Source: Burkholderiales bacterium | Lineage (GTDB): Bacteria; Pseudomonadota; Gammaproteobacteria; Burkholderiales; Casimicrobiaceae | NCBI GenBank assembly: GCA_017880805.1 | Contig: JADGRP010000127.1 | Span: forward strand, 1-38,271 | Direction: 5' to 3' | DNA: 38,271 nucleotides | Shown here: positions 1 through 38,271 of the stretch, one piece after another | Position numbering within the stretch: position 1 is the first letter of the stretch | Layout: each line of letters begins with the position of its first letter | Program-made: the position numbers and the translations under genes | Notes under the pieces: model-generated | The model's database searches: none | What the model was told of the DNA's origin: nothing | Seen by the model: only the letters and a program-made list of their open reading frames with translations

Positions 1-11
1 AGGAGTCGGCG

Positions 12-1199
12 ATGAAACAGCGGATGCAAAGAAGCGGGTGGGGCGCATGGATTTGTGCGACGAGCGCATTGCTTTTCGCGAGCGGCCCGGTAGGGGCCCA
101 GGCCACGGTGAAGATCGGCGTCATCGCTGAATTCTCGGGCCCCTTTGCCGACTACGGTTCGCAGATTCTCGCCGGCATGAAGACGTACCTGCAACTGAAC
201 GGAGACGTTTTCGGCGGCAAGAAGATCGAGCTTGTGGTGAAGGACACGACCGGCGCGGCCCCAGATATCGCGAAGCGCCTGGCGCAGGAATCGGTGACCC
301 GCGACAACGTCGACATTCTTGCCGGCTTCGGTCTGACCCCCAACGCCATGGCCGTCGCGCCGGTCGCCACCGAAGCGAAGAAGCCGATGGTGATCATGAA
401 TGCCGCCACGTCGATCATCACCACCCGCTCGCCTTATATCGTTCGCGTCTCGCACACGCTGCCCCAGGACACCCAGCCGATGGCACAGTGGGCGTGGAAG
501 AATGGCATCAAGCGGGTATTCACCCTGGTGTCCGATTACGGACCTGGCCAGGACGCCGAGGCTGCGTTCATCAAGGCGTTCAAGGCAGCCGGGGGAGAGA
601 TTGTCGACAGCGTGAGAACACCGCTTGCGAATCCCGATTTCGCGCCGTTCATCCAGCGCGTCAAGGACGCCAAGCCCGAAGCGGTGTTCGTATTCCTTCC
701 GCCGGGAAGCCAGACCATCGCGTTCATCAAAGGCTACGAGGAGCGCGGACTCAAGGAGGTGGGCATCAAGATCATCGCCACCGGCGACTTGACCGACGAC
801 GGCGTGCTGCAGGCGATGGGCGACGGCACCCTGGGGATCGTCACCAGCTTCCACTATTCGGCGGCGCACGATTCGCCGGAGAACAAGACGTTCCTGAAGG
901 CGTACACGGAGACCAACGGCACGCGTCTGCGCCCCAATTTCATGGCATGCGCCGGCTACGATGGCATGGCGGCGATCGCAGAAGCGCTGAAAAAGACGCA
1001 GGGCTCCACCGATCCCGACAAGCTCTTGAGCGCGTTCAAGGGCATGAAGTTGATGAGCCCGCGCGGCCCGATCATGATCGACCCCGAGACCCGTGATATC
1101 GTCCAGACGGTGTACATCCGTCGCGTCGAAAAGCTGAACGGGATTCTCTATAACGTCGAATTCGACAAATTCCCCGAGGTGCACGATCCCGGGAAATAG
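12..1199 (+). CDS. Periplasmic substrate-binding protein of a branched-chain amino acid type ABC transporter
   Basis: This 395-residue protein belongs to the periplasmic binding protein family that feeds HAAT-type ABC importers (LivJ-like, Peripla_BP_6 fold). A signal peptide covers roughly residues 1-30, with a hydrophobic stretch and a likely cut near VGAQA. The mature chain opens with VKIGVIAEFSGPFADYG, the usual first strand and ligand loop of the family. An AGGAGT ribosome site sits at 1-6, a few bases before the ATG, so the gene is complete. No permease or ATPase gene lies downstream; partners may be upstream of the window or elsewhere. The ligand cannot be read from sequence: amino acids, aromatic acids and amides are all possible for this family. 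It is not the urea binding protein, which is encoded separately at 13073-14341. Confidence 0.85.
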   Translation: MKQRMQRSGWGAWICATSALLFASGPVGAQATVKIGVIAEFSGPFADYGSQILAGMKTYLQLNGDVFGGKKIELVVKDTTGAAPDIAKRLAQESVTRDNVDILAGFGLTPNAMAVAPVATEAKKPMVIMNAATSIITTRSPYIVRVSHTLPQDTQPMAQWAWKNGIKRVFTLVSDYGPGQDAEAAFIKAFKAAGGEIVDSVRTPLANPDFAPFIQRVKDAKPEAVFVFLPPGSQTIAFIKGYEERGLKEVGIKIIATGDLTDDGVLQAMGDGTLGIVTSFHYSAAHDSPENKTFLKAYTETNGTRLRPNFMACAGYDGMAAIAEALKKTQGSTDPDKLLSAFKGMKLMSPRGPIMIDPETRDIVQTVYIRRVEKLNGILYNVEFDKFPEVHDPGK

Positions 1200-1218
1200 G
1201 CATCGCGGTCTGGAGGGC

Positions 1219-1247
1219 TTGACTTTGATCGCTCACAACTATATTAT
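1219..1247 (+). promoter_or_regulatory. Sigma-70 promoter of the marR gene
   Basis: TTGACT at 1219-1224 and TATTAT at 1242-1247 are separated by exactly 17 bases; each box matches the consensus at five of six positions. Initiation six to seven bases after the -10 box would fall at 1253-1254, the first base of the marR ATG, so the transcript would be leaderless. Confidence 0.7.
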
Positions 1248-1258
1248 TCATGTATGAA
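1247..1258. promoter_or_regulatory. Small palindrome over the marR start, possible operator
   Basis: TTCAT-GT-ATGAA is a perfect inverted repeat with a two-base centre. It overlaps the last base of the -10 box and the start codon. MarR proteins commonly repress their own promoter by binding such sites. ATGAAT recurs at 1724-1729 and 1739-1744 in the leader of the next gene. That this regulator binds here is inference. Confidence 0.35.
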
Positions 1259-1697
1259 CAAAAGAGCTTCCCGGATTCGTGAGGTGCCGGCCGGTGCCGA
1301 CGAGACCATGTTCCTGCTCATGCATGCGGCGGGAGCCATCGAGAAGCGCCTCGAGGATGCACTGGGCGGCGTCGGGCTGTCGCTGGCCAAATTCGGCGCA
1401 TTGACTTTTCTCGTTCGCGCCGGCGAGCCGTTGAGCCTCTCCGAATGCGCCGCCAAGATGACCTGCGTTCGATCCAACATCACGCAGCTGGTCGACCGTC
1501 TCGAAGCCGACGGACTCGTCCGCCGCGTCGACAATCCTTCCGACCGCCGTGGCGTGATGGCCGCGGCAACTCCGCTCGGGGTCGCGCGCCAGGCCGCCGG
1601 CGCCAAGCTGGTCGACGAGGTCAAGAGTCAGTTTGCAAAGACGCTGTCGGGTGTCGACCGTGATGAGCTCACGCGCGCGCTCACCGCCATCAAGTAG
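1254..1697 (+). CDS. MarR family transcriptional regulator
   Basis: This 147-residue protein has the MarR winged-helix layout. An N-terminal dimerisation helix covers residues 19-40. The helix-turn-helix is around residues 60-85 (LSLSECAAKMTCVRSNITQLVDRL in the reading frame), and a wing follows with the typical D-x-S-DRRG pattern at about 88-100. Such proteins are dimeric, usually repress an adjacent gene, and release DNA on binding a phenolic compound or on oxidation; the single Cys in the recognition region (MTCVRS) could be redox-sensitive, but that is speculative. The azoreductase gene follows on the same strand and is the natural target; the efflux operon from 2578 is a second candidate. 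A leaderless mRNA is predicted from the promoter position. An internal ATG at residue 19 is a weaker alternative start. Confidence 0.88.
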   Translation: MNKRASRIREVPAGADETMFLLMHAAGAIEKRLEDALGGVGLSLAKFGALTFLVRAGEPLSLSECAAKMTCVRSNITQLVDRLEADGLVRRVDNPSDRRGVMAAATPLGVARQAAGAKLVDEVKSQFAKTLSGVDRDELTRALTAIK

Positions 1698-1771
1698 TTT
1701 TTTTTTGACCAATTGTTACAGATATGAATTATGCAGCAATGAATATATCGCCACTTCCAAAGGAATACCCC

Positions 1772-2428
1772 ATGAAAAGCATCTTGTTGGTTCTCGGCAG
1801 TCCGCGCGACCGCGCGTCGTATTCGCACCAGATAGCTCGTCGCATCGTCGACGATCTGAAATCACGCTATCCCGCAGCCAACGTCGTCGTGCGGAACTTA
1901 GGCAAGGAACCATTGCCCGCCGTGAGCGAAGCGTTCGTCAACGGCCGAGTGCTCGCGGCGGACAAACGCAGCGCCGCGGAAGCTAAGGCCCTCGCGGTGT
2001 CGGACGTCATGGTCGGCGAGCTGATGGCCGCCAATGTTCTCGTTCTCGCCACGCCGATGCATAACTTCGGCATCTCCGCAGCGGTAAAAACCTGGATCGA
2101 TCACATCGTGCGGCCGGGCGTAACGTTTTCGTATTCCGACAAGGGACCCACAGGACTGGTCAGAGGCAAAAAAGCAATCCTGGTACTTGCCCGCGGCGGT
2201 ATTTATGGCGAGGAACCCACGAAGCAATACGACTTCCAGGAACCCTATTTGCGGGCAGTGCTTGGCTTCATCGGCATGACCGATATCGAGGTCGTTCGAA
2301 TCGAGGGTGTCGCGCTTGGCGACGACGCCATACGAAATGCGGTAACGTCGGCGAAGGCGAAGGCGGACGATGTCGTGCGCGTGCTCTCATCCGAGGCATC
2401 AGTGCAGGCCTTGGCCGAAGCGGCCTGA
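1772..2428 (+). CDS. azoR: FMN-dependent NADH-azoreductase (flavodoxin-like quinone reductase)
   Basis: This 218-residue flavodoxin-fold protein begins with the FMN phosphate loop strand MKSILLVLGSPRDRASYSHQIA. It carries the family motif TPMHNFGISAAVKTWIDH (residues about 97-114) and the later ARGGIYG loop over the isoalloxazine ring. AzoR enzymes are cytosolic homodimers that pass two electrons from NAD(P)H to quinones and azo compounds, which limits quinone redox cycling. The start at 1772 was chosen because AAAGGA lies just upstream and the protein then starts at the conserved first strand; an in-frame ATG at 1724 would add 16 unconserved residues. It lies 74 bases after the MarR gene on the same strand, a common regulator-target pair. 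Confidence 0.85.
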   Translation: MKSILLVLGSPRDRASYSHQIARRIVDDLKSRYPAANVVVRNLGKEPLPAVSEAFVNGRVLAADKRSAAEAKALAVSDVMVGELMAANVLVLATPMHNFGISAAVKTWIDHIVRPGVTFSYSDKGPTGLVRGKKAILVLARGGIYGEEPTKQYDFQEPYLRAVLGFIGMTDIEVVRIEGVALGDDAIRNAVTSAKAKADDVVRVLSSEASVQALAEAA

Positions 2429-2492
2429 GGACGCGCACGCATGTGCTCGTGTAAAATTCCGCTGTCGGTCCGATAACGTCACGTAACCGGAT

Positions 2493-2512
2493 CTCGATAT
2501 CGAGCGCTCGAT
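2493..2512. promoter_or_regulatory. Two overlapping perfect palindromes upstream of the RND efflux operon
   Basis: CTCGATATCGAG (2493-2504) is a perfect 12-base palindrome and ATCGAGCGCTCGAT (2499-2512) a perfect 14-base one. They share six bases, giving three alternating half-sites. They lie 66-85 bases before the ATG of the efflux operon, where a repressor of the pump would bind. No promoter is convincing here; TAAAAT near 2450 is a possible -10 box. Confidence 0.4.
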
Positions 2513-2577
2513 TCGTCCTGCAGTTTTGCCTCGACCCGTGCGGGACAGGACGCAGCGGCCATTTCGCGCGCACAAAG

Positions 2578-4086
2578 ATGGAGCATGACGAAGTGATTAC
2601 CTTGCGCAGTGCAATCCTGGCACTGGCCGCCGGCTTGACGCTCGCCGGGTGCATGGTCGGCCCCGATTTCCGCCGGCCGGAACCGCCTGCGACCAGCGGC
2701 TATACCGAATCACCGCTCCCCGACCGGACTGCCACGTCTCCGGGCAAAGGCGGCGAAGCGCAGCGCTTCGTCGCGGGCCAGGATCTTTCCGCGCAATGGT
2801 GGACACTTTTCAACTCCGAGCCTCTGGACCGGCTCGTCCGCGACTCATTGGCGCAGAACCCGACGCTGACTGCGGCGCAGGCAACGCTGCGCCAGGCGCG
2901 GGAGAACCTCGCCGCGGAAAGGGGCGCATTGCTACTTCCAAAAGTCGACGGCACCCTCTCCGCGACCCGTCAAAAGATCACCGGCGCATCATTCGGCCAG
3001 CCCGATGCCCCCGCCAGCATCTTCAGTCTCTACAACGCCTCGGTCAACGTTTCGTACGCGCTGGACGCTTTTGGCGGCAACCGCCGCGAGCTGGAAGGCT
3101 TGCAGGCGCTGGTCGACTATCAAAACTTTCAGTTCGAAGGCGCGAAACTCTCCTTGACCGCGAATGTCGTCACCACCGCGATTCGCGAGGCGCAGTTGCG
3201 CGCGCAACTCAAGGCCACGCAGGAAATCCTTGCCGCGGAGCAAAAGCAGGTCGCGCTGATCGAAAAGCAATTCGAGCTCGGCGCGGTGGCGCGATTGACA
3301 GTGACGGCACAGCGCACCCAAGTCGAGCAGACGCGCGCGCTGCTGCCGCCGCTGGAACGCGACCTGGCGAAAACACGCCACCAGCTTGCGGTCCTGTCAG
3401 GTAGGCTGCCCAGCGAAGCGACGCTGCCCGAATTCGATCTCGACGCCATCGCCCTGCCGCAGGAGCTGCCGATCAGCGTTCCCTCATCACTGGCCCGGCA
3501 GCGGCCCGACATTCAGGCTGCCGAAGCGCTGCTGCACCAGGCGAGCGCGCAAATCGGCGTTGCAACCGCAAACGAGTATCCAAAGATCAACCTGACCGGA
3601 AGCATCGGTGATCAGTCGCTGCAGTTGCACAGCCTGTTCGCCGGTCCCGTCGTTTGGAGCGTTGGCGCGGGCCTGCTGCAGCCCCTGTTCCACGGCGGGG
3701 AGCTCGAGGCGCGTCGCCGTGCCGCGGTCGCGGCCTACGATCAGGCGGAGGCTCAATACCGGCAGACGGTGCTGCTGGCGTTTCAAAATGTCGCCGATGC
3801 GCTGCGGGCTCTCGAGGCGGATGCCCGCACGCTCAAGGCCCAGTCCGATGCGACGGCGTTCGCCCGCGAGACGCTCGAACTGACCCAACGCCAATATCAG
3901 CTTGGCGGCACCGGCATCATCGCGCTGCTGATCGCACAACAGCAGTTTCAACTGGAACGTCTCAACCTGGTCACTGCGCAGTCAGCGCGCTACGCCGACA
4001 CCGCGGCGCTGTTCCAGGCACTTGGCGGCGGCTGGTGGAATCGCGAACCGCAAGCCGCGGCAAGCGCCGATTCGCAAAGCAACTAG
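2578..4086 (+). CDS. Outer-membrane efflux channel lipoprotein, NodT/OprM family
   Basis: This 502-residue protein forms the outer-membrane and periplasmic tunnel of a tripartite RND pump. The N-terminus has a hydrophobic segment ending in LAGC, a lipobox with the Cys at residue 25. MVGPDFRRPEPP then follows, typical of the NodT family. The rest is two repeated outer-membrane efflux (TolC-like) units rich in Ala, Gln and Leu coiled-coil helices, with SLARQRPDIQAAEALL at the start of the second half, a hallmark of OprM-type proteins. The gene is first in the operon, followed by adaptor and pump; the channel gene is more often last. The start has a poor ribosome site; GTG or TTG codons a few residues in are alternatives and keep the lipobox. 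Confidence 0.9.
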   Translation: MEHDEVITLRSAILALAAGLTLAGCMVGPDFRRPEPPATSGYTESPLPDRTATSPGKGGEAQRFVAGQDLSAQWWTLFNSEPLDRLVRDSLAQNPTLTAAQATLRQARENLAAERGALLLPKVDGTLSATRQKITGASFGQPDAPASIFSLYNASVNVSYALDAFGGNRRELEGLQALVDYQNFQFEGAKLSLTANVVTTAIREAQLRAQLKATQEILAAEQKQVALIEKQFELGAVARLTVTAQRTQVEQTRALLPPLERDLAKTRHQLAVLSGRLPSEATLPEFDLDAIALPQELPISVPSSLARQRPDIQAAEALLHQASAQIGVATANEYPKINLTGSIGDQSLQLHSLFAGPVVWSVGAGLLQPLFHGGELEARRRAAVAAYDQAEAQYRQTVLLAFQNVADALRALEADARTLKAQSDATAFARETLELTQRQYQLGGTGIIALLIAQQQFQLERLNLVTAQSARYADTAALFQALGGGWWNREPQAAASADSQSN

Positions 4087-4132
4087 AATCTCGCCGCACA
4101 GCGATGAATCACCTCGAACAGGGAAATTGCCA

Positions 4133-5275
4133 ATGAAAAAGCGCATGACCATCATGCTGATCGCCGTCGGCCTGCTGATTGGAGGGCTGGTGGGATTCAA
4201 TTTCTTCAAGGGCTACATGATGCAGAAGTACATGGGCAAAGGCGGGCTGCCGCCGGCGACGGTCAGCGCCATGAAGGCCGACTATCAGCTTTGGCAGCCG
4301 CAGCTGAACGCGGTCGGGACGTTGCGCGCCGTGCGTGGCGTGGACGTCACGACCGAAGTTGCCGGCCTCGTGCGCAGCATCGACTTCAAGGCCGGAGACG
4401 AGGTCAAGGCCGGCCAGGTGCTGGCGCAATTGAACGCCGACTCGGACATCGCGCAGCTTCACTCTCTGGAAGCGGCGGCCGAGCTCGCGGCTATCGTCTA
4501 CGAGCGCGACAAGGCGCAACTCGCCGCGGAAGTGATCAGCAAGGCGCAGGTCGACACCGACGCCGGCGATCTGAAGAGCAAGCGGGCACAGGTGGCGCAG
4601 CAGCAGGCGGTCGTGGAAAAGAAGACCTTGCGTGCGCCGTTCGCGGGCAAGCTCGGCATCAGCATCGTCAATCCCGGTCAATACCTGAATCCCGCCGACA
4701 AGCTGGTCACTTTGCAGACCCTCGATCCCATTTATGTGGACTTCTATCTGCCGCAGCAGCAGTTGCCGCAGGTCGCGATCGGTCAGGCGTTGACGTTGAC
4801 GACCGACACTTACCCGGGCGTTGCCTTCGTCGGGAAAATCAATGCGATCAACTCCAAGATCGATACCAATACCCGCAACGTGCAGGTCGAGGCGACGATG
4901 CCCAACGCCAAGCGTCAGCTACTGCCCGGGATGTTCGCCAACGTCAAGGTGAACTCGGGTGATGAAAATCGCTATCTCACGCTTCCGCAGACCGCGATCA
5001 CCTTCAATCCGTACGGAAATACGGTGTTCGTGGTGAAGGCGTCGGACAAGAAGGAGGACCAGGACGAAAAGGGCAACGCCCGGCTGCTTGCGCAGCAGGT
5101 GTTCGTCACCACCGGCCCGACGCGAGGCGATCAGGTCGCGATTCTGAAAGGCATCGAGCCGGGCACCCAGGTGGTGACCAGCGGACAGGTCAAGCTCAAG
5201 AATGGCACGCCGCTGATCATCGACAACAAAGTGCAGCCCTCGAACAGCCCCGATCCGAAGCCGCAGGAACAATGA
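4133..5275 (+). CDS. RND efflux periplasmic adaptor (membrane fusion protein)
   Basis: This 380-residue HlyD/AcrA-type protein links the inner-membrane pump to the outer-membrane channel. Residues 1-25 form a single N-terminal membrane anchor (MTIMLIAVGLLIGGLVGF), so it is anchored rather than a lipoprotein. The biotinyl-lipoyl half-motifs flank a short alpha hairpin: VAGLVRSIDFKAGDEVKAGQVL before it and LRAPFAGKLG after it. Beta-barrel and membrane-proximal domains follow, ending in QVVTSGQVKLKNGTPL. The ATG at 4133 was chosen because AGGGA lies upstream and the anchor starts at once; an in-frame ATG at 4022 lies inside the preceding gene. It starts 46 bases after the channel gene and 10 bases before the pump gene, so all three are probably cotranscribed. 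Confidence 0.9.
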   Translation: MKKRMTIMLIAVGLLIGGLVGFNFFKGYMMQKYMGKGGLPPATVSAMKADYQLWQPQLNAVGTLRAVRGVDVTTEVAGLVRSIDFKAGDEVKAGQVLAQLNADSDIAQLHSLEAAAELAAIVYERDKAQLAAEVISKAQVDTDAGDLKSKRAQVAQQQAVVEKKTLRAPFAGKLGISIVNPGQYLNPADKLVTLQTLDPIYVDFYLPQQQLPQVAIGQALTLTTDTYPGVAFVGKINAINSKIDTNTRNVQVEATMPNAKRQLLPGMFANVKVNSGDENRYLTLPQTAITFNPYGNTVFVVKASDKKEDQDEKGNARLLAQQVFVTTGPTRGDQVAILKGIEPGTQVVTSGQVKLKNGTPLIIDNKVQPSNSPDPKPQEQ

Positions 5276-5285
5276 GTCCGAGCAC

Positions 5286-8200
5286 ATGAGCTTCACCGAC
5301 CTTTTCATTCGCAAGCCCGTGCTTGCGATGACCATCAGCCTGCTGATCCTGGTGCTGGGCGTGCGCTCGCTGACGAGCCTTTCCGTTCGCCAGTATCCCA
5401 AGACCCAGAATGCGGTCGTGACCGTCACTACTACCTACTACGGAGCCGACGCGCAAACCGTCGCCGGCTTCATCACCCAGCCGCTCGAGGGCGCGATCGC
5501 GCAGGCGCAGGGCATCGATTATCTTTCGTCGACGAGTGTCTCCGGCGTCTCGGCGATCACCGCGACCTTGCGATTGAACTACGATGCCAACCGCGCGCTG
5601 ACCGAAATAAACACCCAGGTCAATTCGGTGCGCAACCAGTTGCCGCCGGAGGCGCAACAGCCGGTGCTGACGGTCCAGGTCGGGCAAACGATCGACGCCA
5701 TGTACATCGGCTTCTTCAGCGATGTCCTGCCCAACAACAACGTCACCGATTACCTGGTCCGGGTCGTCAAGCCCAAGCTCGATTCGGTCGAAGGCGTGCA
5801 GACGGCCGAGATTCTGGGCGCCCGGACGTTTGCATTGCGCGCGTGGCTCGATCCGACGCGGCTCGCCGCGTATGGAGTTACCGCGACCGACGTGCGCACC
5901 GCGCTCGGCAACAACAACTACCTCGCCGCGCTGGGCACGACCAAGGGCCAGATGGTCAGCGTCGACCTGACCGCGGGGACGAGCCTGCACTCGGTTGACG
6001 AGTTCAAGAAGCTCGCCGTCAAGCAGAAGGACGGCGCGATCGTGCGTCTCGAGGACGTCGCCACGGTCTCGCTGGGTGCCGAGAATTATGATTTCACGAC
6101 CGCGTTCGGCGGGCGCAACGCGGTATTCATCGGCATCAAGCCCGCTCCCGACGCCAACGTGCTGGACGTCGCGAAACGCGTCCGCGACGTGTTCCCGGCG
6201 ATCCGGGCGGAGATGCCCAACGGCGTGACCGGTGAAATCGTCTACGACGGGACAAAATTCATCACCAGCTCGATCAACGAGGTGATCAAAACCCTGATCG
6301 AATCGCTGCTCATCGTCGCCGTCGTGATTTTCCTGTTCCTGGGCAGCCTGCGCGCGGTGGTAATTCCCTTGATCGCAATGCCGCTGGCGCTGGTCGGCGC
6401 GTTCTTCGTCATGCTGATGCTGGGCTATTCGGTCAACCTGCTGACGCTGCTGGCGCTGGTGCTCGCGATTGGCCTGGTCGTCGACGATGCGATTATCGTG
6501 GTCGAGAACGTAGACCGGCACATGAAAGAGGGCATGCCGCCCATGGAAGCGTCGCTGGTCGCCGCGCGCGAGCTGGGCGGACCGATCATCGCGATGACCA
6601 TCGTCCTTGTCGCGGTGTACGTGCCGATCGGCTTTCAGGGCGGACTCACCGGTGCGCTCTTCACCGAGTTCGCGTTCACGCTCGCCGGCGCCGTAACGGT
6701 GTCGGGCATCGTCGCGCTCACCCTTTCGCCAATGATGACCTCGCGCGTTTTCCGGACCGAGCAGGAAGGCGAAAGATTCGTGCGCTTCATCGATCGTCAG
6801 TTCGAGCGCCTGCATCACGGGTATCAGCGTTTTCTGCACAGCATGCTCAATACCTGGTCCGTGCCGGTGGTCATGGGGCTGATTCTGCTCGGCGGCGTCG
6901 TGTATCTGTTCAATACCTCGAAGTCCGAGCTCGCACCCCTGGAAGACCAGGGCGTCGTGCTGTCACAGATCATCGGCCCGCCCAACGCAACGTCACAGCA
7001 AATGGATGCGTATGCCAAGCAGGTGTTCGATATTGCGCACGAACTTCCTGAATACGATCAGATGTTTCAGATCACCGGCGTGCCCACGACCAACCAGGGT
7101 TTCGGCGGCGTGCTGTTCAAGCCATGGAATGAACGCTCGAAAAGCGCCGCGCAGCTTCAGCAGGAACTGCAGACTAAGTGGAACGGCATCGCCGGCGCGC
7201 GCGTCGCCGCGTTCCAGTTTCCGCCACTGCCAGGGTCGCAGGGTCTTCCCATGCAGTTCATCATCAAGACCACCGAGCCGTATCAGAACCTGAACGAGGT
7301 CACCCAGGCGGTCCTGCAGAAAGCGCAGGCCAGCGGCATGTTCTTTTTTGTCGACACCGATCTCAAGGTGGACAAGCCGCAGACCACCGTCGAAGTCGAT
7401 CGCGACCTCGTCGCCACGCTGGGGCTGACGCAACAGGATGTCGGCGCAGCGCTGGGCGCAGCGCTGGGGGGAGGATACGTCAATTACTTCTCGATCGCCG
7501 GGCGGTCCTACAAGGTGATCCCGCAGGTGCTGCAGACGGACCGGCTGAACGCCGACCAGATCCTCGACTACCATATCCGCACCGCGGACGGATCGCTGGT
7601 TCCCGCGTCCACGGTTGCCCATCAAAAGACCGCGGTCGTGCCGGAAGGCATTGCGCACTTTCAGCAGCTCAACTCGTCGACCATCTTCGGCGTGTATTCG
7701 CCAGCGGTTTCACAGAATCAGGTTCTCGATTTCATGCGGCAAGCGCTGGCCGAGGTCGCGCCGACCGGTTATTCGGTCGACTACTCGGGCGTATCCCGTC
7801 AGTTCGTTCAAGAATCGGGCGGCTTCGCGGTGACTTTGCTGTTCGCGATGATCATCGTTTTTCTGGCGCTCGCCGCGCAGTTCGAAAGTTTCCGGGATCC
7901 GATTGTTATCCTGGTGTCGGTGCCGATGGCGTTGTTCGGAGCGCTGATCTTCATCAACCTGGGCTTCTCGACCCTGAACATCTACACCCAGGTCGGGCTG
8001 GTCACCTTGATGGGGCTGATCAGCAAGCACGGCATCCTGATCGTGCAGTTTGCCAACCAGCTCCAGCGCGCCGGCAGGACCAAGCGCGAGGCCATCGAAG
8101 AGGCCGCCGCGGTGCGGCTGCGGCCAATCCTGATGACCACCGCGGCGATGGTGCTCGGCGTGGTGCCACTCGTGATCGCAGCAGGCGCAGGCGCCGCGGG

Positions 8201-8357
8201 CCGACACGCGATGGGCCTCGTGATCTTCAGCGGCCTGTCGATCGGAACGCTGTTCACGCTATTCGTCGTACCTGCGGTGTACATGTTGTTGGCCGCCGAC
8301 CATCACGAGCAAGCAAGCAGCGCGAGCGCCAGCAGCGTAGTACCCGCGGAGGGTTGA
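5286..8357 (+). CDS. RND multidrug efflux pump, inner-membrane permease (AcrB family)
   Basis: This 1023-residue protein has the standard length for AcrB-type proton antiporters: twelve membrane helices and two large periplasmic loops. It opens with FTDLFIRKPVLAMTISLLI, the family's first helix. Helix 4 carries GLVVDDAIIVVENV with the paired proton-relay aspartates at residues 400-401. The second half repeats the plan, with FAMIIVFLALAAQFESFRDP and GLVTLMGLISKHGILIVQFAN. Trimers would take drugs, solvents or other amphiphiles from the periplasm and pass them to the channel through the adaptor encoded just upstream. The substrate range cannot be read from sequence. The operon ends here and faces the oppositely oriented urt operon across 317 bases. 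Confidence 0.92.
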   Translation: MSFTDLFIRKPVLAMTISLLILVLGVRSLTSLSVRQYPKTQNAVVTVTTTYYGADAQTVAGFITQPLEGAIAQAQGIDYLSSTSVSGVSAITATLRLNYDANRALTEINTQVNSVRNQLPPEAQQPVLTVQVGQTIDAMYIGFFSDVLPNNNVTDYLVRVVKPKLDSVEGVQTAEILGARTFALRAWLDPTRLAAYGVTATDVRTALGNNNYLAALGTTKGQMVSVDLTAGTSLHSVDEFKKLAVKQKDGAIVRLEDVATVSLGAENYDFTTAFGGRNAVFIGIKPAPDANVLDVAKRVRDVFPAIRAEMPNGVTGEIVYDGTKFITSSINEVIKTLIESLLIVAVVIFLFLGSLRAVVIPLIAMPLALVGAFFVMLMLGYSVNLLTLLALVLAIGLVVDDAIIVVENVDRHMKEGMPPMEASLVAARELGGPIIAMTIVLVAVYVPIGFQGGLTGALFTEFAFTLAGAVTVSGIVALTLSPMMTSRVFRTEQEGERFVRFIDRQFERLHHGYQRFLHSMLNTWSVPVVMGLILLGGVVYLFNTSKSELAPLEDQGVVLSQIIGPPNATSQQMDAYAKQVFDIAHELPEYDQMFQITGVPTTNQGFGGVLFKPWNERSKSAAQLQQELQTKWNGIAGARVAAFQFPPLPGSQGLPMQFIIKTTEPYQNLNEVTQAVLQKAQASGMFFFVDTDLKVDKPQTTVEVDRDLVATLGLTQQDVGAALGAALGGGYVNYFSIAGRSYKVIPQVLQTDRLNADQILDYHIRTADGSLVPASTVAHQKTAVVPEGIAHFQQLNSSTIFGVYSPAVSQNQVLDFMRQALAEVAPTGYSVDYSGVSRQFVQESGGFAVTLLFAMIIVFLALAAQFESFRDPIVILVSVPMALFGALIFINLGFSTLNIYTQVGLVTLMGLISKHGILIVQFANQLQRAGRTKREAIEEAAAVRLRPILMTTAAMVLGVVPLVIAAGAGAAGRHAMGLVIFSGLSIGTLFTLFVVPAVYMLLAADHHEQASSASASSVVPAEG

Positions 8358-8406
8358 GCTTCGGCAGCGTGTGCCCTGCTCCGGCGCTGCGGTGACGTAT
8401 CGCGGC

Positions 8407-8419
8407 GCGTGACTCACGC
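8407..8419. promoter_or_regulatory. Palindrome upstream of the orphan sigma-54 site, possible activator site
   Basis: GCGTGA-C-TCACGC is a perfect 6+1+6 palindrome. Its centre lies about 107 bases before the predicted start of the sigma-54 promoter at 8494-8509, in the usual range for binding of enhancer-binding proteins. The match in position is the only evidence. Confidence 0.3.
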
Positions 8420-8493
8420 AGAAGCCGCGCGCGAGTGCCGCTCGATGCGCGTTTCCCTAAGCAGGCGCGGAACATTTCGCCCCGGCACAACTC

Positions 8494-8509
8494 TGGCACG
8501 CTGCTTGCT
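8494..8509 (+). promoter_or_regulatory. Perfect sigma-54 (-24/-12) promoter motif with no known gene downstream
   Basis: TGGCACGCTGCTTGCT matches the RpoN consensus TGGCACG-N4-TTGCW at every defined position, with GG and GC twelve bases apart. Transcription would start near 8520 and run on the + strand through the gap and antisense into urtE. No annotated gene on this strand could be its target. Confidence 0.55.
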
Positions 8510-8674
8510 CATACACGGAGTGCCCGGACGGGGCGGCGCTCCCTTGGTTTACTCCTCGCCCTTCGTGCCGTCTCGCTCCGGGACCAGATATCTTTTCTCG
8601 CTCGCCAGCCTCGTGTGGCGCGCGACAGCGCCAAGTCCTTCGCGGCCACGCCGCAGTCAGGCCGCAGTTAACAA

Positions 8675-9367
8675 CTACACGGCAAGATGCGCGCGAACAT
8701 TGTCACGATCCATGTCCGCGCCCAAGCCTTTCGCGACGACTTCCCCGCGCGATAAGACGACATAATGATCGGCGAGCGATTTGGCGAAATCGTAGTATTG
8801 CTCGACCAGCAGAATCGCGATGTCGCCTGCGGCGACGAGGCTGCGGATGGCGCGCTCGATGTCCTTGATGATCGATGGCTGGATGCCTTCTGTCGGCTCG
8901 TCCAGGATCAACAGCCGCGGTCGCATGGCCAGCGCGCGTCCGATGGCAAGCTGCTGCTGTTGACCGCCTGACAGATCGCCTCCCCGGCGGTTCAGCATCT
9001 GCTTCAGCACCGGAAACATGTCGAAGATGAAGTCAGGAACCTTGGCGCCGCTTTTCTTGGAGGCCAATCCCATCTCCAGATTTTCCATCACCGACAGCCG
9101 CGGGAAGATGTCCCGACCCTGCGGCACATAGCCGATACCCAGCGCCGCGCGCGCATACGGCGGCAGATTTGCGATGCTCACCCCGTTAAAGCCGATCTTC
9201 CCCGACCGCATCGGAAGCACGCCCATCAAGCACTTGAGCAGCGTTGTCTTGCCCACGCCATTGCGGCCGAGCAGTGCGGTTAATGCTCCGGCGGGAACGT
9301 CGAAGGCGACGTCGCGCAGCGTATGGCTGCCGCCGTAGTACTGATTGAGTCCCTGCACGGCCAGCAT
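8675..9367 (-). CDS. urtE: Urea ABC transporter ATP-binding protein UrtE
   Basis: This 230-residue ABC ATPase is the LivF-type subunit of the urea importer. Visible motifs are Walker A GRNGVGKT at residues 34-41, the signature LSGGQQQQ from 132, and Walker B LLILDEP from 152 with EG following as usual. LNQYYGGSHTLRDVAFDV at the start is close to the UrtE family pattern. It pairs with UrtD to drive the UrtB-UrtC permease. It is the last gene of urtABCDE and starts two bases after the urtD stop, so translation is likely coupled. No T-rich terminator is evident downstream. Confidence 0.93.
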   Translation of the reverse strand: MLAVQGLNQYYGGSHTLRDVAFDVPAGALTALLGRNGVGKTTLLKCLMGVLPMRSGKIGFNGVSIANLPPYARAALGIGYVPQGRDIFPRLSVMENLEMGLASKKSGAKVPDFIFDMFPVLKQMLNRRGGDLSGGQQQQLAIGRALAMRPRLLILDEPTEGIQPSIIKDIERAIRSLVAAGDIAILLVEQYYDFAKSLADHYVVLSRGEVVAKGLGADMDRDNVRAHLAV

Positions 9368-9369
9368 CT

Positions 9370-10194
9370 TCAGCGCCCGAGAAACACTTCGATGACCTGC
9401 TCGTTCTGCTGGATCTGGTCCATCGTTCCTTCAGCGAGCACACCTCCTTCATGAAGCACGGTGACCTTATGCGCGATGCGCTTGACGAATGCCATATCGT
9501 GCTCGACGACGATCAGCGTGTATTTTCCGGCCAGCGAAAGAAAAAGCTCGGCGCTGCGCATCGACTCGTCGTCGGTCATGCCGGCCACCGGCTCGTCGAG
9601 AAGGAGCAGCTGCGGCTCCTGCATGAGCAGCATGCCGATTTCGAGCCATTGCTTCTGCCCATGCGACAAGAGCCCGGCCGGACGCGATGCCTCGGGCAGC
9701 AGCTTGATCGTTTCCATCGTTGCGCCGATGCGATCGCGTGCGCCGGAATCCAGCCGCGCGCGCAGCGTCGGCCAGACGCGTTTGTCGCATTTCTGCGCGA
9801 GCTCCAGATTTTCGAACACCGTGTGGTGCTCGAACACTGTGGGTTTCTGAAACTTGCGGCCGATGCCCGCGGTGGCGATTTCGGCTTCGGTAAAGCGCGT
9901 GAGATCGATCGTCTGCCCGAAAAACGCGCTGCCCGTGTCCGGCCGCGTCTTGCCGGTGATCACGTCCATCATCGTCGTTTTGCCGGCGCCGTTCGGACCG
10001 ATGACGCAGCGAAGCTCTCCGGCGTCGATCAGCAGCGACAGCGCATTGAGCGCCTTGAATCCGTCGAAGCTCACCGAGATGGCGTCGAGATAGAGGATGC
10101 CCGTGTGCGAGGTGTCGACGCCGGTCGTCAACACCCGCACGCCCGACGCCGCCCCGGCGTCATCCCAGTTCTGCCGCGCGATGATCGCGTTCAC
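9370..10194 (-). CDS. urtD: Urea ABC transporter ATP-binding protein UrtD
   Basis: This 274-residue LivG-type ABC ATPase has Walker A GPNGAGKT at residues 66-73, Walker B LLLLDEPVAGM, and the unusual signature LSHGQKQWLEIGMLL typical of UrtD. GRKFQKPTVFEHHTVFENLELA is also family-specific. About 35 residues precede the first conserved strand (LYLDAISVSFDGF), a common UrtD extension. The start codon is GTG at 10194, four bases after the urtC stop. It acts on the cytoplasmic face of the inner membrane with UrtE to power urea uptake. Confidence 0.93.
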   Translation of the reverse strand: MNAIIARQNWDDAGAASGVRVLTTGVDTSHTGILYLDAISVSFDGFKALNALSLLIDAGELRCVIGPNGAGKTTMMDVITGKTRPDTGSAFFGQTIDLTRFTEAEIATAGIGRKFQKPTVFEHHTVFENLELAQKCDKRVWPTLRARLDSGARDRIGATMETIKLLPEASRPAGLLSHGQKQWLEIGMLLMQEPQLLLLDEPVAGMTDDESMRSAELFLSLAGKYTLIVVEHDMAFVKRIAHKVTVLHEGGVLAEGTMDQIQQNEQVIEVFLGR

Positions 10195-10198
10195 TGGT

Positions 10199-11335
10199 TC
10201 ACCGGCTTTGCCGCCGTGCGGTACGCAGCAGCCCCGCGACGCCTCGCGGCAAGAATAGCGTTACCAGAATGAACAGGAGTCCCAGCAGGAACAGCCAGTA
10301 CTCGGGCAGGACCTGAGTGAACCAGCTCTTGCCCAGATTGACCAGCGCCGCGCCGAGGACCGGCCCGAAGAGCGTGCCGCGCCCGCCCACCGCGGTCCAG
10401 ATGGCGATCTCGATCGAGTTGGCGGGCGACATTTCACTTGGATTGATGATGCCGACTTGCGGCACGTATAGTGCGCCCGCGATGCCGCAGATCACCGCCG
10501 ACAGCGTCCAGATGAACAGTTTGAAATAGAGCGGGTTATAGCCCGAGAACATCACCCGCGTCTCGGCGTCGCGAATCGCCGTGAGCACGCGTCCGAGCTT
10601 CGATGTCACGATCCACCGCCCGAGCAGCAGAAAGCCGAGCAGCGTGGCGCCGGTCAGCATGAACAGCGCCATCCGTGTCTGCGGTGCGGTAACGGAAAAA
10701 CCCAGGATGCGCTTGAAGTCGGTAAAGCCGTTGTTGCCGCCGAATCCCGTATCGTTGCGGAAGAACAGCAGCATGAAGGCGTAAGTCATGGCTTGGGTGA
10801 TGATCGAGAAATACACGCCTTTGATACGCGAGCGAAAGGCGAAATAACCGAACACGAAGGCGAGCACGCCGGGCACCAGAACCACCAGCAGCGCCGCGAA
10901 CCAGAAATGGTCGGTGAAGCTCCAGTACCACGGATAAACCTTCCAATCGAGGAAGACCATGAAGTCCGGCAGGTCGCTTTGATAGACCCCGTCGTGTCCG
11001 ATCGAGCGCATCAGATACATGCCCATCGCGTAGCCGCCGAGCGCGAAGAACACGCCATGTCCAAGTGAAAGGATGCCCGTATAGCCCCAGATCAAGTCCA
11101 TCGCCAGTGCGACGATGGCGTAACACATGATCTTGCCGATCAAGGTGACGGTGTAATCGGAGAGATGGAACGCGCTGCCGGAAGGCACGACGAGATGTAG
11201 CATTGGAAATGCGACGAACAGAACCAGCGCCGCCGCGACGTAGAACAGCCAGCCTTTGGCCGGAAGCAGGCGCGCGAATCGCGGCCCGTCGCCGATGAGC
11301 ACCGGCGCGAAAGCAGCGCCGCCGAGCCCGCTCAA
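10199..11335 (-). CDS. urtC: Urea ABC transporter permease UrtC
   Basis: This 378-residue, strongly hydrophobic LivM-type permease forms the transmembrane urea path with UrtB. About ten membrane helices are visible. The conserved LSLGHGVFFALGGYAMGMYL segment appears in the first third and GGRGTLFGPVLGAALVNLGKSW near the C-terminus. The start is taken as a TTG at 11335, since an in-frame stop lies seven codons upstream and no ATG occurs before the first helix; a GTG about eleven codons further in is an alternative. The gene begins 48 bases after urtB ends. Confidence 0.9.
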   Translation of the reverse strand: MSGLGGAAFAPVLIGDGPRFARLLPAKGWLFYVAAALVLFVAFPMLHLVVPSGSAFHLSDYTVTLIGKIMCYAIVALAMDLIWGYTGILSLGHGVFFALGGYAMGMYLMRSIGHDGVYQSDLPDFMVFLDWKVYPWYWSFTDHFWFAALLVVLVPGVLAFVFGYFAFRSRIKGVYFSIITQAMTYAFMLLFFRNDTGFGGNNGFTDFKRILGFSVTAPQTRMALFMLTGATLLGFLLLGRWIVTSKLGRVLTAIRDAETRVMFSGYNPLYFKLFIWTLSAVICGIAGALYVPQVGIINPSEMSPANSIEIAIWTAVGGRGTLFGPVLGAALVNLGKSWFTQVLPEYWLFLLGLLFILVTLFLPRGVAGLLRTARRQSR

Positions 11336-11383
11336 GCTGAGACTCTCAAGGCGTTACCGTCCGGCCGCGGAAAAAGCAGCATG

Positions 11384-12988
11384 TCACGTCTCGGCCATTC
11401 TGCCCTTGAGCGCGAACAGCCCCTGCGGACGCTTCTGGATGAACACGATGATGAAGACCAGCACCACGATCTTGGCAAGCACCGCGCCCGACCACGCTTC
11501 GAGGAACTTGTTGAAGATGCCGAGACCCATCGCCGCGTAGACCGTTCCGGCGAGCTGACCGACGCCGCCGAGCACGACGACCATGAACGAATCGACGATA
11601 TAGCTCTGGCCCAAGTCGGGGCCGACGTTGCCGATCTGCGACAGCGCACAGCCGGAGAGTCCCGCAATCCCCGATCCCAGCCCGAAGGCCCAGGTGTCGA
11701 CGCGGCGCGTCGGCACGCCGGTGCAGCTCGCCATCGCGCGGTTCTGAGTCACCGCGCGCACGAACAGGCCCAGCCGCGTTCGCGTCAGCAGCAGCCACAT
11801 CATCGCGAGCACGAGGGCTGCGAAGATGATGATTCCAATGCGGCTCCACGGAAGGACCACGCCGGTAATCGCCTCGATCCCGCCCGACATCCACGAAGGA
11901 TTCTCGACCTGGACGTTCTGCGCGCCAAAGATCGTGCGTACCGACTGCATCAGGATCAGGCTGATGCCCCAGGTGGCGAGGAGCGTCTCCAGCGGCCGGC
12001 CATAGAGAAAACGAATGACACTGCGTTCGAGCGCCATGCCGACCAGGCCGGAGGCGACAAACGCCGCCGGCACCGCCGCGATCAGATAGGCGTCGAATAG
12101 TGCGGGAAAGTGGGAACGAAAGGCGTTTTGCACGACGTATGTGGTGTACGCGCCGATCATGATCAGCTCACCGTGCGCCATGTTGATCACACCCATCAGT
12201 CCATAGGTGATCGCCAGCCCGAGCGCGGCGAGCAGCAGAATGCTGCCGAGCGAGATGCCGCTGAATACCCGCCCGACCATTTCCCCCATGGAAAGCCTGC
12301 CCTGAACCGAGTGCAGAGATTTTTCGGCCTCGGCGCGAACGTCGGCGTCGGGCTCGGTGAAGTTGCCGTCTTTCTGCTCGAGCACGCCCAGCAACAGTGT
12401 CTTGGTGCTCGAATTGTTGCTTTCGGCGAGTGCGCGTATGGCCGCCAGTCGAGTGTTCTTGTCCGTGCTCGTCAACTGGATCGAAGCCTGCGTCAACAAA
12501 AGCAGATTCTTGATCTCGCCATCGGATTCTTTGGCCAGAGCGGTGCCGATGACCGGCAGCAAATCCTCATCAGCGCCGGTCTGCAGTTCCTTTGCCGCGG
12601 CCAGGCGGACGGCGCGCTCCGGCGCAGTGAGCTTCAATGCAGCGATCGCGGTGCGGAGATCTTTGCGAATCCGGTTGTTGATGATAACGTCGTCGCGATT
12701 TTCCGGAAGCGGCGCGATCGCCTTCCCGGTCACCAGGTCCGTCGCCGTGTCGCCTTTGACCAGCAGGATCTGCGCGTCACCAACCGTTTGCACCTCGCCG
12801 TCGAGCAAGGCCTGCAGCAGCGGCAGCGACGCGATGTCGCCGCTCGCGGCGGCAATGCTGATCGCTTTTGCTTTGGCGTCGTTGTCGCCCAGAGCCAGGT
12901 CGCGCAGCGTGTCGGGCGTGAGTGCACAGACCGACCACGCCATCGCACTGAGGGCAAACGCGGCGAAACAGCGCAGAATCGCGACCAA
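11384..12988 (-). CDS. urtB: Urea ABC transporter permease UrtB
   Basis: This LivH-type permease is about 534 residues from the start chosen here. A signal-like N-terminus is followed by a soluble, helical region of about 230 residues (TPDTLRDLALGDNDAKAKAI onward, HEAT-like in character). A permease half of about 290 residues then carries GLMGVINMAHGELIMIGAYTTY and VVLGGVGQLAGTVYAAMGLG. The long N-terminal domain is typical of UrtB and separates it from LivH. I chose TTG at 12988 because AAGGTG precedes it and because a GTG start at 13039 would sit inside a strong hairpin (13017-13057). The gene follows urtA by about 84 bases. Confidence 0.88.
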   Translation of the reverse strand: MVAILRCFAAFALSAMAWSVCALTPDTLRDLALGDNDAKAKAISIAAASGDIASLPLLQALLDGEVQTVGDAQILLVKGDTATDLVTGKAIAPLPENRDDVIINNRIRKDLRTAIAALKLTAPERAVRLAAAKELQTGADEDLLPVIGTALAKESDGEIKNLLLLTQASIQLTSTDKNTRLAAIRALAESNNSSTKTLLLGVLEQKDGNFTEPDADVRAEAEKSLHSVQGRLSMGEMVGRVFSGISLGSILLLAALGLAITYGLMGVINMAHGELIMIGAYTTYVVQNAFRSHFPALFDAYLIAAVPAAFVASGLVGMALERSVIRFLYGRPLETLLATWGISLILMQSVRTIFGAQNVQVENPSWMSGGIEAITGVVLPWSRIGIIIFAALVLAMMWLLLTRTRLGLFVRAVTQNRAMASCTGVPTRRVDTWAFGLGSGIAGLSGCALSQIGNVGPDLGQSYIVDSFMVVVLGGVGQLAGTVYAAMGLGIFNKFLEAWSGAVLAKIVVLVFIIVFIQKRPQGLFALKGRMAET

Positions 12989-13016
12989 GTTACACCTTCG
13001 AGCTTCGTGAAAATGC

Positions 13017-13057
13017 AAACGGCGGCAGCGGGTGATCACAATCCGCCGCCGCCGCTT
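13017..13057 (-). promoter_or_regulatory. Strong hairpin between urtA and urtB
   Basis: On the transcribed strand, 13057-13043 can pair with 13031-13017 to give a 15-pair stem with two G-T wobbles and an 11-base loop, starting 16 bases after the urtA stop. Stems in this position in binding-protein operons often protect the upstream mRNA or attenuate transcription, which raises binding protein over permease. That role is inferred here. Confidence 0.6.
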
Positions 13058-13072
13058 TGTTGCGCTGTTGGC

Positions 13073-14341
13073 TTACTTCTTTTCGGGCTCGTCCTTCTTG
13101 CCCTTGTCTTCCGGAATGTACGGGCTCCACGGCGTCGCCTTGATCGGGCCCGCCGTCTTCCAGACGACGTTGAACTGGCCGTTGGCCTGCACTTCGCCGA
13201 TGAACACGGGTTTGTGCAGGTGGTGGTTCTTTTCGTCCATCTTGATCGTGAAGCCGTCGGGCGCCTTGAACGACTGTCCACCCATGGCGGCAATCACCTT
13301 GTCGACATCGGTCGACTTGGCCTTTTCGACCGCCTGCTTCCACATGTTGATGCCAACGTACGCCGCTTCCATCGGGTCGTTGGTCAACGGCTTGTCGGCG
13401 CCTGCCAGATTCATTTTCTTGGCGTACGCCGCCCATTTCTTCTTGAACTCATCGTTGGCAGGATTCTTGAGCGACATGAAGTAATTCCACGCCGCGAGGT
13501 GGCCGACCAGCGGCTTGGTGTCGACGCCGCGCAGCTCCTCTTCACCCACCGAAAATGCGACGACGGGAACGTCGGTCGCCTTCAGGCCTTGATTGCCCAG
13601 CTCCTTGTAGAAGGGCACGTTGGAGTCGCCGTTGATGGTCGATACGACGGCTGTCTTGCCACCGGCGGCGTACTTTTTGATGTCTGCAACGATGGTCTGA
13701 TAGTCCGAATGACCGAACGGCGTGTACTTCTCGTCGATGTCCTTGTCTGCCACACCCTTGCTGTGCAGGAACGCACGCAGGATCTTGTTGGTGGTACGCG
13801 GATACACGTAGTCGGTCCCGAGCAGCACCCAGCGCTTCGCGCCGCCGCCTTCCTTGCTCATCAGATACTCGACGGCGGGAATGGCCTGCTGATTGGGCGC
13901 GGCGCCGGTATAGAACACGTTCTTGGAAAGCTCTTCGCCTTCGTACTGAACCGGGTAGAACAGGAGACCGTTCAGCTCCTCGAACACCGGCAACACGGAC
14001 TTTCGCGACACCGAGGTCCAGCAGCCGAAGACCACCGCAACCTTGTCCTGGGTCAGGAGTTGACGCGCTTTCTCCGCGAACAAGGGCCAGTTCGAAGCGG
14101 GATCGACGACGACCGGCTCCAGCTTCTTGCCCATCACGCCGCCCTTGGCGTTGATCTCGTCGATCGCCATCAGCGTGACGTCCTTGAGCACCGTTTCACT
14201 GATCGCCATCGTTCCGGACAGCGAATGCAAAACGCCGACCTTGATCGTGTCCGCGGCGAACGCCGGCAGGGAGCCCGCCATTCCAGCGGCCGCGAGCGAC
14301 GCAGAAATCGCCAGTCGTTTGAGAAAATTTCTTCGTTGCAT
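13073..14341 (-). CDS. urtA: Urea ABC transporter substrate-binding protein UrtA
   Basis: This 422-residue periplasmic urea-binding protein starts at the ATG at 14341 (an in-frame ATG 16 codons upstream lacks support). The N-terminus MQRRNFLKRLAISASLAAAG is a twin-arginine signal: RRNFLK followed by a weakly hydrophobic stretch and a cut near AFA-ADTIK. Export folded through the Tat system is therefore likely. The mature part reads TIKVGVLHSLSGTMAISE and contains VVFGCWTSVSRKSVLPVFEE and FYPVQYEGEE, closely resembling UrtA and the amide-binding FmdD/AmiC group. It is the first urt gene and has a sigma-54 type promoter about 90 bases upstream. The C-terminus is rich in Lys, Glu and Asp. Confidence 0.94.
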   Translation of the reverse strand: MQRRNFLKRLAISASLAAAGMAGSLPAFAADTIKVGVLHSLSGTMAISETVLKDVTLMAIDEINAKGGVMGKKLEPVVVDPASNWPLFAEKARQLLTQDKVAVVFGCWTSVSRKSVLPVFEELNGLLFYPVQYEGEELSKNVFYTGAAPNQQAIPAVEYLMSKEGGGAKRWVLLGTDYVYPRTTNKILRAFLHSKGVADKDIDEKYTPFGHSDYQTIVADIKKYAAGGKTAVVSTINGDSNVPFYKELGNQGLKATDVPVVAFSVGEEELRGVDTKPLVGHLAAWNYFMSLKNPANDEFKKKWAAYAKKMNLAGADKPLTNDPMEAAYVGINMWKQAVEKAKSTDVDKVIAAMGGQSFKAPDGFTIKMDEKNHHLHKPVFIGEVQANGQFNVVWKTAGPIKATPWSPYIPEDKGKKDEPEKK

Positions 14342-14442
14342 GGTTGACCCCGTATCGAATGGTTGACGAACGCACATCTGGACGGCCACACTCTTGTATT
14401 GGCGCGGTATGGATGCACCGGCGCACCGTCACGTTGTTGCTT

Positions 14443-14458
14443 CGCACAATCCATGCCA
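14443..14458 (-). promoter_or_regulatory. Sigma-54 (-24/-12) promoter of the urt operon
   Basis: Read on the - strand, the motif is TGGCATGGATTGTGCG. It keeps the invariant GG and GC twelve bases apart and matches the RpoN consensus at most other positions. The start would be near 14432, giving a leader of about 90 bases to the urtA ATG. Urea importers are often under NtrC and sigma-54 control, so the position makes sense. Confidence 0.6.
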
Positions 14459-14555
14459 TGCGTCAGCATGATCGCTAAGAGTCTGTTTTAATTCAGGATG
14501 GATTGGCACTCACCGCCGAGCACGGTCGCGATGGCAGCCGCCGACGAATGCACAC

Positions 14556-14600
14556 GTTCCAAAGCGGTGCGTCGAGAATGGCGTCGCACTGGTTTGGAAC
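14556..14600. repeat. 16-base imperfect inverted repeat upstream of the urt promoter
   Basis: GTTCCAAAGCGGTGCG (14556-14571) and CGCACTGGTTTGGAAC (14585-14600) are inverted copies matching at 14 of 16 positions, separated by 13 bases. The centre is about 146 bases upstream of the predicted sigma-54 start. It could be an activator site or a transcribed hairpin at the 3' end of the ure mRNA. There is no T-run to make it a standard terminator. Confidence 0.55.
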
Positions 14601-14657
14601 AATTTGGTGCGTGCGTGACCCCAGGCGCGTCCGCGCGGGCCGCACGACACTAGATGT

Positions 14658-15308
14658 CTAGCGCGAAACAGCGGTGCTGGCGTCCAGCGGCGACGCCAGC
14701 GCGATCATGCCGCGCTCGACCACAAAGCGAACGACTGCATCGGCGCCCGCGCCGGTCTTGAGATTGGTAAACACGAACGGCCGCACCCCGCGCATCCGTT
14801 TCGCGTCGCGCGCCATGACCTCCAGCGACGCGCCCACCATCGGCGCCAGGTCGATCTTGTTAATGACGAGGAGATCGGACTTGGTAATACCGGGGCCGCC
14901 CTTGCGCGGAATCTTGTCGCCCGCGGCAACATCGATCACGTACAAGGTCAGGTCGGACAGTTCCGGCGAGAACGTCGCGGCGAGATTGTCGCCGCCGCTT
15001 TCGACGAACACGATGTCGAGATTGCCGAAGCGCTGGGCAAGGCGGTCAACGGCTTCGAGATTGATCGATGCGTCCTCGCGGATCGCCGTATGCGGACAGC
15101 CGCCGGTCTCCACGCCGATGATGCGCTCCGGCGGCAGCGCCTCGTTGTCGACCAGAAACCGGGCGTCCTCTTCCGTGTAGATGTCGTTGGTGACCACCGC
15201 GATCTCGCAGCGATCGCGCAGCGCAAGACAAAGCGCGAGCGTCAACGCGGTTTTGCCCGACCCAACGGGACCTCCGATGCCCACGCGTAACGGTTGCGAT
15301 ATCGTCAC
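14658..15308 (-). CDS. ureG: Urease accessory GTPase UreG
   Basis: This 216-residue SIMIBI-class GTPase couples GTP hydrolysis to nickel delivery to apo-urease with UreD, UreE and UreF. The P-loop GPVGSGKT is at residues 13-20, the nickel-binding Cys-Pro-His at 71-73 ([11 protein letters not shown]), and [15 protein letters not shown] and the base-recognition NKID further on. Length and motifs are complete. The start is GTG at 15308, eight bases after AGGAAAG. It is the last ure gene and is separated from ureF by 177 bases that contain a REP-like element. Confidence 0.96.
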
Positions 15309-15355
15309 GGTTTTCTTTCCTAATTCCCTAAACGGGCGACAGCTTCCACAAGATT

Positions 15356-15447
15356 ATCGTCATCCCCGCGAAAGCGGGGATCCATTTTGCGACCGTCAAG
15401 AACCAATGGATTCCCGCTCAGTTACCAAAATGAGCGGGAATGACGAT
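15356..15447. repeat. REP-type palindromic doublet between ureF and ureG
   Basis: This 92-base element is bounded by inverted ends ATCGTCATCCCCGC and GCGGGAATGACGAT. It contains two perfect stems: ATCCCCGC-GAAA-GCGGGGAT (15362-15381) and ATTCCCGCTCA (15410-15420) with TGAGCGGGAAT (15431-15441). GTCATTCCCGC-type palindromes are widespread extragenic repeats in proteobacteria, many mobilised by RAYT transposases. No transposase is present here. Confidence 0.75.
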
Positions 15448-15485
15448 GAGGGATTTCTCGCCGTCACGCACAATCGCAATGGTCA

Positions 15486-16211
15486 TTAGGAGCGGAAAAG
15501 CCGCGTGTACTGACACTCGTGACGCGCGCTTGCCAGGGCGAGGCCCGGCGCAAAGCTCGTCACGTCATCGTCGAGCGTCGCCCGTGCGCCGACGGCCACG
15601 CCAGGGATACGCTCGCCCAAAGTCTTCAGCAGCCGCTGCCCCGCGACCTGGCCCAGCGGAACGCATTTGATCGCCGCTGCCACCTGCGCCTCGAGCCATG
15701 ACCAGACGTACGCGATGAGCGCCGCGTCGCTGCCGATGCCGTAGCCGCGCGCGGAAAGCGCAAAGGCCGCAGGCAGCGACAGTGCCGGCCATTGCGCAAG
15801 GTGCTCGGTCGTTTCTTCGTCGAGGATCTCCAGCGCAGTCGCAAGCTTGATCAGCGCCGCGCCCATTTGTTCGGTCTCGGCGCGAAGCTCCGCTGTTTCC
15901 CGTGACGCGCAGAACCACGTGTTCCATCGGGCGAACTCCCGCCAATCGCGGCGCTCGCTTGCGTTCAGCAACCTCCACGCCACGGCGGCTTCGCCGGGCG
16001 CCACGACCAGATCGAGCAGGTCGCCGATCCAGGTCGCTGCCGTTGCCGCATCGCGCACGGTGCCCGCGTCGGCCGCCCACTCCAGTCCCTGCGAATAACT
16101 GTAGGCCCCGATCGGCAACGCCGGACTCGCAAGCTGCAGAAGCCTGACCAGCGCAATGCCAGGATCGATCGCCAATGTGTCTTGCACGAGATCTTGCATC
16201 ATGTCTTTCAT
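15486..16211 (-). CDS. ureF: Urease accessory protein UreF
   Basis: This 241-residue all-helical protein joins UreD and UreG in the urease activation complex and helps gate GTP hydrolysis. The family signature SPALPIGAYSYSQGLEWA lies near residues 26-43. The ATG at 16211 overlaps the ureE stop as ATGA, which decides the start. The open frame continues upstream for 112 more residues antisense to nothing recognisable in UreF, and is rejected. An ATG four codons in (MQDLVQ) is an alternative. Translational coupling to ureE is likely. Confidence 0.93.
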   Translation of the reverse strand: MKDMMQDLVQDTLAIDPGIALVRLLQLASPALPIGAYSYSQGLEWAADAGTVRDAATAATWIGDLLDLVVAPGEAAVAWRLLNASERRDWREFARWNTWFCASRETAELRAETEQMGAALIKLATALEILDEETTEHLAQWPALSLPAAFALSARGYGIGSDAALIAYVWSWLEAQVAAAIKCVPLGQVAGQRLLKTLGERIPGVAVGARATLDDDVTSFAPGLALASARHECQYTRLFRS

Positions 16212-16708
16212 GAGTGCTTTCGCGGGCGCAGCGCAAAATCGTGTATCACGCCCGCATGCTTGGCCTCGCCGGAATGCTGATGATGGCCCGCGGCATACGC
16301 GCCGGGCTCGGGCTCGAAGGGCGCAGCCAACGCCGAGGCTTCGACGCCGAGGCCGACGAGCATCTCCGCCAGGACGTGATCGGCGGCGAAGCGAAGCCAG
16401 CCGTCGCCGATTTGGATCGGCGTGTGGCGATTGCCTAGATGGTAAGCCGCTCTTGCCAGCGACTCCGCGTCGCCTGCGCGCACCTCCATCAGATTTTCCG
16501 CGGCGCTCTCCACGCGCACGATTCGTCCGTCGTCCGCCTCGAGGCAATTGCCGCCGCGCAGGATGGTTCCGCGCTCCAGAAAAAGGCCTACTTCCTCGCC
16601 GCTGACGAGTGTCGTACGCAAGCGGCTCTTGCAGCGCTGCTCGAACGGAAGCGTCAGGGTGTCGTCGGCCTGGGCCAAAGACGATGCAAGCTTGCGCACG
16701 ATCATCAT
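16208..16708 (-). CDS. ureE: Urease accessory nickel chaperone UreE
   Basis: This 166-residue nickel chaperone delivers Ni(II) to the urease activation complex. The N-terminal peptide-binding domain (about 1-70) holds LPFEQRCKSRLRTTLVSGEEVGL, and the metal-binding domain holds AYHLGNRHTPIQI with the interface histidine. The C-terminus is a moderate His-rich tail (GHHQHSGEAKHAGVIHDF), suggesting extra metal storage. It starts one base after the ureC stop and ends overlapping ureF by four bases. All of this fits a tightly packed ureC-E-F segment. Confidence 0.94.
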   Translation of the reverse strand: MMIVRKLASSLAQADDTLTLPFEQRCKSRLRTTLVSGEEVGLFLERGTILRGGNCLEADDGRIVRVESAAENLMEVRAGDAESLARAAYHLGNRHTPIQIGDGWLRFAADHVLAEMLVGLGVEASALAAPFEPEPGAYAAGHHQHSGEAKHAGVIHDFALRPRKHS

Positions 16709-16709
16709 G

Positions 16710-18455
16710 TCAAAACAGAAAGTATCGCTGTGCCATCGGCAGCACCTTGGAGGGTTCGCACGTCAGCAACACGCCGTCGGCGCGCACCGCGTAGGTTTCG
16801 GGATCGACGTCGATCGCGGGCAAAGCGTCGTTGAGCCTCATGTCGCGCTTGCCGAGCTTTCGGGTGTTGGATACGGCAATCAGCGGCTTGGTCAGCCCGA
16901 GCTTGGCGATCGCGCTGCTGTTCAGCGCAGCCTGTGACACGAACGTCACCGAGGTCTGCAGCGCCTTGCCGAACGCGCCGAACATGGGCCGGTAATGCAC
17001 GGGCTGCGGCGTTGGAATCGAAGCGTTCGGGTCACCCATCGCGGCCGCGGCAATCATCCCGCCTTTGACGATCAGCGACGGCTTGACCCCGAAGAATGCG
17101 GGCTTCCACAACACCAGGTCGGCGATTTTTCCGACTTCGATCGATCCTACGACATGCCCGATACCGTTGGCGATCGCGGGGTTGATGGTGTACTTCGCGA
17201 TGTAGCGCTTGACACGAAAATTGTCGTTCCGCGAGTTCTCCTGCGCGGCATCGCCGCTGCCTGCCCTCTCCGATTGCGAAGCAGAAGCGGGTCCAAGCCA
17301 GCCGCGTTGCACCTTCATCTTGTGCGCGGTTTGCCAGGTCCGGATGATCACTTCGCCCACGCGTCCCATCGCCTGCGAGTCCGACGAGATCATCGAAAAC
17401 GCACCCAAATCGTGAAGGATGTCCTCTGCGGCGATCGTCTCGCGGCGAATGCGCGATTCGGCGAAAGCGATGTCCTCCGCAATCGCGGGGTCGAGATGAT
17501 GGCAGACCATCAGCATGTCGAGATGCTCGTCGATGGTGTTGACCGTGTACGGACGCGTTGGATTGGTCGACGAGGGAAGGACGTTCGGCTCACCGCACGC
17601 CTTGATGATGTCCGGTGCGTGACCGCCGCCGGCGCCCTCGGTGTGGTAGGTATGAATCGTGCGGCCGCCGATCGCGGCCAGCGTCGTCTCCACGAAGCCG
17701 GACTCGTTGAGCGTATCGGTATGGATCGACACCTGGATGTCCATCGAGTCGCCGACCTTCAACGCCGCGTCGATCGCCGCCGGCGTCGTGCCCCAGTCCT
17801 CGTGCAGCTTGAGGCCGATGGCGCCGGCATCGATCTGTTCGACCAGCGGCGGCGTCAGGCTCGCGTTGCCTTTGCCGAGAAAACCGAGGTTCATCGGAAA
17901 GGCTTCGGCGGCCTCGAGCATGCGGTGCAAATGCCACGGGCCCGGCGTGCACGTGGTCGCGAAGGTGCCGGTCGCCGGCCCGGTCCCGCCGCCGATCATG
18001 GTGGTGACGCCCGACATCAGCGCCTCGTCGATTTGCTGCGGGCAGATGAAGTGGATGTGAGTGTCGATGCCGCCGGCGGTCACGATCATGCCCTCGCCGG
18101 CAATGATCTCCGTGCCTGCGCCAATGACGATGTCGACGCCGGGCTGGATGTCCGGGTTGCCCGCCTTGCCCAGCGCGGCGATCCTACCGTCCTTGAGCGC
18201 GATGTCGCATTTGACGATGCCCCACCAGTCGATCACGAGCGCATTCGTGATCACCGTGTCGGCGCAGTCTTTGGACACCCGCTGGCTCTGCCCCATGCCG
18301 TCGCGAATGACCTTGCCACCGCCGAACTTGACCTCCTCGCCGTAGACCGTGAAATCCTTTTCGACCTCGACGATGAGCTCGGTGTCGGCAAGACGCACCC
18401 GGTCGCCGGTCGTGGGACCGAACATTTCGACATAGGCGCGGCGATCGATCTTCAT
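16710..18455 (-). CDS. ureC: Urease alpha subunit UreC, with an extra loop
   Basis: This 581-residue catalytic subunit hydrolyses urea to ammonia and carbamate at a dinuclear nickel site. All active-site residues are present: H133 and H135 (HIHF), carbamylated K216 (GLKLHEDWG), H245 (HTDT), H271 ([13 protein letters not shown]), the mobile-flap C318 and H319 (MVCHHLD), and D359 (SSDSQAMGR). The C-terminus MAQRYFLF is the family end. Most bacterial UreC chains are about 567-573 residues; the excess is at about 386-409, between KVQRG and NDNFRVKRY, where roughly 16 extra polar residues sit. The ATG overlaps the ureB stop by four bases. Confidence 0.97.
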
Positions 18456-18790
18456 CGCTTCGTGCCGCCCACAACCGGTGTACCTTCGAGAGGCCCCATC
18501 ACTGCGCCGGTGAAGCCGTAGACGACGCGATCTCCCGCCAGCGCGACCAACTCGACCGACCGCTCCTGCCCCGGCTCGAATCGCACCGCGGTCCCGGCGG
18601 CGATGTTGAGACGGAATCCTCGCGCCGCGGCACGATCGAATGCGAGCGCCGCGTTGGTTTCCGCGAAGTGATAATGCGAGCCGACCTGGATCGGCCGGTC
18701 GCCGGTGTTGGCGACGGTCAGCGTGATCGTGGATCGATCCGCGTTGAGCTCGATCTCTCCATCGTGCACGAAGATTTCACCGGGAATCAT
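18452..18790 (-). CDS. ureB: Urease beta subunit UreB
   Basis: This 112-residue structural subunit of the (UreABC)3 urease trimer starts [16 protein letters not shown], the family N-terminus. It contains [21 protein letters not shown] and [27 protein letters not shown]. It is a separate polypeptide, as in most bacteria, not fused to UreA as in Helicobacter. It overlaps ureA and ureC by four bases at its two ends (ATGA), so the three subunits are probably translated in a coupled way. Confidence 0.97.
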
Positions 18791-19089
18791 GGGATCGGGT
18801 GGTGTACCGTGACCAGCTTGGTGCCGTCGGGAAAGGTCGCCTCGACCTGGATCTCCGGAATCAATTCCGCAACGCCGTCCATCACCTGCGAGCGATTGAG
18901 CAGTGTCGTGCCGTAACTCATCATCTCGGCGACGGAGCGCCCATCGCGCGCGCCTTCCAGAATCGCCGCGCTGATGTACGCGATCGCCTCGGGATAATTG
19001 AGACGAACGCCGCGTGCGAGACGCCGCTCAGCAAGCAGCGCAGCGGTGAAGAGCAGCAGCTTGTCGCGTTCTCTCGGTGTGAGTTCCAT
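18787..19089 (-). CDS. ureA: Urease gamma subunit UreA
   Basis: This 100-residue smallest urease subunit has standard length. It opens with [23 protein letters not shown] and contains [21 protein letters not shown] and the C-terminal [13 protein letters not shown], all diagnostic. It starts 16 bases after ureD ends and overlaps ureB by four bases. Confidence 0.97.
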
Positions 19090-19105
19090 CGCGTCGCGAT
19101 TCTAG

Positions 19106-19966
19106 TCAGGTGTTCCAGATGCGCGGCGGCACCGCCGCACGAAACGCCAATGCGGGCCGGAGCTTCCGCCAAAGCTCCACAAAATAGTGCCGCGCCGCCG
19201 CCGCGGATGCTCCGCGAAAACGGGCGATAAGCGCGCCCGGCAATCGAGTTACCGCGCCCTCACCCGCCATCGCCGTCACCTGCCGGCACGACTCCAGCAC
19301 GGCATCGGTGACGATTGGCGCCGCCGCAACGAATGTGCCAAACACAGGATGGCCATGCAAGCCCACCGGCGATGCCAACAGCGGCGCTCCACCATGCAGC
19401 GCTGCCCGCTCGACAAAAACCGGAATGCCGTCGCGCGCGAGTGTGAGTCGCTGGCGCAAAGCGCCGCGATCGAAGCGCTCGCCTGCCGCGGTGCGGCCAA
19501 GACAGATGACATCCCAGCCGATAAACAGTGCGTCGTCGACCAACTCGATCGCCAGTTCGAACTCGATCTTCGATGCATCGAAAAGGATCGTCTCCTGAGG
19601 AAGCCATTCGAGGATCGCTCCACGCGCTGCGCGCAAGCTGATGCGCTGTCGCGCAAACGCTCCGCCCGAACGGTAGCACTTGGTCGCTCCCGGCGTCGTC
19701 AATTGCGCATGCGTGCGCGGGCCGGCGTCGATGTTCACTGCCAGCGTATCGCCGCCGACAATGCCGCCGGGTGGATGGATGATGACGTTCTGGCACACCG
19801 CGTGGCCTTCCGGATAAAGCGACTTCTGCACCACCAGGGGTCCCTGGTGGACGCGCGTGGCGAGCACCGTGCGCCCGCCGACGCGCTCGTAGCCAAGATC
19901 GAGCTGTGCACGCCAGCCGTCCGACAGCACACCGGAATCGAGGGATGGGTCGGCCGCGCGTCTCAT
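19106..19966 (-). CDS. ureD: Urease accessory protein UreD (UreH)
   Basis: This protein of about 286 residues is the scaffold that binds apo-urease and recruits UreF-UreG. Recognisable are LDLGYERVGGRTVLATRVHQGPLVVQKSLYPEG, NVIIHPPGGIVGGD and LTTPGATKCYRS, all UreD signatures. The start is uncertain: ATG at 19966 is used, while a GTG at 20008 would add 14 residues but lies inside a tandem palindrome. Neither has a good ribosome site. It is the first gene of ureDABCEFG. Confidence 0.93.
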   Translation of the reverse strand: MRRAADPSLDSGVLSDGWRAQLDLGYERVGGRTVLATRVHQGPLVVQKSLYPEGHAVCQNVIIHPPGGIVGGDTLAVNIDAGPRTHAQLTTPGATKCYRSGGAFARQRISLRAARGAILEWLPQETILFDASKIEFELAIELVDDALFIGWDVICLGRTAAGERFDRGALRQRLTLARDGIPVFVERAALHGGAPLLASPVGLHGHPVFGTFVAAAPIVTDAVLESCRQVTAMAGEGAVTRLPGALIARFRGASAAAARHYFVELWRKLRPALAFRAAVPPRIWNT

Positions 19967-20004
19967 GACACGAGTGTAGCGCAGGCCCGGGATGATGGAT
20001 TGCC

Positions 20005-20027
20005 GCACCGGAACCGGTGCGCACCGG
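20005..20027. promoter_or_regulatory. Tandem overlapping palindromes upstream of ureD
   Basis: GCACCGG-AA-CCGGTGC (20005-20020) overlaps CCGGTGC-GCACCGG (20014-20027), so the half-site GCACCGG occurs three times in alternating orientation. It lies about 40-60 bases before the ureD ATG, a good place for an operator. GCACC and GGTGC resemble NtrC half-sites, but the spacing is six bases instead of the usual five. Confidence 0.45.
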
Positions 20028-20051
20028 CGGATCGTGCACCGAATTGGGATG

Positions 20052-20195
20052 CTACAGACGCAAGTACTGGGTGCCGACGGGAAGACTGCTGATGCCGCGT
20101 TCGGGCGGCGCCATCCACCCGCCCATCCGCGCCGGGTCGACCACGCGTTGCATCAGGCTCTTCACGAATTCGCGATCGCCGGTTTCGTCTCGACA
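20052..20195 (-). pseudogene. Orphan C-terminal fragment resembling BoxB-type benzoyl-CoA epoxidase
   Basis: About 47 codons on the - strand, ending in a normal stop, read like the end of a real protein: DREFVKSLMQRVVDPARMGG, then WMAPPERGISSLPVGTQYLRL. From memory this resembles the C-terminus of BoxB, the diiron subunit of benzoyl-CoA 2,3-epoxidase, which ends with a WIAPPARGIN...PV...EYVRL-like segment. There is no start codon or N-terminal part: rsmI ends at 20201, immediately upstream. The simplest reading is the stump of a gene lost by deletion. No database comparison could be made. Confidence 0.4.
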
Positions 20196-20200
20196 CTTCG

Positions 20201-21073
20201 TTAGCGCGCGCTTGCCTTTTTCAGCGCCAGCGCGCGTTCGTAGACACGGTTTTTCGGTAGGGCGGTGACGGCGACCGCGATCCTGACCGCTTGCGCCAGC
20301 GGCAGCTCCGCGAGCAGCGCCGCAAGCAGTGCGTCGTGGCTCTTCGTCTCCGCCGGCGGCGTTTGCGCCGCCGGCTCGACGATCAGCACGAACTCGCCGC
20401 GCTTTCGATTCGTATCGGCCGCGAGCCATTCCGCGGCGTCGCCCAGAGCACAGCGATGGATCGTCTCGAAACGCTTGGTGAGTTCACGCGCGATGACCAC
20501 CTGGCGTTCGGCGCCTAGCGAGGCCGCGAGGGCATCGAGCGTGGCCGCAATCCGATGCGGCGCCTCGTAGAATACCAGCGCGCAGCCGAAGGTGCGCAAG
20601 CGCTCGATCTGTCTTGCCCTCGCGCTTGCGGTCGCCGGAAGAAAACCGCAGTACAACCATTGCGGCGCCGCGAGTCCGGACGCAGACATTGCGGCGATGA
20701 CCGCGCTCGGCCCCGGAATCGGCACGACCGCATAACCGGCGTCGACCACCGCGCGCACCAGCGCCGCACCGGGGTCGCTTATGGCAGGAGTTCCCGCGTC
20801 GGTCACCAGCGCGACGCGCTTACCCGCGGCAAGCCAGGCGATAACCTCGTCGGCGCGCTGCCGCTCATTGTGGGCGTGCAGGGACGCCAGACGCGCCGTG
20901 ATGCCATAGTGCGAGGTCAGCGTCGCGGTGACTCGCGTATCCTCCGCGGCGATGATGTCAGCCTGTTCCAGGACATCGAGCGCACGCAAGGTGATGTCGC
21001 GCAGATTTCCGATCGGCGTGGCGACCACATATAATGTTCGCGCCAGCACCGGCGACGACTCTCCTCTGGTCAT
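20201..21073 (-). CDS. rsmI: 16S rRNA (cytidine-1402-2'-O)-methyltransferase RsmI
   Basis: This 290-residue SAM-dependent enzyme of the tetrapyrrole-methylase fold 2'-O-methylates C1402 in the 30S decoding site. Diagnostic motifs are LYVVATPIGNLRDITLRALDVLEQADIIAAEDTR near the start, then LVTDAGTPAISDPGAALV and PIPGPSAVIAAMSASGL. The ATG at 21073 follows AAAGGGA at a suitable distance; a much longer open frame upstream is only the complement of lpoA. It is divergent from lpoA with four bases between the two start codons, the same arrangement as yraL-yraM in enterobacteria. Confidence 0.95.
   Translation of the reverse strand: MTRGESSPVLARTLYVVATPIGNLRDITLRALDVLEQADIIAAEDTRVTATLTSHYGITARLASLHAHNERQRADEVIAWLAAGKRVALVTDAGTPAISDPGAALVRAVVDAGYAVVPIPGPSAVIAAMSASGLAAPQWLYCGFLPATASARARQIERLRTFGCALVFYEAPHRIAATLDALAASLGAERQVVIARELTKRFETIHRCALGDAAEWLAADTNRKRGEFVLIVEPAAQTPPAETKSHDALLAALLAELPLAQAVRIAVAVTALPKNRVYERALALKKASAR
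21030..21035 (+). promoter_or_regulatory. -10 box of a probable lpoA promoter inside rsmI
   Basis: A perfect TATAAT lies 43 bases before the lpoA ATG, within the 5' coding part of rsmI on the opposite strand. The -35 region around 21007 is weak. With no space between the genes, the lpoA promoter must lie in rsmI sequence. Confidence 0.45.
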
Positions 21074-21077
21074 TACG

Positions 21078-22337
21078 ATGTTCCCTTTTTCGATGGCGAA
21101 AGCGTTTGGCTGGAGGTGCGCGTACCGTGCTGCGCCGATCGCATTGCTGCTCGCCGTCGTCGCTTGCACCACCACACCATTGTCCGGTGGCCGGCCCGGC
21201 GGGGCAACCGCAATGCCTGTGGGCCCCGCCACATCCTCGGCACCTTCAACGCCGGCAGCCTCGCCCGCGCCTACGCCGCTTCTTCCTGCGCCGGCCATCG
21301 TCGCGCCGCCAGCGTTTCCATCGGGAGCGGTGGTTACTCGGCCCCTGACGCCGGCAATGACTGCGCCGCAGGTCACCAGCGACGTGATCGCGCTATTGCT
21401 GCCACTGGAATCTGCCGCATACGGCCCGGCGGCCGAAGCCGTCAGGGCAGGCTTCCTCGCTGCCGCCAAGCGCGCAGGGATCACTTCCCGGATCCGCGTG
21501 ATCGGCCACGGCGACGATGGTGTCTTGCCGGCCCTCGCAGTGGCGGCGGATGCAGGTGTCGCCCTGGTCGTCGGCCCGCTGACACGCGACGACCTCAAGA
21601 CCGTGATCGCCATGTCGCCTTCGCGTCCTCGCATGCTTGCGCTCAACCAGACCGACGACGGCTCGCCGTTGCCCGACAACGCCTACGCGTTGACGCTTTC
21701 TGTCGAAAGTGACGCTGTCCAGATCGCGCGCATTGCGCACGCTGACGGCGCGCGTACGGTTGCCGTCGTCGTGAGCAGCGGCGCGCTGCAGCGCCGATTC
21801 GCCACGGCGTTCGGCGCCGAATGGCAAAATACCGGACGAGCACCTCCGACCCAATATCCGTTCGATCCGAACCCGGAGTTGCTGGGGCAGTTTCGACGCG
21901 AGCTCACGGCGCGTCCACCCGATGCGGTATTGCTGGCAATCGACAGCGACGACACTGCGCTGGCGAAGTCGTTTCTCCCGCCGGGGCGGGTCTACGCGGT
22001 GAGTCACATCGCCGACGCCTTGCCGCCACCGATGTTGCGAGATCTCGAAGGCGTCCGCTACATCGAGATCCCGTGGCTCGCGGAGCCCGAAAGCCTTGCC
22101 GCGGCCGGGCCGCCGCGGACGCGTTACGAGAGCCCGTTGCAAGAGCGGCTGTATGCCCTCGGTTTGGACGCCCTTGCGTTGGCGCAAATGTTCGCCGAGC
22201 CGGTGCCTCCGGATCGTGTGGAGCTGGACGGCGCGACCGGCCATCTTTCGCTGACGCCCGCTCGCACCTTCGTGCGCCAGGGCACGATGATGGTGATCCA
22301 CGACGGACGCACAATGCCCGACCTGGCAGGACGATGA
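21078..22337 (+). CDS. lpoA: Penicillin-binding protein activator LpoA-type lipoprotein
   Basis: This protein of about 419 residues is an outer-membrane lipoprotein with a periplasmic-binding-protein-like C-terminal domain that activates the bifunctional peptidoglycan synthase PBP1A in the gamma group. A signal helix ends in AVVAC (lipobox, Cys about residue 29). A low-complexity linker rich in Pro, Ala and Thr follows (about 35-95), then the two-lobed domain starting at VIALLLPLESAAYGPAAEAVRAGFLAA. The N-terminal TPR region of E. coli LpoA is absent, as in the shorter LpoA-like proteins. An ATG at 21093 is an alternative start. Identity rests on both fold pattern and neighbours (rsmI, yraN, SIS gene, dolP). 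Confidence 0.82.
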   Translation: MFPFSMAKAFGWRCAYRAAPIALLLAVVACTTTPLSGGRPGGATAMPVGPATSSAPSTPAASPAPTPLLPAPAIVAPPAFPSGAVVTRPLTPAMTAPQVTSDVIALLLPLESAAYGPAAEAVRAGFLAAAKRAGITSRIRVIGHGDDGVLPALAVAADAGVALVVGPLTRDDLKTVIAMSPSRPRMLALNQTDDGSPLPDNAYALTLSVESDAVQIARIAHADGARTVAVVVSSGALQRRFATAFGAEWQNTGRAPPTQYPFDPNPELLGQFRRELTARPPDAVLLAIDSDDTALAKSFLPPGRVYAVSHIADALPPPMLRDLEGVRYIEIPWLAEPESLAAAGPPRTRYESPLQERLYALGLDALALAQMFAEPVPPDRVELDGATGHLSLTPARTFVRQGTMMVIHDGRTMPDLAGR

Positions 22338-22344
22338 GCCCCAG

Positions 22345-22686
22345 GTGAACGCGGGCGCCGCGGCCGAGGCCCTTGCCGCCGAATTCCTGCAGGCGCGTGG
22401 CCTCGCCGTTGTCAGGCGCAACTTTCGCTGCCGCGGCGGCGAGATCGATCTTATCGCGCGGGACGGTGCCATGCTGGTGTTCGTCGAAGTGCGCTTGCGC
22501 AGAAGCAGCGCCTTCGGCGGAGCTCGCGCCAGCATTACCGCCGCCAAGCGCCGCCGGCTCAAGTTCGCCGCCGGCCTTTTTCTGTCGGGTCTTCGACGCG
22601 AGCCGCCGTGCCGCTTCGACGCCATATTGCTCGACGGACTGGACATGGCGCGGATCGAATGGCTCGTCGACATCGATATCGGGTAG
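22345..22686 (+). CDS. yraN: YraN family endonuclease-like protein (UPF0102)
   Basis: This 113-residue protein has the restriction-endonuclease-like fold of UPF0102. The family pattern is clear: GAAAEALAAEFLQARGLAVVRRNFRCRGGEIDLIARDGAMLVFVEVRLR, with the E-I-D and V-E-V-R positions of a PD-(D/E)XK core (Arg in place of Lys in the last motif). The biological role is not established. It starts with GTG seven bases after the lpoA stop; a nearby ATG overlapping that stop terminates after four codons. Its position after lpoA is conserved across beta- and gammaproteobacteria. Confidence 0.88.
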   Translation: MNAGAAAEALAAEFLQARGLAVVRRNFRCRGGEIDLIARDGAMLVFVEVRLRRSSAFGGARASITAAKRRRLKFAAGLFLSGLRREPPCRFDAILLDGLDMARIEWLVDIDIG

Positions 22687-22701
22687 GGTACTGAGGCAGA
22701 A

Positions 22702-22786
22702 GCTCCGAAGCGAAAGGAGCGGACAAAAAACGGGCGCGAGGCCGCAAGCGTACCCCTTGGTACGGTGAGGCCGAGTAACGCGGCCT
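22702..22786. other. Run of three short stems between yraN and the SIS gene
   Basis: The 239-base gap 22687-22925 contains GCTCC/GGAGC (22702-22720), CGTACC-CCTT-GGTACG (22749-22764) and AGGCC/GGCCT (22768-22786) in a row, with a short A-run between the first two. It has no good reading frame. It could be a structured leader, a processing site or a small RNA. TACAAT at 22893-22898 is a possible -10 box for the next gene. Confidence 0.35.
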
Positions 22787-22910
22787 GGCGCACGCATACT
22801 TGCCAATGAGCGCCGCGAACTTTCGAGCGAATTTCTGACTCAGTACACTGGCACGCCGGAACCCGTCGCGGAGGCGTCCCGGCGATTGTTGTTACAATCA
22901 AATTTTGTAA

Positions 22911-24111
<1,201 letters not shown>

Positions 24112-24115
<4 letters not shown>

Positions 24116-24600
24116 CGAGCTTGGCGGCGCCCGCGTTCGCCGCCAAGCTGGCCACGCGGGAAGGTCTCGCGGCGCGCGTTGCGGCGCTCGATCGTCCCCT
24201 GGTCTTCACCAACGGCGTGTTCGACATTCTTCATCGGGGACACGTCACCTACCTCGACCGCGCGCGCAGTCTCGGCGCGTCGCTGGTGGTCGGCGTCAAC
24301 ACCGACGCGTCGGCTCGCAAGCTGAACAAGGGGACCGACCGGCCGCTCAACCCGCTGGAAGAGCGAATGGCGGTTCTCGCGGCGCTCGCATCGGTAACCA
24401 TGGTCGTAGCGTTCGAGGAAACAACGCCGCTGCAGCTCGTTCTGCAATGTCATCCCGACGTCATCGTCAAGGGCGGTGACTACGATGTCGGGACAACGGT
24501 GGGCGCCGCCGAAGTGCTCGGCTGGGGCGGGCGATTCGAAGCCATTCCGCTGCTCGCCGGTCGGTCGACCAGCGCGTTGCTGGAAAAGATCCGGCTCTAA
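24112..24600 (+). CDS. rfaE2: D-glycero-beta-D-manno-heptose 1-phosphate adenylyltransferase (RfaE2/HldC type)
   Basis: This 162-residue cytidylyltransferase-like enzyme makes ADP-heptose from heptose 1-phosphate. The nucleotide-binding HxGH is at residues 41-44 (LHRGHVTYL), preceded by VFTNGVFDIL. VVGVNTDASARKLNKG and the C-terminal GRSTSALLEKIR follow the family. It corresponds to the C-terminal half of E. coli HldE; the kinase half is not fused and not in the window. The start is TTG at 24112, overlapping the dolP stop as TTGA, and no ATG occurs before the first strand. Confidence 0.9.
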
Positions 24601-24682
24601 TCTCGCTCTCGCTCAACCGAAAACCGGTCTCATCTTTGCCAGGTCTGGTGCACCTGCGGTGCGAAGGGGGTCGCTGCAGCTT

Positions 24683-24691
24683 TGCTATACT
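24683..24691 (+). promoter_or_regulatory. Extended -10 promoter before the rhodanese gene
   Basis: TGCTATACT is an extended -10 element (TG-N-TATACT), 23 bases before the rhodanese ATG. There is no good -35 box, which extended -10 promoters often lack. Confidence 0.4.
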
Positions 24692-24714
24692 CGAGCATCT
24701 CAAAGTTCGCCCCC

Positions 24715-25029
24715 ATGTTCCAAACTGTCGATGCCGCGCAATTGAAGGCGCTCCTCGAAGGCGACGACCGGCCGCAGGTGGTTGATGTCCGAACTGCGGG
24801 CGAGTTTGCGCGCGGGACGATTGCCGGCGCGCAGCATCTAGAGCTGGCCACGCTGCCGGCGAACGTCGACGCTCTTGATCCTCGCGCGCCGGTGGCTCTG
24901 GTTTGTCAGTCAGGGACGCGCTCGGCGCAAGGGTGCGGCTTGTTGGACCAGCGTGGATTTCAGCGCGTCTACAACCTTGGCGGCGGCATTGCCGGCTGGA
25001 CGCGGTCCGGATTGCCGCTTGCAACCTAG
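24715..25029 (+). CDS. Single-domain rhodanese-like sulfurtransferase
   Basis: This 104-residue rhodanese domain of the GlpE/PspE size class opens VDAAQLKALLEGDDRPQVVDVRTAGEFARGTIAGAQHL. The active loop is CQSGTRS, where the Cys would carry the persulfide. It ends in GGGIAGWTRSGLPL. Such proteins hand sulfane sulfur to cyanide, thiols or a carrier protein. The ATG at 24715 begins right at the domain; an in-frame start 11 codons upstream would add nothing conserved. A TusA-like gene follows after 13 bases, making it the likely acceptor. Confidence 0.88.
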   Translation: MFQTVDAAQLKALLEGDDRPQVVDVRTAGEFARGTIAGAQHLELATLPANVDALDPRAPVALVCQSGTRSAQGCGLLDQRGFQRVYNLGGGIAGWTRSGLPLAT

Positions 25030-25042
25030 GATCGATCTCGAA

Positions 25043-25294
25043 ATGGAAGCGGTAGTTCCAGCGATGGTTCCTTTTGATCGGGAGGTCGATGCGCGGGGGC
25101 TGAACTGCCCGCTGCCGATCCTGCGCACAAAGAAGACCCTGAACGACATGAGCAGCGGCCAGGTGCTGCGCATCCTCGCGACCGACCCGGCCGCGGTCCG
25201 CGATTTTCAGGCGTTCGCGAAGCAGACCGGAAATCACTTATTGCAGCACGGCGAGCAGGATGGAGCGTTCTTCTTCCTGCTCAAGCGCAAGTAA
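25043..25294 (+). CDS. TusA family sulfur carrier protein
   Basis: This small protein of 83 residues (76 if the ATG at 25064 is used) has the TusA signature VDARGLNCPLPILRTKKTL, whose Cys in the CPLP motif carries the persulfide, followed by QVLRILATDPAAVRDFQAFAKQTGNHLL. TusA proteins relay sulfur to tRNA thiolation, molybdenum cofactor or dissimilatory sulfur pathways. Which of these applies here cannot be told from sequence. The C-terminus FFFLLKRK is usual. It lies between a rhodanese and a thioredoxin-like gene on the same strand. Confidence 0.88.
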   Translation: MEAVVPAMVPFDREVDARGLNCPLPILRTKKTLNDMSSGQVLRILATDPAAVRDFQAFAKQTGNHLLQHGEQDGAFFFLLKRK

Positions 25295-25358
25295 CGCCAA
25301 AGCGACCCGGCGCGTCGAGCTTGCGCGCAGGTCTCTCCGGCGAAACGCAGGACCAGCC

Positions 25359-25796
25359 ATGACCGAGAACAGTAAGCAAGCGACTGTCGCCGGCGATGCA
25401 ACGGGCGCGCTCGAACTCACGTCTGAGAATTTCGCGAAGGCAATCGACGATCATCCGTTCGCGATCGTCGACTTCTGGGCGCCGTGGTGCGCGCCATGCC
25501 GCGCGTTTGCCCCGGTCTTCGCCGCTGCCTCGACGAGGCATCCGGACGCGTTATTCGCCAAGGTCAACACCGAGGATCAGCAACAAATCGCCGCGCAGTT
25601 CGGCATTCGCTCGATCCCGACGCTGATGATTTTTCGCGACAATATCATCGTGTTCTCCGAGGCTGGAGCACTCGGCGCCGGCGCCTTGGAGCAGGTGCTC
25701 ACCGCGGCCAAGGCGCTGGATATGGACGCCGTGCGCCGCAGTATCGAAACGCAGGACGCCGCCGGCGAATCCGAAGCCGCGAGCCCCGGGGATTAG
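25359..25796 (+). CDS. Thioredoxin-like protein with WCAPC active site
   Basis: This 145-residue cytosolic thioredoxin-fold protein has the active site FWAPWCAPCRAFAPVF (CxxC with Ala-Pro), the cis-Pro loop RSIPTLMIFRD, and a C-terminal acidic extension (QDAAGESEAASPGD). A short polar N-terminus of about 18 residues precedes the fold and has no signal peptide. It could reduce persulfides made by the neighbouring rhodanese and TusA, but general disulfide reduction is equally possible. Its TAG stop overlaps by four bases the stop of the oppositely oriented gene at 25793. Confidence 0.87.
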   Translation: MTENSKQATVAGDATGALELTSENFAKAIDDHPFAIVDFWAPWCAPCRAFAPVFAAASTRHPDALFAKVNTEDQQQIAAQFGIRSIPTLMIFRDNIIVFSEAGALGAGALEQVLTAAKALDMDAVRRSIETQDAAGESEAASPGD

Positions 25797-27580
25797 CGCC
25801 GGTACCGGTTCAGGAAGTCGGCGACGATGCCGCGCTGACTCTTGTCGATTGCCGACTCGAGCGATCGATCCGTGGGATCGTATTGCGCGGCCTTGCGGAA
25901 CGCGTTGATCGCGTCCTGATGAAAGCCCTGCGCCTGCAGCGAGTACCCCAGGCAGCGCCACGGCTCGGCATTCCAGAATTCAAGGTCGGACCAGGCGCGG
26001 CAGATTTCAGTTGCGCGGCGCCAGTTACCGGCCTGCAGCATTCGCGGACCCTCCCCGCGCAAAAGCGCAAGTCGCGCCTGCCGCTCGGCAAACAGCGCTG
26101 TCGTGTCAACATCGTTGGCGGAATCGGTCACCGACACGTCAGGACCCTGCAGCGACGTGCCTATGCCTTTTGCGATCGCGCTGATCTTGCCCACGTCGCC
26201 CTGAAAACCGCGCGGCATCAGCGACGGTGGCGACGGCACCCAGGCCACCACGGCATTTTTGGCGGCAGTGATCGAATCGGCCATCGGCTCGTGCCAGGCG
26301 ACCCCGTATAGCCAAAGCATCGCCGCCAATCCGACCACGCCGGTAATGGAATTCAACACTCCTGGCGGGCTGTGCGTGACGAGACAATCCTCCGCGAAAT
26401 CCCAGTCGGTCTCGCCACGTTGTGCAATCTTCTCGTACGCAACCGCAACCAAAATCGGCGTGAGCAGAGGAAATCCGCACGCAAGGCCCTCCCACCAGAC
26501 ACGAAAAGAACGTCGGAGCGCGCGGCGGAGTTGCGCCCGAACATCGCGCCGTGCGTAGGCGTCGCTTATGGAAAACTGGAGATAGATGCCGAACAGCCAC
26601 TTGCCCGGAGTGAGCTGCAGCGACGCGATAAGCAGTGCCTCGATCGGCACCCAGCTCAACGTGATCAGGATAGGCGCGAACAAGGGATGCCCCACCCAGA
26701 ACGCGGTGTCGTCACTGACCATCCCGGCGCTGTGCAGTGCCGAGAGCAGAAGCGCGAGTACCAGCCCCCAGATCGAATAATCGAACAACCGCGCGGCCAG
26801 ACGGTTCCACGGCCGGGGCTCGCTGGTGCGTCCGGCTTTCGCGCGCTCGAGCTCGGCCATGCGCAACTGGAAGATCCAGCTCGCGTCCTCCTGGGGAGTG
26901 TCGGTGCCCAGAAAAACGCTTTTTTCCCGTCGCCAGTTCAGGATCGCCAAGTCTGTTTGCGGGACCAGCGCCGGCTCCGGGCTTATTCTGCGCTGACGTA
27001 TCCACGCCAGCCCGTGAACGACTCCGTAGACCAAGGCGAGCGCGAGCAGAGACAGCGTGAGCCAGACCAGGACCTGCTTCGCGACCAGCACCGCGTCTGC
27101 CGGCGTCACAAACACGATCGCCGCGGCAATAAACGCTCCGAAGAACACGCACAAGGCAAGCTGACCGAGCGTTGAACGCCCCATCGAAGCAACGCGCTCG
27201 GTCAAGCCGGGATGGTGCGGATTCTTTTCCGGCGAGTCCGAAGGCACCGTCAATGCCTTTTCGTCGCCGATTTCGATAACGTCATCGCGGGTCGCAGTTT
27301 CTCCGACCGTGCCCGCGACATTGCTTACAAAATGGGCGATCCGCTGCTCGGTAGTGGCCTCGCTGGTGACCGCGAGCTCCTTGTCGTAATGGAGCCGATG
27401 GTCCGGATCGCTGAGTATGCGGCTGGCATGATTTATAAAGCGAAGCGCTTCTTCGACGTTACCCTGTCCGTCCCGTGTTTTCGCATAATACTTACGGATC
27501 AGACCACGCAACGCGGCCCGCACTTCCTCTTCGGAGGCGAGCTGCTTGATACCGAGCGCTTCGTACAGCGTCGCTTTCAT
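25793..27580 (-). CDS. Membrane protein with J-like, RDD-like and TPR-like regions
   Basis: I recognise parts of this 595-residue protein but not the whole. Residues 1-70 look like a J domain (LYEALGIK...VRAALRGLIRKYY...ALRFINHASRILSDPDHRLHYDKEL), but HPD, needed to stimulate DnaK, is absent (the loop reads KTRDGQG). Two membrane helices lie at about 138-190. An RDD-like region follows (about 260-420: NRLAARLFDYSIWGLVLALLL, then TPGKWLFGIYL), with another helix near 430-445. The last 90 residues read as one or two TPR-like repeats (AEPWRCLGYSLQAQGFHQDAINAFRKAAQYDP). It may be an inner-membrane scaffold. It stands alone and converges on the thioredoxin-like gene. Confidence 0.7.
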   Translation of the reverse strand: MKATLYEALGIKQLASEEEVRAALRGLIRKYYAKTRDGQGNVEEALRFINHASRILSDPDHRLHYDKELAVTSEATTEQRIAHFVSNVAGTVGETATRDDVIEIGDEKALTVPSDSPEKNPHHPGLTERVASMGRSTLGQLALCVFFGAFIAAAIVFVTPADAVLVAKQVLVWLTLSLLALALVYGVVHGLAWIRQRRISPEPALVPQTDLAILNWRREKSVFLGTDTPQEDASWIFQLRMAELERAKAGRTSEPRPWNRLAARLFDYSIWGLVLALLLSALHSAGMVSDDTAFWVGHPLFAPILITLSWVPIEALLIASLQLTPGKWLFGIYLQFSISDAYARRDVRAQLRRALRRSFRVWWEGLACGFPLLTPILVAVAYEKIAQRGETDWDFAEDCLVTHSPPGVLNSITGVVGLAAMLWLYGVAWHEPMADSITAAKNAVVAWVPSPPSLMPRGFQGDVGKISAIAKGIGTSLQGPDVSVTDSANDVDTTALFAERQARLALLRGEGPRMLQAGNWRRATEICRAWSDLEFWNAEPWRCLGYSLQAQGFHQDAINAFRKAAQYDPTDRSLESAIDKSQRGIVADFLNRYRR

Positions 27581-27832
27581 TAATTTATCTGAACTGAAAA
27601 GGGACGGATTCTGACATTGGAATATTCCGGTAAATAGGGTTCCAATGCAAGCCGAGGGCTTTTCGCACCCCCGAACACCGCTTCATAGTGGCGCCCCGCG
27701 GCAGTCGCTGCCGCGCTGCGTCAGTATTTTGTGTGGACGGATCCCGGATAACGGTCCGTTTGGTGTTGACGCGACCGCAAAAAAAGCGGCCGAAGCGGCC
27801 GCTTTTCCCTTGACCGTGCTGAAGGCACACGC
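27581..27832. other. Intergenic region between rplS and the J-like gene
   Basis: These 252 bases hold the rplS terminator (27779-27806) and, nearer the J-like gene, an inverted repeat CATTGGAA (27615-27622) and TTCCAATG (27640-27647) with a 17-base spacer. The repeat lies 35-67 bases before that gene's ATG and may be its operator or part of its promoter. I see no coding frame. Confidence 0.45.
27779..27806 (-). terminator. Rho-independent terminator of the rplS operon
   Basis: On the - strand an 11-base perfect stem AAAAGCGGCCG / CGGCCGCTTTT with a three-base loop is followed by further Ts (seven in a row in total). It lies 27 bases after the rplS stop, the textbook arrangement. Confidence 0.9.
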
Positions 27833-28213
27833 TTACTCCCCCTGCTTGCTGCCTTCGCGGTGCGCGAGCTTCTCGCGAATACGAGCCGATTTTCCCGAAC
27901 GATCGCGCAGGTAATAAAGCTTTGCCCGCCTTACATCGCCCTTGCGTTTCACTTCGATGCTCGCAATGAGCGGGGAATAAGTCTGAAACGTTCGCTCGAC
28001 GCCTTCCCCGCTCGAAATCTTGCGCACGACGAACGAGGAGTTCAGTCCCCGGTTCCGCTTGCCGATCACGACGCCTTCGTACGCCTGCACGCGCTTGCGT
28101 TCACCCTCGACGACGTTGACGTTGACGATCACGGTGTCTCCCGGCGAGAACACCGGCACGGTCTTGCCCAGGCGGGCAATTTCTTCCTGTTCCAGCGTAT
28201 CGATGATATTCAT
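27833..28213 (-). CDS. rplS: 50S ribosomal protein L19
   Basis: This 126-residue protein starts [37 protein letters not shown] and contains [27 protein letters not shown] and [26 protein letters not shown], all L19 signatures. L19 lies at the 30S-50S interface. The internal ATG at 28213 is used because the conserved protein begins there; the frame runs on 23 codons upstream without conserved sequence. It is the last gene of rpsP-rimM-trmD-rplS. Confidence 0.97.
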
Positions 28214-28306
28214 CTGCGTATGCTCCATGAACGTTATGGCCGGTGGCCTTGTGCGCAGCGCAGATCGCCATCTGTTACGCACGCTTGTTGGCTATTACTG
28301 TCAATG

Positions 28307-29086
28307 CTACTGCTCTTCTTTTCCTTCGTCCGAAGTTTGTATCAGCTCGCTCAGGTACTCCTTGAGCAGACTCGTTTCCTCTTCGCTCATCCCGCGCGCC
28401 GTGAGCAGGTCCGGGCGCCTCAGCCAAGTCCGTCCCAGCCCCTGCTTCCGCCTCCAGCGAGCAATCGCCGAGTGGTCCCCGCCTAATAGCACCGGCGGCA
28501 CAGTGCGTCCTTCGTAGATCTCCGGCCGCGTGTAGTGCGGACAATCGAGCAGGCCATCGACAAAAGACTCCTCGACCTTCGACTGTTCATCGTTCAATAC
28601 GCCCGGCAGTTGCCGGACCACCGCGTCGATCAACAACAGCGCCGGAAGCTCGCCGCCGGAAACAACAAAATCGCCCACTGCGAATTCCAGGTCCACCTCG
28701 CGCTCCAGAAGCCGCTCATCGACGCCTTCGTAGCGCCCAGCAAGGAGAACTATGCCCTGCCCCGCGGAGAGTTCCACAACGCGCCGATGCGTAAGCGGCT
28801 CGCCTTGCGCCGACAGGTGCACGACCGGCGCGGTGTCGATTCCCGCCGCCCGCAAGCCTTCTCGCGCCGCGCGCAGCGCCTTTCCAAGCGGCTCTGCGGT
28901 CATCACCATTCCCGGACCTCCGCCGTATGGCCTGTCGTCGACGGTCCGATAGCTATCCGTCGCAAAATCCCGCGGATTGCGACAGTTCAAGGTCCAGATC
29001 CCTTTATTCAGGGCCCGGCCCGTTACGCCGTAGCACGCCGCGGCTTCCACCATTTCGGGGAAAAGCGTGACGATTTCGATCCGCAT
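28307..29086 (-). CDS. trmD: tRNA (guanine-37-N1)-methyltransferase TrmD
   Basis: This 259-residue SPOUT-class methyltransferase modifies G37 next to the anticodon and prevents +1 frameshifting. The start [13 protein letters not shown] fits the family. [14 protein letters not shown], the knot motif [12 protein letters not shown], and [28 protein letters not shown] are all present, with the C-terminal DNA-binding-like helical domain. It uses ATG at 29086, preceded by GAGGG. The acidic tail DEGKEEQ is unremarkable. It lies between rimM and rplS. Confidence 0.97.
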
Positions 29087-29116
29087 CCCTCGACCCGCGT
29101 TAAAGCGGGCCACCTC

Positions 29117-29713
29117 TCAATAGTCAGCCGGCCAATCCACCAAGATCCGACCGGCCGCCGGATCGATCGCATCGACGTAAGCGGCGACGACCGGAATCAG
29201 CCGCTCGCCGCCGTCCTCCGACTCCACTTGCAAGACCGGGTGGGCGCCGGTCTCGAGGACCTTGGTTACCCGGCCTAGCGTCTCTCCCGCCCGGTTGCCG
29301 ACGATCAGTCCCACCAGGTCGGACCAATAAAATTCTCCCGCGACGGGCTCGGGCAACGCCGAGCGAGGCACCGCCACCCAAGCGCCCCGCCACTGGAGGG
29401 CGGCTTCGCGATCAGCGACCCCATCGAGTGCCGCAACCAGCGTATCGCCATGTTGCCGGGCCACCCGCACCGCAAATTCCCGCCATGCTTCGGCGTCACC
29501 TGCAGGCGCAAGCCACCACGTCTTGTAGTCCAGAAGCGCCGCGATCGAAGCGGTGTACGTCCGCGCTTTGATCCAGCCCTGGATACCATAGGGAGCCAAC
29601 ACGCGCGCCATGACGACCATGGACCCCGAAGCTTCCGCGCCCGACTTCGCCGCCGCGGTCGCCGCGCTTCCTGCCTTCGTTGTCCGGATTACGTTCGCTG
29701 CTTTATGCAGCAT
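29117..29713 (-). CDS. rimM: 16S rRNA processing protein RimM
   Basis: This protein of up to 198 residues has an N-terminal beta-barrel ([23 protein letters not shown]) and a C-terminal PRC-barrel ([37 protein letters not shown]). RimM helps assemble the 30S head with S19. The start is uncertain: ATG at 29713 overlaps rpsP by 11 bases and gives a 31-residue Ala-rich leader that the family lacks; ATG at 29620 begins exactly at the conserved domain and may be the true one. It sits between rpsP and trmD in the standard order. Confidence 0.92.
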
Positions 29714-30002
29714 TCACCGCGGCAGTATTCGCCGCGGGCACGGTCTCGGGCACGGTCTTCGCGGCGGCGGCCTTTTTGACCAGGCCCGCGACCGTGTCCG
29801 AGAGCATCGCGCCGCGATGCTTCCAATGATCGATGCGATCGAGTGAAAGCCGCAGGCCCTCTTCCCCGTCTCCCGCGATCGGGTTGTAGAAGCCAACGCG
29901 TTCAATGAAGCGCCCATCGCGGCGATTGCGCGAATCGGCCACGACGACGTTGAAAAAAGGCCGCTTCTTGGCGCCGCCCCGAGCCAGTCTGATGACAACC
30001 AT
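29703..30002 (-). CDS. rpsP: 30S ribosomal protein S16
   Basis: This 99-residue protein starts [43 protein letters not shown], diagnostic of S16. [26 protein letters not shown] follows, then an Ala-, Thr- and Val-rich tail of about 20 residues. AGGCGG precedes the ATG at 30002. It is the first gene of the rpsP-rimM-trmD-rplS operon, and a sigma-70 promoter lies directly upstream. Confidence 0.97.
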
Positions 30003-30033
30003 GCCAATTCCGCCTGAACAGAAAAAGACTTTG

Positions 30034-30063
30034 ATTATACGACGAAAAACCCGCCGCTGGCAA
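30034..30063 (-). promoter_or_regulatory. Sigma-70 promoter of the rpsP operon
   Basis: On the - strand TTGCCA (30063-30058) and a perfect TATAAT (30039-30034) are separated by 18 bases. The start would be near 30027, leaving a leader of about 25 bases that contains the ribosome site. Confidence 0.75.
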
Positions 30064-30094
30064 TCAGGACCCCCGGCCACCGTCAAGTGTTGGG

Positions 30095-31444
30095 TTAGCG
30101 CAGGCCCGGGAAGGCGCCCTTCATCCCACGCAGCATTTTTTGCATGCCGCCCTTGACCACCATCTTCATCATCTTCTGCGTCTGCTCGAATTGGGCCAGA
30201 AGGCGGTTGACCTCCTGCACCGACACGCCCGCGCCGGCGGCGATGCGCCGTTTTCGCGACGCCTTGAGCAACTCCGGCTTGGCCCGTTCGCCGGGCGTCA
30301 TGGAATCGATGATGCCCACCAGTTTTCGAATGGCGCGCTCATCGACCTGACTGCCTTGCGCAGCACGGGCGAGCTCGCCGGGCAGCTTGTCGAGGACGCC
30401 TTCGATGCCGCCCATCTTCCTCATCTGGCCGATCTGCGACTTGAAATCCTCGAGGTCGAATCCTTTGCCGGATTTGACCTTCTTTGCCAACGTGCGCGCG
30501 GCCTGTTCATCGACCTGCCGGTGAGCATCCTCGATCAGGGTCAGAACATCGCCCATGCCGAGGATCCGCGACGCCATCCTGTCTGGATGGAAGACCTCCA
30601 GCCCGGAGAGCTTCTCCCCGACACCGACGAACTTGATCGGCGCACCGGTGATCTGGCGCACCGAAAGTGCCGCGCCGCCGCGTGCGTCGCCATCGAGCTT
30701 GGTCAGGACGATGCCGGTGAGAGTCAGCGTCTCGCCAAACGCTTTCGCGGTGTTCACCGCGTCCTGGCCCTGCATCGCATCGACGACGAAAAGCGTTTCC
30801 ACGGGTGACACCGCAGCATGCAGCGCCGCGATCTCCTGCATCATCGCGTCATCGATCGCGAGCCGGCCCGCCGTGTCGACCACTACAACGTCGTGATAGT
30901 GGCGGCGGGCCCAATCGAGCGCCGCGTGCGCAATCGCGACCGGCGCCTCAAGGGCCGAGGACGGGAAAAAATCGACGCCGACCTGGCCGGCAAGCGTCTT
31001 CAACTGTTCGATCGCGGCCGGCCGATAAACGTCGCAGCTCACGAGCAGCACTTTCTTGCGCATGTCGGCACGCAGCAAACGGGCCAGCTTGCCCGCGGTC
31101 GTGGTCTTGCCGGCGCCCTGCAATCCCGCCAATAGGATGACCGCTGGCGGCGCCGTCGCGAGATCGAGCGGCGTCGCGCTGCCGCCCATCAGCGCCGCCA
31201 GCTCGCGCTGGACGACGCCAACCAGGGCTTGTCCTGGCGTCAGCGAGCTGACCACCTCCTGGCCGATCGCCTTGTCGCGCACCGCGGCAATGAAGTCCCT
31301 TACCACCGGCAGCGCAACATCGGCTTCGAGCAACGCCATGCGCACTTCACGCAAAGCGTCCTGGATATTGGCGTCGGTCAACCGCGCTTCACCGCGCAGT
31401 TGCTTCATGACACGGCCGAGCCGTGCGGTTAGATTGTCAAGCAT
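30095..31444 (-). CDS. ffh: Signal recognition particle GTPase Ffh
   Basis: This 449-residue protein has the full N-G-M layout. The N domain opens with [41 protein letters not shown]. The G domain has the P-loop GLQGAGKT at residues 107-114, [10 protein letters not shown] and [10 protein letters not shown]. The M domain is Met- and Gly-rich and ends [22 protein letters not shown], where it binds 4.5S RNA and signal sequences. It targets inner-membrane proteins with FtsY. It lies upstream of rpsP with its own stop 92 bases before rpsP starts, and is divergent from the CcsA-like gene. Confidence 0.97.
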
Positions 31445-31520
31445 CGGGGAATGGAGTCCCTATACGGCAGCGACATCGGCGCGCTGGTGTAAACTCAATC
31501 AGCCGCGAGGCACTTCACGC

Positions 31521-32333
31521 ATGATTTTACTCTACCTGCCGGTATCGGCCGCATACGTTGCGGCGGCGTGGCTCGAATGGCAGCATCTGATTCAGCCGGC
31601 GAAGATAGAGGTCCATCGCCGCGTTGCAATCGCTCCATGGCTGACCGCCTGCGCGCTGATCGGGCATGCATTCCTGGTCATGAGCGCGATCGTCGCCGTC
31701 GACGGGCTGGATCTGAGCCTCGCCAACGCGCTATCCGCCGTCGCCGGCCTGACCGCGTTGTTTGCCTGGCTCGGTTCGCTCAGCCGTTCGCTTCCCGGCG
31801 TAGCGGTAGTAGCGCTGCCGGTGGCCGCGCTAGCGGCATGGCTGCCTCTGCTGTTCGCCAATCCGCATCGGTTTTCCTTCACCGAGGAGCCGTGGGCGGC
31901 ATTGCACATCGCCGTCGCCCTGGTCGCGTATGCACTGCTGATCGTCGCGACGATGCAGGCGCTGATTTTGATGAGCCTGGAAAAGCGACTTCATCGCGGC
32001 CTGCCTGAGCCCACCGCGGGCGAGCTGCCTCCGCTTCTGACGCTGGAGCGATTCCTGTTTCGCATCGTCGGCGCCGGGTACGCCTTGCTGACCCTGACAC
32101 TGGCGACGGGCATTTTCTTCTCCGAGCAACTGTTCGGGAAACCGCTGACCTTCAATCATAAGACAGTATTCTCAGTGCTCGCCTGGGTTGCCTACACTGC
32201 TCTGCTCGTCGGGCGGCATCGCTTCGGTTGGCGCGGCCGCACCGCGCTCAACTGGATCCTGTTCGGAAGCGCGATGCTTCTGCTTGCCTATATCGGCAGC
32301 AAATTCGTGCTCGAAGTCATGCTCCGCCGCTAG
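31521..32333 (+). CDS. CcsA/YpjD-like inner-membrane protein (cytochrome c assembly family)
   Basis: This 270-residue protein has about eight predicted membrane helices in the CcsA/ResC/HemX group. Helices include LYLPVSAAYVAAAWLEW, AIVAVDGLDLSLANALSAVAGLTALFAWL and FRIVGAGYALLTLTLATGIFFSEQLFG, with the HKTVFSVLAWVAYTALLVGRHRFGWRGRTA segment typical of the family. Members next to ffh and a CorC-type gene (ypjD) are conserved but of unclear function; a role in haem handling is only suggested by the family. The ATG at 31521 starts directly at the first helix. TAAACT near 31487 may be a -10 box. Confidence 0.8.
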   Translation: MILLYLPVSAAYVAAAWLEWQHLIQPAKIEVHRRVAIAPWLTACALIGHAFLVMSAIVAVDGLDLSLANALSAVAGLTALFAWLGSLSRSLPGVAVVALPVAALAAWLPLLFANPHRFSFTEEPWAALHIAVALVAYALLIVATMQALILMSLEKRLHRGLPEPTAGELPPLLTLERFLFRIVGAGYALLTLTLATGIFFSEQLFGKPLTFNHKTVFSVLAWVAYTALLVGRHRFGWRGRTALNWILFGSAMLLLAYIGSKFVLEVMLRR

Positions 32334-32414
32334 TGCGCCTGGAAGCGCCCTTTCCTTGACAGTGTCGCGGCGCGGCCAAATACTCGGGCCGCCTCCTCTC
32401 TCGCGCCTTCTGAT

Positions 32415-33731
32415 TTGAGCGAAATTTCGGTTTCCACGCTCTTGCTCTGGCTGGTCCTGCTGCTCTTCGTCTCGGGCTTCTTCTCGATCGCCGAGACCGC
32501 GATGATGGCCGTCAATCGTTACCGGCTGCGGCTGCGCGCACAGCGTGGCGTCCGTGGGGCGAAGCTCGCGCTTGGCCTCCTCGCCCGCACCGACAAGCTT
32601 CTTGGCGTGATTCTGCTTGGCAACACGCTGGTTGCCGCGGGCGCGGCAACGCTTACTGTGGTGATCACCAAACGCCTGTTCGGCGAAGGCGAAGTGGTGC
32701 TGGCGGCCGGAACGGTCGTGATCTCGTTCGCGCTGCTGGTATTCTCGGAAATTACGCCGAAGGTCGTCGGTGCGGCGCACGCCGACCGGCTCGCGCCGGT
32801 GGTGAGTTTCATCCTGTCGCCGATGCTCAAAGCGGCGACGCCGGTGGTCTGGTTCGTCAATCTTTTCGTGCAGGGCTTGCTGAAGCTCCTCCGGCTCCAG
32901 CCCGGGAATGAGCCCGAGGCCACGCTGTCGCAGGAAGAAGTGCGCAGCCTGGTGCTCGAAGGTCACTATTTCCGTGGAAAACATCGCGCGATGCTGGCCA
33001 ATCTTCTCGATCTCGATTCGGTCAGCGTCGACGACGTGATGACCCCGCGCAACCACATCGAGGCGCTCGACCTTTCGGAGAAACCCGCACTGCTCGCGCA
33101 GCAATTGGCGACGAGTTATCACACGCGCGTGCCGGTGTTCGAACATGCGCTGGATAACATCATCGGCGTGCTTCACCTGAAGCAGGTCCTGCGGCTGCAG
33201 CAGGCCGGGGAAATGGATGCGGAGCATCTGCGCGGCATTCTTCGGCCCGCGTATTTCATTCCGGCGGGGACACCGCTTCTGGCGCAGCTGCAGCAGTTCC
33301 AAGCCGACCGGCAGCGTCTTGGGCTCGTCGTCGACGAATATGGTGAATTGCTCGGATTGGTCTCGCTCGAGGACATCCTGGAAGAAATCGTGGGAGAGTT
33401 CACGACTCAGGCCCCCGGCGGGCCGGAAATTTTTCAGCGCGAGCCCGATGGCAGTGTTGTAGTAGACGGAATGGCTTCGCTGCGCGTTCTCAATCGCAAG
33501 TTAGCCACCTCTTTCCCGCTGGTAGGCCCGAAAACACTCAGCGGCTTGATCGTTGAGCATCTGGGCGACATCCCGGACGCCGGAGTGAGTTTCCGCCTCG
33601 CCGGACAGACGGTCGAAGTCATGCAGGTTCAGGACCACGCAGTGAGGGTCGTCAAACTGTTGCCACCCGTGGGCCGCAGCCCCATGGCGCCTTTACAAAC
33701 CACGGGCGAGCAGGCATCATCGATAAGCTAA
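32415..33731 (+). CDS. CNNM/CorC-type membrane protein with DUF21, CBS pair and CorC_HlyC domains
   Basis: In this 438-residue protein an N-terminal membrane domain (DUF21, about 1-190) starts LLLWLVLLLFVSGFFSIAETAMMAVNRYRLR with the family's F-S-x-x-E-T motif. A CBS-domain pair follows (about 200-335: VDDVMTPRNHIEALDL, then LGLVVDEYGELLGLVSLEDILEEIVGE). The CorC_HlyC domain closes the chain (VVVDGMASLRVLNRKLATSFPL...GLIVEHLGDIPDAGVSFRL). Relatives bind adenine nucleotides and take part in Mg2+ transport. The start is TTG at 32415 with a poor ribosome site; no ATG precedes the first helix. Confidence 0.88.
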   Translation: MSEISVSTLLLWLVLLLFVSGFFSIAETAMMAVNRYRLRLRAQRGVRGAKLALGLLARTDKLLGVILLGNTLVAAGAATLTVVITKRLFGEGEVVLAAGTVVISFALLVFSEITPKVVGAAHADRLAPVVSFILSPMLKAATPVVWFVNLFVQGLLKLLRLQPGNEPEATLSQEEVRSLVLEGHYFRGKHRAMLANLLDLDSVSVDDVMTPRNHIEALDLSEKPALLAQQLATSYHTRVPVFEHALDNIIGVLHLKQVLRLQQAGEMDAEHLRGILRPAYFIPAGTPLLAQLQQFQADRQRLGLVVDEYGELLGLVSLEDILEEIVGEFTTQAPGGPEIFQREPDGSVVVDGMASLRVLNRKLATSFPLVGPKTLSGLIVEHLGDIPDAGVSFRLAGQTVEVMQVQDHAVRVVKLLPPVGRSPMAPLQTTGEQASSIS

Positions 33732-33797
33732 CTTTTATGCGTCTGGAATATGCACGCCCAGCCTCTCCGGAGGTCCGGCGCAATGCACTGACTCACG

Positions 33798-35519
33798 ATG
33801 GCAACCAAGGCGGCAACTCAGAATCTCAGCGGTTTGGCACGGGCTATGGTGCAGCACGGCCTATTGTCCGAATACGATGCTGAGACGCTTCAGGGACAGG
33901 CGCAGACGGCGAATATCGGCTTCGTCGAGCAGATGCTGCTATCCAAGCGGATGAATGCTGCGCAGGTCGCCGTCTTTGCATCGCGCGCATTCGGCACACC
34001 GCTGTTCGATCTCACCGGTTTCGATCTCGATCAGATCAACAAGGAATACATCGACACCAGAATGGTGGCGACGCGACGCATCCTGCCGCTGCATAAACGC
34101 GGCAATCGGCTGTTCGTCGCGGTATCCGACCCGGCGAATATGCAGGCGCTGGACGAGGTCAGGTTCAAGACCAACCTCGTGATCGACCCCGTCGTCGTCG
34201 AGGACGACAAGCTCGGCAATGCCATCGCCAAGGTTATCGAGGGCTTCGGCCAGAGTCTGAAGGACTTGGTAAGCGCCGACGATCTCGAAGTGGATCTTCA
34301 GGAATCCAATACCCCAAGCCAGTCTGATGAAGACAGCAATCCCGACGTCGACGATGCGCCGGTCGTCAGATACATCCAGAAGATTCTTCTCGACGCCATC
34401 GCAACCGGCGTGTCCGACATCCATTTCGAACCGTACGAAAAATTCTATCGGATCCGCTATCGCCTCGACGGCGTGCTCAAGGAAGTGGCCCAGCCGCCGC
34501 TCGTGATCAAGGACAAGATGGCGTCACGCATCAAGGTGATTTCCAAGCTCGATATTTCCGAAAAACGCGTGCCCCAGGACGGGCGCATGAAACTCGTGTT
34601 GAACAAGACTCGATCGATCGATTTTCGCGTAAGCACTCTGCCCACGCTGTACGGTGAAAAAATCGTTCTCCGTATTCTCGATGCGGCCGGGGTCAAGCTC
34701 GGCATCGAAGCGCTCGGTTACGAGCCCGATCAGCAAAAGATGCTTGTCGATGCCATTGGCCGGCCGTATGGAATGATCCTGGTCACCGGCCCTACCGGCA
34801 GCGGCAAGACCGTGTCGCTGTACACGTGCCTCAACATCCTCAATCAGCCCGGGATCAATATCTCCACCGCCGAGGACCCTGCGGAAATTCAGCTCCCGGG
34901 CGTCAACCAGGTCAACGTGAACGAAAAGGCGGGGTTGAATTTCGCCAACGCCCTGCGCGCATTTCTCCGCCAGGATCCGGACATCATCATGGTGGGCGAA
35001 ATCCGCGATCTGGAAACGGCCGACATTTCGATCAAGGCCGCGCAAACCGGCCACCTTGTGCTTTCAACCCTGCACACCAACGACGCGGCGGCGACACTGA
35101 TGCGCCTGGCCAATATGGGCGTTCCGGCGTTCAACATCGCCTCGAGCGTGATCCTCATCACCGCACAGCGGCTTGCACGCAAACTGTGTACCCAATGCAA
35201 GCGTCCGGAAGACATCCCGCCCGAAGCGCTGCTGCAAGCTGGATTTGCCGAGCAGGACCTCGACGGATCCTGGCAGGCGTATGGTCCGCTGGGCTGCGAC
35301 CATTGTCTCGGCACGGGATACAAGGGACGGATCGGAATCTATGAGGTGATGCCGATCACCGACGAGATGCGGCAGGTCATCATGCGCAACGGCACCGTTC
35401 TCGACATCGCCGAGCAGGGCAAGAAGGAAGGCGTGCGCAATCTCCGGCAGTCGGGATTGCTGAAGGTCAAGCAGGGTTTGACGTCCCTCGAGGAAATCGA
35501 GGCCGTTACCAACGAGTAA
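33798..35519 (+). CDS. pilB: Type IV pilus assembly ATPase PilB
   Basis: This 573-residue hexameric ATPase drives pilus extension. An N-terminal MshEN/T2SSE-N domain covers about 1-160 (VEQMLLSKRMNAAQVAVFASRAFGTPLFDL). The ATPase core has Walker A GPTGSGKT at residues 331-338, the Asp box (DPDIIMVGEIRDLETADI) and the His box (TGHLVLSTLHTND). A four-Cys zinc site follows (LCTQCKRP and CDHCLGTGYKGR). These features identify PilB rather than the retraction ATPase PilT. It starts with ATG at 33798 and lies 17 bases before pilC. No pilin gene is in the window. Confidence 0.95.
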   Translation: MATKAATQNLSGLARAMVQHGLLSEYDAETLQGQAQTANIGFVEQMLLSKRMNAAQVAVFASRAFGTPLFDLTGFDLDQINKEYIDTRMVATRRILPLHKRGNRLFVAVSDPANMQALDEVRFKTNLVIDPVVVEDDKLGNAIAKVIEGFGQSLKDLVSADDLEVDLQESNTPSQSDEDSNPDVDDAPVVRYIQKILLDAIATGVSDIHFEPYEKFYRIRYRLDGVLKEVAQPPLVIKDKMASRIKVISKLDISEKRVPQDGRMKLVLNKTRSIDFRVSTLPTLYGEKIVLRILDAAGVKLGIEALGYEPDQQKMLVDAIGRPYGMILVTGPTGSGKTVSLYTCLNILNQPGINISTAEDPAEIQLPGVNQVNVNEKAGLNFANALRAFLRQDPDIIMVGEIRDLETADISIKAAQTGHLVLSTLHTNDAAATLMRLANMGVPAFNIASSVILITAQRLARKLCTQCKRPEDIPPEALLQAGFAEQDLDGSWQAYGPLGCDHCLGTGYKGRIGIYEVMPITDEMRQVIMRNGTVLDIAEQGKKEGVRNLRQSGLLKVKQGLTSLEEIEAVTNE

Positions 35520-35536
35520 TCGCGACGGGAATCATC

Positions 35537-36781
35537 ATGGCTACCGCAACCGTACAGCGCAGGGCAAGAGCACCTCAGCGAAAAGAGGTCAAGGAATACA
35601 CCTTTCTCTGGGAAGGCTTCGACCGGAGCAACCGCAACGTCCGCGGAGAAGTGAAGGCGGCTTCGGAGACGGTCGTTACCAGCAATTTGCGGCGGCAGGG
35701 AATCCGCATCACCAAGCTCCGCCGGCAGTCTTTTCGCGGTGGTCGCCGCGTCAGCGAGAAGGACATCACGTTCTTCACCCGCCAGCTCGCGACCATGCTC
35801 AAGGCGGGAGTGCCGTTGCTGCAGGCATTCGAAATCGTGGCCCGCGGGAACAGCAACGGGCGCTTTGCGCGTTTGATGATGGATATCAAGGGCCGGGTCG
35901 AAGCTGGCTCCAGCTTGTCCCAGGCATTTCGAGAGCATCCCGCGCAATTCGACTCGTTGTACTGCAACCTGGTCAACGCCGGAGAAACGGCCGGTATGCT
36001 CGATGGCATTCTGGAACGGCTGGCGACCTACAAGGAAAAGATTCTCGCCATCAAGGCCAAGATCAAGTCCGCGCTGTTCTACCCCATTTCGGTTGTTGTC
36101 GTGGCGATCGTCGTGATCTGGGTCATCATGATCTGGGTCATTCCGGCATTCAAGCAGGTCTTCACAAGCTTCGGCGCCAACCTTCCCGCACCGACGTTGA
36201 TCGTGATGGGCATATCTGATTTCTTCGTCTCTTACTGGTGGTTGATTGCGGCGGTCGTCGGCGGCTCGATCTTCGGATTCTTCTTCATGCTTCGCCGCTC
36301 GCAGACATTCCGTTACACGGTCGACCGCATCTCCCTGAAGCTCCCTGTCATCGGCGCAATCCTCGAGAAGGCGACCATCGCCCGGTGGACGAGAACGCTG
36401 GCGACGATGTTCGCCGCAGGCGTGCCACTGGTCGAGTCGCTCGATGCGGTCGCGGGCGCGGCGGGAAATGCGGTCTATGCCGCCGGCACGCGCCGGATAC
36501 AGACGGAAGTCAGCACTGGAACGAGCCTGACCAATTCCATGCATAACACCGGCCTGTTCCCGACCATGGTGCTGCAGATGACGCAGATTGGCGAGGAATC
36601 GGGTTCGCTCGACGGCATGCTGTCCAAGGTTGCCGATTTTTTCGAACGCGAGGTCGATGATGCGGTCGCGGCGCTTTCGAGCCTGCTTGAGCCAATCATC
36701 ATCGTCTTTCTGGGCGTGGTGATCGGGGGCCTGGTCGTCGCAATGTACCTGCCGATCTTCAAGCTCGGCGCTGTCGTCTGA
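35537..36781 (+). CDS. pilC: Type IV pilus inner-membrane platform protein PilC
   Basis: This 414-residue inner-membrane protein organises the pilus base and contacts PilB and PilT. Two T2SS-F domains are clear: FTRQLATMLKAGVPLLQAFEIVA (about 76-98) with its long helical partner, and WTRTLATMFAAGVPLVESLDAVAGAAGN in the second half. Three membrane segments follow the family pattern (VVVVAIVVIWVIMIWVIPAF; WWLIAAVVGGSIFGFFFML; IIIVFLGVVIGGLVVAMYLPIF at the end). The basic N-terminus (QRRARAPQRKEVKEYTFLWEG) is usual. It follows pilB closely and precedes pilD by 179 bases. Confidence 0.95.
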   Translation: MATATVQRRARAPQRKEVKEYTFLWEGFDRSNRNVRGEVKAASETVVTSNLRRQGIRITKLRRQSFRGGRRVSEKDITFFTRQLATMLKAGVPLLQAFEIVARGNSNGRFARLMMDIKGRVEAGSSLSQAFREHPAQFDSLYCNLVNAGETAGMLDGILERLATYKEKILAIKAKIKSALFYPISVVVVAIVVIWVIMIWVIPAFKQVFTSFGANLPAPTLIVMGISDFFVSYWWLIAAVVGGSIFGFFFMLRRSQTFRYTVDRISLKLPVIGAILEKATIARWTRTLATMFAAGVPLVESLDAVAGAAGNAVYAAGTRRIQTEVSTGTSLTNSMHNTGLFPTMVLQMTQIGEESGSLDGMLSKVADFFEREVDDAVAALSSLLEPIIIVFLGVVIGGLVVAMYLPIFKLGAVV

Positions 36782-36960
36782 GATCTTGAGAAAGCCCGGA
36801 CGTGGCGCCGTGCCGGCATCGCGGCGCCGCGTCCTCTTCGACGTTGCGGTCCCGCGCCGGCGGCGCGCCCTTCCTTCGGCGCATCGTAAAGTGCATGGCC
36901 CGGCGTGTTCCGCCGCCGGCGCCGGTTCGCGTGGCTGAGATCTCGTCCCTTCCGTAAGCC

Positions 36961-37806
36961 GTGTCATTCGAACTCATTACCCTGCTCATCGTCGCCGGTG
37001 TCGTCGGTCTTTGCATCGGCAGCTTTTTAAACGTCGTCATCCACCGCCTTCCGCGAATGCTGGAACAGGGCTGGCGGGTGCAGTGCGCCGAGCTCTCAGG
37101 CGAGGCAACACCACCGGCGGCGCGCTACGACCTCATCGTCCCACGATCGCGGTGTCCCGCGTGCGGTCATCGGATCGGCGCGCTCGAGAACATCCCCGTC
37201 ATCAGCTACCTCTTTCTGCGCGGTCATTGCCGTGCCTGCAACGCGCCGATCTCGGCGCGCTATCCGATCGTGGAAATGTTGACGGCCGCATTGACGGTCG
37301 CGGCGATAGTGCGTTTCGGCGCGACGCCGGCCGGCATTGCCGCAAGCGTGTTCCTGTGGACGCTGTTGGCGTTGACGTTCATCGATTTCGATACGCAACT
37401 TCTTCCCGATAACGTTACCTTGCCTCTGCTTTGGGCCGGCCTGTTCGCGAACATCTATGGAGCGGTTCCCTCGGTCACGCTTCGCGATGCCGTGATCGGA
37501 GCCATCGCCGGTTACCTCGTGCTGTGGGTGATCTATTGGGCATTCAAATTGATCCGGGGCAAGGAAGGCATGGGTTACGGCGACTTCAAATTGCTAGCGG
37601 CGCTCGGTGCGTGGCTCGGCTGGCAGATGCTTCCGTTGATCGTGCTGTTGTCTTCGGTCGTCGGTGCAGCAATCGGCATCAGCCTGGTAGTGTTCAAAGG
37701 ACGCAATCACCAGATTCCGCTGGCGTTCGGTCCCTATCTCGCGATTGCCGGCGGGATTGCGCTCTTTTTCGGCAGGCCCTTGGTCGCGCTCTACCTTCCG
37801 GGCTAA
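36961..37806 (+). CDS. pilD: Prepilin leader peptidase/N-methyltransferase PilD
   Basis: This 281-residue membrane aspartic protease cleaves prepilins and methylates the new N-terminus. The cytoplasmic zinc loop has two Cys pairs (CPACGHRIG and CRACNAPIS), as in classic bifunctional enzymes. The two catalytic aspartates are in DFDTQLLPD and in the GxGD-type motif GMGYGDFKLLAALG. About eight membrane helices are visible. The start is GTG at 36961. The 179 bases after pilC hold no gene and no clear terminator. Confidence 0.94.
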   Translation: MSFELITLLIVAGVVGLCIGSFLNVVIHRLPRMLEQGWRVQCAELSGEATPPAARYDLIVPRSRCPACGHRIGALENIPVISYLFLRGHCRACNAPISARYPIVEMLTAALTVAAIVRFGATPAGIAASVFLWTLLALTFIDFDTQLLPDNVTLPLLWAGLFANIYGAVPSVTLRDAVIGAIAGYLVLWVIYWAFKLIRGKEGMGYGDFKLLAALGAWLGWQMLPLIVLLSSVVGAAIGISLVVFKGRNHQIPLAFGPYLAIAGGIALFFGRPLVALYLPG

Positions 37807-37810
37807 ACGC

Positions 37811-38271
37811 GTGGCCTACGTCGTCGGCATGACGGGCGGCATCGGCAGCGGCAAAACGGAGGTCGCAAAGGCCTTCAGCGCATTGGGCGTCGAAGTCGCG
37901 GATGCCGATGTGATTTCGCATCGCCTTTCGATGCGTGGACAAGCCGGACACGCCGCGATCGCCGCCGCATTCGATCCTGGAGTGCTACTTGCGTCCGGCG
38001 AACTGGATCGGGCAGAGCTTCGCCGCCGCGTCTTTGGCGATCCGGTGGTGCGAGCGCGGCTCGAGGCCGCCCTGCACCCTTTGATCCGGAGCGAGATCCA
38101 TCGAGAGATGGCCGCGTGGAGCGGCGTTTACGGCATGCTGGTCGTGCCCTTGCTTATCGAGCGCGGCGGCCTCGCCAACCGGGTGGACAGGGTTCTGGTG
38201 GTCGATTGCCCCGAGGACGAGCAGATTCGCCGGGTCGTCGCCCGCAGCGGGCTTTCGACTGCGGAGGTCCG
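37811..38271 (+). CDS. coaE: Dephospho-CoA kinase, 5' part, cut by the window end
   Basis: The first 153 codons of CoaE, which phosphorylates dephospho-CoA in the last step of CoA synthesis. The P-loop GMTGGIGSGKT is at residues 6-16, followed by DADVISHRL (the usual DAD motif), LHPLIRSEIHREM, VVPLLIE and VLVVDCPEDEQIRRVVARSG. The start is GTG, four bases after pilD ends. The reading frame is open to the last base, so the true end lies outside the window. pilB-pilC-pilD-coaE is a conserved proteobacterial order. Confidence 0.94.
   Translation, partial: MAYVVGMTGGIGSGKTEVAKAFSALGVEVADADVISHRLSMRGQAGHAAIAAAFDPGVLLASGELDRAELRRRVFGDPVVRARLEAALHPLIRSEIHREMAAWSGVYGMLVVPLLIERGGLANRVDRVLVVDCPEDEQIRRVVARSGLSTAEV

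Follow-up and report, generated by a model that had tools for sequence, protein, structure and literature searches.

A sigma-54 promoter without a gene, and the undescribed small regulatory RNA that it probably makes in a single genus of uncultured bacteria

What does a perfect sigma-54 promoter drive when no gene lies in front of it? Such a site was found in the window, the whole 38,271-nt stretch of DNA analysed here, in a gap towards which two genes converge. A sequence-only reading of this DNA had suggested a nitrogen-regulated antisense or small RNA that tunes urea uptake, or the leftover promoter of a lost gene. Perfect sigma-54 sites remote from genes are usually dismissed as chance; here one appears to mark a conserved structured RNA. 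Comparison of related genomes indicates that the promoter probably makes an undescribed small regulatory RNA, not an antisense RNA for urea uptake. The element seen here provides a starting point for studying sigma-54 regulation in a betaproteobacterial lineage that is uncultured.

The promoter and the hairpin behind it

The gap and its neighbours contain the following features.

5286..8357, + strand: RND-type efflux permease gene (full-length NCBIfam RND permease matches, under the curated cut-offs)
8494..8509, + strand: sigma-54 (-24/-12) promoter TGGCACGCTGCTTGCT (exact consensus; TGGCA and TTGC invariant in 7/7 genus loci)
8520, + strand: predicted transcription start (12 nt past the -12 C at 8508, from sigma-54 geometry)
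8523..8582, + strand: conserved hairpin of 60 nt, the proposed sRNA body (identity, consensus fold, z-scores)
8551..8565, + strand: invariant loop segment ACTCCTCGCCCTTCG with an anti-Shine-Dalgarno-like CUCCUC (15/15 bases identical in 7/7)
8675..9367, - strand: urtE, the convergent neighbour (TIGR03410, 337.9 bits, cut-off 285.8)

The perfect match claimed by the sequence-only reading was confirmed: the -24 GG and -12 GC elements are present at fixed spacing, and a pattern search revealed TGGCACGCTGCTTGCT as the sole exact match to TGGCACN5TTGCW in the window. A perfect consensus match is by itself weak evidence. The genome contains eight exact matches, as compared with two for a reversed control pattern, and at least two of the other seven (L001 and L004) lie within long open frames. 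When one mismatch was allowed, 33 of 100 window shuffles reached or exceeded the match count of the window. The eight genomic matches, with at least two inside long frames, would suit a leftover promoter or a chance consensus match. The site rises above chance, however, because the same site occurs at the same position before the same hairpin in 7/7 genomes of the genus. The genus consensus was TGGCA(C/T)N5TTGC(T/A), in which TGGCA and TTGC are invariant and N5 is variable, and rpoN (PF04552) is encoded in all seven genomes. Transcription from sigma-54 promoters starts about 12 nt after the C at -12.

The DNA of the gap was used for a similarity search of 60 genomes including its own, and 18 matched. 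All six other genomes of the genus were among them, and in five of the six the match was confined to gap bases 163-229 (about 8520-8586 of the window), just past the predicted start. The remaining 11 genomes gave short matches only, at E 3e-4 or worse (12 rows, including a second match in G004). Since the matching stretch of five relatives lay wholly downstream of the promoter, conservation of the promoter is an independent result. In this sample of seven genomes from one genus, mostly fragmented assemblies, the mean pairwise identity (21 pairs, 7 loci) was 85% in the hairpin (minimum 77%), 79% in the promoter and 46% in the spacer, with 57% in the upstream and 53% in the downstream flank; the corresponding shuffled controls gave 57, 56, 36, 53, and 50%. 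The sequence past the hairpin is thus at background identity. The distance from the -12 C to the stem was 13-14 nt in all seven genomes. As judged from these alignments, the identity pattern is the footprint that a promoter leaves together with its product. The sequence-only reading had called for such an alignment of the gap across relatives; the sigma-54 motif and the downstream hairpin were kept in 7/7, which supports its small-RNA possibility and goes against its leftover promoter of a lost gene. With promoter and hairpin conserved in every genome while the flanks drift, a leftover or chance site is barely credible.

In alignment A1, the mean column identity of the hairpin was 83%, and the consensus fold contained 17 main-stem pairs and a loop of ~25 nt. 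The folding energy gave z-scores of -2.0 to -4.5 against shuffles across the seven loci. Since transcription is predicted to start at ~8520, the hairpin would lie at the 5' end of the RNA with 2-3 free bases before the stem. A 5'-end hairpin had been placed at 8517-8542 from the sequence alone; a hairpin is indeed there, but those limits begin before the predicted start, and the conserved, predicted fold spans 8523-8582. The one-hairpin architecture is conserved and the sequence beyond it is not. The covariation score was 0.124 as compared with 0.119 in shuffles and was reached by 177 of 500 shuffles, which is not significant, and paired cells (94.2% against 93.7% in shuffles, 181/500) showed no excess over controls. 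Changes on both sides were found for two pairs, a count reached by 42 of 500 shuffles and also obtained when the structure was slid by -3; a second count in the consensus fold gave one pair. Ten of the 17 main-stem pairs never vary. The argument for an RNA draws on its location downstream of the promoter, the invariance of the loop and the fold.

No U-tract terminator was found after the hairpin, and the sole terminator-like site was a 5-pair stem inside it. The lack of a terminator, as well as a + strand open frame that continues past the hairpin in G005 and G002, would fit a hairpin that serves as the 5' leader of a longer mRNA and regulates it in cis. However, the downstream frames differ among the genomes or face the opposite way, and the downstream identity is at background, so that a leader is very unlikely.

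The long GC-rich inverted repeat could also belong to a DNA-level element, such as a protein-bound palindrome, a recombination site or a mobile repeat, and one frame through the hairpin is open in most genomes of the genus, as would be expected of a small protein gene. A protein-coding reading was rejected: indels in L009 and L015 put the open frame out of register with the other loci, TAA immediately precedes the frame in L013, the loci have no conserved start codon, and within the loop segment third codon positions are invariant. As for a DNA element, one copy was found in the own genome, the exact loop complement occurs once per genome, plasmid and phage records gave no match, and the distance to the sigma-54 promoter is nearly constant. 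We consider both a DNA element and a small protein gene highly improbable.

The neighbouring genes and urea uptake

The site had been described as lying between converging genes, and this proved correct: the gap (8358-8674) separates the RND-type permease gene from urtE. The RND gene ends just upstream of the promoter in five of the seven genomes and was absent from the available upstream sequence of G001 (641 nt) and G004 (858 nt). The near end of urtE lies 184 nt from the first base of the promoter in the window, 120 nt in G004, 867 nt in G003, 1354 nt in G001, and 2864 nt in G006; the G005 contig ends 894 nt past the promoter. In G002 (57-kb contig), the 19.1 kb downstream contained no urt protein match above 55% identity. 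Open frames intervene between the element and urtE in at least two genomes, G003 and G006; read by eye, we take them to encode a DUF4124 protein and hemN, respectively. The gene surroundings thus differ between genomes, whereas promoter, spacing, hairpin and loop stay together in 7/7.

These distances bear on the claim that the transcript runs antisense into urtE and tunes urea uptake. A cis-antisense RNA would be consistent with the convergent order in the window and four relatives and with the 120-184 nt that separate promoter and urtE in two genomes. In three others the distance is far greater, in G002 the gene was not found in the 19.1 kb covered, and nothing is conserved between the hairpin and urtE, where identity is at background. 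Because the distance varies, and because urtE was not found in the stretch covered in G002, antisense control of urea uptake is not a conserved role of the element, and we give this explanation very little credence.

A second sigma-54 type site, driving urt from the other side, had also been claimed. It is present but weaker, with two mismatches to TGGCACN5TTGC.

14458-14443, - strand: weaker sigma-54-like site TGGCATGGATTGTGCG, ~100 nt before the likely urtA start

An NtrC-like sequence (3 mismatches) lies further upstream of TGGCATGGATTGTGCG, and the two would fit ordinary nitrogen control of urt. Rfam RF02514 (5' ureB antisense sRNA) matched the window at 18025-18306 (+) with 109 bits, opposite a 581-aa frame at 16710-18455 (-), presumably urease UreC. 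This match is probably due to conservation of the coding sequence and not to a second RNA.

The loop, its possible targets and its activator

Taken together, the alignments make it likely that 8494-8509 is the working promoter of a sigma-54-dependent, trans-acting sRNA with a predicted anti-Shine-Dalgarno loop. An enhancer-binding protein would open the sigma-54 RNA polymerase, and transcription would start at ~8520. The 5' end of the RNA would fold at once into a GC-rich stem (8523-8582) that holds up the ~25-nt loop. The C-rich loop of the window element is ACUCCUCGCCCUUCG, and its CUCCUC resembles the end of 16S rRNA. This loop may pair with purine-rich, GAGGAG-type ribosome-binding sites of mRNAs made elsewhere and would thereby lower the translation of these targets, as anti-Shine-Dalgarno sRNAs do. 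Pairing with ribosome-binding sites is proposed by analogy with the alpha-r14 sRNAs and with a Campylobacter sRNA that has a putative anti-Shine-Dalgarno motif.

Targets were searched for with strict complements, a scope that lies outside the 7-9 nt seeds usual for sRNAs. Each of the seven genomes has a single exact copy of the 13-nt loop complement AAGGGCGAGGAGT, which lies at the element. Places with one mismatch numbered 44, as compared with 30 for the reversed control, and no target was found among them; 21 of 23 such places that were read lie in sense-strand open stretches of more than 150 codons. A loop complement together with ATG was found at 17 places in six of the seven genomes, none of them recurring by eye. 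Duplexes were also predicted for candidate gene starts in the window, taken from 30 mechanically called open frames, with background levels of -18.8 (5%) and -22.4 (1%). The starts at 10131, 10134, 10140, and 9358 in the urt region pass the 5% level but not the 1% level, and those at 18278 and 29620 pass the 1% level. Since many starts were tried, nothing follows from these predictions.

CUCCUC loops were found behind other sigma-54 sites. When 64 genomes of the family were searched for a sigma-54 site followed after 30-60 nt by CTCCTCG, 13 rows from 11 genomes were obtained, and seven of them were the element in the seven genomes of the genus. Two of the other six rows are loci, L033 (G003:C39) and L036 (G005:C109), in which sigma-54 sites are followed by hairpins with CUCCUC loops. 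The presence of CTCCTCG in these two loci is due to selection by the search pattern, whereas its placing in hairpin loops is not.

L033 1501-1606, G003: candidate RNA, perfect sigma-54 site TGGCACATGACTTGCT followed by two hairpins
L036 1501-1596, G005: candidate RNA, sigma-54 site TGGCATGCTGCTTGCG, then a hairpin whose loop includes the segment CCCCCCUCCUCG

The hairpin loops of L033 carry CCUCCUCCUC and CCCUCCUCC, and the second stem is followed by CUUUGU. Its fold gave a z-score of -4.87, and none of 200 shuffles folded as well. Counted from the first base of the promoter, the nearest long frames called mechanically stop 121 nt upstream on one side and start 226 nt downstream on the other, and shorter frames (93 codons) overlap. 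The Rfam model ar14 scored 23.8 bits against L033 (E 0.23), below its cut-off of 58.8. We regard L033 as a candidate for a second, alpha-r14-like RNA of the genus. The fold of L036 gave a z-score of -3.35 and left four of the six CUCCUC bases unpaired; model R1 matched it with 19.3 bits (E 0.02 in 38 kb), and shorter frames overlap it on both strands. L036 is a possible paralogue of the window element. Both were seen in one genome each. Among 42 loci that were folded, 33 were neither the element nor L033 or L036, and one of these 33, L057, comes near, with its CUCCUC unpaired inside 12 enclosing pairs and a z-score of -2.9.

The recurrence of CUCCUC loops in L033 and L036 favours an anti-Shine-Dalgarno function. 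The genus may even have a whole set of such RNAs, each stand-alone, sigma-54-driven and equipped with anti-Shine-Dalgarno loops, comprising the single-hairpin RNA of the window (7/7), the double-hairpin, alpha-r14-like L033 and the R1-like L036, which would jointly brake the translation of GAGGAG-type mRNAs when the activator fires; we offer this tentatively, as somewhat less probable than its absence. If true, this would give the rhizobial anti-Shine-Dalgarno sRNAs a counterpart that is switched by sigma-54 and not bound to any one partner gene. A promoter without a gene, combined with a phylogenetic footprint, looks like a cheap route to more such RNAs; L033 and L036 came from the same pattern search.

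The own genome encodes four full sigma-54 enhancer-binding proteins. The first is NtrC, above the NCBIfam cut-offs; the second is closest to GlrR (644.6 bits, below the cut-off of 763); the third, with AtoC as best NCBIfam match below cut-off, is read as PilR-like; and the fourth has ntrC as best match, below cut-off, and no clear name. Five more PF00158 matches of 25-30 bits (Pfam cut-off 20.2) were taken for other AAA proteins. Binding sites were scanned for with NtrC and GlrR consensuses. Within 400 nt upstream, none of the seven promoters has an NtrC-type site with fewer than three mismatches; the best per locus had 3-5. The best GlrR-type matches had 1-3 mismatches at scattered places, none common to the loci; the one with a single mismatch was in L012. 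The supposed nitrogen regulation stays a conjecture: NtrC and RpoN are encoded, but no such NtrC-type site was seen, and the genome has three other full activators. Two sequences lie upstream of the promoter where an activator might bind.

8392..8408, + strand: candidate activator box GTGACGTATCGCGGCGC, a lead (RTGACG in 6/7 loci)
8407..8419, no strand: palindrome GCGTGACTCACGC of the sequence-only reading (exact sequence in the own genome only, among the 7 loci)

In six of the seven loci RTGACG occurs upstream, 58-102 nt from where the promoter begins; it was chosen post hoc. The palindrome exists, but as an activator site it found no support, its exact sequence occurring in none of the loci of the six relatives. 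Motif finding upstream, compared with 60 shuffles, was dominated by GCGGCG and was not decisive. A dyad, GTGACGCGNCGCGTCRC, was rejected: with two mismatches it was no commoner in the seven genomes than a reversed control, and among the matches listed, the one exact place was the element of G001, the source of the dyad itself.

The conserved loop might instead bind a protein or another RNA, not ribosome-binding sites, so that the RNA would act as a decoy, as GlmY does for RapZ. The strict complement searches gave no mRNA target, an invariant loop on a single long stem fits a protein-binding site, and the genome encodes the GlrR-closest protein; according to the available part of PMC7073468, GlrR/QseF drives GlmY in E. 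coli. On the other hand, CUCCUC loops recur in L033 and L036, no Rfam match was found at the element in the seven loci, and no GlrR-type site is common to them. A decoy is thus unlikely, and pairing of the loop with ribosome-binding sites remains our preferred proposal.

Relation to known RNAs and distribution

Stand-alone sRNA genes with sigma-54 promoters are known, namely Qrr, CrcZ and NrsZ. GlmY of E. coli, as presented in the accessible portion of PMC7073468, is another such gene. The present element resembles them in this respect but differs from GlmY, Qrr, CrcZ and NrsZ in that it had no Rfam match in the seven loci and that no terminator was seen. From these comparisons, it is apparently a new RNA family of a known kind, the sigma-54-driven small RNAs.

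The loop has counterparts elsewhere. In the rhizobial NfeR1/alpha-r14 RNAs, an ultraconserved C-rich anti-Shine-Dalgarno motif is unpaired while the stems vary; these RNAs act in trans and are linked to nitrogen regulation, and NfeR1 silences ntrBC (PMC10746234, available part). They differ in that their motif is CCUCCUCCC, set in three hairpins, with a sigma-70 site (same part of PMC10746234), whereas the window element has one hairpin, CUCCUCGCCC and a sigma-54 promoter; the CCUCCUCCC motif and three hairpins were not found in it. L033, with its subthreshold ar14 score, is closer to alpha-r14 than the window element is. CJnc230/FlmE of Campylobacter jejuni is an RpoN-dependent sRNA of less than 100 nt with a single-stranded, putative anti-Shine-Dalgarno motif, but it is mainly processed from flgE mRNA and has in addition an RpoD promoter of its own (PMC11187230, as far as accessible). 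The element described here, compared with it by description, not by sequence, has its own sigma-54 promoter and no gene ahead of it in the transcript. S17 of Bordetella and the related bdhR1 (RF02278) of Burkholderia are betaproteobacterial sRNAs with a highly conserved pairing segment; S17, however, is transcribed from a housekeeping promoter, RNase E generates its abundant form, and conservation of its segment extends throughout the class (PMC11722255, accessible part). RF02278 matched none of the seven loci.

In none of the seven loci did the element score above the gathering threshold of a family of Rfam 15, which includes RF02278 and RF02344; the sole matches in these loci were 5_ureB, far off in the window, and a tRNA in L013. 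A literature search returned no description of this RNA, and a search for the string CUCCUCGCCC gave papers on plants or human disease, judged by their titles. PMC7011215 is a paper on small RNAs predicted in the betaproteobacterium Herbaspirillum seropedicae.

When 150 of 1266 candidates in the own genome were scored with model R1, one matched. Among 399 genomes of the order, the own included, the model matched the own genome only, which is weak since 12 candidates were scored per genome in the rows listed. In 14 genomes of the family (150 candidates each) there were five matches with a best E of 0.115, none directly preceded by TGGCN7TTGC; one of these loci, L159, has two TGGCN7TTGC sites elsewhere. 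The pattern of a sigma-54 site and CTCCTCG matched 47 of the 399 order genomes and, by eye, the element in the own genome only. Plasmid and phage records contained nothing matching the element, and a viral scan gave one chance match. An exact-loop scan (CGCT plus loop bait) of one genome per species in 84,980 species, a set that may omit records close to that of the window, found 34 loci. Six of them have TGGCN7TTGC upstream and a long hairpin and are the six relatives, and 28 have no such upstream site. To date, the element is thus known from a single genus of uncultured bacteria. The six relatives are metagenome assemblies titled 'Betaproteobacteria bacterium': five belong to a BP_ series labelled with depths in centimetres, taken by us to mean soil, and one is labelled 'palsa', presumably permafrost peat.

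When 8480-8640 was scanned permissively against Rfam, two miRNA models and narK RNA came up, all far below threshold. The consensus of the latter (RF03032, aligned to 8495-8539 of the window) begins with GGCaCAgcucUUGCU, which resembles a sigma-54 -24/-12 promoter, and this model may include promoter DNA. Two further perfect sigma-54 sites in the own genome, L003 and L008, look functional: one is located after a GlrR-like gene and before a frame starting MDKYSPEFSAYW, and the other precedes a small protein starting MSIGTILLIILILALVG.
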